A stretch of 64,000 nt of DNA from Hyphomicrobiales bacterium (lineage in GTDB: Bacteria > Pseudomonadota > Alphaproteobacteria > Rhizobiales > Rhizobiaceae), in assembly GCA_900466945.1 (NCBI GenBank), contig UBNV01000016.1, positions 186,001-250,000 of the forward strand. The letters run 5' to 3'. Positions 1 through 64,000 of this stretch are shown in pieces; position 1 is the first letter of the stretch, and each line of letters starts with the position of its first letter. The position numbers and the translations under genes were made by a program. The notes beneath the pieces are model-generated. The model worked only from the letters and a program-made list of their open reading frames with translations, was not told the DNA's origin and ran no database searches.

Positions 1-277
1 GCGGTCAAGACGATTGTCGATTGCAAAGCTATCTCCCTCCAACAGCCTGCAGCGATGTCGTTGGGTCCGCAGGATCGAACCCGTGTTAAACGCGAGCCTC
101 CCCCGCTTGACAAGCCGACAACGGCCGAACAATCGGCAGCTGCACAGCTGTCATCGCGGACGCTTTCATTGGGGCCAATACGATCACGGCGCGTGATCCA
201 TCCCATCAAAATTTGACGTTTGTCGAAACGCTTGCACTACGGCAATCTGCCGCAGTTTGAATTGAGAGATTGCCCTG

Positions 278-1822
278 ATGTCCGCGACTATTGACGTTGG
301 CGCCCAAAAGGCGACGCGCCGGGAATGGATCGGTCTTCTGATCCTGTCCATTGCCTGCCTGATCTATTCGATGGACCTCTCGGTCCTCTTCCTCGCCATG
401 CCGGCGATCGTGTCCGATCTCGATCCGTCGGCGACCCAGCTTCTATGGATCAACGATATCTATGGCTTCATGGTCGCCGGCTTTCTCGTTACCATGGGCA
501 CACTCGGCGACCGCATCGGCCGGCGCAAGGTGCTCCTGATCGGCGCCTTCTTCTTCGGCGCAGCCTCGGTCTTTGCAGCCTTCGCCAACACCGCCTCCAT
601 GCTCATCGTCGCCCGCGCCCTTCTTGGCATCGCCGGCGCCACGATCGCCCCTTCCACACTCTCTCTCGTCGTCAACCTGTTTCGAGACGAGAGCGAACGC
701 AACCGGGCGATCGGCATCTGGGGCACGGCCTTTGCGCTCGGCGGCCTGATCGGCCCGCTGATTGGTGGTGTTCTTCTGCAATATTTCCACTGGGGATCGG
801 TTTTCCTGATCAACGTGCCGATCATGGCAGCGCTTCTGGCCAGTGCGCCTTTCCTGCTGCCGGAATATAAGGACGAGAACGCCGGGCGCCTCGATCTGCT
901 CAGCGTAGGCCTCTCACTCCTGACCGTCCTGCCCGTTGTCTACGGCTTCAAGAAAATGGCGGCCGAAGGCTTCGAATTGATCCAGTTCCTGCCGATCCTC
1001 TTCGGCCTTGCCGTCGGCGTGGTCTTCATCAAGCGTCAGAAGGTGCTCGAACACCCAATGATCGATCTCGCCCTCTTCAGGATCCCAGCTTTCAGAGCCT
1101 CGCTGATGGTGAACCTGGCCGGCGTCTTTTTCATTTTCGGCATCTTCCTGTTCCAGAACCTCTATCTGCAGCTTGTCATTGGGCTGACACCGCTGAAGGC
1201 TGCCCTCTGGTCCGTCCCCTCTTCGCTTGTCTTCACCGTGATGTCCTTCCAGGCATGGCGCGTGACGAACAATCTGGGGCCGGTTAAGACGGTGCTCCTC
1301 GGTCTGGTGGTCAATGCACTCGGCACCGGGCTCATGGCGATCGCTGCCTCGCATTCGAGCCTTGTCGGCGTACTCGGCGCCAGCATGATCATGGGCCTCG
1401 GCTTCGTGCCCGTCATCCTCACAACGACGGGCCTCATCGTCGGCACGGCCCCACCGGAACGCGCCGGTTCTGCCTCCGCGATCTCAGAGACCAGTGCGGA
1501 ATTCGGCGGTGCGCTGGGTGTCGCAGTCCTCGGCAGCCTGGGCACGCTCTTCTACCGTTTCGGCATGCAGGATGCGGACCTCGACGGATTGTCCCCCGTC
1601 GATCGGGACGCGGTCACCGCGGCACTCGGCACGGCACTCGAAGTCGCTCGTAATACAGGCAATGAAGCCGCCCCCTGGATCGGAATGGCGCGCGACAGCT
1701 TTGCCGGCGGATTTGCGCTTTGTTGTGCGCTGGCGACCGTGACGCTGCTCCTGCTTGCCGCGATCGCTGCCCGCGTCTACGCACGAACGGAACTCGATGA
1801 AAGCCGCATCAGCGGCCACTGA
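278..1822 (+). CDS. MFS drug exporter, DHA2 (14-TM) family
   Basis: Integral inner-membrane transporter of 514 residues, the usual size of the 14-helix EmrB/QacA/SmvA group, which exports drugs or organic cations using the proton gradient. Helix 1 carries LSVLFLAMPAI. The loop after helix 2 has the MFS motif GTLGDRIGRRK (about residues 74-84). GPLIGGVLLQYFHW followed by FLINVP (about 160-182) is the motif C region typical of exporters. The start has a GAGAGA ribosome site. The gene stands alone: no regulator lies beside it in the window, and the next gene converges on it. Substrate cannot be told from sequence. Confidence 0.9.
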   Translation: MSATIDVGAQKATRREWIGLLILSIACLIYSMDLSVLFLAMPAIVSDLDPSATQLLWINDIYGFMVAGFLVTMGTLGDRIGRRKVLLIGAFFFGAASVFAAFANTASMLIVARALLGIAGATIAPSTLSLVVNLFRDESERNRAIGIWGTAFALGGLIGPLIGGVLLQYFHWGSVFLINVPIMAALLASAPFLLPEYKDENAGRLDLLSVGLSLLTVLPVVYGFKKMAAEGFELIQFLPILFGLAVGVVFIKRQKVLEHPMIDLALFRIPAFRASLMVNLAGVFFIFGIFLFQNLYLQLVIGLTPLKAALWSVPSSLVFTVMSFQAWRVTNNLGPVKTVLLGLVVNALGTGLMAIAASHSSLVGVLGASMIMGLGFVPVILTTTGLIVGTAPPERAGSASAISETSAEFGGALGVAVLGSLGTLFYRFGMQDADLDGLSPVDRDAVTAALGTALEVARNTGNEAAPWIGMARDSFAGGFALCCALATVTLLLLAAIAARVYARTELDESRISGH

Positions 1823-1830
1823 TGCAAGTC

Positions 1831-3288
1831 TCAAAGCGCAGGTAAGGTCTCGGCGAGCCGACGCACGTCCTGCATATCGGACCGGAAGGCTGCCAGACTG
1901 CGCGCCTTGAGATCCTCGTCCGGCATTCTGAGTATGGCCGCCGGATGGGTGGTGACGAGCAGCATGCGGCTCTCCTGCATCGGGATTGGCATACCGCGCA
2001 CTTCGGCGATCGGTCGGCTTTCGCCGGTCAGCGAGAGATAGGCGGTAGCCCCGAGTGCCACCACGATGCGCGGCTGGATGATCTCGATCTCCTTGGCCAC
2101 CCACCAGCGGCAATGCGCGACCTCGCCCGCATCGGGCCGCATATGAATGCGCCTCTTGCCGCGCCGCTCATATTTGAAATGCTTGACCGCATTGGTGACA
2201 TAGACCTGGGTCCGGTCGATCCCGGCCGCCTCCACCGCCTCGTCGAAGATCTTGCCGGCGGGACCGATGAAGGGGCGTCCGGCGAGATCCTCGGTATCGC
2301 CGGGCTGTTCGCCGACGAAGAGGATATCGGCATCGTCAGGCCCCTCGCCGAACACTGTCTGCGTCGCATGGCAATGCAACGAACACAGCGTGCAAGCGGA
2401 GGCCTCCTGCCGCAAGCGCTCGAGCGGCGGCAGATCGGTGGCGTCCTCCTCGTCCCGTCCGCGCCACTGCGCCTGCAGCCGCTCGTGAAAGGCCGGCGGC
2501 TGGCTCGCCTGCCGCGCCGCCATCTCGGCCACGCGCCGCTCGGCGCCCGCGATCAGGTCCGGAATGAGCGAGGCTTCCGGCATATTCTTCCAATATTTCT
2601 TCGGCATTTCAGACTGCATGGCCCGAATCTTGACCCGCGCCGGATTGAAGATATTGGCGAAATAGGTGCGCCACAGTTCGTCCGTCTCGTCCTCACCCTC
2701 CGGCCGGGCGGCAGGTTCGCAGGACGTCTTGAGCTCCTGTCCGTTCCAGGCCGCAGACCCCTTCGGCGTGGCGATCAGCCAGTCCATATCGGTGAATCGC
2801 CGCTGGAAGAAACCGGCCGTGCGCGCAACAATGAAGTGCTCCGGCTCGAACCAGGCGACGAAACGTCGCCGCCCGGATTGAACGGCCTCCACCTCGCGAA
2901 ACCGCACGAAAGCCTTCATCTTGTGGCTGTCCCGCCTCACGTTCTTGATCAAGCGGACCACGTGCGACACGTCGGCGTCGGACGTCACCTGCAACAAGTT
3001 GCGCTCGCCCTGGAGACGCCAGAGGATGCGATAGAGAAGCGAAAACCGATCCGGATCCGAATGGCAGATCGCCGCTTCTGCCGCCTCGATGAAACTCTTG
3101 GGCACGATCATCTCGGACGGTGCGGTTTGCGCAGGCTGCGGCTCTCCAGCGACCCCGAACAGATCTCCGCCCTGCCCCAACAACTGCCAACGCACCTGCT
3201 CCGGCGCGACCGCGTCGACAAGCAAACGGCGGGCGGCATCCCGCCACTCGCTAAAGCCGCCCTGCCCCTCAAGCGACACCGTCCGCAT
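1831..3288 (-). CDS. DUF4130 - UdgX-type uracil-DNA glycosylase fusion protein
   Basis: Protein of 485 residues with two parts. Residues about 1-250 look like the DUF4130 'probable DNA metabolism protein' domain that is usually found next to radical SAM repair proteins. Residues about 290-480 are a uracil-DNA glycosylase fold with motif GEQPGDTED (326-334), the UdgX signature KRRIH (378-382) and THPAAILR (447-454); C299 and C302 are probable iron-sulfur cluster ligands, C393 may be another. In characterised UdgX the histidine of KRRIH (here H382) traps uracil covalently, so this protein may bind uracil in DNA irreversibly instead of releasing it. Its ATG overlaps the stop of the radical SAM gene by one base (TGATG), implying translational coupling. 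Confidence 0.88.
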   Translation of the reverse strand: MRTVSLEGQGGFSEWRDAARRLLVDAVAPEQVRWQLLGQGGDLFGVAGEPQPAQTAPSEMIVPKSFIEAAEAAICHSDPDRFSLLYRILWRLQGERNLLQVTSDADVSHVVRLIKNVRRDSHKMKAFVRFREVEAVQSGRRRFVAWFEPEHFIVARTAGFFQRRFTDMDWLIATPKGSAAWNGQELKTSCEPAARPEGEDETDELWRTYFANIFNPARVKIRAMQSEMPKKYWKNMPEASLIPDLIAGAERRVAEMAARQASQPPAFHERLQAQWRGRDEEDATDLPPLERLRQEASACTLCSLHCHATQTVFGEGPDDADILFVGEQPGDTEDLAGRPFIGPAGKIFDEAVEAAGIDRTQVYVTNAVKHFKYERRGKRRIHMRPDAGEVAHCRWWVAKEIEIIQPRIVVALGATAYLSLTGESRPIAEVRGMPIPMQESRMLLVTTHPAAILRMPDEDLKARSLAAFRSDMQDVRRLAETLPAL

Positions 3289-4517
3289 CAGAACAGCGAC
3301 AATTGCTCGGCCGGCGGCGCGAAGACGGATCTGAGATCCGACCGGTCGAGGCTGCGATTAGGCGACCAGCCTTCCGCGACGATGAAGGACCGCACCTTCT
3401 TCAGTGACACGCCGAGGCGCGCCAGATCTTCCAGCCGCACCCGGCGATGCCGGCGGGCAGACAAGAGCCCCCTGACCGTCTTCGTGCCGAAACCGGGCAC
3501 GCGCAACAGCGTCTCGCGATCCGCCTTGTTGACATCGACTGGAAAGCGGTCGCGATTGGCGAGCGCCCAGGCAAGCTTCGGATCCAGCTCCAGGTCGAGC
3601 ATCCCGCCCTGCCCGATCGACGAGATCTCATCGACCGAGAAACCGTAGAAGCGATAAAGCCAGTCGGCCTGATAGAGGCGATGCTCGCGCATCAGGGGCG
3701 GCTTGATCAGCGGCAGGTTTTTGGAACTGTCGGGGATCGGGCTGAAGGCGGAGTAATAGACTCGCTTCAAGCCGTAGGAGCTGTAGAGCCGCGCACTCGA
3801 CCCAAGGATCGTCGCATCATCAGCCCCATCCGCCCCGACAATCATCTGCGTACTCTGGCCGCCCGGCACGAACTTCTTGCGCCGACCGGTATGCGTCGGC
3901 TCACGCGCCTCGTCTATCTTCAGCCTCAGATCCGCCATCGATCGGCGAATGTTCACGGGCCGCTTCTCCGGAGCATAACGCTCCAGCCCGTGATCGGTCG
4001 GCAACTCGATGTTGATCGACAGGCGGTCGGCATAGAGCCCTGCCTCCTCGACAAGACGGGCGGAGGCCTCGGGGATCGTCTTCAGGTGAATATAGCCACG
4101 AAAATCATGCTTGGTCCTCAAGTCCCGGGCAACCTTGACCATCTCCGCCATCGTGTCGTCGGACGAGCGGATGATCCCGGACGACAGGAACAGACCCTCG
4201 ATGTAATTGCGCCGATAGAACTCGATCGTCAGCCATACCACTTCATCCGGCGTGAAGCGCGCGCGCTCCACATTGCTCGAAGAACGATTGATGCAATAGG
4301 CACAGTCGTAGATGCAGAAATTCGTCAGCAGGATCTTCAACAAGGAGATGCATCGACCATCCGGTGCATAGGCATGGCAGATGCCCGATCCCTCCGTCGA
4401 ACCGAGACCGCCGGAGGCCGCGGAGTCGCGCTTGGTCGTCCCGCTCGAAGCGCAGGAGGCATCGTATTTCGCAGCGTCGGAGAGAATGGCAAGACGTTCT
4501 TTGAGCGACTTCTTCAT
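3288..4517 (-). CDS. Putative DNA modification/repair radical SAM protein
   Basis: Radical SAM protein of 409 residues with the cluster-binding motif CIYDCAYC (C68, C72, C75). It has a C-terminal helix-hairpin-helix DNA-binding region (about 320-385, containing VNKADRETLLRVPGFGTKT). This matches the family called 'putative DNA modification/repair radical SAM protein', which is genetically linked to UDG-like proteins; the reaction is unknown. It is the first gene of a two-gene leftward operon with the UdgX fusion. A perfect LexA-type direct repeat lies 7 bases upstream of the ATG, so SOS induction is likely. Confidence 0.88.
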   Translation of the reverse strand: MKKSLKERLAILSDAAKYDASCASSGTTKRDSAASGGLGSTEGSGICHAYAPDGRCISLLKILLTNFCIYDCAYCINRSSSNVERARFTPDEVVWLTIEFYRRNYIEGLFLSSGIIRSSDDTMAEMVKVARDLRTKHDFRGYIHLKTIPEASARLVEEAGLYADRLSINIELPTDHGLERYAPEKRPVNIRRSMADLRLKIDEAREPTHTGRRKKFVPGGQSTQMIVGADGADDATILGSSARLYSSYGLKRVYYSAFSPIPDSSKNLPLIKPPLMREHRLYQADWLYRFYGFSVDEISSIGQGGMLDLELDPKLAWALANRDRFPVDVNKADRETLLRVPGFGTKTVRGLLSARRHRRVRLEDLARLGVSLKKVRSFIVAEGWSPNRSLDRSDLRSVFAPPAEQLSLF

Positions 4518-4523
4518 AAGAAT

Positions 4524-4538
4524 GTTCTGTAAATGTTC
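4524..4538 (-). promoter_or_regulatory. LexA (SOS) box, GTTC-N7-GTTC
   Basis: The plus strand reads GTTCTGTAAATGTTC, an exact match to the direct-repeat LexA box of alphaproteobacteria (GTTC-N7-GTTC). It sits 7 bases upstream of the radical SAM start codon, where a repressor would block transcription or early elongation of the repair pair. Confidence 0.75.
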
Positions 4539-4784
4539 TCTTGCACTTCGTCAAGGAAGCGACGTGCGACATTCTGTCCAGCAACACGCCAAGCTATTGG
4601 CACTCTTGTCAAATCCATTCCAATTTGGACGACTGGAGATCGACTGTCGAAAACTCTGGAAATTGCGCCGACCATTCTGCTATAGTCGCCTCCAACGTGA
4701 TTTGTGACTGGTTCCGCAGCTTTGCTTCGGAACCTGTTTTCTTTTGTGTCCGCTGTGGCGGCCATGAAGACGAAGGAAGAGGAC

Positions 4785-5261
4785 ATGGTAGACAAGGTAC
4801 CGATGACGCAGAACGGCTTCGTCCGGCTCAACGAAGAGTTGCGCTGGCGCCAGCAGGAAGAGCGTCCGCGCATCATCGAGGCGATTGCAGAGGCGCGCGC
4901 CCATGGCGACCTTTCCGAGAATGCGGAATATCACGCAGCCAAGGAAGCGCAGAGCCACAACGAGGGTCGCGTCGGCGAACTCGAGGATCTGATTGCACGC
5001 GCGGAGGTCATCGACCTCTCGAAGATGTCCGGCTCCAAGATCAAGTTCGGTGCAACCGTCAAGCTCATCGACGAAGACACCGACGAAGAGAAGACCTACC
5101 AGATCGTCGGCGACCAGGAAGCCGACGTGAAGGCCGGCCGCATCTCGATCTCTTCCCCTATCGCGCGCGCGCTGATCGGCAAGGAAGCAGGCGACAGCAT
5201 CGAAGTCGTCGCCCCCGGCGGCTCCAAGGCTTACGAGATCGTCGCGGTCAACTGGGGCTGA
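4785..5261 (+). CDS. greA: Transcription elongation factor GreA
   Basis: Cytoplasmic factor of 158 residues that binds the RNA polymerase secondary channel and stimulates cleavage of backtracked RNA. The N-terminal coiled coil has [20 protein letters not shown] followed by the GreA signature [15 protein letters not shown]; the C-terminal FKBP-like domain ends in VAPGG and EIVAVNWG. An earlier in-frame ATG at 4704 would add 27 residues that do not fit the family; the ATG at 4785 has GAAGGAAGAGG just upstream. TATAGT at about 4681 is a possible -10. It is followed after 13 bases by lpsB, the gene order reported for Sinorhizobium meliloti. Confidence 0.97.
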
Positions 5262-5274
5262 TGCACTGGGCTCC

Positions 5275-6354
5275 GTGATGCCGAAGACGAAAAGCTACGT
5301 GGACCCTGCAGGGGTCCACGTTATCGCGCCCAACTTCAAGCAACGGCTCTCCGGCGTCACCTCGACGATCATCCAGCTCGTTCCGGTGCAGAACCGCCTC
5401 GGCCAGAACATCGCAGTTCTTGGCCCCGGTCTGCCACCGCACCTGCCCCATCTGCGGTTCCGCGATCTCTGGAAGCTCTGGCGCGCACCTGACGGCAGGA
5501 AGAACCGCGTCTGGCATGCGCGTCGCAATCTGGAAATGCTGCCGGGCATCGTCCTGCGCGACATTCTGCGTATGCCCTTGAAGCTCGTCTTCACCTCCGC
5601 CTCTCAGCGCAAGCACTCCCGCTGGACCAAGTTCCTGATCCGCCAGATGGACGCCGTGATCGCGACGAGTGCAAAAACTGCAGGCTATCTCGAAGTGCCG
5701 AGCACCGTCGTCATGCACGGCATCGACTGCGACATCTTTCGCCCCGCGGATGACAAAGCGGACGCCAAGCGTGCCAGCGGCCTCGACCCGACCCTCAGTT
5801 ACATCGGCTGCTTCGGCCGCGTCCGCCACCAGAAGGGCACCGACCTCTTCGTCGACGCGATGATCGAACTCCTCCCCTCTCATCCCGGTTGGGCAGCCAT
5901 CGTTGCCGGTCGCGCCACCGCAAAGCACGTCGACTTCGAAAACGGGCTGAAGGCCAAGGTCAAGGCGGCAGGCCTCGCCGACCGCATCCTTTTCGTCGGC
6001 GAGCACAAGAACATCGCCGACTGGTACCGCGCCCTCGACCTTTTCATCGCCCCTCAGCGCTGGGAAGGCTTCGGCCTGACACCCCTGGAGGCGATGGCGA
6101 CGGGCGTGCCGGTGGTGGCGACCGATGTCGGAGCATTTTCGGAACTGATCGTCGAGGGTGAGACCGGAGCAGTCATCCCTGCTAACGACTTGCCCAAGAT
6201 GCTGTCCGCGACCTCGACATTGCTGGAAGACCCCGACACCATCCACCATTGGGGTGACTTTGCGCAGCGGCATGTCACCCGGAGATTTGCCCTTGAAGGC
6301 GAGGCAACATCTCTCGGCATCCTCTATGGCAAGGTTGCGGCATCCAGCGCATGA
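5275..6354 (+). CDS. lpsB: LPS core glycosyltransferase LpsB/LpcC (GT4 family)
   Basis: Cytoplasmic glycosyltransferase of 359 residues in the GT-B fold. The C-terminal nucleotide-sugar domain has CFGRVRHQKGTDLF (about 180-194), PQRWEGFGLTPLEAMATG (about 261-278) and PVVATDVGAFSELI. Rhizobium LpcC and Sinorhizobium LpsB are mannosyltransferases acting on the inner core of lipopolysaccharide. The assignment rests on the family and on the greA-lpsB order, which is the known locus. It overlaps by four bases with an upstream extension of the next reading frame, but the real GT25 start is 51 bases downstream. Confidence 0.85.
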   Translation: MMPKTKSYVDPAGVHVIAPNFKQRLSGVTSTIIQLVPVQNRLGQNIAVLGPGLPPHLPHLRFRDLWKLWRAPDGRKNRVWHARRNLEMLPGIVLRDILRMPLKLVFTSASQRKHSRWTKFLIRQMDAVIATSAKTAGYLEVPSTVVMHGIDCDIFRPADDKADAKRASGLDPTLSYIGCFGRVRHQKGTDLFVDAMIELLPSHPGWAAIVAGRATAKHVDFENGLKAKVKAAGLADRILFVGEHKNIADWYRALDLFIAPQRWEGFGLTPLEAMATGVPVVATDVGAFSELIVEGETGAVIPANDLPKMLSATSTLLEDPDTIHHWGDFAQRHVTRRFALEGEATSLGILYGKVAASSA

Positions 6355-6404
6355 CGCCCGAGCAGCGGCAATCGAACCCGGCCCGAGTGAACACCGAGAG
6401 AGCA

Positions 6405-7235
6405 ATGAAAGCACTGGTTATCAATCTCGAGGCTGCCGTGGAAAGGCGGATCTTCCAGGAAAGGCAACTGAGCCACCTGAAAATCGCCTTCGAGCGGATG
6501 CCTGCCTTCGACAAGAACGCCGGAGAAACTGCGGACAGTCCGTATTGGGACACCTGGGAGCGGCCTCTTGCACGTGCCGAGCGGGCCTGCTTGCTCAGCC
6601 ATCAGCAGGCATGGCAGCGCGTCGCCGACCAGAACGAACCGATGCTGGTATTGGAAGATGATGCCATTCTCTCCGCCAGGGTCCCGGCCATGCTCGACAG
6701 TCTCGATACCGCAATTGACATGGATTTCGTCACGCTTGAGACCCGCGGCCGCAAGAAGCTTCTGTCACCCGCAATGGCACACAGTCCGAAACTGAAGCGG
6801 CTCTTTCAGGATCGCTCGGGAGCCGCCGCCTACATTCTATGGCCGAGCGGCGCGCGCAAGCTGCTGGCCGCGACCGAGACGACCTGCGGCCTGGCGGATG
6901 CCGTGATCTGCGCCTGCTACAGCCTCGATGCCTATCAGGCCGTTCCACCGCTTGCCTTCCAGAGCGATCGGGCTGCAGCGGAACAGGTCATGGTCCCGCT
7001 TGAGACCAGTTCCTCGATCACGCCGGGAACTGCCGTCCGAAAGAAGGGCAACTGGCGCCACCGCTTGCGCCGCATGCGGGCGCAGTGGAGGATGGGCTTG
7101 CGCCAGCTCCAGGTTCTGGGCCGCGCAGAGCGCGTCCTACTCTCGGTGGAGCGTCGGGACTTCGACTACCTTGGCCAGCTGGCCGATATCAGCTCGACCA
7201 CCAACCCGTCCGCTCGCGGTGATGCAAGGCTCTGA
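6405..7235 (+). CDS. Glycosyltransferase family 25, LPS/LOS biosynthesis
   Basis: Protein of 276 residues with the GT25 pattern: N-terminal MKALVINLEAAVERR, RAERACLLSHQQAWQ (about 68-82) and the acidic metal/sugar site LVLEDDAI (about 92-99). Such enzymes add galactose or other sugars to lipopolysaccharide. The ATG at 6405 is preferred because it has a GAGAG ribosome site and begins the conserved first strand; the in-frame ATG at 6351 would overlap lpsB. It is probably co-transcribed with greA and lpsB. Its last 47 bases overlap the 3' end of a convergent gene. Acceptor and sugar are not known. Confidence 0.8.
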   Translation: MKALVINLEAAVERRIFQERQLSHLKIAFERMPAFDKNAGETADSPYWDTWERPLARAERACLLSHQQAWQRVADQNEPMLVLEDDAILSARVPAMLDSLDTAIDMDFVTLETRGRKKLLSPAMAHSPKLKRLFQDRSGAAAYILWPSGARKLLAATETTCGLADAVICACYSLDAYQAVPPLAFQSDRAAAEQVMVPLETSSSITPGTAVRKKGNWRHRLRRMRAQWRMGLRQLQVLGRAERVLLSVERRDFDYLGQLADISSTTNPSARGDARL

Positions 7236-7935
7236 GCCGAGCAAAAGCGGTGTCTTCGACCTGCAGCCGGTCAAACACGGTTTTCAGAATAAGGCCGACA
7301 GCACCTTTCTCCATCAGAGGATCCAGGCGCCAGCGCATGTTGCGCAAGGTATCGTCCGTGCCGATGGTGAAGCAGGACAGCCCCGAGAACAGCGGAATGA
7401 GTTCATCTTGAACCTGCGCCATCTTCACAGGAGATAGCGGAACCGGCTGCCCGTCTGCCAGGACCCGTTCGCTTTCATAAATCTTCACGGTGTTGACCAG
7501 CAGTGAGACCAGCGTGGCAAGCGCCCGCGTCTCTCCGTCGGACGCATGATCGGCGAAGGTGTCGGTTGCCGAGACAAGCCAACGCAGATTGAGCGCATCG
7601 CAGAGATAAGCGCCCTCCTCGGTCCATAGCTCTGAAAACTGCGCGAATACCCCGTCGGTATCCACTCCGCGCCGCAGGAGTACGATGAGTTTGGCATGGT
7701 GCCAGAGCAGCTCGGGCTGGCCGGCAAATTCCGCCCTGAGGTTCTGGAGGTGCTCATCGAGCGATTTCGCCGAGCCACGTGTCTGCCTCGGTCCGTCGCC
7801 ATTCACCAGCGTCAACTTCATGGCTGCGAAATCGCCGGAGGATTTGACATGCTTCGCCCCGCCCAGGCGCTTGCGGTGCCAGTTCAGAGAGAAGAAATGC
7901 TCAATTGCCGACTTCTTTCGCGCCAACGTGCTCAC
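7189..7935 (-). CDS. Hypothetical protein downstream of lrp
   Basis: I do not recognise this 248-residue protein. It has no signal peptide or membrane segment and looks mostly helical, with a basic N-terminus (LARKKSAIEHFF) and the conserved-looking stretch ELLWHHAKLIVLLRRG. It starts 55 bases after lrp on the same strand, so both may form one operon. In Sinorhizobium the lrp gene of this locus leads an operon of LPS-core genes (lpsCDE), so an envelope role is conceivable but unproven. Its 3' end overlaps the GT25 gene by 47 bases on the opposite strand. Codon use is like its neighbours. Confidence 0.7.
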   Translation of the reverse strand: MSTLARKKSAIEHFFSLNWHRKRLGGAKHVKSSGDFAAMKLTLVNGDGPRQTRGSAKSLDEHLQNLRAEFAGQPELLWHHAKLIVLLRRGVDTDGVFAQFSELWTEEGAYLCDALNLRWLVSATDTFADHASDGETRALATLVSLLVNTVKIYESERVLADGQPVPLSPVKMAQVQDELIPLFSGLSCFTIGTDDTLRNMRWRLDPLMEKGAVGLILKTVFDRLQVEDTAFARLRALHHRERTGWWSS

Positions 7936-7990
7936 CCAATGTTTTGTCTATGAATTCCTGTGGCCGGTTGGTCCGACCTTCGGGTGGACC

Positions 7991-8458
7991 TCAGATTTCC
8001 ACCAGGCCAACCTTCTTCACCTGCCGAATAGTGAGCATTGTCCTGACAGTGTCGACATGCTCGTTCGCCGTCAGCACCTCGATGACGAAATCCTGGAATC
8101 TGGTCAGGTTCTCCGCCACGCAATGGAGCAAGAAGTCGCTGTCGCCGTTCACCATCCATGCCTGGCGAACGATCGGCCAGCTGTCGGTCGCCGCCGCGAA
8201 CGCCTTCAGGTTCGCTTCCGACTGGTGCTTCAGGCCCACCATGCAGAAGGCGACAAGGTCGTAACCCAGCCGACTGGCATTCAAGTCTGCGTGATAGCTT
8301 TCGATCACGCCGGCCTCTTCGAGCTTGCGGACCCGCCTCAGGCAAGGCGGCGCCGAAATGCCGACGCGCTCGGAGAGTTCCACATTGGTCATCCGTCCAT
8401 CCCGCTGCAGTTCCTTGAGGATCCTGAGGTCGATGGCGTCGAGTTCTACCTTGAGCAC
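7991..8458 (-). CDS. lrp: Lrp/AsnC family transcriptional regulator
   Basis: Protein of 155 residues with an N-terminal helix-turn-helix (about 6-55, LDAIDLRILKELQRDGRM and ELSERVGISAPPCLRRV). A C-terminal RAM effector domain follows (about 70-150). Lrp proteins form octamers that wrap DNA and sense amino acids, often leucine or another specific amino acid. The gene is divergent from trxB across a 236-bp region with an inverted repeat. In Sinorhizobium the equivalent lrp gene is a target of the LysR regulator LsrB, whose gene lies close by here (9693-10589). Confidence 0.93.
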   Translation of the reverse strand: MLKVELDAIDLRILKELQRDGRMTNVELSERVGISAPPCLRRVRKLEEAGVIESYHADLNASRLGYDLVAFCMVGLKHQSEANLKAFAAATDSWPIVRQAWMVNGDSDFLLHCVAENLTRFQDFVIEVLTANEHVDTVRTMLTIRQVKKVGLVEI

Positions 8459-8528
8459 GGCCGTTCCTTTTGATGCTGTGTGCGTTTATCTACTCCAACC
8501 GGCGCAATAGGCAAGAATCAGGCGCGCT

Positions 8529-8547
8529 CACGCACAATTATTGCGTG
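8529..8547. promoter_or_regulatory. Inverted repeat between lrp and trxB
   Basis: CACGCA, seven AT-rich bases (CAATTAT), then TGCGTG: a perfect 6-bp dyad of 19 bp in the shared lrp/trxB promoter region, 71 bp upstream of the lrp start codon. Placement suits an operator for Lrp (autoregulation) or for LsrB; which protein binds is not known. Confidence 0.4.
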
Positions 8548-8694
8548 GCATGGCAATGCCCTGTTGCTAATGCCAGCCCGCGCCTTGAATTGCGCCGCGC
8601 TTCGATCCTAAATGGGCGCCAGTTGCGCGAGGACCGGACGAGACCCATATCGAGGCCCCGGTCGATCGAAGACTGCGCGTTGAAAGGAAGCGAC

Positions 8695-9672
8695 ATGACT
8701 GCCCGCCACACCAAGGTGCTGATCATCGGCTCCGGCCCTGCCGGCTACACCGCAGCGATTTATGCTGCCCGCGCCATGCTGAAGCCGGTCCTCATCGCCG
8801 GCATGGAACAGGGTGGCCAGTTGATGATCACGACGGATGTCGAAAACTATCCGGGCTTTGCCGATCCGATCCAGGGCCCCTGGCTGATGGAACAGATGCT
8901 CAATCAGGCCGTCCATGTCGGAACCGAGATCGTCAGCGACCTCGTCACCGAAGTCGACACCATCAATCGTCCCTTCACCGTCAAGACCGACAACGGCCAG
9001 GTCTGGACGGCCGATACGCTGATCATTTGTACCGGCGCCAAGGCCAAATGGCTCGGCATCGAAAGCGAGCAGCATTTCCAAGGCTTTGGCGTCTCCGCCT
9101 GCGCCACCTGCGACGGCTTCTTCTATCGCAACAAGGACGTGATCGTCGTCGGCGGTGGTAATTCCGCCGTAGAGGAATCCCTCTACCTCTCGCATATCGC
9201 GAAGTCGGTCACCGTCGTGCATCGCCGCGACAGCTTCCGCTCGGAAAAGATCCTGCAGGAACGCCTCTTCGCCAAGGACAATATCCGTGTCCTCTGGAAT
9301 ACCACCGTCGAGGAAATCACCGGCGCGCCCGCCAAGCCGCCCATGCCGCCGTCGGTCTCCGGCGTCAGGCTCAGGGACCAGCTCACGGGTGCCGTCACCG
9401 ACATGCCGATCGACGGCGTCTTCGTCGCCATCGGCCATGCGCCGGCCGTCGAACTCTTCAAGGGCAAACTCAAGATCAAGTCAAACGGCTATCTCTGGAC
9501 TGCCCCCGACTCGACCGCGACAGACGTGCCCGGCATCTTCGCCGCCGGTGACGTGACCGATGATGTCTACCGTCAGGCGATCACCGCCGCCGGCATGGGA
9601 TGCATGGCGGCGCTGGAAGCCGAACGCTACCTGTCGGCAATCCCGGTGGATGCGCAGCAAGCCGCGGAGTAG
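8695..9672 (+). CDS. trxB: Thioredoxin-disulfide reductase TrxB
   Basis: FAD enzyme of 325 residues that reduces thioredoxin with NADPH. The FAD-binding GSGPAGYTAAIYAAR lies at 12-26, the redox pair CATC at C136/C139 and the NADPH site GGGNSAVEESLYL at about 154-166. FAAGDVTDD is near the C-terminus. The ATG at 8695 is chosen because the protein then starts just before the first beta strand, and AAAGGAAG lies 5 bases upstream. Twenty bases separate it from lsrB, a redox-responsive regulator in relatives, suggesting one operon. Confidence 0.96.
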   Translation: MTARHTKVLIIGSGPAGYTAAIYAARAMLKPVLIAGMEQGGQLMITTDVENYPGFADPIQGPWLMEQMLNQAVHVGTEIVSDLVTEVDTINRPFTVKTDNGQVWTADTLIICTGAKAKWLGIESEQHFQGFGVSACATCDGFFYRNKDVIVVGGGNSAVEESLYLSHIAKSVTVVHRRDSFRSEKILQERLFAKDNIRVLWNTTVEEITGAPAKPPMPPSVSGVRLRDQLTGAVTDMPIDGVFVAIGHAPAVELFKGKLKIKSNGYLWTAPDSTATDVPGIFAAGDVTDDVYRQAITAAGMGCMAALEAERYLSAIPVDAQQAAE

Positions 9673-9692
9673 ACGACATGAGAGGGGGCGGC

Positions 9693-10589
9693 ATGCCGTT
9701 GGACTGGGACAAACTGCGCATTTTCCACGCGGCTGCCGAGGCCGGGTCCTTCACCCATGCCGCCGACAAGCTTCATCTCTCCCAGTCGGCGATCAGCCGC
9801 CAGGTTTCGTCTCTGGAACAAGATATCGGCGTCAAGCTCTTCCACCGCCATGCGCGCGGCCTGATCCTGACAGAACAGGGCGAACTGCTCTATCGGACGG
9901 CACATGACGTCCTGATGAAGCTGCAGACTGTGAAAATGCAGCTCACGGAAACGACCGAAAAGCCAAGCGGCAAGCTGCGCGTCACGACGACCGTCGGCCT
10001 CGGCCAGGGCTGGCTCACCGACAAGGTGCAGGAATTCCTGCAGCTCTATCCGGAAATGTCGATCCAGCTGATCCTCGATAACGAGGAACTGGACGTCAAC
10101 ATGCGCCATGCCGACTGCGCCATTCGCCTGCGCCAGCCGCAGCAATCGGACCTGATCCAGCGTAAGCTGTTCACCGTGCATATGCATGTCTATGCGGCGC
10201 CGTCCTATATCAACCGCTACGGCGAACCCCAGTCGATCGAGGATCTCGACAACCACAAGATCATTTCCTTCGGCGAACCCGCGCCGAACTACCTGCTTGA
10301 CGTCAACTGGCTAGAAACGGCCGGCCGCTCGTCCGACAACGCCCGGATGCCGCATCTGCAAATCAACAGTCAGACTTCGATCAAGCGCGCCTGCCTGCTC
10401 GGCATCGGCATCGCCATGCTGCCGGACTACATCGTCGGGCGCGACCCCGGTCTCGTACAACTTGCAATTCCGGCTGACATCCCCTCCTTCGACACGTATT
10501 TCTGCTATCCCGACGAGATCAAGAACGCCGCAAAGCTCAAGGCTTTCAGGGATTTTATTGTCGCCAAGGCCCGCAACTGGAACTTCTGA
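9693..10589 (+). CDS. lsrB: LysR-type regulator LsrB/VtlR
   Basis: LysR regulator of 298 residues: winged helix at about 1-62 (FHAAAEAGSFTHAADKLHLS) and a substrate-binding domain from about 92. The position after trxB and before an AbcR-type RNA and an arsR gene matches lsrB of Sinorhizobium and vtlR of Brucella/Agrobacterium. These control envelope genes, redox response and AbcR RNAs. It has three cysteines, C142, C234 and C271; LsrB is reported to sense oxidation through cysteines. The ATG at 9693 has GAGGGGG four bases ahead; ATG 9678 is possible. Confidence 0.88.
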   Translation: MPLDWDKLRIFHAAAEAGSFTHAADKLHLSQSAISRQVSSLEQDIGVKLFHRHARGLILTEQGELLYRTAHDVLMKLQTVKMQLTETTEKPSGKLRVTTTVGLGQGWLTDKVQEFLQLYPEMSIQLILDNEELDVNMRHADCAIRLRQPQQSDLIQRKLFTVHMHVYAAPSYINRYGEPQSIEDLDNHKIISFGEPAPNYLLDVNWLETAGRSSDNARMPHLQINSQTSIKRACLLGIGIAMLPDYIVGRDPGLVQLAIPADIPSFDTYFCYPDEIKNAAKLKAFRDFIVAKARNWNF

Positions 10590-10642
10590 AGCAGCCATTG
10601 CCCTGCCTTTTTGCGCCTCCAACACACAGGCCTGCAACTCAC

Positions 10643-10657
10643 GCATGTCTGACATGC
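10643..10657. promoter_or_regulatory. 15-bp palindrome, candidate LsrB/VtlR site for the sRNA
   Basis: GCATGTC-T-GACATGC is a perfect palindrome ending 11 bases before the -35 of the AbcR-like RNA gene. T10646 and A10658 are separated by 11 bases, fitting the T-N11-A core of LysR operators. VtlR/LsrB activates AbcR RNAs in relatives, so this is a reasonable activator site. Confidence 0.5.
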
Positions 10658-10668
10658 ATAAAAAAGCA

Positions 10669-10697
10669 TTGTTCCCTGCACAAAAAACCACCATATC
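10669..10697 (+). promoter_or_regulatory. Promoter of the AbcR-like sRNA
   Basis: TTGTTC (10669-10674) and CATATC (10692-10697) are separated by 17 bases, a plausible sigma-70 promoter. Transcription would begin near 10704, and the distance to the terminator gives an RNA of about 115 bases. Confidence 0.5.
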
Positions 10698-10703
10698 GCA
10701 CAC

Positions 10704-10820
10704 AGCTGATGCACATGGTGGCTTTTTCCTCCCAGTTCCACCGCAGCAGCTGTTCCCCTCTGGAGGTTTTTGACCTTCACAATTTAAAGGGCCCTGGTTT
10801 TCCGGTGGCCCTCTTTTTTT
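10704..10820 (+). ncRNA. abcR: AbcR-type Hfq-dependent small RNA
   Basis: The 362-bp gap between lsrB and arsR holds features of the alpha-r15/AbcR family. There are two pyrimidine-rich anti-Shine-Dalgarno segments, CCTCCCAGTTCC (10728-10739) and GTTCCCCTCTGG (10752-10763). A GC-rich hairpin with a run of seven T follows. In Sinorhizobium and Agrobacterium AbcR1/AbcR2 lie in the same place and repress ABC-transporter mRNAs by pairing near their start codons. Only one copy is visible here, whereas relatives usually carry two in tandem. The 5' end is inferred from the promoter; an independent covariance-model search would settle identity. Confidence 0.75.
10788..10820 (+). terminator. Rho-independent terminator of the sRNA
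   Basis: AGGGCC (10788-10793) pairs with GGCCCT (10807-10812), extended by CTGG/CCGG around a TTTT loop, followed by C and seven T. Confidence 0.85.
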
Positions 10821-10951
10821 GTTTTCTCGATGGAACGATAAGTCCGGTTCCACGTTTATGCGTCAGGCTGAATTGACGCCGTCTGCACAAGCGCGGGCGC
10901 CGGTGTTCATGCCGCCACAAACTTGATTTGGCTGCTCGCATTGGAGGGGAC

Positions 10952-11245
10952 ATGTTCTTGGAGGACGTGATGAAGGCGCTGGCACACCCGGCCCGTATGG
11001 AAATGTTGATCTGGCTGAAAAAGCCGATGGAATATTTCGGCGTCCCCGAGGACGACGCTGTCGACGGCATCAGCGCCGGACAGTTCGAGCGTTCAGGCCT
11101 CTCCCAGTCTGCCGTGTCCGCCCATCTCGCAACCCTGCAGCGTGCTGGCCTGATCAGCTCCAAGCGCGTCGGACAGCGTGTTCTGTATCGCCGCAACGAA
11201 GATGCCATTGCAGAATTCGTCAAGACCTTGAACGGAACACTCTGA
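10952..11245 (+). CDS. ArsR-family winged-helix repressor
   Basis: Small regulator of 97 residues: ALAHPARMEMLIWL at the start, the recognition helix LSQSAVSAHLATLQRAGLI (about 48-66) and the wing KRVGQRVLYRRNE. No paired metal-binding cysteines are visible, so it is probably not a metal sensor of the classic ArsR type. The ATG at 10952 follows GGAGGGG directly. nemA starts 59 bases downstream with an inverted repeat in the gap, suggesting control of nemA. In Sinorhizobium an arsR gene occupies the same position after lsrB. Confidence 0.85.
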   Translation: MFLEDVMKALAHPARMEMLIWLKKPMEYFGVPEDDAVDGISAGQFERSGLSQSAVSAHLATLQRAGLISSKRVGQRVLYRRNEDAIAEFVKTLNGTL

Positions 11246-11260
11246 AGTCCCACATCGGGC

Positions 11261-11289
11261 TTCCCAATGAACCTTCCCATCATTGGAAA
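11261..11289. promoter_or_regulatory. Dyad between arsR and nemA
   Basis: CCAATGA (11264-11270), nine bases, TCATTGG (11280-11286). With one mismatch the arms extend to TT/AA on each side. It ends about 16 bases before the nemA start codon, a good place for a repressor encoded by the preceding gene. Confidence 0.5.
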
Positions 11290-11304
11290 CTCCCGAGAGG
11301 TTTC

Positions 11305-12405
11305 ATGTCCAAGCTTTTTGAACCGACATCCGTCGGCGGCATCCCGCTTTCCAACCGCATCGCCATGGCGCCGCTGACGCGCAATCGTTCGCCGGGCGCC
11401 GTCCCGAACGATCTGAACGTCGAATACTATCGCCAGCGCGCGACCGCCGGCCTGATCATCAGCGAAGGCACGGCGATCACCCATCAGGCGCAAGGCTATG
11501 CAGATGTGCCGGGTCTCTACAAATCCGAAGCCATCGAAAGCTGGAAGAAGGTGACCGACGCCGTGCATCAGGCGGGCGGCAAGATCGTCACCCAGATCTG
11601 GCATGTCGGCCGCATCTCACACACCAGCCTACAGCCTGATAACGGCAAGCCGGTTGCCCCCTCCTCCATTGCGGCCAAGTCCAAGACCTACGTCCTGAAC
11701 GCCGACGGCTCCGGTGCCTTCGTGGAAACGTCCGAGCCCCGTGCGCTCGAGACCGCCGAACTTCCCGGCATCATCGAGGACTATCGCAAGGCGGCCCGTG
11801 CGGCAGTCGAGGCGGGTTTCGACGGTGTCGAGATCCACGCGGCCAATGGCTATCTGCTCGAACAGTTCATGCGTTCGAACAGCAACCAGCGCACGGATCA
11901 ATATGGTGGCTCGATCGAGAACCGAATCCGCCTGACGCTGGAAGTCGTCGAAGCCGTGATCAAGGAAATTGGTGCCGACAAGACCGGCATCCGCATTTCA
12001 CCGACCACGCCGGCCAATGACGTCTCCGACCCCGACCCCAAGGCCGTCTACACCGCGTTCGTCCAAGCGCTGGCGAAACATGATCCCGCCTTCGTGCATG
12101 TCATCGAAGGTGCGACCGGCGGTCCGCGTGACGTCCTGCCCTTCGACTGGAAGGCACTGAAGGCCGCCTATCGTGACGCCGGCGGCAAGGGTGCCTGGAT
12201 CGTCAACAACGGCTATGACCGCGCCTCGGCGATTGAGGCTGTCGACAGCGGCTACGCCGATCTCGTGGCCTTCGGCCGCCCCTTCATTGCCAACCCGGAC
12301 CTCGTCCGTCGCCTGAAGGAAGATGCCGCGCTTAATCCTCTGGATCAGGCCACGTTGTATGGCGGTGGGGCCCAGGGTTACACCTCCTATCCGGCACTCG
12401 CCTGA
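11305..12405 (+). CDS. nemA: Old yellow enzyme, N-ethylmaleimide reductase-like
   Basis: FMN-dependent NADPH ene-reductase of 366 residues in the NemA group. Visible are the N-terminal FEPTSVGGIPLSNRIAMAPLTR, HVGRISH (about 99-105), the substrate-binding HAANGYLLEQF (about 178-188), SNQRTDQYGGSIENR and C-terminal LVAFGRPFIANPDLV. It reduces activated alkenes such as maleimides, quinones and nitro compounds. Being behind an ArsR-type regulator recalls the electrophile-sensing nemR-nemA unit of E. coli, although that regulator is a TetR protein. A GAGAGG site precedes the ATG. Confidence 0.92.
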   Translation: MSKLFEPTSVGGIPLSNRIAMAPLTRNRSPGAVPNDLNVEYYRQRATAGLIISEGTAITHQAQGYADVPGLYKSEAIESWKKVTDAVHQAGGKIVTQIWHVGRISHTSLQPDNGKPVAPSSIAAKSKTYVLNADGSGAFVETSEPRALETAELPGIIEDYRKAARAAVEAGFDGVEIHAANGYLLEQFMRSNSNQRTDQYGGSIENRIRLTLEVVEAVIKEIGADKTGIRISPTTPANDVSDPDPKAVYTAFVQALAKHDPAFVHVIEGATGGPRDVLPFDWKALKAAYRDAGGKGAWIVNNGYDRASAIEAVDSGYADLVAFGRPFIANPDLVRRLKEDAALNPLDQATLYGGGAQGYTSYPALA

Positions 12406-12411
12406 TACACA

Positions 12412-12445
12412 GAGGGCTCCCGCGAACCGGGAGCCCTCATTCTTT
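12412..12445 (+). terminator. Terminator after nemA
   Basis: GAGGGCTCCC (12412-12421), loop of seven, GGGAGCCCTC (12429-12438), then ATTCTTT. The stem is perfect; the T-tract is short. Confidence 0.75.
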
Positions 12446-12462
12446 GTGGATGTTCAGCAAGC

Positions 12463-12843
12463 TCAACGACGAAACGCCAGCCGCCAGACAAGGCTTGCTG
12501 CAAGCAATCCCATCACCAACCCGTTGACGGGATGCAGGGCGCCGATCAGCGGCTGCCCCTGACCAATGGCCGCCAAGGTGACCTGAAGCAGGTAGAGGGC
12601 GAACAGGCCACTGGTCATCAACCTATACTCGCGCAGGCCAGCGACAAGGGACAGCAGGAAGAGCCCGACGATCACGAGGCCGACAGCACCACCGGTGGCC
12701 GCATGCGCCTCCCACCCGCCTCCTGCCCCGAAGACACTCATTCCAGCAAGAAAGAACTGGACGGCGATCCCGACCATGGTGAGAACCGAGAGAGCGCGGA
12801 AGCCAAGGCGAGGCATGGAGGAAACGGACGCCGCGCCACTCAT
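12463..12843 (-). CDS. Small four-helix membrane protein (DUF6220-like)
   Basis: Membrane protein of 126 residues with four predicted helices: ALSVLTMVGIAVQFFLAGMS, AVGLVIVGLFLLSLVAG, LFALYLLQVTLAAIG and NGLVMGLLAASLVWRLAF. A histidine lies in the first loop (EAHAATGG) and another in LHPVNG. This resembles the DUF6220 family. The start at 12843 overlaps the stop of the upstream epimerase gene by four bases (ATGA), so the two form an operon. Function unknown. Confidence 0.7.
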   Translation of the reverse strand: MSGAASVSSMPRLGFRALSVLTMVGIAVQFFLAGMSVFGAGGGWEAHAATGGAVGLVIVGLFLLSLVAGLREYRLMTSGLFALYLLQVTLAAIGQGQPLIGALHPVNGLVMGLLAASLVWRLAFRR

Positions 12844-13877
12844 TGCCCGCCTCCAGCGACCAGCCGTGCGCCCTCTGAAGCAGTCATGGCGCGGGGCTTG
12901 GGAACGCAACCCAGGCTCTCCAGCGTGGCCTTGACGGCGTGGTCGATCGGAGTCTGCGGCTCCGCGCCGAGAAACTGGCGAAGCGCGCCATTATCGAGCC
13001 GGATCGTTTCCCGCCACAGATACCGCATTTCATGCAGTTCCTTGATCAGCGGCACAAAGGGACGGGCAAGGCCGGCCAGCCGCCAGGGAAAGCCGAACGA
13101 GAGGATATTGGGTCGCCCGACAGCCCTGCCGATCGAACGGACCATCTGCATCCCGTCATGATCGTAGAAACCCTCCATGTGGAAACGGGCGAAGCGCGGC
13201 AGTTCATCCGCCCGGTCAAGGAGCCGTACAAAGGTTTCCGCCACATCCGGCAGATAGGCCCAGGCATGCCCAATGCCCTTGCGACCGGGATTGAGGACGA
13301 AGCGCACGGGCTTGCCCGGTTGAACCATGGCCTGTGCAAACCAATTGTTGCCGGCGTCAGGTCCGAAGAAGTCTCCGGCCCGGACGATGATCACAGGCAC
13401 GCCCTCGCCGGCCGCGCGCTCGAGACGCTGCTCGAGCTCGACACGGATCCTGCCCTTTGCTGTCTGCGGCGCCTGGCGGCTCTCCTCCTTCAGAAGCGGA
13501 AAAGTGTCGGCGCCGAAATTGTAGATCGTACCCGGCATCAAGATACGCGCGCCCACGGCGTTTGCCGCCGCGATCGTGTTGTCGATCATCGGCAGCACGA
13601 GTTCGCTCCAATTACGGTAACCCGGCGGATTGACGCCATGAACGATCACGCTGGCGCCCTGGGCGGCACGCAGCACGTCACCTGAGATCATGGCATCCCC
13701 GGATACCCATTCGTAACGCGGGCGCGTCAGGCGCTGCTTGTCTGGCGTTCTGTGCATGGCACGAACTCGGTAGCCGCGCTGCAGAAGGGCTTCGGCAAGT
13801 GCACCGCCGAGGCCGCCGGCGGCACCGAGCACAAGTGCGAGAGGGGCCTGAAGCGAAGTCGTAGCAAGGTCTGTCAT
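12840..13877 (-). CDS. NAD(P)-dependent epimerase/dehydratase-like protein
   Basis: Extended short-chain dehydrogenase of 345 residues. The Rossmann motif GAAGGLGGALAEAL lies near residue 20. Strands follow that suit NAD(P)-binding sugar or nucleoside epimerases, with YNFGAD and RAGDFFGPDAGNNW further on. I do not see an undisturbed YxxxK catalytic pair, so it may be an atypical 'NAD(P)H-binding' member. The ATG at 13877 is chosen because AGGAG sits six bases ahead; a closer ATG has no spacing. It is divergent from a LysR gene 93 bases away, its likely regulator. Confidence 0.8.
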   Translation of the reverse strand: MTDLATTSLQAPLALVLGAAGGLGGALAEALLQRGYRVRAMHRTPDKQRLTRPRYEWVSGDAMISGDVLRAAQGASVIVHGVNPPGYRNWSELVLPMIDNTIAAANAVGARILMPGTIYNFGADTFPLLKEESRQAPQTAKGRIRVELEQRLERAAGEGVPVIIVRAGDFFGPDAGNNWFAQAMVQPGKPVRFVLNPGRKGIGHAWAYLPDVAETFVRLLDRADELPRFARFHMEGFYDHDGMQMVRSIGRAVGRPNILSFGFPWRLAGLARPFVPLIKELHEMRYLWRETIRLDNGALRQFLGAEPQTPIDHAVKATLESLGCVPKPRAMTASEGARLVAGGGQ

Positions 13878-13970
13878 CGTCATCTCCTGTGGTTTGAACT
13901 GGAGTGACTTTGCCATCCTCGGTAGATATTCAAAATTGCCAAAGAACGTTCAGATGATATACAAAAATGT

Positions 13971-14897
13971 ATGGCGCTCGATCAAATCAGCTGGGATCAT
14001 TACCGCACCTTTCTCGCCGTCCTCGAAACGGGGTCGCTGTCCGCAGCCGCGCGCGCCCTCGGGCTCACCCAACCGACGGCGGGCCGACACATCGAGGCGT
14101 TGGAGCAAGCCTTCGGTTCACCCCTCTTTATGCGCACCCAACAGGGACTGCTGCCGACCGAAAAGGCCTTGGCGATGCAGGCGCACGCGAAGACCATGGC
14201 CGCCATGTCCTCGGCCCTTGCCCGCATCGCCTCCGGTGACATGGAGGATGTGCGCGGCACGGTTCGCATCAGCGCAAGCGAAGTGATCGCCGCAGAAACG
14301 CTGCCGCCCATCCTCGCCCGACTTCAGGAGGCCCACCCGCACCTGGAGATCGAACTGTCCGCCTCCGATATGATCGAGGACCTGCTGCAACAGGAAGCAG
14401 ATATCGCCATCCGCATGGTGCGGCCCACTCAGGCCGCTCTACTTAGCCGTCGTATAGGGCTCATCTCGCTCGGCTTTCACGCGCATCGCAGCTATCTCGA
14501 CCGCCACGGCATTCCGCAATCGCTGGAGGAACTGACGAAGCATCGCCTGATCGGCTTCGATCGGCAGCTCGCCTATATCCGGGATCTGCTGAAAACTCGT
14601 CCGCATCTCGCAGACGTGACATTCGACTTCCGCGCCGACAGCAATCTCGTCCAGCTGGCGGCAATCCGCGCCGGCCTCGGGATCGGCATGTGCCAGCATG
14701 CGATCGGCGTCCGCGATCCGAACCTGGTGGAGGTCCTGACAGACACACTCGACTTGGCACTAGAGACCTTCGTGGCGATGCATGAAAATCTGAAAACGGT
14801 GCCGCGTTTCCGCGCCACCTTCGACGCCTTGGTCATCGGTCTCGGCGACTGGGTCAGGGTCGGCAAGGGTAAGGATTCGGACCGCTCACCAAACTGA
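13971..14897 (+). CDS. LysR-family transcriptional regulator
   Basis: Protein of 308 residues with a winged helix at about 5-65 (FLAVLETGSLSAAARALGLT) and LPPILARLQEAHPHLEIEL opening the effector domain (about 112). LysR genes transcribed away from a neighbour usually control it, here the epimerase/membrane-protein pair. The ribosome site is weak and upstream sequence is AT-rich (GATATTCAAAATTG). Effector unknown. Confidence 0.9.
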   Translation: MALDQISWDHYRTFLAVLETGSLSAAARALGLTQPTAGRHIEALEQAFGSPLFMRTQQGLLPTEKALAMQAHAKTMAAMSSALARIASGDMEDVRGTVRISASEVIAAETLPPILARLQEAHPHLEIELSASDMIEDLLQQEADIAIRMVRPTQAALLSRRIGLISLGFHAHRSYLDRHGIPQSLEELTKHRLIGFDRQLAYIRDLLKTRPHLADVTFDFRADSNLVQLAAIRAGLGIGMCQHAIGVRDPNLVEVLTDTLDLALETFVAMHENLKTVPRFRATFDALVIGLGDWVRVGKGKDSDRSPN

Positions 14898-14949
14898 TCA
14901 GGACGTGAACGGACCCGGCCAACCATTTGATCCGACTCAATTGTCCGGA

Positions 14950-15219
14950 TCAGGGAGATGGTGGCGCTTCGCCCTCGAAGCTGTCGACCACTTCCACCTC
15001 GGGGCGGTCTCCTCCGTCGCTGTATTCCTCGTGCCAGCGACCGCTTTCGTCCTGATAGCTGATCGTCACGCTTTCGTCGCCGACCTGCTGCTCGGCCATG
15101 ACGATCCTGACCGCCTCCAGGGCCTGGTCATGCGTCGCGAAGGCTTCCGAATAGACGCCCCCCAGGCGATAGGCCCAGCCTCCATCATGTTGGACGATCT
15201 CGTAGATGATCTTCACCAT
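14950..15219 (-). CDS. DUF2188-like small protein
   Basis: Acidic protein of 89 residues. The core IYEIVQHDGGWAYRLGG, FATHDQALEAVRIV and VTISYQDESGRWHEEY follows the DUF2188 pattern of a short beta-alpha-beta fold. The start at 15219 has GGAGGA about nine bases ahead. Function unknown; no obvious operon partner. Confidence 0.7.
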   Translation of the reverse strand: MVKIIYEIVQHDGGWAYRLGGVYSEAFATHDQALEAVRIVMAEQQVGDESVTISYQDESGRWHEEYSDGGDRPEVEVVDSFEGEAPPSP

Positions 15220-15345
15220 GGCCACTTTCCTCCTCCACCCTGAGTATTCCATCAATTCCGGCAGACCGCAAATCGAAGCTAGAAAGGTCTGGAACAGGCC
15301 GCGCTGCTACCCGTTTCCTGCGCAAGCCATCACAAGGAACGAGCC

Positions 15346-16473
15346 GTGTCCCTCATCAGGCAGGAAAGACTTCTCCTCATCCCTATTGTCGCCGCCATCA
15401 TTGCCTGGTTCTCCGAACATGCGGTGCTGGAAATGGGACAGGCGGCCTCTCTGATCGGCGCTGCAGCCCTGATCGCTGCCATCGTCGTCGGCTCGATGCG
15501 AGTCGCCCATCATGCGGAAATCCTCGCCCACAAGGTCGGCGATCCCTATGGCACGATGATCCTGACGCTCTCGGCCGTGGCCGTGGAAGTCCTGATCCTC
15601 GCCATCATGATGAACAACGGCGCGTCACCCACCCTGGTGCGCGACACGATCTATTCGGCTGTGATGCTCGACATCAATGGCATTCTCGGCCTCGCCGCCC
15701 TCCTGGGCGGGTTGAAGCACGGCGAGCAATCCTACAATGACGATAGTGGCAAGACCTACGGCGTGATGATCCTGACCGCCATGGGCATCTCGATGATCGT
15801 GCCTGAATTCGTGCCCCGCGACCGCTGGCAATACTATTCCGTCTTCACCATCGGCGCGATGATCGCCCTCTATGCCCTCTTCCTGCGCATGCAGGTGGGC
15901 ACGCACAGCTACTTCTTTTCCTACAGCTATCCCGGCCGTCAATCCGGTCGCCCCTGGGACCAGAAGTCCGCAACACCCAAAGGCGAAGGGGCCCCTGCCG
16001 CTGAAGAGGCGCACGAGGGATCAACCGTATGGTCCATCGCCGTGATCCTCTTCGGTGTCGTCCTGATCGGCGTGCTCGCTGAAATCATGTCCGTCATGAT
16101 GGATGCCGGCCTCAAGGGCACCGGCGCACCGGTTGCCCTGACCGCGATCCTCGTAGCCGGCATTTCCGCTGCCCCCGAAATCCTCACCGCCCTGCGCGCG
16201 GCCTTGCGAAACCGTATGCAGGCCGTCGTCAACATCGCGATGGGCGCCTCTCTCTCGACGGTCATCCTGACGGTGCCGGTCATGGAGGCGATCGCGCTCT
16301 ACACCGGCCAGCCATTCGTCATGGCCATGACCCCGGTACAGACGACGATGGTCGCCATTACTCTCGTTGCGGCAGCTATTAATCTTAACGACGGCGAGAC
16401 AAATGCGATCGAAGGCATGACCCATTTCGTCCTCTTCGCCACCTTCATCATGCTTGCCTTCCTGGGTCTCTGA
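15346..16473 (+). CDS. ChaA-like calcium/sodium:proton antiporter
   Basis: Integral membrane protein of 375 residues in the cation/Ca2+ exchanger superfamily. Two inverted halves carry the acidic alpha-repeats: LTLSAVAVEVLILAIMMNNG (about 73-92) and ILVAGISAAPEILTALRAAL (about 269-288). The loop between halves is hydrophilic (about 200-225). Such proteins export calcium or sodium/potassium in exchange for protons. The start is GTG with AAGGAA upstream. It stands alone. Confidence 0.88.
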   Translation: MSLIRQERLLLIPIVAAIIAWFSEHAVLEMGQAASLIGAAALIAAIVVGSMRVAHHAEILAHKVGDPYGTMILTLSAVAVEVLILAIMMNNGASPTLVRDTIYSAVMLDINGILGLAALLGGLKHGEQSYNDDSGKTYGVMILTAMGISMIVPEFVPRDRWQYYSVFTIGAMIALYALFLRMQVGTHSYFFSYSYPGRQSGRPWDQKSATPKGEGAPAAEEAHEGSTVWSIAVILFGVVLIGVLAEIMSVMMDAGLKGTGAPVALTAILVAGISAAPEILTALRAALRNRMQAVVNIAMGASLSTVILTVPVMEAIALYTGQPFVMAMTPVQTTMVAITLVAAAINLNDGETNAIEGMTHFVLFATFIMLAFLGL

Positions 16474-16664
16474 TTCGCCACGCGTCCCACGTCCCTGCGA
16501 CATCTGGGCACGGATCCGTGAGCACTTTTGCTCGGAACTTTTGGAGAAAACTGCCGTTCCTCCCGCACGGATCGGCCCCCAATGGGCCTCCCGCCGCATT
16601 CTCAACATGATGCGGATGATGATTGCCGCCGCGGGTCACCGGGGGGCCAACTCGGGAGTCGAAC

Positions 16665-17870
16665 GTGAAGAGATTGGATGTGATCGACGGCATGCGGGGG
16701 TATTTCCTCGTCTTCATGCTGATCAACCACCTTGTGTTCACGGGGGGCCTCTGGCTCGTTGAAATCAACCACCGCAACCTCGCCTTCGTCGAGGATGCGC
16801 AAGGCTTCGTCTTCCTGTCCGGCCTGCTGACCGGCATGGTCTACAGCCGCAAGATGATGAAGGATGGCTACGCCGTCGGCCGTGACAAGATCTGGTCACG
16901 GGCGCTCGAACTCTATCGCTATGCGATGGCGATCGTCCTGATTGTACTCGCTCTTCAGCTAATCCTGCCGGGCGCCGTCTCCGCATGGGAAAACTGGTTG
17001 GGCGATGCAAGCTTGCTCAACCCGAGCTCGCTGGCGCCGATCGCTACCTTCCTGGTCCAGCCAACCTTCATGGACATCCTGCCGCAATACATCGCCTACA
17101 TGGTCTTCGCGCCTGTCGTGATCTGGCTCTGCCTGCGCGGTCACTGGCTTGGTGTCGCCATCGGCTCCTTGCTCGTCTGGCTCGCAGCCCAGCTGGGCCT
17201 GCACCGCATTGTCACCTACCCTCTCGACACGTGGCTGGCCGGCGCACCGGATGAGGAAGGATTGCGCGTCTCCTTCAACCTGCTCGGCTGGCAGATCGTC
17301 TTCTTCGCGGGCATCATCGCAGGCACGCTGACCTCGATGAAAAAGATCGAGTGGCAGAAGGTCTTTGATCCCAACCGCACCACGCTCGCCTGGACGGCGC
17401 TTGCGATCACCCTCTTCTTCCTGCCGCTCCGCGTCGCGACTGCCCACGGCTTCATGCCCGGCTTCGTGCTGGAAAAATTCGGCCTCATGGAAGTCCGAGC
17501 CGATTTCGGCCCGGTCTACCTGATCAACTTTGCCGCCGTCGCCTATGGCCTCACCTGGATCCTGATCGCCGGCCCGCGTCACGAGAATGCACTGATCCGC
17601 AAGATTGCCTCGACGCTGACGAGCCTGTTCACGCTGAACTTCTTGCAGCTACTCGGCCGCCATTCGCTGCAGATCTATGTCTGGCACGTTCTGATCGTCT
17701 ATGCGGTCTATTACATCGATGCACGTACGCCGGAACTGTCGCAGCTGACCAAGACCATCATCACCTTTGCGGCACTCGGCATCTTGGCCCTTCCCGCCCT
17801 GTGGCGAGACCGGGAGAAGATCTTCGCCAATGCCCCCTATCTCGGCAGTTGGATGAAGACGCCGGCATGA
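16665..17870 (+). CDS. opgC: OpgC-type acyltransferase for periplasmic glucans
   Basis: Membrane protein of 401 residues with about ten helices in the OpgC/acyltransferase-3 group. The N-terminal RLDVIDGMRGYFLVFMLINH holds the family's D, R and H. FVFLSGLLTGMVYSRKM follows, and RHSLQIYVWHVLIVYAVYY lies near the end. OpgC adds succinyl groups to osmoregulated periplasmic glucans in Rhodobacter and rhizobia, so the likely substrate is cyclic beta-glucan. The GTG at 16665 gives the expected first residues and has GGGAG ahead; an upstream TTG is less likely. A strong terminator follows. Confidence 0.82.
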   Translation: MKRLDVIDGMRGYFLVFMLINHLVFTGGLWLVEINHRNLAFVEDAQGFVFLSGLLTGMVYSRKMMKDGYAVGRDKIWSRALELYRYAMAIVLIVLALQLILPGAVSAWENWLGDASLLNPSSLAPIATFLVQPTFMDILPQYIAYMVFAPVVIWLCLRGHWLGVAIGSLLVWLAAQLGLHRIVTYPLDTWLAGAPDEEGLRVSFNLLGWQIVFFAGIIAGTLTSMKKIEWQKVFDPNRTTLAWTALAITLFFLPLRVATAHGFMPGFVLEKFGLMEVRADFGPVYLINFAAVAYGLTWILIAGPRHENALIRKIASTLTSLFTLNFLQLLGRHSLQIYVWHVLIVYAVYYIDARTPELSQLTKTIITFAALGILALPALWRDREKIFANAPYLGSWMKTPA

Positions 17871-17886
17871 CATCAGACACTTTGAG

Positions 17887-17912
17887 AGCGGGCCTTAGGG
17901 CCCGCTTTTTTT
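17887..17912 (+). terminator. Terminator after opgC
   Basis: AGCGGGCC (17887-17894), loop TTAG, GGCCCGCT (17899-17906), followed by a T run. Confidence 0.9.
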
Positions 17913-18036
17913 CGTTTCCTGCCGGCCTTGCTCACCGATGGATAAAGCAAGCGTGATCCGCGGTGCCCTGCCGATCGGGAGCTTTCGTCCCATCTGACGC
18001 GTTGATTGGGTCCAATCATCACACCAGGAGGAATTG

Positions 18037-19263
18037 ATGAAGCGTCTCCCCCATATTCTCGCCGGAACCATGCTGAGCCTGAGCGTCGCAACCTTGCCGG
18101 CATTTGCTCAGCAGGCCGGAACGCCGGCCGAGACAAGTGCCCCGAACGCGCCCGACCAGCAGCCGGCTTTCGGCGGCCAGACCCGCGCACCTCAACCTGC
18201 CGAAACGGTCAATATCCAGACCGAGGTAGTGGCTGAAGGCCTGCCGCATCTCTGGGCCATGGAATTCCTGCCCGATGGCCGCATGCTGGTGACCGCCAAG
18301 CAAGGCGCCATGCACATCATCGGCACCGACGGCAAACCTGGCCCGGAGATCGCCAACGTCCCCGAAGTCCTCGCCGACGGCCAGGGCGGGCTGCTCGACG
18401 TTGCACTCGCCCCGGATTATGAGACTTCGGGCAAAATCTTCTTCTCTTTCTCCGAACCCCGTGACGACGGCAACGGCACCTCGGTCGCCTCGGCACGTCT
18501 GGTCGCAGACGAACAGGGTGGCGGCGCATTGGAGGATGTCAGCGTGATCTTCCGCCAAACGCCCAGCTACGACGGCAACAAGCATTTCGGCTCCCGCCTG
18601 GTCTTTGGGTCGGAGGGGCAACTCTACGTGACCGTCGGCGAGCGCTCCGATGCCGAACCGCGCGTCCAGGCTCAGGACCTGCAAAGCGGATTGGGCAAGA
18701 TCTTCCGCATCAGCCAGACCGGCGAGGCTCTGCCCGACAATCCCTTTGCCGGCGAGGACGGCGCCCTGCCCGAAATCTGGTCGCTCGGCCATCGCAACCT
18801 GCAGTCCGCAGCTTTGGACGGCCAAGGCCGTCTCTGGACGGTGGAGCATGGCCCCAAGGGTGGCGATGAACTGAACCTGCCCGAAGCCGGCAAGAACTAC
18901 GGCTGGCCGGAAGTCACCTACGGCGTCGAATACAGCGGTGCAGCCGTCGGCGACGGCGTCACGCAGATGGCCAATACCGAGCAGCCCGTCTACTACTGGG
19001 ATCCGGTCATCGCGCCCTCGGGCATGGCCTATTATGACGCCGATGCCATCCCGGAATGGAAAGGCGCCTTCCTCGTCGGCGGCCTCGTCAGCCAGGGCGT
19101 CGTCGTCCTGCACATGGAAAACGACCGGGTGAAGCATGAGGAGCGCGTCGCGCTGGACGCCCGCATCCGCGACGTGAAGGTCGGCCCGGACGGCGCCGTC
19201 TACGCTGTCACCGAACAGCGCGGCGGCGGCAATTCGACGATCGTCAAGCTGACCAAGGGGTGA
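18037..19263 (+). CDS. PQQ-dependent sugar dehydrogenase, soluble (first copy)
   Basis: Secreted six-bladed beta-propeller protein of 408 residues. A Sec signal peptide ends at about residue 24 (PAFA-QQ). Family motifs are LPHLWAMEFLPDGRMLVTAKQ, GQGGLLDVALAPDY, HFGSRLVFG, WSLGHRNLQSAALD, EHGPKGGDELNLPEAGKNYGWPEVTYG and IRDVKVGPDGAVYAVTE. These resemble soluble aldose dehydrogenase and the Asd/YliI group, which oxidise sugars in the periplasm if PQQ is bound. Whether the strain makes PQQ is not shown here. AGGAGGA precedes the ATG. A paralogue lies at 22678. Confidence 0.9.
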   Translation: MKRLPHILAGTMLSLSVATLPAFAQQAGTPAETSAPNAPDQQPAFGGQTRAPQPAETVNIQTEVVAEGLPHLWAMEFLPDGRMLVTAKQGAMHIIGTDGKPGPEIANVPEVLADGQGGLLDVALAPDYETSGKIFFSFSEPRDDGNGTSVASARLVADEQGGGALEDVSVIFRQTPSYDGNKHFGSRLVFGSEGQLYVTVGERSDAEPRVQAQDLQSGLGKIFRISQTGEALPDNPFAGEDGALPEIWSLGHRNLQSAALDGQGRLWTVEHGPKGGDELNLPEAGKNYGWPEVTYGVEYSGAAVGDGVTQMANTEQPVYYWDPVIAPSGMAYYDADAIPEWKGAFLVGGLVSQGVVVLHMENDRVKHEERVALDARIRDVKVGPDGAVYAVTEQRGGGNSTIVKLTKG

Positions 19264-19282
19264 TCAGCACCTGAACAATGCG

Positions 19283-19307
19283 AAAGGGCCCGCACTGCGG
19301 GCCCTTT
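19283..19307. terminator. Bidirectional terminator between the dehydrogenase and aatA
   Basis: AAAGGGCCCGC (19283-19293), loop ACT, GCGGGCCCTTT (19297-19307). The perfect 11-bp stem with A and T flanks can serve both converging genes. Confidence 0.85.
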
Positions 19308-19335
19308 ATCCGTGTCTGAGATGTTCGAGACGAAC

Positions 19336-20586
<1,251 letters not shown>

Positions 20587-20784
20587 TCAGGTCCAAGCTC
20601 TATGGCGAAAGAACCCCTGCCTTTCAAGCCAAAAGCATCGAAAGTCGAAGAGATTCGCGTCACGGTGCCAATAGCGGATCCACCCCCATCCGGAGGCGAC
20701 CGGCGAAATCACAATTCGACATGCGAAACGCCACAATTTCGTCGTTCTGCCGACGCGATCACACGGTTTCATGCGGTGAACACA

Positions 20785-21198
20785 ATGATGAAAGCGTCCG
20801 CCATGGATTACGAATTGGAAGCATGCACACCCACTTCCCGTCGGAGCCGTTCGCTTGCGTGGTTGGCAGCCGCCAGCGGGCTGGCCTTGGCCCTGTTCAT
20901 GTTCGCCAGCCCCGGTGCCGCCACACCGCCCGGCGCCGAGCCTGTCGCCCAAAGTCTGGCGGCTCCGGGCGCCCATGCGGATCATGTGACGACGGGAAGC
21001 ATCATACGGGCCGCCCCCGTCCGGTTGGTCCATGCCCCGGCCCCCCATGGCCAGAACCTGCCGCTGCCACAGACCGAGCGGCACCTTCTCATCGTCCTCC
21101 TCTTCGCCTGCTTCGCCGTCATGGTGGCCGGTGGCCTGGCCCTGTGGAAGCGCGGATGGCACGACATCGTGCAGCGCGCCCGGGCGGAAGACCTCTAA
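20785..21198 (+). CDS. Hypothetical membrane protein upstream of sqr
   Basis: I do not recognise this 137-residue protein. A first hydrophobic segment, SLAWLAAASGLALALFMFA, may be a signal or anchor. A long Ala/Pro-rich periplasmic part follows, then a second helix, HLLIVLLFACFAVMVAGGLAL, before a basic tail (WKRGWHDIVQRARAEDL). It lies 68 bases ahead of sqr on the same strand and is divergent from aatA. Start is uncertain: 20785 has a weak GGTGA, 20803 is possible. Pairing with sqr hints at a respiratory or sulfur role but nothing more. Confidence 0.55.
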   Translation: MMKASAMDYELEACTPTSRRSRSLAWLAAASGLALALFMFASPGAATPPGAEPVAQSLAAPGAHADHVTTGSIIRAAPVRLVHAPAPHGQNLPLPQTERHLLIVLLFACFAVMVAGGLALWKRGWHDIVQRARAEDL

Positions 21199-21266
21199 TA
21201 AAATAGTCTAATTGATATATATGTAGTTTCGTAGATACTGTTTCCTTCTGATTGGGAGGAGCCGTC

Positions 21267-22553
21267 ATGAAACGCATTGCAGTTCTGGGTGCCGGTCTCG
21301 GCGGCACGATCATGGCCTATGAATTGAGAGACCGTCTCGGTCGCGAAGTCGAGATCCATCTTCTCAGCAAGGGCGGCACCTATTCCTTCGTTCCGTCAAA
21401 CCCCTGGGTAGCCGTCGGCTGGCGCGGGCGCGAGGAAATCGAGGTCGATCTTCGCCCGGCCTGCGCCAAGCGCAACGTCACCCTGCATGCCCAAGGCGCG
21501 GCCCGCGTCCATCCGAGTGAAAACCGGGTCGAAATGCTCGATGGCAGCTCACTCGACTACGATTATCTGGTCATCGCCACCGGCCCCGATCTTGCCTTCG
21601 ACGAAATCGAGGGCTTCGGTCCACACCATCACACGCAATCCGTCTGCCACATCGATCATGCGCTGGCGGCAAAGGACGCCTTCGACAAGCTCGTCGCCAA
21701 TCCCGGCCCAGTCGTGATCGGCGCGGTTCAGGGCGCCTCCTGTTTCGGACCGGCCTATGAATTCGCCTTCATCCTCGACAAGGCCCTGCGCGATGCCAAG
21801 GTTCGCGACCGCGTGCCCATGACCTTCGTCACCTCGGAGCCCTATATCGGCCATCTCGGCCTCGACGGCGTCGGAGACACCAAAGGCCTGCTCGAAAGTG
21901 CACTGCGCTCGAAGCACATCAAATGGGTGACCAATGCGCGCGTGAACCGGTTCGAGGGCGACAAGGTCGTCGCAGACGAGATCAACGAGGACGGCACCGT
22001 CAAGGCGACCCACGAGATCCTCTCGGTCTACACCATGATGCTCCCGGCCTTCCGTGGCGTCGAAGCAATCAGGGGCATCGAGGGCCTGACCAATCCGCGC
22101 GGCTTCATCCTCGCCGACAAGCACCAGCAGAACCCGACCTACCGAAACGTCTTCTCTGTGGGCGTCTGCGTCGCGATCCCGCCCATGGGCAAGACACCCG
22201 TACCGGTCGGCGTGCCGAAAACCGGCTTCATGATCGAATCCATGGTGACGGCAACGGCTCACAACATCGCCAACATGATCGCGGGCAAGGAAGCCAACGC
22301 GCAAGGGTCATGGAATGCGGTCTGCCTTGCCGATTTCGGCGATGGCGGCATCGCCTTCGTTGCCCAGCCGCAATTGCCGCCCCGCAACGTCAACTGGTCG
22401 TCTCAAGGCAAATGGGTTCACGCTGCGAAAATCGGCTTCGAGAAATACTTCCTCTACAAGGTCAAGCTCGGGAAGTCGGAACCCTTCTACGAGAAGCTGG
22501 CGCTGCAGGCCCTCGGCATCGACAAGCTGAAGGCCGTCAGCTTCGACACTTGA
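21267..22553 (+). CDS. sqr: Sulfide:quinone oxidoreductase
   Basis: FAD flavoprotein of 428 residues that oxidises sulfide and passes electrons to quinone at the membrane face. The FAD motif GAGLGGTIMAYELR starts at residue 8. C127, C159 (in QGASCFGP) and C353 coincide in number and setting with the three essential cysteines reported for Rhodobacter capsulatus SQR. KTGFMIESM and C-terminal WVHAAKIGFEKYFLYKVKLG, an amphipathic membrane-binding region, complete the family pattern. AGGAG precedes the ATG. The 68-bp upstream stretch is unusually AT-rich and probably carries its own promoter. Confidence 0.9.
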   Translation: MKRIAVLGAGLGGTIMAYELRDRLGREVEIHLLSKGGTYSFVPSNPWVAVGWRGREEIEVDLRPACAKRNVTLHAQGAARVHPSENRVEMLDGSSLDYDYLVIATGPDLAFDEIEGFGPHHHTQSVCHIDHALAAKDAFDKLVANPGPVVIGAVQGASCFGPAYEFAFILDKALRDAKVRDRVPMTFVTSEPYIGHLGLDGVGDTKGLLESALRSKHIKWVTNARVNRFEGDKVVADEINEDGTVKATHEILSVYTMMLPAFRGVEAIRGIEGLTNPRGFILADKHQQNPTYRNVFSVGVCVAIPPMGKTPVPVGVPKTGFMIESMVTATAHNIANMIAGKEANAQGSWNAVCLADFGDGGIAFVAQPQLPPRNVNWSSQGKWVHAAKIGFEKYFLYKVKLGKSEPFYEKLALQALGIDKLKAVSFDT

Positions 22554-22677
22554 ACGTCGCGGCTGCGCCTCCTTCACAATTTGGTCAGGAGGCACAGCCC
22601 GCCAACGTCCCGCCTTGCCGCCGGCATTTCCTTCCCCACATGATGCCTACGGGATGTGCCAGGACGAGGAGATGAAA

Positions 22678-23811
22678 ATGCAGAAGCGGTCGGTCAAGGC
22701 AAAGCTGCTGGCAGCGCCCATTCTCGCCTTCGCGCTCGCCCTGCCCGCCTTGGCGCAGGAACATCACGCTGGCGACGTAACCCTCAAGGTCACCACCGTC
22801 GCCGGCGACCTTGAGCATCCCTGGTCCGTCGAAGTCTTGCCCGATGGCGCCTATCTCGTGACCGAGCGCCCGGGCCGCATGCGCATCATCCGGGACGGCA
22901 AGGTCAGCGAGCCTCTTCGCGGGCTTCCGAAGATCGCCGCCGTTGGTCAGGGTGGCCTTCTCGATGTGGCGCTGGCACCCGCCTTTGCCGAAACACGGCG
23001 CCTCTTCTTCACGGCCGCCGCCCCTGGCCCGGGTGGACAAGGCACCGCCGTCTTTGCCGCCCGCCTCAGCGATGACGAGCAGCGCCTCGAGGAGGTCGAC
23101 CGCATCTTCCTGATGAACAAGCTGTCACGGGCCGGCCAGCATTTCGGATCGCGCATCGCGATTGCCGCCGATGGCAGCCTCTTCTTCGGCATCGGCGACC
23201 GGGGCGACGCCGATCGCGCCCAGGACCCCGAGGACCACGCCGGCAAGATCATGCATATCAACCCGGACGGCAGCGCGGCGACCGGTAGCCCGGGAGGGCA
23301 GGCCCTGCCGGAGGTCTGGTCGAGCGGCCACCGTAATCCGCAGGGCCTCACGATCGACCCCGTCGACAACCGTCTCTACACTGTTGAGCACGGCGCCCGC
23401 GGTGGCGACGAGATCAACGCACCGCAGGCCGGCAACAACTACGGATGGCCAGTGATCTCCTACGGCAAGCATTATTCAGGGGCGGAAATAGGCATCGGGC
23501 AGTCTGCCGACGGATACGAGCAGCCGCTCCACTATTGGGACCCGTCGATTGCACCGGGAGCGCTTGCCATCTACCGCGGCCCGATGTTTCCCGAATGGGA
23601 TGGCGACTTCCTGGTCGCCGCCCTCAAATACCAGCTCCTCGCCCGCATCGAGCGCAGCGACGATGGCACCATTGGCGCCGAAGAACGTATGCTTGGCGGG
23701 GAATATGGGCGGATCCGCGACGTGAAAGTCGCGCCCGACGGTTCAATTCTGCTGGTGACCGACGAAGAGGACGGCCAATTGTTGCGCATCACGCGCGGCG
23801 ATGAGAGCTGA
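22678..23811 (+). CDS. PQQ-dependent sugar dehydrogenase, soluble (second copy)
   Basis: Secreted beta-propeller protein of 377 residues, paralogue of the gene at 18037. Signal peptide cleavage is likely after PALA (about residue 23). Shared motifs include EHPWSVEVLPDGAYLVTERP, GQGGLLDVALAPAF, HFGSRIAIAADGSLFFGIGDRG, WSSGHRNPQGLTIDP, EHGARGGDEINAPQAGNNYGW and IRDVKVAPDGSILLVTDEE. This copy matches the classic YliI/aldose dehydrogenase consensus more closely. ATG 22678 is six bases after GAGGAG; ATG 22672 directly abuts it. It follows sqr by 124 bases. Confidence 0.9.
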   Translation: MQKRSVKAKLLAAPILAFALALPALAQEHHAGDVTLKVTTVAGDLEHPWSVEVLPDGAYLVTERPGRMRIIRDGKVSEPLRGLPKIAAVGQGGLLDVALAPAFAETRRLFFTAAAPGPGGQGTAVFAARLSDDEQRLEEVDRIFLMNKLSRAGQHFGSRIAIAADGSLFFGIGDRGDADRAQDPEDHAGKIMHINPDGSAATGSPGGQALPEVWSSGHRNPQGLTIDPVDNRLYTVEHGARGGDEINAPQAGNNYGWPVISYGKHYSGAEIGIGQSADGYEQPLHYWDPSIAPGALAIYRGPMFPEWDGDFLVAALKYQLLARIERSDDGTIGAEERMLGGEYGRIRDVKVAPDGSILLVTDEEDGQLLRITRGDES

Positions 23812-24090
23812 AAGCCGGCCGACAAGGACATTTGAGGACCACAAGAAACCAAATCTGGGTCGAAGTGGCACCCAAATTGCGCCGGTTTCGGCCAATAGAG
23901 AAAATCGAACACGGGAAATTTTCACCCGCAAAATTCCGTGTTTGCGCAGCCAATTCACCCGATCTCCATCGCAAGCGATGCAAATTTTCGGCGAAATGGC
24001 GCCAAGAGAGCTTGCCGAGCTCGCGAATCAGGCTGTTCGCACTGAAAACAAAGGACTCTCACCCATGAAAGGGTTAAAACTTTCGCTTGC

Positions 24091-24106
24091 CAATTTTCGA
24101 CAAAGC
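24091..24106 (+). repeat. Repeat word, copy 1 (CAATTTTCGACAAAGC)
   Basis: Near-identical to 24259-24274; the two copies are 168 bases apart in the region ahead of the cold-shock gene. This copy sits in the loop of a GCTTGC/GCAAGC hairpin. Confidence 0.5.
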
Positions 24107-24258
24107 AAGCACTCTTCGGCTGTTCGGGCAATTTTGCGAGCATGGGAAGACCTATAAAGTGATGCGCGCCGGGGACGCTATAACAACCCCGGGCAGACGA
24201 ACTACAGTGGATGGAGACATGCACTTGGCTAGTCTGCGGTAACAGGGCCCCTTTCCTC

Positions 24259-24274
24259 CAATTTCGACAAATGC
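24259..24274 (+). repeat. Repeat word, copy 2 (CAATTTCGACAAATGC)
   Basis: Second copy of the word at 24091-24106, differing by loss of one T and gain of one T before GC. It lies 75 bases before the cold-shock start codon. Confidence 0.5.
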
Positions 24275-24349
24275 CTGTCGCTCACCCGCTCGCGGGTACA
24301 TTGCAATGCTGCCCCGCCGAATATGGGCAGAGAGAAAAGGACCTGACGC

Positions 24350-24565
24350 ATGGCCGAGACTGGCACTGTAAAATTCTTCAATACCGACAAGGGCTTTGGC
24401 TTCATCAAGCCCGACAATGGCGGTGCGGACATCTTCGTCCACATCTCCGCTGTTCAGGCATCGGGCCTGTCGGGTCTGACCGAAAACCAGAAGGTCAGCT
24501 TCGACACCGAACCCGATCGCCGTGGCAAGGGCCCTAAGGCCGTAAACCTGCAGATCTCCGGCTGA
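24350..24565 (+). CDS. Cold-shock protein, CspA family
   Basis: Single cold-shock domain of 71 residues. RNP1 is KGFGFIKPD (about 14-22) and RNP2 is DIFVHISAV (about 27-35). It binds single-stranded RNA/DNA and melts RNA structure. Length and the N-terminal MAETGTVKFFN are typical of rhizobial CspA proteins. AAAAGGACC is the ribosome site; a strong terminator follows 27 bases after the stop. Confidence 0.95.
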   Translation: MAETGTVKFFNTDKGFGFIKPDNGGADIFVHISAVQASGLSGLTENQKVSFDTEPDRRGKGPKAVNLQISG

Positions 24566-24592
24566 TATCATCCGGTTTTCGACGAATTGCGG

Positions 24593-24616
24593 CCCGGCAT
24601 TTTTGCCGGGTTTTTT
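24593..24616 (+). terminator. Terminator after the cold-shock gene
   Basis: CCCGGCA (24593-24599), loop of four T, TGCCGGG (24604-24610), then six T. Confidence 0.92.
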
Positions 24617-24720
24617 CGTTCAGCCTGCGTTCAGGCGACGCCTCATAGATTGCGATCATCGCCGGTGGCCCGAACAGCCAGCACCGGCCAATGGTTAGCC
24701 AAGGCTGAGGAACAGACGTC

Positions 24721-25176
24721 ATGATGAAATTCGCGCAAAATGCTCTTCTCGCGGCCGCAGTCACCCTGACGCCGATTGCTGCGGCAACGCAGGCCGAAGC
24801 CGGCGACCGCTATCATCGTCATCATCGTGGCGACGACGCCTTGGCGCTCGGCGTACTCGGTCTGGCCACGGGCGTCATCGTCGGTTCGGCACTCGCCAAC
24901 CCGGCACCTCAGCGCCGTGTCTACGTCGATCGCCCGGTCTCCGTCTACGAGGAGCCGGATTACTACGTCGATGACTACCCGCCGCCCCCGCCGCGTAACA
25001 GCTACCGCCCGCGACCTGTCTATCAGCAGCCGCAGCCGGTCTATCAGTCCTACGGCATCGAGCCCTGGACCGGCGCGTGGCATGACTACTGCTCGCAGCG
25101 CTACCGCAGCTTCAACCCGCGCACCGGCACCTTCGTCGGCTATGACGGCCGCACACATTTCTGCACGGCCGGCTGA
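24721..25176 (+). CDS. BA14K-family secreted protein
   Basis: Exported protein of 151 residues (or 150 from the second ATG). The signal peptide ends near AEA-GD (about residue 28). A glycine/alanine hydrophobic stretch with a possible membrane helix (ALGVLGLATGVIVGSALA) follows, then a Pro/Tyr-rich linker (about 75-110). The C-terminal BA14K-like module is WHDYCSQRYRSFNPRTGTF followed by GYDGRTHFC. BA14K of Brucella is an immunoreactive, lectin-like envelope protein, and relatives are common in Rhizobiales. Precise function unknown. Confidence 0.82.
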   Translation: MMKFAQNALLAAAVTLTPIAAATQAEAGDRYHRHHRGDDALALGVLGLATGVIVGSALANPAPQRRVYVDRPVSVYEEPDYYVDDYPPPPPRNSYRPRPVYQQPQPVYQSYGIEPWTGAWHDYCSQRYRSFNPRTGTFVGYDGRTHFCTAG

Positions 25177-25205
25177 GCCGGACCGTAACCGCACCGCAGA
25201 ATGAC

Positions 25206-25231
25206 AAAAGCGCCGGTCACCCGGCGCTTTT
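25206..25231. terminator. Bidirectional terminator
   Basis: AAAAGCGCCGG (25206-25216), loop TCAC, CCGGCGCTTTT (25221-25231), with further T on the plus strand. It serves both the BA14K gene and the convergent hydrolase gene. Confidence 0.85.
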
Positions 25232-25237
25232 TCTCGT

Positions 25238-25882
25238 TCAGAGACCCTGGATGAAAGGATTGGAACGGCGCTCGTCACCGATCCGGCTACCGGGCCCGTG
25301 CCCACAGATGAAACCGACATCGTCGCCGAGCGGAAGGACCTTGTCGCGGATCGAATTCATCAACGTCTGGTGATCACCGCCCGGAAGATCCGTCCGCCCG
25401 ACGGAGCCGCTGAACAACACGTCGCCGAGATGGGCGAACTTCTGGTCACGATTGAAAAAGATGACATGGCCCGGCGCGTGACCCGGGCAGTGATAGACTT
25501 CGAACAGGTGATCGCCGAAGGACACCGTCTGGCCGTCCTCGAGCCATTGGTCCGGAGTAACGCTGCGCAGCCCCTCAATCCCGTAGGTCGCGGCCTGCGT
25601 CTCGATCCGCTGCAACAGCGGCAGGTCGTCCTTGTGCGGCCCGATGATGGTGAGACCGGTCTTTTCCTTGAGTTCAGCCGCGCCGCCTGCATGATCGAGA
25701 TGGCCGTGCGTCAGCCAGATCGCCTTCAGTTTGATAGCATTCTCCGAGATCACCTGCAGGATCACGTCCACGTTGCCACCCGGATCGACGATCACGCCTT
25801 CACGCGTTTCGTCGTCGAAGAGGATGGTGCAGTTCTGCTGGAAGGGGGTGACGGGGATGATGCCCGCTTGAATTTGTCCCAT
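25238..25882 (-). CDS. MBL-fold metallohydrolase (YcbL/glyoxalase II-like)
   Basis: Metallo-beta-lactamase fold protein of 214 residues. Zinc ligands are H59, H61, D63 and H64 in LTHGHLDHAGG, followed by HCPGHAPGHVIFF, LGDVLFSGSVGRTDLPGG and the last ligand in ICGHGPGS. The short length without the glyoxalase II C-terminal domain matches YcbL-type enzymes, which hydrolyse thioesters such as S-lactoylglutathione weakly. It is transcribed alone. Confidence 0.9.
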   Translation of the reverse strand: MGQIQAGIIPVTPFQQNCTILFDDETREGVIVDPGGNVDVILQVISENAIKLKAIWLTHGHLDHAGGAAELKEKTGLTIIGPHKDDLPLLQRIETQAATYGIEGLRSVTPDQWLEDGQTVSFGDHLFEVYHCPGHAPGHVIFFNRDQKFAHLGDVLFSGSVGRTDLPGGDHQTLMNSIRDKVLPLGDDVGFICGHGPGSRIGDERRSNPFIQGL

Positions 25883-26433
25883 CGGCGCGAGGTCCTTCTC
25901 TCTGTTCGGTAAGGCGCCTTAGCACGCCCCTTCGACGAGAGAAACCGCGAGCCGGGCGCACGGGGGTCAGCGCGACAGGCCGTAGACCTGCGATACCGGC
26001 GATGCCGGAAGAATAGACGCCTGGGCGACCAGGAAGCTAGCAACCATGATCTTCGCGGTGAATACGAGCACGGCAACAGGACGAAGGCTCGAAGTCTGGT
26101 TTGTCAGGTTGCGGTCCGTCATGGTCATGGTCCTCTCTCTTTACGCAAGCCTCGCCGATATGGCTTGTCCCGGGCTTGGCGCTTGATCACTGCAGGTGTA
26201 ACGAGGTTGGCGGCCATAGGTTTCGCAGCCTCACCCGTATGCTGTGCGATCTGCGTAAATTTGTTGGAAATTTGCTACACTTGCGCATAGTTTTGCCTGC
26301 AATCCCCGCCAGTGAGACGAGGATGAACGGTCGGCCGCGCAAAGACGGTGCGGCCACGGGGGAAGCATCGGCCCTGAGCGATGAGTGGATGAACCGGCGT
26401 TCGCAAGCGATTTGCGCGCGCCGGAGGAAAGGA
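25883..26433. other. Non-coding region with a broken small reading frame
   Basis: Between the hydrolase and the MarR gene no intact gene above 50 codons is convincing. On the minus strand AGAGAGAGGACC and ATG (26129) start a frame that stops after 30 codons. A frame one base away continues to the stop at 25967 with a plausible small hydrophobic protein ending (FLVAQASILPASPVSQVYG). The plus strand nearer the MarR gene has AT-rich TTGTTGGAAATTTGC (about 26260), a possible promoter. Confidence 0.35.
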
Positions 26434-26958
26434 ATGACGAGCGTGGCCCGACAGTCTGCGACGAAGACTGCCAAGAAGACCCTGCCGGACCTCCCGGTGG
26501 TCGACGACAAGTCGATCGACTTCGAAACCATCGAAAGCCTGTTTTTTGCCTATCGCGATTTCGTGTCCGATCCGGACGCCATCCTGGCCAAGCTCGGCTA
26601 TGGCCGCGCCCATCACCGCGTCGTTCACTTCGTCAGCCGCCGTCCGGGCATGACGGTCGCAGACCTCCTGGGTATCCTGCAGATCACCAAGCAGAGCCTC
26701 GCCCGGGTCCTGAAGGAACTGATCGACAGTGGCTATATCCGCCAGATGGCCGGTCCCGCCGATCGTCGGCAGCGCCGCCTTTACCCGACGCTTGCCGGTC
26801 GCGAACTCGCCCTCGCCCTGTCCGAGCCCCAGTCCCGGCGGATTGCGAATGCCATGGAGGGCATGACACCAGGCGAGCGCGCGACGGTGCGCCGCTTCCT
26901 GGAAGGCATGCAGAAACAGACCGTGACCCAGCCCCTCGAGACGGATGGAGCAGACTGA
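26434..26958 (+). CDS. MarR-family regulator, PetP-like
   Basis: Winged-helix protein of 174 residues with LGYGRAHHRVVHFVSRRPGM (about 56-75) and the recognition region LLGILQITKQSLARVLKELI. This gene, a response regulator and a kinase are contiguous, as in Rhodobacter capsulatus petP-petR, a MarR/OmpR-type pair needed for cytochrome bc1 expression and growth. The ATG at 26434 has GGAGGAAAGG just ahead. Its end overlaps the response-regulator start by 14 bases. Confidence 0.8.
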   Translation: MTSVARQSATKTAKKTLPDLPVVDDKSIDFETIESLFFAYRDFVSDPDAILAKLGYGRAHHRVVHFVSRRPGMTVADLLGILQITKQSLARVLKELIDSGYIRQMAGPADRRQRRLYPTLAGRELALALSEPQSRRIANAMEGMTPGERATVRRFLEGMQKQTVTQPLETDGAD

Positions 26959-27661
26959 CGTGTCGAAGAAGATCGAGCTCACCGACGACGCCCCGCATCT
27001 CCTCGTCGTCGACGACGACACCCGCATCCGCGACCTCTTGCACCGCTTCCTGACGGAAAAGGGCTTTCGCGTCACGGTCGCAGCTGATGCCGCCGAAGCG
27101 CGGCGCAAGCTGGAAGGACTGAGCTTCGATCTCCTCGTCCTCGACGTGATGATGCCCGGCGAATCCGGCCTCTCGCTCACCCAGAGCCTCTCCGACGAAA
27201 AGCGCGTGCCGATTATTCTCCTCACCGCCCGCTCCGAAGCCGACAGCCGCATCGCGGGCCTCGAAGCCGGCGCAGACGATTACCTCGCCAAGCCCTTCGA
27301 TCCGCGCGAACTCGTGCTGCGCATCAACAACATCCTGAAGCGCAACATGAACCCGGATGCGCCGAAGATCGAACAGGTCATGTTCGGCCCCTATACCTTC
27401 TCGGTGCTGCGCAAGGAATTGCGCAAGGGCGCGGAAATCATCCGCCTCACCGACCGCGAGCAGGACATCATGTATCTCTTCGCCACCCGGGCCGGCGACA
27501 CGATCCCGCGACACGAACTGGTCGGCAACGACGCCGAGGTTGGCGAGCGCACCATCGACGTGCAGATCAACCGGCTGCGCCGCAAGATTGAGGACGACCC
27601 GGCCAACCCGGTCTGGCTGCAGACGGTCCGCGGCATCGGCTACCGACTGAGCATGGATTGA
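26945..27661 (+). CDS. OmpR/PhoB-type response regulator, PetR-like
   Basis: Protein of 238 residues: receiver domain about 18-130 with acidic pocket D23/D24, phosphorylated D67 in LVLDVMMPGESG and lysine in DYLAKPFDPREL. A C-terminal winged-helix domain follows (about 145-235) with GERTIDVQINRLRRKIE and VRGIGYRLSMD. It binds promoter DNA when phosphorylated, presumably by the kinase encoded 45 bases downstream. Confidence 0.92.
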   Translation: MEQTDVSKKIELTDDAPHLLVVDDDTRIRDLLHRFLTEKGFRVTVAADAAEARRKLEGLSFDLLVLDVMMPGESGLSLTQSLSDEKRVPIILLTARSEADSRIAGLEAGADDYLAKPFDPRELVLRINNILKRNMNPDAPKIEQVMFGPYTFSVLRKELRKGAEIIRLTDREQDIMYLFATRAGDTIPRHELVGNDAEVGERTIDVQINRLRRKIEDDPANPVWLQTVRGIGYRLSMD

Positions 27662-27705
27662 AGCCTTCGACGACGGCGCGATCAGCGCCGGGGAAGTAGT
27701 GAAAC

Positions 27706-29088
27706 ATGACGCTGTTCGATCAGATCCGTCGCGATCAGGACCGCAGCCCGGCGACCGGCCTGTCCGGCATGCTGCGCTGGCTGCGGCACCGGCTGCCGAC
27801 GGGTCTCTACGCCCGCTCGCTGCTCATCATCATCCTGCCGATGCTGATCCTGCAGACGGTCGTCGCCTTCGTCTTCATGGAGCGCCACTGGCAGCTGGTA
27901 ACCGAACGGCTTTCCGAAGCCGTCACCCGGGACATTTCGGCGGTGATCGACCTGATCGAGCTCTATCCGGACCAGGAAGATTTCGAAAATGTCGTGACTG
28001 TCGCAGCCAACCGCCTGAACCTGATCGTTTCCCTGGAGCCCGGCACCGAGCTCCCCTCGCCCCGCCCGCGGCCCTTCTTCTCCATCCTTGACCAGATCCT
28101 CTCCGACGAGATCGCCGAGCAGATCCGCCGCCCCTTCTGGATCGACACGGTCGGCACCTCGCGTCTGGTCGAGATCCGCGTCGTACTCGAAGACCAGACG
28201 CTGCGCATCTTTGCCTCGCGCAATTCGGCCTATGCCTCCAACACCCATATCTTCCTCGTCTGGATGGTCTCGACCGCGCTCGTGCTGATCGTCATCTCCA
28301 TTCTCTTCCTGCGCGGCCAGATCCGGCCGATCCTGTCGCTCGCCAACGCGGCCGAGAGCTTCGGCAAGGGCCAGCGCCCGCCGGAAGGCTTCTCGCCGCG
28401 CGGCGCCGACGAGGTGCGTCGCGCCGGCCTCGCCTTCATCCTCATGCGCGAGCGCATCGAGCGCCAGATGGAGCAGCGCACGGCCATGCTGGCCGGCGTC
28501 AGCCACGACCTGCGCACCATCCTCACGCGCTTCCGCCTGCAACTGGCGCTCGCTGGCGACGGGCCGGAGATCGACAGCCTCAATCAGGACATCGACGACA
28601 TGCAGAGCATGCTCGAAGGCTACCTGGATTTCGCCAAGGGAGAGGTCGAAGAAGATGTCGGCAAACTCGACCTGGGCGAACTCTTCGAGCGCGTCGAAGC
28701 CGACTTCGCGCTGCATGACCGAACGCTCACCTTCAAGCTCGAAGGCGATCCTCTGGTCTTCGTCCGTCCCAACGCTTTCACGCGCTTGGTCACCAACCTC
28801 GCCTCCAATGCGCGCCGCTACGCGCACCGCCTCGACATAGACGCGCGCCATACGTCAAAATGGCTGGTGATCATTTTCGACGACGATGGCCCGGGCATTC
28901 CCAAGGAGGCGCGCGACGACGTGTTCAAGCCCTTCTACCGCCTCGACGAAGCACGCAACCTCGATGCATCGGGTACGGGCCTCGGCCTTGCCATCGCCCG
29001 CGACATCGCGCGCAGCCATGGCGGCAATGTCACGCTGGAAGATAGTCCGCTCGGCGGACTGCGTGCCATCATCCGCGTTCCGGTCTGA
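27706..29088 (+). CDS. Sensor histidine kinase (EnvZ-like)
   Basis: Inner-membrane kinase of 460 residues. Helices at about 38-58 and 182-202 enclose a periplasmic domain of about 120 residues. A HAMP domain follows (about 203-255). The phospho-accepting H267 is in AGVSHDLRT. The ATPase domain has N box LVTNLASNARRYA, DDDGPGIP and GTGLGLAIARDIA. It is presumed partner of the adjacent response regulator; the signal is unknown. It ends with a conserved LGGLRAIIRVPV. Confidence 0.92.
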   Translation: MTLFDQIRRDQDRSPATGLSGMLRWLRHRLPTGLYARSLLIIILPMLILQTVVAFVFMERHWQLVTERLSEAVTRDISAVIDLIELYPDQEDFENVVTVAANRLNLIVSLEPGTELPSPRPRPFFSILDQILSDEIAEQIRRPFWIDTVGTSRLVEIRVVLEDQTLRIFASRNSAYASNTHIFLVWMVSTALVLIVISILFLRGQIRPILSLANAAESFGKGQRPPEGFSPRGADEVRRAGLAFILMRERIERQMEQRTAMLAGVSHDLRTILTRFRLQLALAGDGPEIDSLNQDIDDMQSMLEGYLDFAKGEVEEDVGKLDLGELFERVEADFALHDRTLTFKLEGDPLVFVRPNAFTRLVTNLASNARRYAHRLDIDARHTSKWLVIIFDDDGPGIPKEARDDVFKPFYRLDEARNLDASGTGLGLAIARDIARSHGGNVTLEDSPLGGLRAIIRVPV

Positions 29089-29105
29089 CAACAGATACGG
29101 CAATG

Positions 29106-29127
29106 AAAAGGGGGCCCCAAAGGCCCC
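29106..29127 (-). terminator. Terminator after csaA (minus strand)
   Basis: GGGGCC (29111-29116) and GGCCCC (29122-29127) form a stem; on the minus strand CTTTT follows. The T-tract is short, so efficiency is uncertain. Confidence 0.55.
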
Positions 29128-29131
29128 GCAA

Positions 29132-29476
29132 TCACATCAGCTTCTGGCCGTTGGGCACCGCCTGCTCGACCGCTGCCAGCACGATCGCCCCACTGGCGTC
29201 TTCGAAGCCGAGAGTCAGCACCTCGGAGCGAAACGGCCCGATCTGGCGCGGCGGAAAGTTGACGACGCCGAGCACCTGCCGCCCGATCAGTGTTTCCGGC
29301 GTGTAATGCACCGTGATCTGGGCAGACGACTTCTTGATGCCGATCTCGGGGCCGAAATCGATCGTCAGCTTGAAAGCCGGCTTGCGAGCCTCCGGAAACG
29401 AATCAACCTCAACGATCGTGCCGACGCGAATGTCGACCTTCTCAAAGTCGCCAAAGGTGATCTCAGAACCAGTCAC
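29132..29476 (-). CDS. csaA: CsaA-type tRNA-binding chaperone-like protein
   Basis: Single OB-fold tRNA-binding domain protein of 114 residues: [20 protein letters not shown] (about 11-30), [24 protein letters not shown] and the C-terminal AVPNGQKLM, all family hallmarks. CsaA binds tRNA-like structures and was proposed to help protein export in Bacillus. It overlaps proC by four bases (ATGA), so it is the last gene of a ybjN-like - proC - csaA operon. Confidence 0.92.
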
Positions 29477-30291
29477 TCGGCCAGTTCCTCGGCCCGCTTG
29501 CGCGCCGCCTCGATCGCCTGATCGAACAGCGGCTGCATCCCGTCCTCGGCCATCAGCACGGAGAGCGCTGCCGCCGTCGTGCCGCCGGGCGAAGTCACGT
29601 TCTTGCGCAGCTGGGCAGCCGGGTCGGGGGACTGGTGCATAAGTTCACCAGCCCCCGCGACCGTTTCTCGTGCGAGGCGCATGGCGAGGTCCGCCGGCAG
29701 GCCCGCTTTCCGGCCTGCCTCTGCCATGCATTCGACGAGATAGAAGACATAGGCCGGACCGCTCCCGGAGAGCGCTGTCACGGCATTGATGTCTGCTTCG
29801 CTTCCCACCCATTCGACAGGACCGGAGACCTGGAGCAGGCGATGAACGATGTCACGCTGATTGTCGGAGACGGCGGCATTGGCAAAAGCACCGGTCACGC
29901 CGCGTCCGACCATGGCCGGCGTATTCGGCATGGCGCGTACCATGGCAGCCTTGCCGAGATGGCTTTCCATCGAGGCAATTGTCTTACCGGCCGCGACGGA
30001 CACGACCGTCGTCTGCGGGCCGACGAGGGATTTGAGGCCGGGCAGGACCGCATCCATGACCTGCGGTTTCAGGGCAAGGAACAGAATCTCGGCAACAAGC
30101 CCATCCGGAGGCGTGACCGAATGGCGCGCACCCGCCTCGTTGATCGCCGCCATCATCTTCTCGGAAGGACCGGGATCAAGCACAGTAACCGACGAACCCG
30201 GCACACCGCTTTTCAGCCAGCCGGCCAGCATCGCGCCACCCATATTGCCGGCCCCGACGAGGACGATCTGTCCGAATGCGGCACCCGTCAT
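29473..30291 (-). CDS. proC: Pyrroline-5-carboxylate reductase
   Basis: Last enzyme of proline synthesis, reducing pyrroline-5-carboxylate with NAD(P)H. The protein has 272 residues with nucleotide-binding [12 protein letters not shown] (about 10-21), [21 protein letters not shown] and the family signature [19 protein letters not shown], ending with [12 protein letters not shown]. The ATG at 30291 lies two bases after the stop of the ybjN-like gene. Cytoplasmic. Confidence 0.95.
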
Positions 30292-30293
30292 GC

Positions 30294-30794
30294 TCAGGCT
30301 TCTCCGACCGTCTCGAAGAGGACGGCGTCCATGGCGCTCTTTGCGTCGACGCCGGACCAGACGACGAACTGGAAGGCCTGATAGTAGGCTTCGCAGGCAT
30401 CGACGGCAGACGAGAGCAGTACCTCGACCTGGCGGTTGGTCGGCTCGGCGCCCCCTGCGAGCAGCAGCGACTGGCGGAAGATCACCACATCCTCGTTCCG
30501 CCACAGGTCGAAATGTCCCATCAGGACCTGACCATTGATGTAGGAGAGCAGCTTGATGACTTCGTTGAGCCGGTTCTCGGGGATCTTCAGATCGAAGGCG
30601 GATGCCAGATGCAGCGCCTCGAACTCCTCCATCCAGGAGAAGGAGACGTGATAGTCGGCCCAGCGCCCCTCGACGGTCATTGCGATTTCGTCTTCGCCCG
30701 AACGTTCGAACGACCAATCATTGGTCGCCGCGACAAACTCGATCATGTCGACCGGGTTTGACTGGCGTTCGACTTCGATTTCCATGAGGCTCAT
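30294..30794 (-). CDS. YbjN-domain protein
   Basis: Protein of 166 residues with the YbjN fold (tandem beta-alpha units like type III secretion chaperones): VDMIEFVAATNDWSFERSG, WADYHVSFSWMEEFEALHLA and LLSYINGQVLMGHFDLW. YbjN of E. coli influences stress responses and surface properties; in Rhizobiales the gene commonly precedes proC. First gene of the operon with proC and csaA, with GANTC methylation sites upstream. Confidence 0.85.
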   Translation of the reverse strand: MSLMEIEVERQSNPVDMIEFVAATNDWSFERSGEDEIAMTVEGRWADYHVSFSWMEEFEALHLASAFDLKIPENRLNEVIKLLSYINGQVLMGHFDLWRNEDVVIFRQSLLLAGGAEPTNRQVEVLLSSAVDACEAYYQAFQFVVWSGVDAKSAMDAVLFETVGEA

Positions 30795-31238
30795 GCATCA
30801 CCTTCTTGACCGGAATGAATACGGGCACCCGACGAACCGCCGGGTCACTCGGACACCTGAACCGGAAACTACTGAAAACGATTCCGAAGGACCCCAGGGT
30901 AGAACACACACCCTGTCCGAAACTTACGCGGCCCCGACACAGAATCATCGTTGAAAATCAGTGTATAATCGTGAGAGGCCAGCACCAGCCCCCTTCGCCA
31001 CATTTGGGTCAGACGCCTGTGGATGGCGCTTTCAGAATCGCCTTTGCATCACCCCATAAGCGACTCTGGCGATTGGCTTTTTGGCACATGTCCACAAGCT
31101 GCATTTTTTTCGTCTCAGGCGGCCTGGCAGGGACTGGTCAAGGTGCTGAAAAAGCAAAAAGACCCAAAGCCACAGGCAATGGGTCTTCGCCGAGTCCGAA
31201 AAACGCAAATCAATCTACCCCGACGAGGGGCAGCCGCC
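30795..31238. other. 444-bp intergenic region between ybjN-like and ubiK
   Basis: No coding sequence is convincing. Visible elements are CAGGGT/ACCCTG (30895-30900 / 30910-30915), a consensus -10 TATAAT (30964-30969) and the arms AATCGCC/GGCGATT (31036-31042 / 31068-31074) followed by GGCTTTTTGG. GANTC sites (CcrM methylation) lie at about 30881, 30942, 31035 and 31062. The ubiK terminator occupies the far end. A small RNA gene of about 110 bases is possible. Confidence 0.4.
31149..31187 (-). terminator. Terminator after ubiK (minus strand)
   Basis: AAGACCCA (31159-31166) and TGGGTCTT (31180-31187) form the stem; on the minus strand it runs into TTTTTGCTTTTT. Confidence 0.85.
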
Positions 31239-31499
31239 TTACTTGGTCTGGGCCGAAAGCTGCGCTTCCAGAACCTCGAGGCGTTTCTGCAGCGCCTCGT
31301 TCTCTTCACGTGCCTTGAGCGCCATCTCGCGAACCACATCGAACTCCTCGCGCTTGACGAGGTCCATGCTGTTCAGCCAGCGTTCGGCCTGAGCATGGAA
31401 GGCGGTCTCCACCTCCTTGCGCACGCCTTGTGCGGCACCGGCGGCATCGGTCATCAACTTGGCGAAATCATCGAGAATACGGTTGGGGCCGGTCGACAT
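31239..31499 (-). CDS. ubiK: UbiK-type ubiquinone biosynthesis accessory factor
   Basis: Coiled-coil protein of 86 residues of the BMFP/YqiC family. RILDDFAKLMTDAAGAAQGVR fits the membrane-interacting N-terminal amphipathic helix. EFDVVREMALKAREENEALQ and RLEVLEAQL form the C-terminal trimeric coiled coil. In E. coli UbiK promotes aerobic coenzyme Q synthesis together with UbiJ. It is monocistronic with its own terminator. The next gene, lgt, is divergent. Confidence 0.85.
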   Translation of the reverse strand: MSTGPNRILDDFAKLMTDAAGAAQGVRKEVETAFHAQAERWLNSMDLVKREEFDVVREMALKAREENEALQKRLEVLEAQLSAQTK

Positions 31500-31689
31500 G
31501 GAAAACTCCTCTCAAGCAGACAGCGGACTGGTATTGAACCCTTGTTAAAGGAGGTAGGACCAGATCCGCCGGCATGCAAGACGGGAACGGCATATAAAGG
31601 TGGTTGACGGTGTCGCAGACGGCCCGATTCCATCTTGACCGTGCCAATGCGCAACGCCATTTTCCAGCAGCATTAACGAAAGTACTCCA

Positions 31690-32538
31690 TTGTTGTCAGT
31701 TCTGGACCTTTTCGCCGCCGTATCCTTTCCCGCGATCGACCCGATCGCCTTCTCGATCGGCCCGCTGGCGGTCCATTGGTATGGACTGGCCTATGTCGCC
31801 GGTATTCTGATCGGTTGGCTGCTGGCCCGCGACCTCCTGAAGCGCCCTCATCTCTGGCCGAACGGTCAGGCCCCGGCCACCCTTCAGCAGGTCGATGATT
31901 TCATCCTGTGGGTGGCGATCGGCGTCGTCGCCGGCGGCCGGATCGGCTACATCTTCTTCTACGACTTTGCCTCGGTGGCAGCCAATCCGATGCGGGCAAT
32001 CGAAGTCTGGAACGGCGGCATGTCCTTCCATGGCGGCTTCATCGGCGCGACGCTCGCCATGGTCTTCTTCGCCCGCAAGCATCAGATCCGCCTTTGGAGC
32101 CTCTTCGACCTGGTGGCCAGCGTCGTACCGCTCGGCCTGCTTTTCGGCCGCATCGCAAACTTCATCAACGGCGAGCTCTGGGGACGCCCGGCCGATGTTC
32201 CCTGGGCCATGGCTTTCCCGACCGGCGGCCCCTTCCCCCGCCATCCGAGCCAGCTCTACGAAGCTGTGCTTGAAGGCCTGCTCCTGCTGATCGTCTTGCA
32301 GATCCTCGCTCGTGCCTTCGGAGCATTCAGAGCACCGGGCCGCATTACCGGCATTTTCGTCGCAGGCTATGCGACCGCGCGGATCTTTGTCGAATTCTTC
32401 CGCGAACCCGACGTCCAGATCGGCTATCTCTTCGGTGGCTGGCTGACCATGGGCATGGTCCTGTCGCTGCCCATGCTGCTGATCGGTGTCGTCATCTTCA
32501 TGCGGGCTGGCCGCGCCACCCCTGTGACGCAAGGCTGA
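31690..32538 (+). CDS. lgt: Phosphatidylglycerol-prolipoprotein diacylglyceryl transferase
   Basis: Inner-membrane enzyme of 282 residues with about seven helices that attaches diacylglycerol to the lipobox cysteine of lipoproteins. Seen are FSIGPLAVHWYGLAYVAG, MSFHGGFIGATLAM and the signature GRIANFINGELWGRPADVPW with the essential arginine and asparagine, then HPSQLYEA. The start is an unusual TTG at 31690 with little ribosome-site sequence; it gives the expected N-terminus. A lipoprotein substrate is encoded nearby at 35849. The next gene begins 9 bases after the stop. Confidence 0.93.
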   Translation: MLSVLDLFAAVSFPAIDPIAFSIGPLAVHWYGLAYVAGILIGWLLARDLLKRPHLWPNGQAPATLQQVDDFILWVAIGVVAGGRIGYIFFYDFASVAANPMRAIEVWNGGMSFHGGFIGATLAMVFFARKHQIRLWSLFDLVASVVPLGLLFGRIANFINGELWGRPADVPWAMAFPTGGPFPRHPSQLYEAVLEGLLLLIVLQILARAFGAFRAPGRITGIFVAGYATARIFVEFFREPDVQIGYLFGGWLTMGMVLSLPMLLIGVVIFMRAGRATPVTQG

Positions 32539-32547
32539 GGAGCGCCG

Positions 32548-33648
32548 ATGGCCACACCACTCGCCGAGAAGATCAAGTCGCTGATAGCGGCCAATGGGCC
32601 GATCAGCGTCACCGACTATTTCGCCCTTTGCCTCGCAGATCCCGAACACGGCTATTACCGCACCCGAAATCCCTTCGGCCGGGACGGCGATTTCGTCACA
32701 GCTCCGGAGGTCAGCCAGCTTTTCGGCGAGATGCTCGGCGTCTTCATGATCAACACCTGGCAGCGCCACGGCGAACCCCGCGACGTCCGCCTCGTCGAGA
32801 TCGGCCCCGGTCGCGGCACGATGATGGCCGACATGCTGCGCGTCATCTCCCGCGCAGCGCCCAATCTCTACGAGACCGCCACCGTGCATCTCGTCGAGAC
32901 CAGTGCGCTCCTCAAGCTCACCCAGATGGAAACCCTGTCCTCCCACGGCGACAAGGTCTCCTGGCACGAGAGCTTCGACGGCGTGCCCGAAGGCTTCACC
33001 CTGCTTGCCGCCAACGAGCTCTTCGACGCAATTCCCATCCGGCAATTCGTCAAGACGCCGAACGGCTTTCACGAGCGCATGGTTGGCCTCGACGAAAACG
33101 ACGAGCTCTGCTTCACGCTGGGTGTCGCCACCCTCGATCCCGCCATGCTGCCGCAGGGCATCAGCCCGCCCGCCGACGGCGAAATCTTCGAGGTGGCACC
33201 GGCCCGCCAGTCGGTGATGTTGACGATCTGCGAGCGCCTGATCGCCCACCACGGCACGGCCCTGATTATCGACTACGGCCACATGGTCACCAATTTCGGC
33301 GACACGCTACAGGCCGTGCGAGCGCACGAATATGACCCGCCACTCGCCCATCCAGGCCATGCCGACCTGACGAGCCATGTGGACTTCGAAAACCTGGCGC
33401 GCACATCCCTTGCAGCCGGCGTCCATCTCAATGGCTGCATGCACCAGGGCGACTTCCTGGTCGGGCTCGGTATCGAGCAGCGGGCCGCCTCTCTGGGCCG
33501 CGACAAGGACGAGAAAACACAGGCCGAAGTCGTCGAGGCGGTGCATCGTCTGGCTGGTGCCGGCAATGGCTATATGGGCGAACTTTTCAAGGTCATGGCG
33601 GTCTCCATGCCCGCGATCCAATTGCAGCCATTCAAGCCCAAGCATTGA
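32548..33648 (+). CDS. NDUFAF7/MidA-type SAM-dependent methyltransferase
   Basis: Protein of 366 residues of the COG1565 family. SAM motif I is LVEIGPGRGTMMADMLRV (about 85-102). An N-terminal PISVTDYFALCLADPEHGYY is typical of the family, with LLAANELFDAIPIRQFV and LIIDYGH further on. The mitochondrial relative NDUFAF7 methylates an arginine of a complex I subunit, so a role in NADH dehydrogenase assembly is the best guess. Likely co-transcribed with lgt. Confidence 0.88.
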   Translation: MATPLAEKIKSLIAANGPISVTDYFALCLADPEHGYYRTRNPFGRDGDFVTAPEVSQLFGEMLGVFMINTWQRHGEPRDVRLVEIGPGRGTMMADMLRVISRAAPNLYETATVHLVETSALLKLTQMETLSSHGDKVSWHESFDGVPEGFTLLAANELFDAIPIRQFVKTPNGFHERMVGLDENDELCFTLGVATLDPAMLPQGISPPADGEIFEVAPARQSVMLTICERLIAHHGTALIIDYGHMVTNFGDTLQAVRAHEYDPPLAHPGHADLTSHVDFENLARTSLAAGVHLNGCMHQGDFLVGLGIEQRAASLGRDKDEKTQAEVVEAVHRLAGAGNGYMGELFKVMAVSMPAIQLQPFKPKH

Positions 33649-33780
33649 CAGAGGCGGTCGCGATCTGCACGATCGCGCCCGTCCAGAACGGCTCGAATTC
33701 GAAGAAAGCCGATTGAATCCAATCGTTTCACAGCATCCGCATCGCATCAGCGTGATTTGCCAAGGCTCAGGAGACAGATC

Positions 33781-34575
33781 ATGAGCACAGCCGACCAGCC
33801 ACGCCCCATCACAGCCGAGAACCTCGACAGCACAGCTGCAGCCGGCATTCGCCACGGCTTTTTCACCCGTGACGGTGGCATCTCCGAGGGCATTTATCGC
33901 GGCCTGAATGTCGGCCTCGGCTCGAATGACGATCCCGAAAAGGTGCGCGAAAACCGCCGCCGCGTCGGCGCCTGGTTCGGCCTGCCGCTGGAACGTCTCG
34001 CCACGGCCCATCAGGTACACTCGCCCGATGTCGTCGTGGTCAAATCCGAATATGACGGCAGCCGGCCGCAGGCCGACGCTCAGGTCACGGCAAGCCCCGG
34101 CATCCTGCTCGGCGTTCTGACGGCCGACTGCGGCCCAATCCTTTTCGCCGATCCGGAAAACCGCGTGATCGGTGCGGCTCATGCCGGCTGGAAGGGCGCG
34201 CTTGGCGGCGTGCTGGAAAACACGGTTGACGCCATGATCGCGCTCGGCGCGAAGCGCGACAAGATCCGCGCCACGTTGGGGCCGTCGATCTCCCAAGCCA
34301 GTTATGAGGTCGGCCCCGAATTTGTCGATCGTTTCCTCGCGGCCAACCGCGATTTCGAAGCCTTCTTCACCCCGTCAAAAAAGCCCGGTCACGCCATGTT
34401 CGATCTGCCGGGCCTGACCGTCAGGCGTCTGAGCGAAGCGGGTGTGACGGCCGACAGCATTGGCCTATGCACCTATGCGGCCCCTGAAACGTTCTTTTCC
34501 TATCGCCGGACCACCCATGCGGGAGAACCCGACTATGGGCGGCAGATTTCGGCGATCGCGATCATGGAGGACTGA
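33781..34575 (+). CDS. pgeF: Peptidoglycan editing factor PgeF (DUF152/YfiH)
   Basis: Cytoplasmic protein of 264 residues with the DUF152 zinc/copper site: HQVHSPDVV (about 74), TADCGPILFAD (about 117) and AAHAGWKGAL (about 135). Members were described as polyphenol oxidases (laccase-like), purine nucleosidases, and factors that remove wrong amino acids from peptidoglycan precursors. The ATG at 33781 follows CAGGAGACAG. The 132-bp gap before it is spanned by a likely separate promoter. It is coupled to the M24 gene, one base after its stop. Confidence 0.88.
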   Translation: MSTADQPRPITAENLDSTAAAGIRHGFFTRDGGISEGIYRGLNVGLGSNDDPEKVRENRRRVGAWFGLPLERLATAHQVHSPDVVVVKSEYDGSRPQADAQVTASPGILLGVLTADCGPILFADPENRVIGAAHAGWKGALGGVLENTVDAMIALGAKRDKIRATLGPSISQASYEVGPEFVDRFLAANRDFEAFFTPSKKPGHAMFDLPGLTVRRLSEAGVTADSIGLCTYAAPETFFSYRRTTHAGEPDYGRQISAIAIMED

Positions 34576-34576
34576 G

Positions 34577-35728
34577 ATGGCCTTGCACTTTACCGAAAGC
34601 GAGTTTTCCGCCCGTCGCGCCCGCCTGATGGCGCGCATGGCCGAGGAAAAGCTCGATGCCCTGCTCCTCTTTGCCCAGGAGAGCATGTACTGGCTCACCG
34701 GTTTCGACAGCTTCGGCTACTGCTTCTTCCAGACCTTGGTGGTCAAGGCAGATGGCACGCTGACACTGCTCACCCGCACACCCGACCTCCGCCAGGCCAA
34801 GCAGACCTCGACGATCGAAAACATTGCCGTCTGGGTCGACCGCCTGAACGCGGATCCGGCCGTCGACCTGCGGAACCTGCTGAGCGACCTTGATCTCCTC
34901 GGCATGCGCGTCGGCGTCGAGTACGACACCCATGGCATGACCGGCCGCGTCGCGCGCCTCGTCGACAACCAGCTCACCAATTTCTGTACGGTTTCGGACG
35001 CATCCTATCTGGTCAGCAGTCTGCGGCTCGTGAAGTCGGCAGCCGAGATCGCCAAGGTCACACATGCCGCAGAACTGGCCGACCTCGCTTTCGATGCCGC
35101 TCTGCCGCTTATCGGGCCGGACGCCGACGAGGCGGAGATCCTCGCCGCGATGCAGTCGGCCGTTCTGGCCGGTGGCGGCGATTATCCGGCCAACCCCTTC
35201 GTCATCGGCTCGGCCGCCGACGCGCTGCTCTGCCGCTACAAGTCCGGCCGCCGCCGCCTGGCGGAGACGGACCAGCTGACGCTCGAATGGGCCGGCGTCT
35301 CCGCCCATTATCATGCGCCGATGCTGCGTACCGTCCTCGTGGGCGATCCCACGCCACGGCATCGCGAACTGCACGCCGCAGCCATTGAGGGCATGAAGGC
35401 GGTCGAGGCCGTGCTTCGTCCGGGGCATACATTCGGTGAAGTCTTCGATGCCCATGCCAAGGTCATGGATGACCGCGGCCTGACACGCCACCGCTTCAAT
35501 GCCTGCGGATACTCTGTCGGTGCCCGCTTCGCGCCCTCTTGGATGGAACACCAGATGTTCCATGCGGGCAATCCCGAGATCATTGCCCCAGACATGACCT
35601 TGTTCGTGCACATGATCATCATGGATAGCGAGCGGGAAACCGCCATGACGGTGGGCCATACCTATCTGACGACGGAGACAGCCCCTCGCGCCCTGTCGCG
35701 ACACCCGCTCGACCTGATCAATCTGTGA
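34577..35728 (+). CDS. M24-fold (creatinase/aminopeptidase P-like) protein
   Basis: Protein of 383 residues with the creatinase N-terminal domain (about 8-140, LLFAQESMYWLTGFDSFGY) and a pita-bread C-terminal domain. The five metal ligands of M24 peptidases (D, D, H, E, E) seem to be missing: where they are expected I read LEWAGVSAHYHAPMLRT, FNACGYSVG, LFVHMIIMDSER and MTVGHTYLTT. It may therefore be a metal-free hydrolase, like creatinase or the ectoine hydrolase DoeA, rather than a Xaa-Pro peptidase. It is in one operon with pgeF. Confidence 0.82.
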   Translation: MALHFTESEFSARRARLMARMAEEKLDALLLFAQESMYWLTGFDSFGYCFFQTLVVKADGTLTLLTRTPDLRQAKQTSTIENIAVWVDRLNADPAVDLRNLLSDLDLLGMRVGVEYDTHGMTGRVARLVDNQLTNFCTVSDASYLVSSLRLVKSAAEIAKVTHAAELADLAFDAALPLIGPDADEAEILAAMQSAVLAGGGDYPANPFVIGSAADALLCRYKSGRRRLAETDQLTLEWAGVSAHYHAPMLRTVLVGDPTPRHRELHAAAIEGMKAVEAVLRPGHTFGEVFDAHAKVMDDRGLTRHRFNACGYSVGARFAPSWMEHQMFHAGNPEIIAPDMTLFVHMIIMDSERETAMTVGHTYLTTETAPRALSRHPLDLINL

Positions 35729-35766
35729 GCTGGCCCATTCTGCAGTTTGCGTCGCGGTAACGCGGT

Positions 35767-35799
35767 TTTGCCTGTCCATTCAGGGAATTGACAGGCAAA
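35767..35799. promoter_or_regulatory. 33-bp inverted repeat overlapping a promoter
   Basis: TTTGCCTGTC (35767-35776), 13 bases, GACAGGCAAA (35790-35799). The 10-bp arms are perfect. No T-tract follows on either strand, so it is not a simple terminator; the right arm overlaps a consensus TTGACA. Confidence 0.55.
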
Positions 35800-35816
35800 G
35801 CATGCTAGGCCCATTA
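35788..35816 (+). promoter_or_regulatory. Promoter of the lipoprotein gene
   Basis: TTGACA (35788-35793), 17 bases, CCATTA (35811-35816). The -35 is perfect; the -10 is weak, which would suit a regulated promoter. Confidence 0.45.
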
Positions 35817-35848
35817 ATTGTGACAGGAGTGAAGGGGAAGGACCCGCC

Positions 35849-36652
35849 GTGGTGAGACGTTCCCGCATGCGATCCCGGAGACTGGCGGTATCCATCGGCT
35901 TGATGCTGCTGCTTGCCGGCTGCAACAGCACGGAGGTGCTGACACCACCCGCAGAAGTCGGCGATGGTAGCCAGGCCTCCACCTATTCCCAGCAGCTCGC
36001 CGCCCCTGCCGGGGGAAGCCAACCCGTGCAGAGCGCGCCGCTCGGCCAGCCCGGCGCCTACGGGGAACCGGTCCGCGGTCCGCAGAACTCGCTGGAGGCC
36101 CAAGCCGCAGCGCTCGCTCAGGGCGGGCGTAATCCGGTTGCCTCAGCACCGCTCGACGGCGCAGACGCCCAGGCCTTCCCCAGTGCCCCTCAACAGACGG
36201 CGCAGCAGCCAGCGCGTCAGGCTTCCCAGCCGGCACAGGCAGCGACCCAGAGTCAGCAGGCAGCTCTGCCACCAGCAGCGCAAGCGACCGGCAGCATCCG
36301 CTTCCTGCCGATCATCGGCGCGCCGGTCCAGGCCGTGACGCCACTCTCCCGCCAGCTCGGCGCGGAGGCCCGCGCCCGCGGCCTCACCATCAAGAGCGCC
36401 AGCGACGCGTCCAGCGAACATATCCTGAAGGGCTACTTCTCCGCCTTTTCCGACAGCGGCAATGTGACCATCACCTATGTCTGGGACATCCTCGATGCGA
36501 GCGGCGGACGCCTGCACCGGATCCAGGGACAGGAGGTGGTCCCATCGGGCGCACAGGACCCCTGGGCCGCCGTTCCGGCCTCGGTCATGCAGCAGATCGC
36601 GACCAAGAGCATGGCCGAATATGTATCATGGCGCAACAGTCAGGCCGGATGA
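35849..36652 (+). CDS. Hypothetical lipoprotein
   Basis: Outer-envelope lipoprotein of 267 residues. The signal peptide SIGLMLLLAGC ends in a lipobox cysteine at residue 25. A disordered Gln/Pro/Ala-rich segment (about 30-145) precedes a folded C-terminal domain (about 149-265; IRFLPIIGAPVQAVTPLSRQ, ILKGYFSAFSDSGNVTITYV, WDILDASGGRLHRIQGQE). I do not recognise the domain by name; similar proteins sit before prs in Rhizobiales. GTG at 35849 has AAGGGGAAGGA upstream; ATG 35867 is the alternative. Processing would need the lgt product encoded nearby. Confidence 0.75.
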   Translation: MVRRSRMRSRRLAVSIGLMLLLAGCNSTEVLTPPAEVGDGSQASTYSQQLAAPAGGSQPVQSAPLGQPGAYGEPVRGPQNSLEAQAAALAQGGRNPVASAPLDGADAQAFPSAPQQTAQQPARQASQPAQAATQSQQAALPPAAQATGSIRFLPIIGAPVQAVTPLSRQLGAEARARGLTIKSASDASSEHILKGYFSAFSDSGNVTITYVWDILDASGGRLHRIQGQEVVPSGAQDPWAAVPASVMQQIATKSMAEYVSWRNSQAG

Positions 36653-36804
36653 AGCCGGACTGATCGCAGAGCGCCGAAACCGCAAATCATGCGCCCCATT
36701 TGACGCATCAACCGAAAATATGGGCCTTGCCGTCCAAACCTCTTGCATTCAGGGGGAAGGGCGCTAAAAAGCCCGCACCTCAGCATGAAAACAGGCGGGC
36801 CAAG

Positions 36805-37737
<933 letters not shown>

Positions 37738-37884
37738 GAAACCAAGTTTCACGCATTAAGATTAAGATAGACAAAGAGATGTGAGCGGTGTCACAGCCAC
37801 TTGCACTGCGTCTACGCTTTGCATACAGCTTCGCGCGCAATACTCCATTTTGGAACCGCCAGCCGGCCCTTTGCGCGTGAGTTG

Positions 37885-38739
37885 ATGTCCCTCTCGGTTG
37901 AACAACTTCTGACCAATCCAGATCTCCACGAAACGGTTCGGGATCAGTCCCGGGCCCTGCTCCGCGTCAATGACGAGAGCCCGAGGCTTGCTGCGGTCTT
38001 CGGAACCCAGCAGCGCTGGCTGCTCGGGCATCTGGCAATGGCGCAATATTTTCAGGAAGTTGCCAGAGGAAATCCGGATCCGGTGATTCTGATGGCGCGC
38101 TACCTCGAGCAGGTGAAGACGCTCGGCATTTCCTCGGTCAACACGGCCGACGCCTTCATCAAGGAAATGCTGGTCTACGGCATCGCCCAGCAGAGCCAGA
38201 CCGCCGATCGCCGGAACCGTCCTTTCGTCCCGGCTCCGATCACCGTCGCGGCGACCCGCCACTGGGCCTTTATCCATCTGACGAGCCTCGATCGGCTCGA
38301 TGGCGGCCACCGGCTCGACGCCTTCGAGGCGGACGAGGCGATCATGGCGCGTCTCCACCCCGAAATCGCCCGTCGCGCCCTCGTATCGCCTGAGTTTCGC
38401 ACCCCGCCACAGACCTGGTCGCTCTTCACCTGGCTCAACAATGGCGGGATCGTCATGGACTGGCTGATGGTCGGCGTAGAGCCGGTGGACGCCTCGGCCG
38501 AACGCGTGCCGACGCAGGTCCGCTCCGTACCCGAACTTGCCGAGAATTTTCGCCTGTCGCGAACCCATCTGACCCGCAAGCTGCGGGAGGCCGAAGCGCT
38601 CGGCAGCATCGGCTGGGAAGGCAATCGCGGCCGGTCCACCATGTGGATCTCACGCGAGTTCGTCAGCGAATATCTCGCTACCCAAGCCGTTAAACTCGCC
38701 TTCATCGATGCCGCCTGCGAGACGGTCGGCCTGCGCTGA
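37885..38739 (+). CDS. Hypothetical winged-helix protein
   Basis: Protein of 284 residues that I recognise only as a probable DNA-binding protein. The C-terminal part has a helix-turn-helix (VRSVPELAENFRLSRTHLTR, about 207-226, then KLREAEALGSIGWEGNRGRS). The N-terminal 150 residues are helical and contain AVFGTQQRWLLGHLAMAQYF. It is conserved-looking, with host-like codon use. The start is uncertain: 37885 has a weak GTGAG. It converges with the DUF779 gene 14 bases away. Regulated genes unknown. Confidence 0.65.
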   Translation: MSLSVEQLLTNPDLHETVRDQSRALLRVNDESPRLAAVFGTQQRWLLGHLAMAQYFQEVARGNPDPVILMARYLEQVKTLGISSVNTADAFIKEMLVYGIAQQSQTADRRNRPFVPAPITVAATRHWAFIHLTSLDRLDGGHRLDAFEADEAIMARLHPEIARRALVSPEFRTPPQTWSLFTWLNNGGIVMDWLMVGVEPVDASAERVPTQVRSVPELAENFRLSRTHLTRKLREAEALGSIGWEGNRGRSTMWISREFVSEYLATQAVKLAFIDAACETVGLR

Positions 38740-38753
38740 CCCGGGACGCGTAA

Positions 38754-39134
38754 TCAGTGCTGCAGGCGCGGCAGCGCACAGGCCTCTCCACCGGAAAACA
38801 GCCGGGACCGCGTGAGAAAGCGGCGTTCCCGGCCATTGTCGAGCGAGAACATGCCGCCCCTGCCCGGCACGACGTCGATGATCAGCTGCGTGTGTTTCCA
38901 CACATCAAACTGACTGCCGCTGATATAGAAGGGCACACCGCCGATCTCGCCGAGTTTCACATCCGTCTCCCCGACGCGGTAGTCATTGGCCGGGTAGCAC
39001 ATCGGGGTAGAGCCGTCGCAACATCCGCCGGACTGATGGAAAAGGATGTCCGGATGATCCCTCTGGATCTCGGCAAGAAATTCGAGTGCAGCGTCGGTCG
39101 CGATCACTCTCGGTTCGCCTGCGTCGGTCGTCAT
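38754..39134 (-). CDS. DUF779 protein linked to aldehyde dehydrogenase
   Basis: Protein of 126 residues with the DUF779 core: LFHQSGGCCDGSTPMCYP (about 31-48, cysteines may bind metal), GVPFYISGSQFDVWKHTQLI and DVVPGRGGMFSLDNGRERRF. The family almost always accompanies ExaC/AcoD-type aldehyde dehydrogenases, as here (171 bases downstream of it). Function not established. Confidence 0.88.
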   Translation of the reverse strand: MTTDAGEPRVIATDAALEFLAEIQRDHPDILFHQSGGCCDGSTPMCYPANDYRVGETDVKLGEIGGVPFYISGSQFDVWKHTQLIIDVVPGRGGMFSLDNGRERRFLTRSRLFSGGEACALPRLQH

Positions 39135-39305
39135 TCGTATCCCCTCTCCAACTCACCTGCTCGCCAACCCGGTCGAGGCTCGTCGCTGGAGGAGACGAAA
39201 ACGGTCGTGTTCGAGAACCGGAGCAGAGCGTACATTTAGGTACGCGAGCACCGGAAGCGCAGAACATGGCCGCGTGCAGCCCCTCCAGCCGCGATATCGG
39301 TGGGT

Positions 39306-40820
39306 TTAGAAGAAGCCAAGTGCCTTCGGGCTGTAAGAGACAAGCATGTTCTTGGTCTGCTGATAATGATCGAGCATCATCTTGTGGGTCTCGCGACCGA
39401 TGCCCGACTGCTTATAGCCGCCGAAGGCCGCATGCGCCGGATAGGCATGGTAGCAATTGGTCCAGACGCGCCCCGCCTGGATGTTGCGGCCGAAATTGTA
39501 GCAACGATTGGCATCGCGGCTCCACACGCCTGACCCAAGTCCGTAAAGCGTATCGTTGGCGATCTCGAGCGCTTCCGCATCATCCTTGAACGTCGTGACC
39601 GAGACGACCGGCCCGAAAATCTCCTCCTGGAAGACCCGCATCTTGTTGTGGCCCTTGAAGACCGTCGGCTTGACGTAGTAGCCGCCGGCCAGTTCGCCCG
39701 AGAGGTTGTTGCGCTCGCCACCGATCAGCACTTCGGCGCCTTCCTGACGACCGATATCCATATAGGACAGGATCTTTTCCAACTGCTCGGAGGATGCTTG
39801 CGCGCCGATCATCGTCGACATGTCGAGCGGGTCACCCTGCTTGATCGCGGCGACACGCTTGAGGGCCTTCTCCATGAAGCGATCATAGATCTTTTCGTGC
39901 ACCAGCGCGCGGCTCGGGCAGGTGCAGACCTCACCCTGGTTCAGCGCGAACATCGCGAAACCTTCGAGCGCCTTGTCGAGATAGTCGTCATCCTCGCGCA
40001 TCACGTCTTCGAAGAAGATGTTCGGCGACTTGCCGCCCAGTTCCAGTGTGACCGGGATCAGGTTCTGCGACGCATACTGCATGATCAGCCGACCGGTCGA
40101 AGTTTCGCCGGTAAAGGCGATCTTGGCGATGCGCGGGCTGGTCGCCAGCGGCTTTCCGGCTTCGAGGCCGAAGCCGTTGACGATGTTGAGCACGCCCGGC
40201 GGCAGGAGGTCGCCGACCAGTTCGATCCAGACCAGGATCGAGGCGGGTGTCTGCTCGGCCGGCTTCAGCACGACGCAGTTTCCGGCAGCCAGCGCCGGTG
40301 CCATCTTCCAGGCCGCCATCAGGATCGGAAAGTTCCACGGAATGATCTGCCCGACGACACCGAGCGGCTCATGGAAATGATAGGCGATCGTGTCGTGATC
40401 GACCTCGCCGATTGTTCCTTCCTGGGCGCGGATGCACGACGCGAAATAGCGGAAATGGTCGATGGCGAGCGGAATGTCGGCCGCCATGGTTTCGCGCAGC
40501 GGCTTGCCATTGTCCCAGGTTTCGGCCCGGGCGAGCAGTTCGAGATTGTCCTCCATCCGCTGGGCGATTTTCATCAGGATGTTGGATCGCTCGGTGGTAG
40601 AGGTGCGGCCCCACTTGTCCTTGGCAGCATAAGCAGCGTCGAGGGCGAGATTGATGTCGTGCTCGTCGGAACGGGCGATATCGCAGAGTTTGCCACCGGT
40701 CACCGGCGTGGTGTTTTCGAAATAGCGGCCATTGACCGGCGCGCGGAATTCCCCGCCGATAAAGTTGCCGTATTTCAGCTTGAACGGCGAAGCAGCAATG
40801 GCCTGGACCTGAATATTCAT
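39306..40820 (-). CDS. NAD-dependent aldehyde dehydrogenase (ExaC/AcoD type)
   Basis: Soluble enzyme of 504 residues that oxidises acetaldehyde or similar aldehydes to acids. Seen are the NAD site [19 protein letters not shown] (about 159-177), general base E260 in [10 protein letters not shown] and catalytic C299 in [11 protein letters not shown]. The C-terminal [17 protein letters not shown] is typical of the AldA/ExaC group. A GAF/Fis regulator gene lies upstream on the same strand, and repeated ACAGTG sites lie between. A GGAACCC/GGGTTCC hairpin (40840-40858) is in the leader. Confidence 0.94.
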
Positions 40821-40839
40821 CTGTCATCCTCCCTGTGCA

Positions 40840-40858
40840 GGAACCCCTCCCGGGTTCC
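40840..40858 (-). other. Hairpin in the aldehyde dehydrogenase leader
   Basis: GGAACCC, CTCCC, GGGTTCC: a perfect 7-bp stem about 20 bases upstream of the start codon, just ahead of the GGGAGGA ribosome site. It may affect translation or stability; no T-tract follows. Confidence 0.4.
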
Positions 40859-40873
40859 GATGGAAGAATGATC

Positions 40874-40926
40874 ACAGTGTTCAGCGCGCGTTTGAAGCCA
40901 TGGGAAACAGTGTTGCAGCGCACTGT
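40874..40926. promoter_or_regulatory. Repeated ACAGTG sites upstream of aldehyde dehydrogenase
   Basis: ACAGTGTT at 40874-40881 recurs at 40907-40914, 33 bp (three turns) away. The second copy also forms a dyad: ACAGTG (40907-40912), eight bases, CACTGT (40921-40926). The position 54-106 bp before the start codon suits upstream activator sites for the adjacent Fis-type regulator. Confidence 0.5.
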
Positions 40927-40956
40927 GTTTCAGGAATGCGACACATACATGTCTCC

Positions 40957-41925
40957 TTACTGCAACTGGAAGCGTTTCATCTTCCGGTGCAGCGTCGCAC
41001 GACTGATGCCGAGCATCTGGGCGGCCTGGGAGACGTTACCGTTCGTCCGCGACAGCACGCGACGCAGTGCTGCCCGCTCTGCATCCTCGAGGTCGGACAT
41101 GCCCTCCCCGCGCCGCTCGCCGCGGGTTTCGCGCAGAGCGTCGGCTGCCGGCAATCCTTGCGCGATCAGCCCGTCGTCGAGTTTCAACGCCACCCGCGCG
41201 GCTTTTGTCGCGCCGAGGATCAGATCGTCGCCATCGACGGCAATCAGGGCGGAGAATGAATTTGCCTGCGGCACGACGACGATCCGCGCGCCGGCAAAGG
41301 CCTGGCGGAAAAGGTTTGCCTCGACACGCGATGCCGCATCGCGAACCGCCTGCGACAGCACGGCAAGTGTCATGTCGGAAACATCGTTGCGGCAGGTGGA
41401 AACATCGAGTGCGGCCGCCACACGACCGAGATGGTCGCGGATCGGCGCCGTTGCGCAGGAGAGCCCGATATTGGCGCTCATGAAATGCTGGTCGCGATGG
41501 ATGACAACGGCCCGCTCGTCGGCGAGGGCCGTGCCGATACCATTGGTCCCGACGCTGGCTTCGCTCCACATTGTTTGCTGCCAGAGCCCGAGTCCCTTGA
41601 ACTCGACGTCATCTCCAGGGGCGCCCCGGCGGTCGACGACAATACCATCGGCATCGGCCAGAATGATGCAGCAGCCGGACCGTCCGATCATCTGGTAAAG
41701 CCGATCGACTTCGTCGGCGGAACTGCCGATCAGGCGCTCCATCCGGGCATGCGCTTCCCGGAAGGCAGCCTCGTCGATCTGGACTGGCTTGCGCGCCTCT
41801 TCGGGCTGCAGACGGTAAAGGTTCAGGCAACGGCTCCACGACGCCGCAACGGGTGACGTGACCGCGGCCGAGGCCTTCTGCGCCGTCGAATAGACGAGAT
41901 CGGAATGGCGGATTTCCTGTCGCAT
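40957..41925 (-). CDS. AcoR-like GAF/Fis regulator lacking the AAA+ domain
   Basis: Protein of 322 residues. The N-terminal part and GAF domain are those of AcoR-type activators (VAASWSRC, then QTMWSEASVGTNGIGTALA and HFMSANIGLSCATAPI). The Fis-type helix-turn-helix is at the end (LRRVLSRTNGNVSQAAQMLGISRATLHRKM). The central sigma-54-interacting ATPase (no Walker A, no GAFTGA) is absent. AcoR-type proteins sense acetoin or aldehydes. Adjacent aldehyde dehydrogenase is the obvious target. ATG 41925 has GGAGGAG ahead. Confidence 0.88.
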   Translation of the reverse strand: MRQEIRHSDLVYSTAQKASAAVTSPVAASWSRCLNLYRLQPEEARKPVQIDEAAFREAHARMERLIGSSADEVDRLYQMIGRSGCCIILADADGIVVDRRGAPGDDVEFKGLGLWQQTMWSEASVGTNGIGTALADERAVVIHRDQHFMSANIGLSCATAPIRDHLGRVAAALDVSTCRNDVSDMTLAVLSQAVRDAASRVEANLFRQAFAGARIVVVPQANSFSALIAVDGDDLILGATKAARVALKLDDGLIAQGLPAADALRETRGERRGEGMSDLEDAERAALRRVLSRTNGNVSQAAQMLGISRATLHRKMKRFQLQ

Positions 41926-42070
41926 CGGCTCCTCCCAAAGCACATCTCAAAGTATGCGCCTTACGCCGCCAGAGGCAATCGCTCATTCCAGCGGCAAATG
42001 ACCGCCCTTCGATTTACTCGGAAATCTGGCGCAAATCTGCGACAGTCGGCGCGGCCAGCCCGTTTCCGGC

Positions 42071-44158
42071 TCAGGCCGCGAGGATTCCAGCGTCGCCTGC
42101 GACACCGGAACTCTGGACAGCTTGAGATCGAACCGGCGGCGGATTGACGATGTCCTGCAGTTCCGACAGAGGCTGCGGCTTTCCGTAGAAGTAGCCCTGC
42201 ACCTGCTGGCACCCCTCTTCCTGGAGGAAGCGCAGATGTTCGGCGTTCTCCACGCCTTCGGCGAGAACTGGAATGTCCAGGCTCTGAGCCAGGATCAGCG
42301 TCGAACGCACGATTGCGGCGGACTGCCGGTTGTCGGCCACACTGTCGATGAAACCCCGGTCGATCTTGATCTTGTCGAAGGGGAAGAGCTGCAGCGTGGA
42401 CAGCGAGGAATAGCCGGTGCCGTAGTCATCCATCGCGATCTTCACGCCGATCGCCTTGAGTTGCCGGATGATCGAGAGTGCATGCTGCTGGTCGGCGATA
42501 ATGCCAGACTCTGTGATCTCCAGCTCAAGGCGGGACGGATCGAGGCCGGTCTCGTCGAGGATCTCGCGAACCCGCGCGGGCAAAGCAGAATTGGCAAGCT
42601 GTTTTGGCGCGACATTGACTGCGACGCGCAGCGGGTTGCTCCAGCGGACCGCCTCCAGACAAGCCTGACGCAGCACCCAGTCCCCCAGCTCCATGATAAA
42701 GCCCGTGCGTTCCGCAATCGGAATGAATTCCGTCGGCGAGACCATGCCGCGCGTCGGATGACACCAGCGCAACAACACTTCGAAGCCAATGACTTCGCCT
42801 GACTGCGTGTCGTTCTGCTGCTGGAAATAGAGCTGGAACTCGTCGCGTTGGAAGCCGGCGCGCATGTCCATGGCAAGTGCGCTGCGCGCCCGCACCGCTT
42901 GGTCCATGGACTGATCGTAGAAGCAGATGTTGTTGGATCCGGCGGATTTCGCCCGATACATGGCGATGTCGGCCTGGGCCAGCAGGTCGTCGATGTCGCG
43001 TGCTGCGTCAGGAAACAAGGTGATGCCGATACTGGTGCCGACGGACAATGTCAGCCCCTGCCAGTCGATCGGAGCATTGAGCTCGGCTACCATGCTGCGG
43101 GCAAACGCGTCTGCGTCACCGTTGGTGAAGATGCGCGCGCTGACGGCGACGAACTCGTCACCCCCAATGCGGGCCACGAACTCGCCGTTGCGAAGGTTGC
43201 GGGTCATGCGCTCCGCCGCAATCCGCAACACGTGGTCGCCGGCTGCATGACCGTGCACGTCGTTTATCTCCTTGAACCGGTCGAGGTCGAAGGAGAAGAT
43301 GTAGATGCGCTCATGCCGTGCGGTCGGCGTATGCATCAGGTGCCCGACCTGCTCCAGGAACGCGCTGCGGTTCGGAAGCCCCGTCAGGGCGTCGTGCAGC
43401 GAAAGCTGGCGATAGCGCTCGACCGCCGATTTGTTCGATTGCCGGTCGATCACATAGGTCATTGCACCGATCGCCAGGATCAACAGCGTGACGAACATCA
43501 GAACCACGGTCATCACGCTTTCCGGCAGCATGTTGACGGGCAGCGAGGCCGCCGGATCCGGGATGACTGTAAGCGCTGTCATGCCGATAAAATGGGTGGA
43601 CGCAATGGCGAGCACTAGCGCCACCCCGCCCCCATAACGGCAGAAGCGGGTTACCGGCCGCGCGACGCGGCTGGTCGCCAGCGCACCGAAGATGCCCGCA
43701 GCTACGAGCGATGCGGCAACGTAAGCTGAGTTCCATTCCAGCTCTGCCTGCACCTGATAGCCGGACATGCCGACATAATGCATCGAGGCAATGCCCGCCC
43801 CGACGATCGCCCCACCCGCCTCGATCAACAGGCTCCGTGAGGTCGCCGCCGCAATCGAAAGCCCGATCCCAGTCACCATGATGGCAAGCACAAGCGAAAC
43901 CATGGTCGCGGTCGGTTCATAACCGGCAAGCGCATCGGCCTCGTAACCCATCATCGCCACGAAATGCGTGGTCCAGATCGCCGAACCGCCGATGATGGCA
44001 GTCAGGGCGGTCCAACTGATACGGGCCGCACCCCGCGTGTTGCGCACACGGCCGAACAGCCGCATCGTTAGCAGCGAGCCAAGGACACATATGAGGACCG
44101 CAGCGATCAGAGAAACCGGGTCATGATCGACGGCGATGCATGAGAGGACTTCGAGCAT
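42071..44158 (-). CDS. MHYT-GGDEF-EAL c-di-GMP signalling protein
   Basis: Membrane protein of 695 residues. Seven helices (about 15-240) carry three MHYT motifs, THFVAM (64), MHYVGM (126) and THFIGM (188), thought to bind copper and sense O2, CO or NO. The GGDEF domain keeps GGDEF at 332-336. The EAL domain has EVL (460-462) in place of EAL but keeps later motifs such as LELEITESG, MDDYGTGYSSLS and AEGVEN. Either cyclase or phosphodiesterase activity is possible. It is divergent from rplY. Confidence 0.92.
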   Translation of the reverse strand: MLEVLSCIAVDHDPVSLIAAVLICVLGSLLTMRLFGRVRNTRGAARISWTALTAIIGGSAIWTTHFVAMMGYEADALAGYEPTATMVSLVLAIMVTGIGLSIAAATSRSLLIEAGGAIVGAGIASMHYVGMSGYQVQAELEWNSAYVAASLVAAGIFGALATSRVARPVTRFCRYGGGVALVLAIASTHFIGMTALTVIPDPAASLPVNMLPESVMTVVLMFVTLLILAIGAMTYVIDRQSNKSAVERYRQLSLHDALTGLPNRSAFLEQVGHLMHTPTARHERIYIFSFDLDRFKEINDVHGHAAGDHVLRIAAERMTRNLRNGEFVARIGGDEFVAVSARIFTNGDADAFARSMVAELNAPIDWQGLTLSVGTSIGITLFPDAARDIDDLLAQADIAMYRAKSAGSNNICFYDQSMDQAVRARSALAMDMRAGFQRDEFQLYFQQQNDTQSGEVIGFEVLLRWCHPTRGMVSPTEFIPIAERTGFIMELGDWVLRQACLEAVRWSNPLRVAVNVAPKQLANSALPARVREILDETGLDPSRLELEITESGIIADQQHALSIIRQLKAIGVKIAMDDYGTGYSSLSTLQLFPFDKIKIDRGFIDSVADNRQSAAIVRSTLILAQSLDIPVLAEGVENAEHLRFLQEEGCQQVQGYFYGKPQPLSELQDIVNPPPVRSQAVQSSGVAGDAGILAA

Positions 44159-44307
44159 GGCTGAAAAAACCAGTTGAATTTGAAGGGAACCTTAACAACG
44201 GTCAATTTCCAAATGCTCACCGCGCATGGTTACCAAATTTGTTCCATGACGCCTATCGCAACAATCCGGATCACAAGCGCGTTATTCATGGCTTTTCCCG
44301 CGAGAAC

Positions 44308-44337
44308 CTTGCCATTCCGCATCATCTGGTCTATAGG
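44308..44337 (+). promoter_or_regulatory. Promoter of rplY
   Basis: CTTGCC (44308-44313), 18 bases, TATAGG (44332-44337), near the alphaproteobacterial CTTGAC/CTATAT pattern, about 118 bases upstream of the rplY start. The 296-bp interval otherwise shows no gene. Confidence 0.4.
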
Positions 44338-44454
44338 CGCCCGATCCGCACAGACACCCTTGGAGGCAATGTGGATGGGACCGGCAACGGTCTCCGGTTC
44401 TGGCACGGCATATGACCACTGCTAGGGCTCTCCAGTAACTTGAAAGGTAAAGCC

Positions 44455-45057
44455 ATGAGCCACGCTTCTTACGAGCTCAAGGCCGTAGCACGCGAACGGG
44501 TAGGTAAGGGGTCCTCCCGCGAACTTCGCCGCAACGGTCTCATCCCGGCTGTCATCTATGGTGACAAGCAGGCCCCGATTGCGATCTCGATCAATACGAA
44601 CGAGGTCACCAAGCGCATCCATGCCGGCGGTTTCATGACCACGGTTGCCACCATCGATCTCGATGGCCAGAAGATCCGCGTTCTGCCGAAGGACTACCAG
44701 CTCGACGTCGTTCGTGACTTCACGATGCACATCGACTTCCTGCGCGTCTCGGCAGACAGCCAGGTTTCGGTCCAGGTTCCCGTTCACTTCGTCAATGAAG
44801 AGAAGTCGGCCATCAAGACCGGCGCCGTTCTCAACATCGTTCGTCACGAAGTTGAACTGCACTGCCCGGCTTCCGACATCCCGGAAGCGATCACCGTTGA
44901 CCTCGCCGGCCTCAAGGTCGGTGACGCGATCCACATCTCGGCCGTTAAGCTGCCGAAGGGTGTGACGCCTGTGATCGCCGATCGCGATTTCACGATCGCC
45001 ACGATCGTCGCCCCGGCTGCCGGTGTTGCCGAAGACGAAGAAACGACCGAAGCTTAA
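44455..45057 (+). CDS. rplY: 50S ribosomal protein L25 (CTC form)
   Basis: Protein of 200 residues; the N-terminal L25 domain (about 5-95: [20 protein letters not shown]) binds 5S rRNA and a C-terminal beta domain (TL5/CTC type) follows, ending in an acidic tail. In rhizobia rplY is normally followed by pth. Here a GGDEF-EAL gene and a binding-protein gene intervene. ATG 44455 follows GAAAGGTAA. Confidence 0.95.
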
Positions 45058-45082
45058 GCCTTCGCGACATTCTGCTTTTGAG

Positions 45083-45110
45083 ACCCGTCTCCGCAAGGAG
45101 GCGGGTTTTC
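45083..45110 (+). terminator. Terminator after rplY
   Basis: ACCCGTCTCC (45083-45092), loop GCAA, GGAGGCGGGT (45097-45106), then TTT. One G-T pair in the stem. Confidence 0.8.
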
Positions 45111-45267
45111 TCGTTGCGGGACAGCCCCAAGCCAATATCCTCGATTCCGAGTATTCGGCTTTAGGCAGATTTAAACGGTTTCATGACAGCCTGCGCGCTC
45201 AATCTTGACGCGAGGGACCGTTGAAGATCATGTCGGAGAGCCCGAACCCGGCGGAGCACGAGGCGCA

Positions 45268-47646
45268 ATGACGCGATCGGTCGAGAGCAGATTCCTCTCC
45301 ATCGTCGGGATCACGATATTCATTTTGGTCGTGCCGCTCTTTGCGCTCTTCCTGTCGCTCGCGACAGAACGGGCCTCCAACGAGCTGCAACAAAACCTCG
45401 ACATCCTGCTGGCGGCCAACGCCCAGGCGCTCGCCAAACCACTCTGGGACTTCGACCAGGAAAGCGTCGAGCAGATCACCGCCACCATCGTCTCCAACGG
45501 ACCGGTCAGTCGGGTCAACGTCAAGGACATCTCGGGCGGCATTTCGGTCTCCATGCCAGCGCTACCGAAGTGGCCGAAGAACGGTCTGGAATCGATCACC
45601 CGCGAGATCTACTACCGCGCCGTCGAAGGTCCGAAACACGTCGGCACCATCACCATCTATTACAGCCGGATCGACATGTTCTCCTCGCTGCGTCAGGCAG
45701 AGGTCATGCTGATCGGCATCTTCATGCTCGCCGTCATCGGCGTGGTCGGCTCCGCCATCATCGGCAATCGTCTGATGGTGATGAAGCCGCTCCTGAAGCT
45801 AACGGCCGCAATCGAGGCGACCCGCAGGCTCGGCTCCCGCCACCATGTCGACTGGCAGTCGAACGACGAGATCGGCCGCTTGGCCCGCAGCTTCAACGCC
45901 ATGCAGATCAAGCTCGAGCAGGAAGAAGGCGAACTCCGCCTCGCCCACCGCCGCGCGACGGACATCTACAACACGACACCGGCCATGCTGTTCTCTCTCG
46001 ACGAGGAGGACCGGATCACGGGCGTCAGCGAATACTGGCTGCTCGCCACTGGCTACCAGCGCCACCAGGTCGTCGGACGCAAGTTCATCGAACTCGTGCC
46101 GAGCGAAGCCCGGATCGCCTATCAGGAAAGCAAAAAGACCTGTGCGATCGCCGACGTGCTGGAAGCCACGACCCAGTTCGTCTGTGCGGACGGCACCATC
46201 ATGGATATTCTGATTGCCGAGGCGAGCCGCAAGATCGAGGGTGCCAAGGACGATCTGTCCCTGAGCGTCATGACCGATGTCACCGCCCTCAAGCAGTCCG
46301 AGGAGCGCAACCACCGGCAGGCGATCACCGATCATCTGACCGGCCTGCGCAACCGCCAGGGCTTCGAGACGGCTCTCGACAGTGAAATTGCCGCAACGGA
46401 TGCGGCCGGCGAGGAACTCGCCTGTATCTTCGTCGACCTCGACCGCTTCAAGTGGATCAACGACAATCTCGGCCACCAGGCCGGCGACATCGTCCTTTGC
46501 CGCTTCGTCGAAAGCATGAACCGGCGCCTTCCCAGAGGCGCGATCGCCGCCCGTCTCGGCGGCGACGAATTTGCGGTGCTGTTGCGCGGCCCTGCAATCG
46601 AAGACGTCGCGACCGAAATCAGCCGCGCCCTTTGCGATATCTTCGTCGATCCGATGACCATTGACGGCTCGACCGTACGTCTCAGCGCCAGCATCGGCAT
46701 CGCACTTTACCCCCGCCACGCCGCCAACGCCGCCGAACTGCTGCAGAAATCGGACATGGCGATGTATAGCAAGAAGCGCGACGGCAAGAACGGCGCCCTG
46801 CTCTACAATTCGGAGATCCAGGACCACACACGCCGCCGCGCCGAGATCGAACACGACATCGAGGAAGGCCTGGCCGAAGACTGGTTCGACGCCTTCTTCC
46901 AGCCGATCGTGGAAGTCGAAAGCGGCCGTACCGTCGGTTATGAAGCGCTGATGCGCCTCGTGCACCCCGAGCGCGGCGTCATACCGCCGGCGGAAATTAT
47001 CTGCGTGGCGGAAGAAACCGGTGCCATCAGCCGTCTCGGCGGCCAGATTCTGGAAAAGGCACTCTCCAATCTGGCACGCCTCAGCGCCGCAACCGGCGAC
47101 CACGACGCCTACCTTGCCGTCAACTTCTCTCCCTTGCAGTTCGATGTCTCGCTCCCGGTCCGGCTCGCTGCTTTGACCGCCCACTTCGGCATCGCCCCGC
47201 ATCGCATCGTCATCGAGATCACCGAAGCGACGCTGCTGCATGACAATCCGCAGATCCGCACGATCCTCGATGAGTTTAACCGCTTCGGCTACCGCCTCGC
47301 ACTCGACGACTTCGGCACGGGATACTCCTCGCTCAGCTACCTGAACCGCTTCCCCGTCGACATCGTCAAGATCGACCAGTCCTTCATCCGCGCGCTGACC
47401 GAGGACGAACCGGAGCTTCGCCACAAGAGCCGCATGCTGGTCGAAGGCATAACGGCGATCTCGCACAAGATGGAGTGCGCCGTCGTCGCAGAAGGCATCG
47501 AGACCGACGAACAGCGGCAGATCCTCGAAGAATTCGGCGTCGACTACGGCCAGGGCTATCTCTTCGCCCGGCCGCAGCCGCTGTCGGCACTGATCGAACA
47601 AGCAACCGCCACACCGGCCCGCCTGCAAAAGGCCTCCGCCGGCTGA
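45268..47646 (+). CDS. HAMP-PAS-GGDEF-EAL c-di-GMP signalling protein
   Basis: Membrane protein of 792 residues: helix at about 9-31, periplasmic sensor about 32-143, helix about 145-167, HAMP about 168-222, PAS about 228-342. GGDEF is intact at 431-435 and EAL at 559-561 (GYEALMRLVHP), with IEITEATLLHD, LDDFGTGYSSLSYLN and AEGIETDEQ. Both catalytic sites look functional. The periplasmic sensor plus a downstream periplasmic binding-protein gene 24 bases away suggest a ligand-binding partner. ATG 45268 has GGAGCACGAGG ahead. Confidence 0.93.
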   Translation: MTRSVESRFLSIVGITIFILVVPLFALFLSLATERASNELQQNLDILLAANAQALAKPLWDFDQESVEQITATIVSNGPVSRVNVKDISGGISVSMPALPKWPKNGLESITREIYYRAVEGPKHVGTITIYYSRIDMFSSLRQAEVMLIGIFMLAVIGVVGSAIIGNRLMVMKPLLKLTAAIEATRRLGSRHHVDWQSNDEIGRLARSFNAMQIKLEQEEGELRLAHRRATDIYNTTPAMLFSLDEEDRITGVSEYWLLATGYQRHQVVGRKFIELVPSEARIAYQESKKTCAIADVLEATTQFVCADGTIMDILIAEASRKIEGAKDDLSLSVMTDVTALKQSEERNHRQAITDHLTGLRNRQGFETALDSEIAATDAAGEELACIFVDLDRFKWINDNLGHQAGDIVLCRFVESMNRRLPRGAIAARLGGDEFAVLLRGPAIEDVATEISRALCDIFVDPMTIDGSTVRLSASIGIALYPRHAANAAELLQKSDMAMYSKKRDGKNGALLYNSEIQDHTRRRAEIEHDIEEGLAEDWFDAFFQPIVEVESGRTVGYEALMRLVHPERGVIPPAEIICVAEETGAISRLGGQILEKALSNLARLSAATGDHDAYLAVNFSPLQFDVSLPVRLAALTAHFGIAPHRIVIEITEATLLHDNPQIRTILDEFNRFGYRLALDDFGTGYSSLSYLNRFPVDIVKIDQSFIRALTEDEPELRHKSRMLVEGITAISHKMECAVVAEGIETDEQRQILEEFGVDYGQGYLFARPQPLSALIEQATATPARLQKASAG

Positions 47647-47670
47647 CATCCACTGAAAGAGGGAACCGCA

Positions 47671-48411
47671 ATGAAAGTCTTGAGCCTTGTACTTTCACTT
47701 GCGGCGGCCCCGGTCGCCGCCGCAGACATCGTTCACTTCACCACCGAGGATTACCCGCCCTACAATTACCGTGTCGGCGGCGAGATTCGCGGCGCCGGTT
47801 ACGATCAGGTCCTCCTGATGATGGAAGAGATCAAGGTCCCGTACACCATCGAGATGATGCCCTGGGCGCGCGCCATTGCGCTCGCCGAAAGCGAGCCCCT
47901 ACACTGCGTCTTCACCACCGCCCATATCCCGGAACGCGACAAACTGTTCAGATGGGTTGAGCCGATCGCTGTCGGCCGCAATTTCATGGTCTCCCACAAG
48001 AGTGCGGGCATCAAGGTCGGTACCATCGAAGAGGCCAAGGAATTCACGGTCGGCACCCAGCGCAACGACTACACCCAGACCCTGCTGGAGAACGAGGGCT
48101 TCCCCAAGATCGACCTCGCCACCGATCTGAAGCTAACCCTGAAGAAGCTTCAGAGCAAGCGTATCGACCTGATGCCGATTTCTGAGCAACACTATATCGA
48201 GCTGCAGGAAAAGGGTGAGGAGCTCGAGGCTCAGTTCGTCTTCTCGGAGCAGAAATTCGCCATCGCCTGCAACGCGAATTTCCCGGAAGATCTGCTGGCC
48301 CGCATGCAGGGCGCACTCGACAAGCTGATCGCCGACGGCACCCAGGCAGAGATCTTCGAGACCTACAATCTGCGCTATTCGAACTTCGGCCTGGTCGCAG
48401 CCAAACCCTGA
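47671..48411 (+). CDS. Periplasmic substrate-binding protein (SBP family 3)
   Basis: Exported protein of 246 residues. A short signal peptide ends after PVAAA (about residue 18). The solute-binding fold begins FTTEDYPPYNYRVGGEIRGAGYD. No permease or ATPase gene lies nearby. The gene follows a GGDEF-EAL sensor by 24 bases, so it may report a ligand to that sensor instead of feeding a transporter. The ligand is probably an amino acid or small organic acid. Confidence 0.82.
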   Translation: MKVLSLVLSLAAAPVAAADIVHFTTEDYPPYNYRVGGEIRGAGYDQVLLMMEEIKVPYTIEMMPWARAIALAESEPLHCVFTTAHIPERDKLFRWVEPIAVGRNFMVSHKSAGIKVGTIEEAKEFTVGTQRNDYTQTLLENEGFPKIDLATDLKLTLKKLQSKRIDLMPISEQHYIELQEKGEELEAQFVFSEQKFAIACNANFPEDLLARMQGALDKLIADGTQAEIFETYNLRYSNFGLVAAKP

Positions 48412-48489
48412 AGGACCCGACATCAGTCTTGACATTCAAGCCGTTTCGCTGTCGGGAAAGGCAAAGAACCTCAAGACGGATCTCGGTTG

Positions 48490-49215
48490 ATGATCATCCT
48501 GGCCGGCCTCGGCAATCCCGGTGCGCAGTACGCGAAGAACCGGCACAATATTGGTTTCATGGCCGTCGACGCGATCCAGCGTCGGCACGGCTTTTCGCCA
48601 TGGGCAAAGAAGTTCAAGGCCGAAATCGCGGAAGGCACGCTCGCCGGCGAAAAGGTCATGCTGATCAAGCCGCAAACCTTCATGAACCTGTCGGGCGAAA
48701 GCGTCGGCGAGGCCATGCGCTTCTACAAGCTCGGCCCCGAAGACATCGTCGCCATCTATGACGAACTTGACCTTCTGCCCGGCAAGGCCCGCATCAAGAC
48801 CGGCGGTGGCCATGGCGGCCACAACGGCATCAAGTCGCTTGACGCCCATTGCGGCCTGAACTACCGGCGCCTGCGCCTGGGCATCGGCCATCCCGGCGAC
48901 AAGTCCAAGGTCCACAACCACGTGCTCGGTGACTTCGCCAAAGTGGACGCCGAATGGCTCGATCCCCTGCTCGAAGCCCTCGCCGACAATGCCGAGATGC
49001 TGGTTCGCGGTGAAGACTCGCAGCTGATGAACAAGCTGGCGCTCCTCACGGGCGGCAAGGCCGAAGACGAGAAACCGGCCAAGGCCCCAAAGGCGCCGAA
49101 ACCGGCCCAGTCCCACATCCACCAGGCCCGCAACTTCAACCAACCGAAGAAGCTTCCCGAGAGCGGCCCCATGGCCGAGATGCTGAAGAAGATGTTCGGC
49201 CCCAAGGGCGACTGA
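48490..49215 (+). CDS. pth: Peptidyl-tRNA hydrolase
   Basis: Releases peptides from prematurely dropped peptidyl-tRNAs. The protein has 241 residues: [18 protein letters not shown] with catalytic H19, [39 protein letters not shown]. After about residue 190 there is a Lys/Pro/Ala-rich tail that is longer than in E. coli but normal in rhizobia. An in-frame TTG at 48487 precedes the ATG; ATG gives the family's first residues. Ribosome site is weak. Confidence 0.96.
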
Positions 49216-49279
49216 ACACATCCTCACGGCCCCGCCCTGCCCGCCTCCGACACACGCGCATCATCACCGGACCATCGTT

Positions 49280-50209
49280 ATGAGCCACGACATCACCACC
49301 GACCTCGTCACCCTGCGCGACTACTGGCGTTACGCCATCTCCCGCTTCAACGCAGCCGAACTCAGCTACGGCCACGGCACCCACACTGCCGTTGACGACG
49401 CCGCCTTTCTCGTGCTCGACAGCCTAGACCTGCCGATCGACACGCTCGACCCCTTCCTTGACGCGAAACTGCTGACCTCGGAGCGCCGCCTGCTCGCGGA
49501 CCGCATCGAAATGCGTGTCACCACCCGCAGGCCCTCGGCCTATCTGACCGGCCGCTCCTACATCCAGGGCCTGCGCTTCTTCGTCGACGAACGCGTGATC
49601 GTGCCGCGCTCGCATATCGGCGAGATCCTGTTCAACGAATATGGCGGCGAATTCGGCTCGACCTTCCTGCCTGATGCCTTCGCCGTCGAAAGCGTGGTCG
49701 ACATCTGCACCGGCTCCGGCTGCCTCGCCATTCTCGCCACGCGTTTCTTCCCACTCGCTGCCGTCGACGCCGTCGATCTCTCCGCCGATGCGCTGGAAGT
49801 GGCCGAAAAGAACCGCCAGGCCTACGGCCTCGAAGACCAGCTGACACTCCACCAGGGCGACCTCTTCACGCCACTTGCCGGCCGCAAGTTCGATCTCATC
49901 ATCACCAACCCGCCTTATGTCGACCACGAAGCAATGGACGCCTTCCCGGCCGAATATCGCGCCGAACCGGCCATGGCCCATGACGGCGGCGAAGACGGCC
50001 TCGATCTCGTGCGCACGCTGCTCACTGAGGCCCCCAAGCACCTGAACCCGGGCGGCGGCATGCTCTGCGAAATCGGCCGCGGCCGTGACATCCTCGAAGC
50101 CGAGTTCCCCGACCTCGACTTCCTCTGGGTCGAGACGACGGAAGAGGAAGACGCGGTGTTCTGGATCAGCGCTGAAGCCTTGGGCGTGAGGGCAAAGAAG
50201 GGCAAGTGA
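49280..50209 (+). CDS. prmB: Ribosomal protein L3 N5-glutamine methyltransferase PrmB
   Basis: SAM-dependent methyltransferase of 309 residues that modifies a glutamine of ribosomal protein L3. Seen are VVDICTGSGCLAILA (SAM motif I, about 139-153), the NPPY signature in LIITNPPYVDHEAM (about 206-219) and EYRAEPAMAHDGGEDGLDLV. The N-terminal FNAAELSYGHGT is the PrmB (YfcB) type rather than PrmC. It follows pth by 64 bases. Confidence 0.9.
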   Translation: MSHDITTDLVTLRDYWRYAISRFNAAELSYGHGTHTAVDDAAFLVLDSLDLPIDTLDPFLDAKLLTSERRLLADRIEMRVTTRRPSAYLTGRSYIQGLRFFVDERVIVPRSHIGEILFNEYGGEFGSTFLPDAFAVESVVDICTGSGCLAILATRFFPLAAVDAVDLSADALEVAEKNRQAYGLEDQLTLHQGDLFTPLAGRKFDLIITNPPYVDHEAMDAFPAEYRAEPAMAHDGGEDGLDLVRTLLTEAPKHLNPGGGMLCEIGRGRDILEAEFPDLDFLWVETTEEEDAVFWISAEALGVRAKKGK

Positions 50210-50219
50210 GGCTAAGGTC

Positions 50220-50618
50220 TTACCACTCGAAAGTCTCGACTCGGTACCAGAAGAGATCGACCAGTGCTGCGAGCCCCCAGTCTATCCAGTAGGCCGTGAC
50301 CTTCGAGGCATCCGGCACCACCAGCAGGACGACGAAACCACTCAGCATAGCCCAGACGACGTAAAGGCGCAGATTGTGCAGGCTGTCGAGGCGGTAGTAG
50401 CCGGCCCCGTCATACTCGGTCTTGAACAGCATGTCGGCCCAGCTGTAGCCGTCGCTGACGACGAGATCCATCAATGGGCGATCCGATAGGCGGTCCGGTA
50501 AGATGTTGAAAACGGCGCGCGAAACATGCCCCAGCGCACCCAACAGGGCGAACACAGCGAGCGCCACGACATAGTGCCAGGTGGCTGCTTCAGCGAGTGA
50601 CTGCGGATCGGGCATCAT
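50220..50618 (-). CDS. Hypothetical membrane protein
   Basis: I do not recognise this 132-residue protein. Hydrophobic segments at about 15-35 (YVVALAVFALLGALGHVS), 83-103 (LRLYVVWAMLSGFVVLLVV) and 110-125 suggest two or three helices. The middle part is hydrophilic (about 45-80, SDGYSWADMLFKTEYDGAGYY). It lies between convergent prmB and the tetR gene, 43 bases downstream of tetR on the same strand. Confidence 0.6.
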   Translation of the reverse strand: MMPDPQSLAEAATWHYVVALAVFALLGALGHVSRAVFNILPDRLSDRPLMDLVVSDGYSWADMLFKTEYDGAGYYRLDSLHNLRLYVVWAMLSGFVVLLVVPDASKVTAYWIDWGLAALVDLFWYRVETFEW

Positions 50619-50661
50619 GGGGCAAGTCTAGCCAGCAGACGTAATGATTTGGTTTCCGGCC

Positions 50662-51270
50662 TTAGGACTGGCCCGCCTGCACTGGCCTTGCAAGCAACCC
50701 TTCGACCAGTGTCCGAAACGCCTCCTGCGCCTTTGGCAGCACGCTCTCGGGCTCCGTGCTCGCGGCTATCCACATTGCGGCATTCAGCGCCGCCCCGCTG
50801 ATCAGCCGTGCTGCCGCTTCCGCATCAACGGGTTTCAGCACGCCGTCCGCCGTGAGCCCTTCGATCGCCTCCCGCGTCACCTGAAGGCAGGAATTCTGGC
50901 TCGGCCACTGCGAGGGGTCACCCAGCACCGCCGGACCGTCAAGCAGCACGATCCGCTGCACCTCGGGATCGAGCGCCATCTCGATATAGGCCGCCCCTTC
51001 GGCCAGCAGCGCATCCCATCCCTCGCCGGCAGCAGCACCGCGTGCCTTGGCCCGCTCGGCCATGTTGCTGTCGATCTGGTTGACGACAGCGGCGAATAGC
51101 CCGCGTTTGTCCCCGAAATTGTGGTAGAGCGCGCCGCGCGTGAGCCCCACATCTGCGGTGAGCGCATCCATGGAGGCGTCCGCATAGCCCTTCTCTGCAA
51201 AGGCCTTGCGCGCAGCCGCGATCAGCTTGCCGCGATTTTCCGCCATGCTTTCCGATCGTGTGCGCTTCAC
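50662..51270 (-). CDS. TetR-family repressor
   Basis: Regulator of 202 residues. The N-terminal TetR helix-turn-helix (about 12-58) reads KLIAAARKAFAEKGYADASM and LTRGALYHNFGDKRGLFAAV. An all-helical ligand domain follows. The start is GTG at 51270 with GGAGGA seven bases ahead. Three 15-bp dyads lie between it and the divergent ridA-like gene; TetR proteins generally repress themselves and the divergent neighbour. Ligand unknown. Confidence 0.93.
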   Translation of the reverse strand: MKRTRSESMAENRGKLIAAARKAFAEKGYADASMDALTADVGLTRGALYHNFGDKRGLFAAVVNQIDSNMAERAKARGAAAGEGWDALLAEGAAYIEMALDPEVQRIVLLDGPAVLGDPSQWPSQNSCLQVTREAIEGLTADGVLKPVDAEAAARLISGAALNAAMWIAASTEPESVLPKAQEAFRTLVEGLLARPVQAGQS

Positions 51271-51288
51271 GCCATCCTCCTAAGTTCA

Positions 51289-51354
51289 CATACATTGCGT
51301 ATGCGAATTTGACATACGGATCGTATGCGAGTATATCGACATACGCAACGTATA
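51289..51354. promoter_or_regulatory. Three operator dyads CATACG-N3-CGTATG
   Basis: Copies: 51289-51303 (one mismatch), 51313-51327 (perfect), 51340-51354 (one mismatch). Centres are 24 and 27 bp apart. They fill the promoter region between tetR and ridA and are most simply the binding sites of the TetR protein. Confidence 0.8.
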
Positions 51355-51436
51355 TGAAATCATCAGCTCGCAGCCAAGCGGCATTTCACCGGCCTATCTT
51401 TGGGCGGAACGATGCCGCATGCCCGAAAGGATACCC

Positions 51437-51832
51437 ATGACCAAGCCAGAACCCGTTTTCCCCGCAAACCGCCACGCGCTTTACGAAGAGCACGGCTATT
51501 CCGCCGCGATCCGCACCGGCGACCTGCTCTTCGTCTCCGGCCAGGTCGGAAGCCGCGACGACGGCACACCCGAACCCGACTTCGAAGCCCAGGTCCGCCG
51601 CGCCTTCGCTAACCTCGAGGCAACACTGGCCGCCGCCGGCTGCAGCTTCGCCGATCTGGTCGATGTCACAAGTTTCCACACCGACCCAGAAAACCAGTTC
51701 GCAACCATCATGAGGGTCAAGGCGGACGTCTTCCCCGCCCCGCCCTATCCGAATTGGACGGCGGTCGGCGTGACCGGGCTCGCCGGTTTCGATTTCGAGA
51801 TCAAGGTCATCGCCCGCATTCCGCAGGCATAG
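51437..51832 (+). CDS. RidA/YjgF-family protein
   Basis: Protein of 131 residues with the chorismate-mutase-like fold of the RidA family: LLFVSGQVGSRDDGTP, QVRRAFANLEATLAAAGCSFADLVDVTSFHTD and PPYPNWTAVGV. Canonical RidA has an arginine in the region SxxRxxVEV that binds 2-aminoacrylate; here PNWTAVGVTGL replaces it, so this belongs to a divergent Rid subfamily and its substrate may differ. AAAGGA precedes the ATG. It is controlled, by position, by the divergent TetR protein. Confidence 0.88.
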   Translation: MTKPEPVFPANRHALYEEHGYSAAIRTGDLLFVSGQVGSRDDGTPEPDFEAQVRRAFANLEATLAAAGCSFADLVDVTSFHTDPENQFATIMRVKADVFPAPPYPNWTAVGVTGLAGFDFEIKVIARIPQA

Positions 51833-51885
51833 TGAGCGAGCGCAGGTAACCCTGCCTGAATGAAGAGGACGCGAGCAACGCGTCC

Positions 51886-52194
51886 TCACTCCTCCGGTTC
51901 GGCCGTGAACAACAGCGGCATGCCCGCCTCCTTGGCGAGGTCCATGGCTTCCGTCACCTTCGTCTCGGCGATCTCCCGCGTGCAGACAACGACCACCGCC
52001 GAGCCGAACTTGTGCGCCGTCATCATCACGCGGTAGCCGGTCTCCTCGCTCATCCGGAACACGACCTTCAAGACGATCGTGACGAATTCGCGCGGCGTAT
52101 AATCGTCATTGTGCAGGAGCACCTTGTAGAGCCGTGGCTTCTCCACCTTGGGGTTGGTCACCGTCTTCGGCGTCAGTACCGTATCCTTCGCCAT
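51886..52194 (-). CDS. clpS: ATP-dependent Clp protease adaptor ClpS
   Basis: Adaptor of 102 residues that delivers N-degron proteins to ClpAP. LYKVLLHNDDYTPREFVTIVLKVVF (about 22-46) holds the N-end-rule pocket residues. The stretch from about residue 62 to 76 (AHKFGSAVVVVCTRE) and ETKVTEAMDLAKEAG complete the fold. Rhizobia often encode two ClpS proteins; no clpA is beside this one, so it may be the second, unlinked copy. A GAGGACGCG/CGCGTCCTC stem overlaps its stop codon. Confidence 0.92.
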   Translation of the reverse strand: MAKDTVLTPKTVTNPKVEKPRLYKVLLHNDDYTPREFVTIVLKVVFRMSEETGYRVMMTAHKFGSAVVVVCTREIAETKVTEAMDLAKEAGMPLLFTAEPEE

Positions 52195-52306
52195 GGGTTC
52201 CTTCCGGATCTAGAGGCCGCATCAGGCCCGCAACACTTGACCATGTCCCTCCTATACCTCATAGGCGTGGGCAACGAAAATCCATCCCGAGCAGGTATTC
52301 AGAGCC

Positions 52307-53410
<1,104 letters not shown>

Positions 53411-53423
53411 TTCGAAAAACAAG

Positions 53424-53447
53424 GCGCCCCTCTGGGGCGCTTTTTTT
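53424..53447 (+). terminator. Terminator after ychF
   Basis: GCGCCCC (53424-53430), loop TCT, GGGGCGC (53434-53440), then seven T. Confidence 0.92.
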
Positions 53448-53520
53448 CTGCGCGCAAAAGACGTTCAGACTTGAACATGTTGCTGGAGACTGTGCACACT
53501 GTCGGCAAAAGAGGACGCAT

Positions 53521-53994
53521 ATGACAGTGACAGACAAGCTCCACTACGAAGACTTCACGGAGGGCCGAATCTTTGCGCTCGGGCCGCGTCTGGTGACCGC
53601 CGAGGAGATCATCGAATTCGCGACCGAATTCGATCCGCAGCCCATGCATCTCTCGGAAGAAGCCGGCAAGGCCAGCATTCTCGGCGGCCTTTCCGCCTCC
53701 GGCTGGCACACGTCCAGCCTCTTCATGCGCCTGATGATCGACGCCTACGTGCTCAAAGCCGCCTCCGAAGGCGCGCCCGGCATCGAGTTCATGCAGTGGC
53801 GCAAGCCGGTGCTTGCCGGCGACACGTTGTCGGGGCGTTCGGTGGTCGAAGAGGTCCGGGTGATGCGCTCGCGCCCCCATCTCGGCATCGTCACCTTCGG
53901 CCATGAACTGCAGAACCAGCGTGGCGAAACCGTCATGAAGGCCCGAAACGCCGTCATGGTCCGCCGCCGCGAAACAGTGGAGGTGAGCGCATGA
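53521..53994 (+). CDS. MaoC-family (R)-hydratase, first copy
   Basis: Hot-dog-fold protein of 157 residues. The hydratase motif with catalytic Asp and His is EFATEFDPQPMHLSEEAG (about 37-54), followed by GGLSASGWHTSSLFMRL. Such proteins hydrate enoyl-CoA or related thioesters. It overlaps a second MaoC gene by four bases (ATGA); paired MaoC subunits may form a heterodimer. It leads a run of five closely spaced genes. Confidence 0.87.
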   Translation: MTVTDKLHYEDFTEGRIFALGPRLVTAEEIIEFATEFDPQPMHLSEEAGKASILGGLSASGWHTSSLFMRLMIDAYVLKAASEGAPGIEFMQWRKPVLAGDTLSGRSVVEEVRVMRSRPHLGIVTFGHELQNQRGETVMKARNAVMVRRRETVEVSA

Positions 53995-54479
53995 GAATGC
54001 TCGACCTCTATCATGCCGGAACCCGCCTCGAACTCGGGAGCGTCACCTTCACCGCCGAAGACATCATCCGCTTTGCCGAGAAGTTTGACCCGCAGCCCTT
54101 CCACATCGATGCAGAAGCCGCCAAGACATACGTCTTCGGTGCGCTGTGCGCCTCCGGTTGGCACACCTGCGCCAATTGGATGAAGAGCTTCATCGCCTTC
54201 TGGAGCGTTGAGACCAAGCGTCTGATGGCAGACGGCATGGCGCCGCCGAAGCTCGGTCCCTCGCCCGGCTTTTCGGAGCTGCAATGGTTGAAGCCCGTCT
54301 ATGTCAGCGATACGATCACCTACTTCATGACGCCGCTTGAAAGCCGGACCGTCCAGGGACGCCATCGCTACATCCTCAATTCCGCTCTCTCCGAAGGAGT
54401 CAACCAAAATGGTGAGACCGTGCTTCGCTTCAAAAGCAACCTGATCGAATTCTTCCCCGACGAGGAGCAAGCATCATGA
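53991..54479 (+). CDS. MaoC-family (R)-hydratase, second copy
   Basis: Hot-dog-fold protein of 162 residues with RFAEKFDPQPFHIDAEAAK (about 24-42), then ALCASGWHTCANWMKSF. It resembles the preceding gene, suggesting tandem duplication. Overlaps the glutathione peroxidase gene by four bases (ATGA). Substrate unknown. Confidence 0.87.
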   Translation: MRMLDLYHAGTRLELGSVTFTAEDIIRFAEKFDPQPFHIDAEAAKTYVFGALCASGWHTCANWMKSFIAFWSVETKRLMADGMAPPKLGPSPGFSELQWLKPVYVSDTITYFMTPLESRTVQGRHRYILNSALSEGVNQNGETVLRFKSNLIEFFPDEEQAS

Positions 54480-54952
54480 GCCCATACGACTTCACCATGA
54501 CCGCCATTGATGGAAGCGAACGCAGCCTCAAGGACTATGCCGGCAAGGTCCTCCTGATCGTCAACACGGCGAGCGCCTGCGGAATGACCCCGCAATACGA
54601 AGGGCTGGAAGCGCTCTACAAGGCCCATCCCGATCTCGTCGTGCTCGGCTTCCCCTGCAACCAGTTCGGCGCCCAGCAGCCAGGCACGGAGAAGGAGATT
54701 GCCCTCTTCTGCGAAACACAGTTCGCCGTCACCTTCCCCCTCTTTGCCAAGATCGAGGTCAATGGTGACGGCGCCCAGCCGCTCTATGCCTGGCTGAAGT
54801 CGGAAACACCGGGCACTGAACAGGGTGCGGAAATCCGCTGGAACTTCACCAAATTCCTGGTCGGCCGTGACGGCCAACCGGTCGCGCGCTATTCGCCTCG
54901 CACGGCACCCGCCGATATCGAGGCGGACATTATCGCGGCGCTTGCCCGCTGA
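54476..54952 (+). CDS. Glutathione peroxidase
   Basis: Thiol peroxidase of 158 residues. The catalytic C35 is in NTASACGMTPQYEGLE. The next motifs are GFPCNQFGAQQPG (C61 and Q) and RWNFTKFLVGRDG with tryptophan and asparagine of the catalytic tetrad. C79 may act as a resolving cysteine. It removes peroxides, probably with thioredoxin. It is translationally coupled to the MaoC genes. Confidence 0.93.
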   Translation: MSPYDFTMTAIDGSERSLKDYAGKVLLIVNTASACGMTPQYEGLEALYKAHPDLVVLGFPCNQFGAQQPGTEKEIALFCETQFAVTFPLFAKIEVNGDGAQPLYAWLKSETPGTEQGAEIRWNFTKFLVGRDGQPVARYSPRTAPADIEADIIAALAR

Positions 54953-54958
54953 CCCTTC

Positions 54959-55786
54959 ATGACCGGCTTTCGCTTCCATCCAACACCCTTGTCCGGCCTG
55001 GAAGCGGTCTCGGCGACCAGCGCCCATGTCTTTTCCAAACATACGCATGACACCTATGGCATCGGCTTCCTCTCCGCCGGTGGCCAGATCTCGGCCTCCG
55101 GACGCGGTCAGGTGGAGGCCGAAGCCGGCCAGTTGATCACGGTCAATCCCGGCGAAGTTCATGATGGCGCACCATGCGGACGCATGGCACGCAGCTGGCA
55201 CATGCTCTATCTCACCCCGGACCTCGTTTCAGAGAGCATCAGCGACCTCGTATCGACCACGTCAGATCTCGAATTCGAGTATCCCGTCTTCGCCGATCCC
55301 TCGGCTCGCCACATGCTCGCGACACTACACCAGCAGCTTGATGAAGGGCATGCGGTACACGCTGCAAACGCCTTCAAGGAGGCACTCGTCCTCCTCCTCG
55401 GCAAGACGCTCACCCGCCGCACGATCGCCCCGCCGCCCCTGCCCGCCTCGATCCGGGGTGTCCGCGAACGCCTCGATGACGATCCGGCCTCCCCATCAGA
55501 CCTGCAGGCTCTCGCCCGCGAAGCAGGTCTCAGCCGCTTCCAGCTGATCCGCGCCTTCATCCGCCACACGGGCCTCACCCCGCATGCCTATCACATGCAG
55601 CGTCGCGCGCTTCTGAGCCGCCGCCTGCTCGCTGACGGCCTTCCCCCGGCCGAGGTGGCCGCTGCCTGCGGCTATGTCGACCAGAGCCACATGCACCGCG
55701 AATTTCGCCGTCGATTCGGCCTCACGCCCGGTGCCTATCGAAGCGCCTGGCTGAGCCGCAATCCTGTACAAGACCTGATGGCCTGA
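54959..55786 (+). CDS. AraC-family regulator
   Basis: Protein of 275 residues: N-terminal cupin-like sensor (about 10-150; SAGGQISASGRGQVEAEAGQ, NPGEVHDG) and a C-terminal double helix-turn-helix (about 180-265; LAREAGLSRFQLIRAFIRHT and VAAACGYVDQSHMHREFRRR). Starts six bases after the peroxidase gene and precedes a LysE exporter by 39 bases; such AraC/LysE pairs are common and imply control of export of an amino acid. Confidence 0.92.
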   Translation: MTGFRFHPTPLSGLEAVSATSAHVFSKHTHDTYGIGFLSAGGQISASGRGQVEAEAGQLITVNPGEVHDGAPCGRMARSWHMLYLTPDLVSESISDLVSTTSDLEFEYPVFADPSARHMLATLHQQLDEGHAVHAANAFKEALVLLLGKTLTRRTIAPPPLPASIRGVRERLDDDPASPSDLQALAREAGLSRFQLIRAFIRHTGLTPHAYHMQRRALLSRRLLADGLPPAEVAAACGYVDQSHMHREFRRRFGLTPGAYRSAWLSRNPVQDLMA

Positions 55787-55825
55787 CAGCACCATGCTCT
55801 CCCGCGCACAACGCAGGAGACGGAC

Positions 55826-56434
55826 ATGACCTTCGAATTTCTACTGACCACCCTGATCATCGTCGCGACACCGGGCACCGGCGCGCTCTACACCCTCGCA
55901 GCAGGCCTCGGTGGCGGGCGGCGCGAAGCGCTGGTCGCGGCCTTCGGCTGCACGCTCGGCATCATCCCGCACATGCTGGCCGCCGCCCTTGGACTTGCAG
56001 CCCTCGTCGCCGCCGAGCCGCGCCTTTTCGAGCTGATCCGATATGCGGGCATTGCCTATCTCGTCTGGATGGCGATCGGCCTCTGGAGAAGTGGCCTCGC
56101 CGGAGATCCCGCAGCAGAGCCTCGTCAGAGAGCCTGGCGGATCATCCGCAAGGCGGTGCTGATCAACCTGCTCAATCCGAAACTGTCGCTCTTCTTCCTG
56201 GCCTTCCTGCCGCAATTCGTCGATCCCAGGGACCAAGCTCCGCTGATGACAATGGCCACCCTGAGCCTCGTCTTCATGGCCGTGACTTTCGTCGTCTTCG
56301 CATTCTACGGATTGGCCGCCGCGAGCATGCGACATGGGCTCGTTGCACATCCGAACAGGATGCGCATCGTCAACCGGCTTCTTTCGGCCGGCTTCGTGCT
56401 GATGGCGGGAAAACTGGCGCTAGCGCAGCGCTGA
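55826..56434 (+). CDS. LysE/RhtB-family amino-acid exporter
   Basis: Inner-membrane protein of 202 residues with six helices. TPGTGALYTLAAGLGGGRRE (about 12-31) is the family start. GIAYLVWMAIGLWRSG and NLLNPKLSLFFLAFLPQFVDP follow. Exports amino acids or derivatives such as homoserine lactone; substrate not known. Presumably controlled by the adjacent AraC protein. Confidence 0.92.
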   Translation: MTFEFLLTTLIIVATPGTGALYTLAAGLGGGRREALVAAFGCTLGIIPHMLAAALGLAALVAAEPRLFELIRYAGIAYLVWMAIGLWRSGLAGDPAAEPRQRAWRIIRKAVLINLLNPKLSLFFLAFLPQFVDPRDQAPLMTMATLSLVFMAVTFVVFAFYGLAAASMRHGLVAHPNRMRIVNRLLSAGFVLMAGKLALAQR

Positions 56435-56486
56435 CGCCGAGCCACAAGATCGACCGGGCCGTTTTCGCCCGGTCACAGTGAAGAGC

Positions 56487-57029
56487 TCAATGCCCCTCGA
56501 ATTCCACCAGCGTGCGAACCTCGACGCCGAGGGCCTCGAGCTTCTTGCGACCGCCGAGTTCGGGCAAATCGATGACGAAGCAGGCCGAGACCACATCCGC
56601 CCCGATCTGACGCAGGAGCTGCACGGCCCCTACGGCCGTGCCACCAGTTGCGATCAGGTCATCGACGAGGATCACCTTCTCGCCGGGCTTCACCGCATCC
56701 ATATGGATCTCCATCTCGTCCACGCCATATTCCAGGCTGTAGGCGATCCGAACGGTCTCGTGTGGCAGCTTGCCCTTCTTGCGGATCGGCACGAAGCCAG
56801 CCGAGAGCTGATGCGCGACGGCGCCGCCGAGGATGAAGCCGCGCGCTTCCATGCCAGCGATCTTGTCGATCTTCAGCCCGGCATAAGGCTGCACCAGCTC
56901 ATCGATCGCCCGGCGAAACGCCCGCGCATCACCGAGCAGCGTGGTGATGTCGCGAAAGATGATGCCAGGCTTGGGATAATCGGGAATGGAACGGATGGCA
57001 GCGGCGAGTTCGTGGGCGATCTTTGTCAT
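56487..57029 (-). CDS. apt: Adenine phosphoribosyltransferase
   Basis: Salvages adenine to AMP using PRPP. The protein has 180 residues: [21 protein letters not shown], the substrate loop [27 protein letters not shown] and the PRPP loop [17 protein letters not shown] (about 116-132). The start at 57029 removes a 23-residue extension that is not conserved. It lies behind the petABC terminator and so probably has its own promoter. Confidence 0.95.
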
Positions 57030-57096
57030 GGGGCATCCGGAATGTGTCGGGAAGGAATTGCGCGGGACTGTAACAAGATTGGTATGGCCCCCCAAC

Positions 57097-57120
57097 AAAA
57101 AAGGCGGTCCGAAGACCGCC
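57097..57120 (-). terminator. Terminator after petC (minus strand)
   Basis: GGCGGTC (57103-57109), loop CGAA, GACCGCC (57114-57120); on the minus strand six T follow (57097-57102). Confidence 0.9.
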
Positions 57121-57147
57121 TTTTCCGTGAAACGTGATCCCTGCGGA

Positions 57148-58023
57148 TCAGTGTTCCTTGTTGGCGTAGACCGACTTCTTGGTCAGGTAGATCAGCGCGG
57201 TGAAGATCGCGAGGAAGATCATCACCATGAAGCCCGTGCGCTTGCGGTCTTCGAGATGTGGCTCTGCAGCCCACATCAGGAAGGCGGAAACGTCACGCGA
57301 ATACTGGTCAAGCGTTTCCGGCGAACCGTCGTCGTAAGTCACCTGACCGTCCGAGATCGGCTGCGCCATGGCAAGCGCCTGACCGGCGATGAAATATGGG
57401 TTGTAATGTGTGCCTTCGGCAACCTCGACGCCTTCCGGCGGTTCCTGGTAACCGGTCAGGAGTGCGTGGATGTAATCCGGGCCGCCCTGCTGGTACTGGG
57501 TGAAGATGTCGAAGACGAAGGTCGGGAAGCCGCGGGTCACGCCGCGTGCCTTGGCAATCAGCGAGAAGTCCGGCGGAGCCGCACCACCGTTTGCCGCCGC
57601 AGCCGCTTCCTTGTTGGGGAATGGCGACGGGAAGTGGTCGGATGCCACAGCGGTACGGGTGAACATCTCACCGTCCGCGTTCGGCCCGTCTTCGACTTCG
57701 TAATTCGCCGCAAAGGCCTTCACCTGGGCTTCCGAGTAACCGAGATCTTCCAGCGTGCGGAAGGACACAAGGTTCATCGAGTGACAGGCCGAGCAGACCT
57801 CGGTGTAGACCTTGAGCCCGCGCTGAAGCTGGCCCTTGTCGTATTTGCCGAAGGGACCGGCAAAGGTCCAGTCCATCTGCTCGGGCTTCAGGATGGGATA
57901 GTGACCGGTCTGCGCGGCGTGATGCGTCAGTTCGGCCAGGTCGCCACCTTCTGCTGCCATTGCCTGGCCGGAAAATCCGGCCATGGCAGCGATCAGCGCA
58001 ATGCTCGTGACAAGCTTTTTCAT
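57148..58023 (-). CDS. petC: Cytochrome c1 of the bc1 complex
   Basis: Membrane-anchored heme protein of 291 residues. Signal peptide ends near AMAA (about residue 24). The covalent heme site CSACH is C77, C80, H81. The C-terminal helix is [17 protein letters not shown], leaving a [10 protein letters not shown] tail. It accepts electrons from the Rieske protein and passes them to soluble or membrane cytochromes. Last gene of petABC, 21 bases after petB. Confidence 0.95.
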
Positions 58024-58044
58024 TGTTATCGTCCTCTCACGTGC

Positions 58045-59313
58045 TCAGGCTTGTGCGGCAGCGGACTTGCCGCTTTTTTCGAGAACCGCTTCGGTGATCG
58101 AGTTCGGGATACGCCGGGGCGTCTCGAACAGTCCGAGCAGCGGCATGATCACGAGGAAGAAGCCGAAGTAGTAGGCAGTGCCGGCCTGCGACAGGACGAC
58201 GTAGATACCTTCTGCCGGCATCGCGCCGAGCCAGCCCAAGAGGATGGAGTTGGCGACGAAGATCCAGAAGAACAGCTTGTACCAGGGGCGGTAGACAGCC
58301 GAACGAACCTTGGACGTATCCAGCCAGGGCAGGAAGAACAAGACGATGATCGCACCGAACATCACGAGGACGCCGCCAAGCTTCGAGTCGATCGGACCGA
58401 CGTTGAAGGTGATGGCGCGCAGCATGGCGTAGAACGGCAGGAAGTACCATTCCGGAACGATATGCGCCGGGGTCTTCAGCGAGTCGGCCGGGATGTAGTT
58501 GTCCGGATGGCCGAGATAGTTCGGCATGTAGAAGACGAAGTAGGCGAAGACCAGAAGGAAGACCGAGAGGCCAAGTGCATCCTTCAGCGTCGCATAGGGC
58601 GTGAAGGGGACGGTATCGGTCTTGGACTTGACTTCCACGCCGGTCGGGTTGGTCTGGCCGGTGACGTGCAGCGCCCAGATATGCAGGATGACGACACCCG
58701 CAATCATGAACGGCAGCAGGTAATGCAGCGCGAAGAAGCGGTTCAGCGTCGGATTGTCGACGGCAAAGCCACCGAGCAGGAACTGCTGGATCCACTCGCC
58801 CACGGCCGGGAAGGCGGTGAAGAAGCCGGTGATGACGGTTGCACCCCAGAAGGACATCTGGCCCCAGGGAAGCACGTAACCCATGAAGGCGGTCGCCATC
58901 ATCAGCAGGAAGATCACCACGCCGAGGATCCAGAGGATTTCGCGGGGTGCCTTGTACGAGCCGTAATAGAGGCCGCGTGCGATGTGCAGGTAGACGGCGA
59001 TGAAGAAGAAGGACGCGCCGTTGGCATGCATGTAGCGCAGCAGCCAGCCATTGTTGACGTCGCGCATGATCTTCTCGACCGAGTTGAAGGCAACGGTCGT
59101 CTCGGCCGCATAGTGCATGGCAAGCACGACGCCGGTCAGGATCTGCACGATCAGCATGATCGAGAGCATGCCACCGAAGGTATAGGCGTAGTTCAGGTTG
59201 CGCGGAACGGGATAGGAAACGAAGCTGTCATACATCAGACGCGGCAGCGGCAGGCGCGCATCGATCCACTTCTCGACGCCGGTGGACGGCTGGTAACTCG
59301 AATGGCCACTCAT
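58045..59313 (-). CDS. petB: Cytochrome b of the bc1 complex
   Basis: Inner-membrane subunit of 422 residues with eight helices holding hemes bL and bH. Heme histidines lie in VLAMHYAA and [12 protein letters not shown] and in [20 protein letters not shown]. The Qo motif [14 protein letters not shown] and [17 protein letters not shown] are visible. It oxidises ubiquinol. 14 bases after petA in the same operon. Confidence 0.96.
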
Positions 59314-59327
59314 TGTGTGTTATCCCC

Positions 59328-59906
59328 TCAGCCGATCGTGATGACAGTGTCGGATGTGAATGCGAAGGTCGGCACCGGCAGGTTGGTCGGTGCGGGACCC
59401 TTGCGGATACGGCCCGCCGTATCGTAGTGCGAGCCGTGGCAGGGACAGAACCAGCCACCGAAATCGCCGGCCTGACCGAGCGGCACGCAACCGAGATGGG
59501 TGCAGGAACCGATCATGACGATCCAGTTTTCCTTGCCTTCGCCGGCAGAGCGCGCAAGGTCCGTCGCGTCGGCTGCAGCATCCACATTGGCGTTGCGCGC
59601 CACCGGATCCTTGAGCTCAGCCAGCTGAACGGCGTTGGCTTCTTCGACTTCCTTTTCGGTGCGGTTGCGGATGAACACCGGCTTGCCGCGCCACTTGACC
59701 GTCAGCGACATGCCCGGCTCGAGCGCCGATACGTCCACTTCGATCGAAGCGAGCGCGAGCGTCGATGCATCCGGGCGCATCTGGTCGATGAAAGGCCAGG
59801 CGAACGAGGCCGCACCGACCGCGCCGGCCATGCCGGTCACCATGTAGAGAAAGTCGCGGCGCGTAGGCTCGCCCGCATGTTCTGTCGTTGTCTCGTGTTC
59901 GCTCAC
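59328..59906 (-). CDS. petA: Rieske iron-sulfur protein of the bc1 complex
   Basis: Protein of 192 residues. The twin-arginine signal/anchor is [18 protein letters not shown] (about 15-32). The [2Fe-2S] ligands lie in C135-T-H137-L-G-C140 and in C154-P-C156-H157-G-S-H. The start is GTG at 59906. Electrons go from ubiquinol to cytochrome c1. First gene of the pet operon; a PetPR-like regulator pair is encoded at 26434-27661 in this window. Confidence 0.95.
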
Positions 59907-60024
59907 GGTCACTTTTTCCTCTCGCAATCCTGCGACACACCGCATTTGCCCCCGCAGCGGAATCACAATTCGGCCACGGAGCAGCCACAGATTCCCCGCC
60001 AGATTGGCGCGTTCTAAGCCCGAT

Positions 60025-60054
60025 AATCTATTCTGTCCAGTCTTCCGCAGACAA
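60025..60054 (-). promoter_or_regulatory. Promoter of petABC
   Basis: On the minus strand TTGTCT (60049-60054), 18 bases, TAGATT (60025-60030), about 120 bases upstream of petA. The 271-bp interval has no gene. Confidence 0.4.
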
Positions 60055-60177
60055 GGAGCCACGATGTCGCGGATTTCCGGGACACCATCCCCAATTGCTT
60101 GATTTAACGCAAGTGTGAGCGGCAGTTTATCAAGCAGTGCAAAGAGTTGCAGCCGCGAGTTCGGCAGGCCTTGGAAC

Positions 60178-62049
60178 TCAGGCCGACAGCATCTCGGCGC
60201 CCGTATCGAGGAAACCGCCGGATTGTCGGGCCCAGAGCTCGGAATAGAGCCCGCCGAGCGCTACCAGCTCCTGATGGGTCCCCTGTTCGATGATCCGGCC
60301 CTTGTCCATGACGACCAGCCGGTCGAGTGCCGCAATGGTCGACAGGCGGTGCGCGATGGCAAGCACGGTCTTGCCCTGCATCAAACGATCGAGATTGGAC
60401 TGGATCGCCGCCTCCACTTCCGAGTCGAGCGCAGACGTCGCCTCGTCCAGCACCAGGATCGGCGCATCCTTCAGCATGACCCGCGCGATCGCGATGCGCT
60501 GACGCTGCCCTCCGGAAAGCTTCACGCCCCGTTCTCCGACATGCGCATCGAAACCCTTGCGCCCGCGCTGGTCCTCTAGCCGTTGGATGAACTCGAACGC
60601 TTCCGCACGCTCCGCCGCCTTGACCAACTGCTCGTCGCTCGCATCCTCGCGGCCGAAGAGAATGTTGTCGCGGATCGAGCGATGCAGAAGCGCCGTGTCC
60701 TGCGTGACCATGCCGATCTGCGAGCGCAGGCTCTCCTGCGTCACGGTCGAGATATCCTGCCCGTCGATCAGGATGCGGCCGCCCTCCAGGTCGTAGAAGC
60801 GCAACAGCAGATTGACGAGCGTCGATTTGCCCGCTCCCGATCGCCCGACAATGCCGACCTTTTCGCCGGGCTCGATGGCCAGCGTCAGATGATCGATCGC
60901 GCCGGTCTTGCGGCCATAATGAAAGGTCACATCTTCGAAGCGGATCTCCGGCGACTTCACCTGGAGCTTTTCCGCATCCGGCTTATCGGTGAGCCCGATC
61001 GGCTTGGCCACCAGTTCCGCCGAGTTCTGGATCGTGCCGATATTGCGCATGATGCCGTTCAGCTGGGTCATCATTCGCCCCAGCAGCATGTTGAGCCGCA
61101 GAACGAGGCCGAGCGTGAAGGCGACACCGCCGGCCGTGACGGCGCCGGCAAACCAGAGGTCGACGGACAGAAGCGCCACCATCAGGATCATGAAGCCGGA
61201 AAGAATGGCAAGCGAAGCCCGAACCCCGGTCAGGAGCCGGGCAAAGGGCCGCAGCGTATCCTGGAAGCGGTCGAAGCCGGCGCGGATATAGTGGTCGTTC
61301 TGCCGCTCGCGGGCAAAGAGCTTCAGCGTCTGGATGTTGGAATAGCTGTCGACCAGCCGGCCATTCAGCATCGACGATGCCTCCGCCGTCTCGCGCGCAT
61401 GATGGCGGATCTTCGGCACGAAATAGCGCGCCAGCACCAGGAAGATCGCGACCCAGGCGCCGATGATCGCGGCCAGCCGCCAGTCGAGCTGTGCAACCAG
61501 TGCCATGGTCGAAATAGTATAGATCACCATGAACCAGACGACCTGCAGCAGCGAGGTCAGCAGATCGCCGGTCGATTGCCCCGCCGACCAGACCTTGGTG
61601 ACGATGCGTCCGGCAAAATCATTCTGGAAGAAGGAGAGCGACTGGCGCGCAACATGCGCATGCGCCTGCCATCGCACCAGGTTGAAGAAATTGAGGACGA
61701 TGACCTGTTCCTCGACCAGCGCACCGACCGTCACCACCACGAAACGCCCGATGAGGATGATCAGCGCCATGGCGAGCAATTCGCCGCCATGCGCCGCGAT
61801 CAGCCCGTCCCACCCGGCATCCTTCGGCACGGTGTCGAGAAGGTCGACGAGCCGTCCGACAAACCAGAAGAGCCCTGCCTCCAGCATGGCGACCGCCCCG
61901 CCGAAGACCGCCATCAGGAAGAAGGCGAGTTTCGCCTGGCGCACGTAGAACCACACGAAGGCCCAGGTCTTTTCCGGCGGACGAAGATTGTCCGATCGGG
62001 CAAAGGGATCGAGCCAGTTTTCGAAAAGGCGGGCAACAGCTTGGAACAT
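60178..62049 (-). CDS. ABC exporter, permease-ATPase fusion
   Basis: Half-transporter of 623 residues with six helices (about 30-330) and a C-terminal ATPase. Walker A is [15 protein letters not shown], the signature [14 protein letters not shown], Walker [15 protein letters not shown] and the H-loop [11 protein letters not shown]. It probably acts as a homodimer like MsbA. Substrate (lipid, drug or peptide) unknown. Ends 272 bases before petA; independent transcription is likely. Confidence 0.93.
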
Positions 62050-62161
62050 GACGAGCGATATAGGCCGTTTGCCGGGAACGGCAAAGCTTTTGCACTTCCG
62101 ACCGTATTACAATTTCGTCAAGTCCGACAACGGACGCGAAGCCCGCACCGGGACACCTGCC

Positions 62162-62584
62162 CTAGCGCGTGTAGCGAGTGAGATAGATGCCCGTCAGGAT
62201 CAGCGCAACGCCGGCCAATTGACCCGGATGAAACTCGGCCGTGCCGCGGGCAAGGTCGATGATGAGCCCGGTGATCATCTGCCCGCCGATGATCAGGAGG
62301 CCGGAGCGCGCCGCCCCGATCCGCGGAAAGACATAAGAGCTGATGACGACAAAGCAGGCACCGATCACGCCGCCGACGAAATAGAAGGCCGGCACATCCG
62401 CCAGAAGCGGCAGACCGACACGGTGGAGAGTGAGAACATAGACGCTGAGCAGAAGGAAGCCGATCCAGTGGTTCCAGGCGGACGCGGTGAAGGCTCCGCG
62501 GTCCATGGTCAGCCGGCCATTGATCGAGCGGCTCATACCGACAGCGGCCCCGCCGATCAGCGCGATGAAGACGGCGCCCAGCAT
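62162..62584 (-). CDS. DMT-family half transporter (DUF606/YdcZ), second copy
   Basis: Membrane protein of 140 residues with five helices: AVFIALIGGAAVGMSRSING, FLLLSVYVLTLH, AFYFVGGVIGACFVVISSYV, GLLIIGGQMITGLIIDL and LAGVALILTGIYLTRY. The size is half of a classic DMT exporter. Its ATG directly follows the stop of the upstream copy (no spacer), so the two probably work as a heterodimer. Substrate unknown. Confidence 0.85.
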   Translation of the reverse strand: MLGAVFIALIGGAAVGMSRSINGRLTMDRGAFTASAWNHWIGFLLLSVYVLTLHRVGLPLLADVPAFYFVGGVIGACFVVISSYVFPRIGAARSGLLIIGGQMITGLIIDLARGTAEFHPGQLAGVALILTGIYLTRYTR

Positions 62585-63049
62585 TCAGGCCCCCTTGGAG
62601 AAGATGAGCAGCGCGCTGCCGCCGATGACGCAGGCCGTGGCCAGAAAGTCGAAACGGTTGAGCTTGCGTTGGGGCGTGCCGAACAGGCCGAGCTGATCGG
62701 AGAGGAGACCGAACAGGATCTGCCCGACGAGAAGGAGCGACAGGCCACCCGCCAGCGCCAGTTCCGAATTGACCGCGATCGAACTCAGCGCCACGGCAAA
62801 CGCCCCCGGTGCGCCACCGAGATAGGACCAGAGCGGCGCCTTGCCATGGGCAGGCATTCGACCGGCCCGCCGTGCCACGGCACCATTGGCGAGCAACAGG
62901 AAAAATGCCGCGACCCCACCCACCCCATGCACCACCCAGGAGGCGGTGAACGGCGTCGTCAACGCGGCAAGCCCGCTGTTGATGGTGACCATGACCGCGA
63001 GCAGCGCGCCGGCGAGAACCGCCCAGATCCAGTCGATATATCTCAGCAT
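62585..63049 (-). CDS. DMT-family half transporter (DUF606/YdcZ), first copy
   Basis: Membrane protein of 154 residues with five helices, including IWAVLAGALLAVMVTINSGL and ALAGGLSLLLVGQILFGLL. Conserved proline/glycine-rich loop WSYLGGAPGAFAVALSS. Partner of the next gene, with which it forms a tightly packed operon. Transport substrate unknown. Confidence 0.85.
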   Translation of the reverse strand: MLRYIDWIWAVLAGALLAVMVTINSGLAALTTPFTASWVVHGVGGVAAFFLLLANGAVARRAGRMPAHGKAPLWSYLGGAPGAFAVALSSIAVNSELALAGGLSLLLVGQILFGLLSDQLGLFGTPQRKLNRFDFLATACVIGGSALLIFSKGA

Positions 63050-63211
63050 GTCGCTCCTGAGGGCCGATCGCCCCGAACTTGCGGCACCGGATCAGCGATC
63101 CGGCTTATTGCGACCGCATAGCCCTCCCGGGGCTTTCCAGACAAGCCAATTCGGAGAATGAACCGATCAGCGCCGTGAATGCCGCGCACACCCAAAAAGC
63201 CTCGAAACGCA

Positions 63212-63235
63212 AAACGGGGCATTGCTGCCCCGTTT
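63212..63235 (-). terminator. Terminator after the chemoreceptor (minus strand)
   Basis: AAACGGGGCA (63212-63221), loop TTGC, TGCCCCGTTT (63226-63235). On the minus strand the stem ends in GTTTTGCG. Confidence 0.8.
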
Positions 63236-63264
63236 CAACGCCTGACCCGTTTTTCTCGGGACCG

Positions 63265-64000
63265 TCAGAATTCCGACCATTCGGCAGCGACGGCCGTGTT
63301 GCCCTGGAAGGCATTGACGATCTTGCGGCCAAGCGCCCGCGCCGGAGACGCCTGCGGATGGCTCGCCGGCTGAGCCGCAGCGAGGCGCGGAGCGGCTGAG
63401 CGATAGGGCTCCTCGCCCAGCTGGAACTGGCCGAGCAATGCGGTCAGTCCGCTCGCCTGCTGCGCCAGACCATGGCAGGCCGCCGTCGACTGCTCCACCA
63501 TGGCCGCATTCTTCTGCGTGCCCTGATCCATCTGGTTCACCGCCGAATTGATCTCGGCGAGACCGGTGGACTGTTCGCGGGCCGAAGTGACGATCGCAGC
63601 CACATTCTGGTTGATCTCCTGAACCTCGCGCACGATCACCTGCAGGGCCTGCCCCGTTTCGCCCACCAGGGCGACACCGTTGCGCACCTGCTCTCCGGAC
63701 GCGGTGATGAGCCCCTTGATCTCCTTCGCCGCATTGGCCGAACGCTGTGCCAGTTCACGCACTTCCTGGGCAACGACCGCAAAGCCCTTGCCGGCATCTC
63801 CTGCTCGCGCTGCCTCGACGCCCGCATTTAGCGCCAGCAGGTTAGTCTGGAACGCGATCTCGTCGATTACGCCGATGATGTTGGAAATTTCGCTGGACGA
63901 CTTCTCGATCGCCTGCATGGCGTCGACCGCCCGGCGCACGACGTCGCCCGAGCGCTCGGCACCGACCCGCGTCCGCGAAACCAGCGCGCCGGCTTCCTCG
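63265..64000 (-). CDS. Methyl-accepting chemotaxis protein, C-terminal part (cut by window end)
   Basis: The 5' part lies beyond base 64000. The visible 245 residues are the cytoplasmic signalling domain. The highly conserved hairpin tip is [20 protein letters not shown] and [40 protein letters not shown] follows on the return helix. The last residues EWSEF fit the xWxxF tether that binds methyltransferase CheR. The sensing domain is unknown. A terminator lies 30 bases after the stop. Confidence 0.92.

Follow-up and report, generated by a model that had tools for sequence, protein, structure and literature searches.

The DNA analysed in the current study, here called the window, is a 64,000-nt stretch from a Hyphomicrobiales bacterium (Rhizobiaceae; GCA_900466945.1, contig UBNV01000016.1, positions 186,001–250,000, forward strand). 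It carries a radical SAM gene and a gene for a DUF4130-UdgX fusion protein, both on the minus strand, with a LexA-type box in front of the former. Numbered from the first base of the window, the features are:

1831–3288, minus strand: DUF4130-UdgX fusion gene, 485 aa, scoring above the TIGR03915 and TIGR03914 cut-offs
2143–2157, minus strand: KRRIH, the UdgX R-loop motif, read from the translation
2569–3288, minus strand: DUF4130 domain (TIGR03915), encoded beside the radical SAM gene at almost every locus
3288–4517, minus strand: radical SAM gene, 409 aa, assigned to TIGR03916 (rSAM_link_UDG) by family score
3291–3305, minus strand: QLSLF, predicted C-terminal beta sliding-clamp binding motif, read from the translation
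3453–3587, minus strand: helix-hairpin-helix (HhH) region, residues 311–355, from weak Pfam HHH_5/HHH_3 matches
4293–4316, minus strand: CxxxCxxC radical SAM cluster motif (C68, C72, C75), conserved without exception in the 46 aligned proteins
4524–4538, plus strand: LexA (SOS) box GTTCTGTAAATGTTC (GTTC-N7-GTTC), an exact match conserved in orthologues

The radical SAM gene starts with an ATG at 4517–4515 (minus strand), and the start of the fusion ORF overlaps its stop codon by one shared base (TGATG). An earlier sequence-only reading had described the two genes as translationally coupled, and the overlap of the ORFs (4517–3288 and 3288–1831) is consistent with such coupling. For comparison, 163 loci were gathered; loci came from 54 of the 84 genomes above the TIGR03916 cut-off (30 + 20 + 4), and the best 80 of 587 relatives were taken from the relatives search. 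Two loci with no radical SAM ORF (L029, L030) were dropped and three for which the script set no proper start (L189–L191) stand outside the count, which covers 158 loci, 132 alphaproteobacterial and 26 others. Of the 132 alphaproteobacterial loci, 130 have DUF4130 next to the radical SAM gene, as do all 26 others. A UdgX domain was not found in 17 of the 26 non-alphaproteobacterial loci, and 7 of the 132 alphaproteobacterial loci were likewise without a UDG domain nearby, one of which (L156) has a separate UDG-like ORF farther downstream. Since 17 of the 26 lack a detectable UdgX domain, the core of the system is, judged by gene content, the pair of radical SAM and DUF4130 proteins.

With 567.6 bits against TIGR03916 (cut-off 343.5), the CxxxCxxC motif and a TIGR03915 partner adjoining, the radical SAM protein is a member of this family, which we take to be equivalent to COG4277. 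The Pfam Radical_SAM match amounts to 33.1 bits, the AlphaFold2 model (pLDDT 82.8) has a radical SAM barrel, and three further cysteines (C22, C47, C56) are invariant among the 46 aligned proteins. The HhH region gives Pfam HHH_5/HHH_3 matches at E 0.016, below Pfam's own cut-offs, and matches the PDB profile of a ComEA-related protein (E 0.009); it is likely to bind DNA. No solved relative of the whole protein was found by sequence search. The closest folds to the model were tied, lipoyl synthase 4u0o (Z 18.2) and HydE 7o1o (Z 17.9), a likeness that reflects the common barrel and is uninformative on the substrate, and the absence of spore photoproduct lyase among the 50 best structural matches listed excludes nothing. 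The family is widespread, being above cut-off in 84 of 398 Pseudomonadota genomes, and the control genome, that of Caulobacter vibrioides, also gave a match; searches of open-licence papers turned up no published substrate for it. In phage collections, relatives turned up in 10 records labelled as phage (8 being fecal scaffolds with no annotation) and on 2 viral contigs; tails were read for L190 and L191.

The fusion protein scores 219.2 bits against TIGR03915 (cut-off 112.25) and 317.5 bits against TIGR03914, the UdgX family (cut-off 189.95), with Pfam matches to DUF4130 (139.4 bits) and UDG (108.8 bits). Both hallmarks of UdgX, GEQPG (motif A) and KRRIH (R-loop), can be read in it, and the histidine of the latter is presumably the DNA-linking residue. 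The UdgX domain matches the solved chains 6iod and 6ajo (E 1e-46), which we take to be UdgX of Mycobacterium smegmatis, and has GEQPG, KRRIH and a UDG domain (162 bits) in common with them; unlike the solved protein, it is fused behind DUF4130, and its gene is coupled to that of the radical SAM protein. The KRRIH motif of UdgX is named in PMC10359453. DUF4130 itself has been predicted to be a mutagenesis-related enzyme, tied to radical SAM photolyases and UDGs, that might modify thymines (PMC3765255). Sequence search found no solved relative of DUF4130. The best PDB matches of its AlphaFold2 model (pLDDT 87) were mostly DHH/DHHA1 proteins, namely PAP phosphatase 8a8k (Z 8.3, rmsd 4.6, 179 aligned), RecJ 5f54 (Z 7.5, rmsd 3.9, 178 aligned), Cdc45, family II pyrophosphatases and the C-Ala domain of AlaRS. 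That DUF4130 is a dead RecJ/Cdc45-like protein was set aside and is kept as a lead only: Z values of 7–8 are usual for models without a clear structural match, Foldseek returned nothing at E <= 0.001, and hhalign against 23 RecJ proteins gave a probability of 0.4% (unrelated control, 0.2%).

The sequence-only reading had placed an exact GTTC-N7-GTTC box 7 bases upstream of the radical SAM gene. It is found at 4524–4538, reads GAAC-N7-GAAC on the strand of the gene, and leaves 6 bases before the start codon, so that, counted from its edge, the A of the ATG is 7 nt away. Against a LexA matrix built from the orthologues' boxes, the window box among them, it scores 17.8, exceeding the boxes of recA (16.8) and lexA (14.8) in the same genome, as against -5.2 to 8.5 for the four remaining exact boxes of the window. 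The genome's own lexA has its box about 45 nt upstream, and recA, an ImuA-like gene, uvrA, dinB and a gene for a UvrD/PcrA-like helicase also stand behind such boxes.

Conservation upstream of orthologues, which had been proposed as a check, is pronounced. The box is present in 130 of the 132 parsed alphaproteobacterial orthologues, within -110 to +5 of the start chosen by the script, compared with 22 of 7457 control stretches of 120 nt taken elsewhere in these loci (0.3%). The beta/gamma LexA box, CTGT-N8-ACAG, occurs instead in 18 of the 26 non-alphaproteobacterial orthologues and in none of the 132 alphaproteobacterial loci, and the only Clostridia locus has two GAAC-N4-GTTC sites upstream; none of the three exact LexA box types tested was found in 7 of the 26. 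A conserved GTTC-N7-GTTC in the promoter region is what marks a member of the alphaproteobacterial LexA regulon, and this conservation is the decisive evidence for SOS control of the pair. The comparative data, together with the boxed lexA, recA, ImuA-like, uvrA and dinB genes of the same genome, strongly support the earlier proposal of SOS control, and the pair is almost certainly under the control of LexA.

At its C-terminus the radical SAM protein carries QLSLF, which agrees with the clamp-motif consensus QL[S/D]LF given in PMC3716654. The strict motif is found at the tail in 152 of 158 orthologues and a looser Q-x-x-hydrophobic pattern in all 158, the glutamine being kept throughout; in the last 12 residues the strict motif occurs in 151 of 158 orthologues versus 10 of 1633 other long ORFs. 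Three further tails, from L189–L191, read QLSLW, QLSFF and QLSMF. As the AlphaFold2 model has no helix or strand past residue 399 (tail block pLDDT 70), this is a conserved short motif in a flexible tail, the sequence signature of a clamp ligand. Docking of the radical SAM protein on the beta clamp through QLSLF is very probable, and because the motif fits the replication clamp, the reaction probably takes place where damaged DNA is copied. The clamp-type tail seems to be a new observation for this protein.

A second feature that seems new is the neighbourhood of the mutasome genes. In 21 of the 132 alphaproteobacterial loci, imuA-, imuB- or dnaE2-like genes are found close to the pair, the ImuA and ImuB labels having been given by similarity to weakly scoring genes of the genome itself (ImuA 45 bits, cut-off 150). 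In 8 of these it sits between imuB and dnaE2 on one strand, in 9, such as that of Henriciella (L091), it is divergent from imuA, and 4 are partial views. The gap between imuB and the radical SAM gene is short in only two of the 8 loci, L106 (88 nt) and L126 (52 nt); in the others gaps of 475–1315 nt leave possible further genes on either strand. In the genome of the window the mutasome lies elsewhere, on contig C13. Co-occurrence with ImuA is weak and confounded by kinship (23/28 vs 73/122, Fisher p 0.03).

Taken together, the gene families, the operon, the conserved box, the conserved tail and, in some lineages, the mutasome neighbourhood are supported by sequence; LexA binding, clamp binding, DNA as the substrate and every chemical step are inferred. 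The reading preferred here, which we consider moderately probable, is that of a LexA-repressed module for the repair or editing of DNA bases, docked on the replication clamp and active at damaged replication forks. DNA damage would lead to cleavage of LexA and production of the coupled pair; the radical SAM protein, tethered to the beta clamp through QLSLF at its C-terminus, would hold DNA with its HhH region and use SAM-radical chemistry on a base that is damaged or mispaired, with the DUF4130 protein as its partner. The UdgX domain, in this genome part of the DUF4130 protein, would remove uracil and trap or seal the abasic site, and the module may help to deal with lesions in the context of translesion synthesis, as carried out by the ImuA-ImuB-DnaE2 mutasome. 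It is likely that DNA is the substrate of the pair. The earlier suggestion that SOS control hints at damaged DNA is reasonable, with the clamp-type tail and the mutasome neighbourhood as further hints; that the reaction is a direct reversal of a lesion, not a programmed base change, is given slightly less than an even chance.

One rival reading is that the box is a chance match. Exact boxes are common enough that a bare one alone is weak evidence, since the window count is not unusual (5 vs 2.04 expected, with 5 or more in 8 of 100 shuffles) and the genome holds 146 (109 in the reversed control); the AT-rich form GTTCN5WTGTTC is found 26 times versus 6 in the control. A chance match is nevertheless extremely improbable and in effect refuted by the orthologues, as it recurs, position and AT-rich spacer included, in 130 of 132 alphaproteobacterial ones and gives way to the other LexA box in 18 of the 26 others. 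It is also quite improbable that QLSLF is a structural or processing tail kept for some other reason: only Q405 (entropy 0, invariant in 46 of 46 aligned proteins) and L408 (0.26) are strongly conserved, the rest of the tail being variable, five-residue QLSLF and six-residue QLALPF/QLSLGF forms interchange among orthologues, and the same tail recurs in a distinct radical SAM family (PA0069). What speaks for such a tail is that the strict motif was not found at the C-termini of the genome's own DnaE1, DnaE2 and DinB, so that the in-genome support for the clamp's preference comes from HdaA (335.3 bits, cut-off 297), which carries QLPLAF near its N-terminus. The ImuB-like protein likewise has no strict motif, and MutS has QLIDDLPLF near its C-terminus.

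Two further alternatives concern the chemistry. In a uracil base-excision pathway, UdgX would excise the uracils that error-prone synthesis leaves behind, with the radical SAM protein acting on the UdgX-DNA cross-link or abasic site. The GEQPG and KRRIH hallmarks and the 8 loci between imuB and dnaE2 agree with this, as does the suggestion in PMC8565304 that the UDG handles misincorporation by SOS polymerases, but so many pairs have no UDG domain nearby (17/26 and 7/132, see above) that a UdgX product is improbable as the radical SAM protein's general substrate; the UdgX adduct was set aside in that role, and the pathway as a whole is unlikely. Less likely still is a mutagenesis enzyme, in which the radical SAM protein would alter normal bases, for example thymine, to raise the mutation rate during SOS. 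The DnaE2 neighbourhood and the prediction for DUF4130 in PMC3765255 would suit such a role, yet abasic-site trapping by a glycosylase domain would more naturally be a means of keeping mutation down.

The clamp-working repair or editing module favoured here has several known counterparts. That operons of this kind are under SOS control is not new, because PMC8565304, with the earlier work it cites, already reports a LexA-run operon, the two-gene COG1573-COG4277 operon of Bacteroidetes, and cites Verrucomicrobia and Alphaproteobacteria for the UDG-based system. As here, a UDG-family protein and its COG4277 partner are under LexA; the available text of that paper presents them as a UDG base-excision system, while the clamp-type tail and the mutasome neighbourhood are described in the current study. 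In human UNG2-PCNA (PMC13292882) the repair of uracil or other bases is likewise tied to the replication clamp, with the difference that the clamp motif here is on the radical SAM partner and not on the UDG protein.

The mutasome shares LexA control with the pair, and in 17 of the 132 alphaproteobacterial loci the pair is flanked by imuB and dnaE2 or diverges from imuA; ImuB binds the clamp in mycobacteria. Unlike the mutasome, the pair has no polymerase and would contribute radical chemistry and uracil trapping instead. The SplB-like PA0069 family (NF033668) also combines a radical SAM protein with an upstream LexA box (26 of 28 loci) and a C-terminal clamp-type motif (27 of 28), with 2 of 30 loci in one set and 1 of 34 in another left unparsed. 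The window protein falls outside that family, as NF033668 gave no match to it in NCBIfam at E 0.01. There is about an even chance that clamp-tethered radical SAM enzymes induced by SOS form a class in bacteria, with at least two distinct families (TIGR03916 and the PA0069/SplB-like one), whose task at the replication fork, alongside the DnaE2 mutasome, is to edit base lesions or reverse them; the operon described here would be a member with a uracil-trapping partner. LexA control, the clamp tag and the mutasome neighbourhood narrow the search for the substrate to DNA at stalled forks, in the company of DnaE2.

The radical SAM gene and its coupled partner lie on the minus strand of the window, with the following features:

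4524–4538: LexA box, GTTCTGTAAATGTTC, with six bases between it and the radical SAM ATG
4517–3288, minus strand: radical SAM gene, 409 aa (TIGR03916, 567.6 bits)
3288–1831, minus strand: fusion gene of TIGR03915/DUF4130 and UdgX (TIGR03914), 485 aa, assigned by family matches
2569–3288, minus strand: DUF4130 domain, part of the fusion gene
C68, C72 and C75 of the radical SAM protein: radical SAM cluster, invariant in a 46-row alignment
C22, C47 and C56 of the radical SAM protein (window 4454–4452, 4379–4377 and 4352–4350): additional cysteines, invariant in the same alignment

The TIGR03916 family is taken here to be the same as COG4277. The sequence-only reading had described an exact box before the radical SAM gene and a UdgX-fusion gene coupled to it, and both are present, the ATG of the fusion gene overlapping the radical SAM stop codon. 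Beyond the box is a GreA-family gene, transcribed away from the pair.

The bare GTTC-N7-GTTC pattern is common in this genome, with 5 exact copies in the window against 2.04 expected, and 146 genome-wide against 109 in a reversed control. An AT-rich form is rarer (26 in the genome versus 6 in the control), and precedes recA, uvrA (an SSB-like ORF, identified by eye, lies on the far side of the box), dinB, YifB, and genes for a UvrD/PcrA-like helicase, a PA0069 radical SAM protein and an ImuA-like protein (45 bits, under the cut-off of 150). The remaining AT-rich boxes have no clear target gene. The sole LexA match above cut-off in the genome is preceded, at a distance of about 45 nt, by an exact box. 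Elsewhere in the genome, GTTC-N7-GTTC is found 18 nt before an AlkZ-like DNA glycosylase gene (PF06224, 244.8 bits; contig C26 near 75751, locus L043), possibly another SOS gene, and 17 nt before a gene for a DUF5680 protein (contig C16 near 601960, locus L036).

Orthologues were parsed from 158 of 163 loci, comprising 132 from Alphaproteobacteria (classed from record titles, partly by way of the genus, or from a kinship column; L128 is titled only Pseudomonadota) and 26 from other groups. An exact box occurs within -110 to +5 of the start in 130 of the 132 alphaproteobacterial orthologues and with one mismatch in the other two, compared with 22 of 7457 other 120-nt stretches from the same loci, the sample being phylogenetically clustered so that these counts are not independent trials. 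None of the 26 other orthologues has this box; 18 of them carry CTGT-N8-ACAG, which is found in none of the 132, and the Pusillibacter (Clostridia) orthologue has two GAAC-N4-GTTC sites. Seven have no exact box among the types tested, two of these showing CTGT-N8-ACAG with one mismatch. By comparative sequence standards the pair is a LexA target, because its operator changes in step with the LexA motif, and LexA would be expected to bind the box in the window. At one locus (L029, genome G050) the pair has decayed, with in-frame stops and missing parts, and the LexA box in front (GTTCACTATTTGTTC) is still intact.

The SOS control proposed from the sequence alone is thus well supported by conserved, lineage-matched boxes, and is already in print. 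Passages of PMC8565304 report that a COG1573-COG4277 operon of Bacteroidetes is under LexA-type control, cite Verrucomicrobia and Alphaproteobacteria for a UDG-based system, and place SplB (COG1533) under SOS control. A passage of PMC3765255 associates DUF4130 with UDG and with radical SAM proteins of the SplB-like kind. Since these passages already publish SOS control of such a pair, the headline of the finding is known biology. What makes the pair worth a second look is a clamp-type tail, the same tail in a second radical SAM family, and a mutasome neighbourhood.

The translated radical SAM protein ends in QLSLF, and the beta-clamp consensus is given as QL[S/D]LF in PMC3716654. Within the last 40 residues, the strict clamp pattern is present in 152 of 158 orthologues (the six exceptions read QASLF, QGSLF, QRSLF or QGALF) and a looser pattern in all 158, while the strict pattern occurs in 4.8% of shuffled tails and 0.8% of 40-aa windows taken elsewhere in these proteins. 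The motif falls in the last 12 residues of 151 of 158 orthologues; of 1633 other long ORFs, real and spurious, 10 have it there. In the 46-row alignment, which includes proteins from Bacillota, Fusobacteriota and Gammaproteobacteria, entropy is zero at Q405 and 0.26 at L408, and residues 402–404 and 407 vary freely. Among the orthologues, five- and six-residue forms of the motif interchange. No helix or strand is predicted beyond residue 399, and the tail is a probable docking site for the sliding clamp. HdaA of the same genome (NF006571, 335.3 bits, cut-off 297) has QLPLAF near its N-terminus; the strict motif is absent from the tails of this genome's DnaE1, DnaE2, DinB and ImuB-like protein.

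The SplB-like family PA0069 (NF033668) has the same plan. Its member in this genome (contig C22, about 429355–430510; locus L041, 286–1440) is preceded by a LexA box at 60 nt and ends in QLSLL. Across Alphaproteobacteria the tail is found in 27 of 28 parsed members, and 26 have the box no more than 500 nt ahead of a conserved codon. A second, non-overlapping set came from a phylum-wide search, with loci from 39 of the 43 genomes above cut-off, three of which fall outside the 33 parsed loci as unparsable or parsed only with the 28. Of these 33, 23 have the strict tail, 32 a strict or QxxLF-type tail, and 24 a LexA box of either type. A literature search, with most subscription papers outside its scope, found no publication on a clamp tail of radical SAM proteins; among the matches listed, a mycoplanecin paper alone pairs sliding-clamp terms with radical SAM.

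At least 21 of the 132 alphaproteobacterial loci have a gene resembling imuA, imuB or dnaE2 (the ImuA-ImuB-DnaE2 mutasome) close to the pair, a lower bound because some loci show only 1.5 kb of flank. In eight, assigned to Sphingomonadales by record title or by genus (L106, L107, L111, L112, L117, L126, L129 and L136), the genes run imuA-imuB-radical SAM-DUF4130/UdgX-dnaE2 along a single strand, and a LexA box stands ahead of the radical SAM gene. The gap from imuB is 52 nt in L126 and 88 nt in L106, and in the other six is 475–557 nt (three) or about 1.25–1.3 kb (three, up to 1315 nt), with possible extra genes, some on the opposite strand. A single operon is therefore plausible, as judged from gene spacing, for L106 and L126. 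In nine loci (L007, L009, L011, L021, L091, L157, L158, L159 and L163) the pair diverges from imuA, and in seven of them the box is 96–99 nt ahead of the radical SAM start, on the imuA side; the remaining four of the 21 are partial views. DnaE2 is backed by NF004225 (cut-off 939) in L111 and the window's genome (1103 and 1336 bits), while ImuA and ImuB labels reflect similarity to genes of this genome that are themselves below the cut-offs of the ImuA and Pol IV models. In an order-level sample, an ImuA-like gene co-occurs with the pair in 23 of 28 genomes versus 73 of 122 (Fisher p 0.03, kinship ignored).

As six cysteines of the radical SAM protein are invariant, three of them beyond the radical SAM cluster, a second Fe-S cluster at C22, C47 and C56 is possible. 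In the stretch examined, these three N-terminal cysteines are missing from a Gemmatimonadota relative at greater distance (L189), which retains QLSLW. Lipoyl synthase and HydE are tied as nearest folds to the predicted barrel. DUF4130 adjoins the radical SAM gene in 130 of 132 alphaproteobacterial loci (L118, without it, ends near a contig edge) and in 26 of 26 others. In 122 of 132 and 9 of 26 loci, respectively, DUF4130 carries a fused UDG domain, and one more alphaproteobacterial locus has that domain on a separate protein; L156, counted as lacking UDG, has a UDG-like ORF further downstream. UdgX of the window contains GEQPG and KRRIH and matches solved UdgX. The predicted fold of DUF4130 (2569–3288) is similar to that of DHH/DHHA1 proteins, RecJ and Cdc45 among them (Z up to 8.3), a likeness unsupported by profile comparison. 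The radical SAM gene also occurs on 158 plasmid records, most often of Phaeobacter (58), followed by Paracoccus (15), Azospirillum (11), Leisingera (10) and Agrobacterium (9).

The explanation that we lean towards, with confidence lowered because tight placement next to imuB is seen in two loci and not eight, is an SOS-induced, clamp-docked module that would carry out base editing or repair at damaged forks. The sequence itself shows the protein families, the coupling of the two genes, the box, the tail and the gene neighbourhood, and from these the binding of LexA, the docking on the clamp and the chemistry are inferred. The core of the module is the radical SAM protein and DUF4130, and UdgX may contribute uracil removal in those lineages that possess it.
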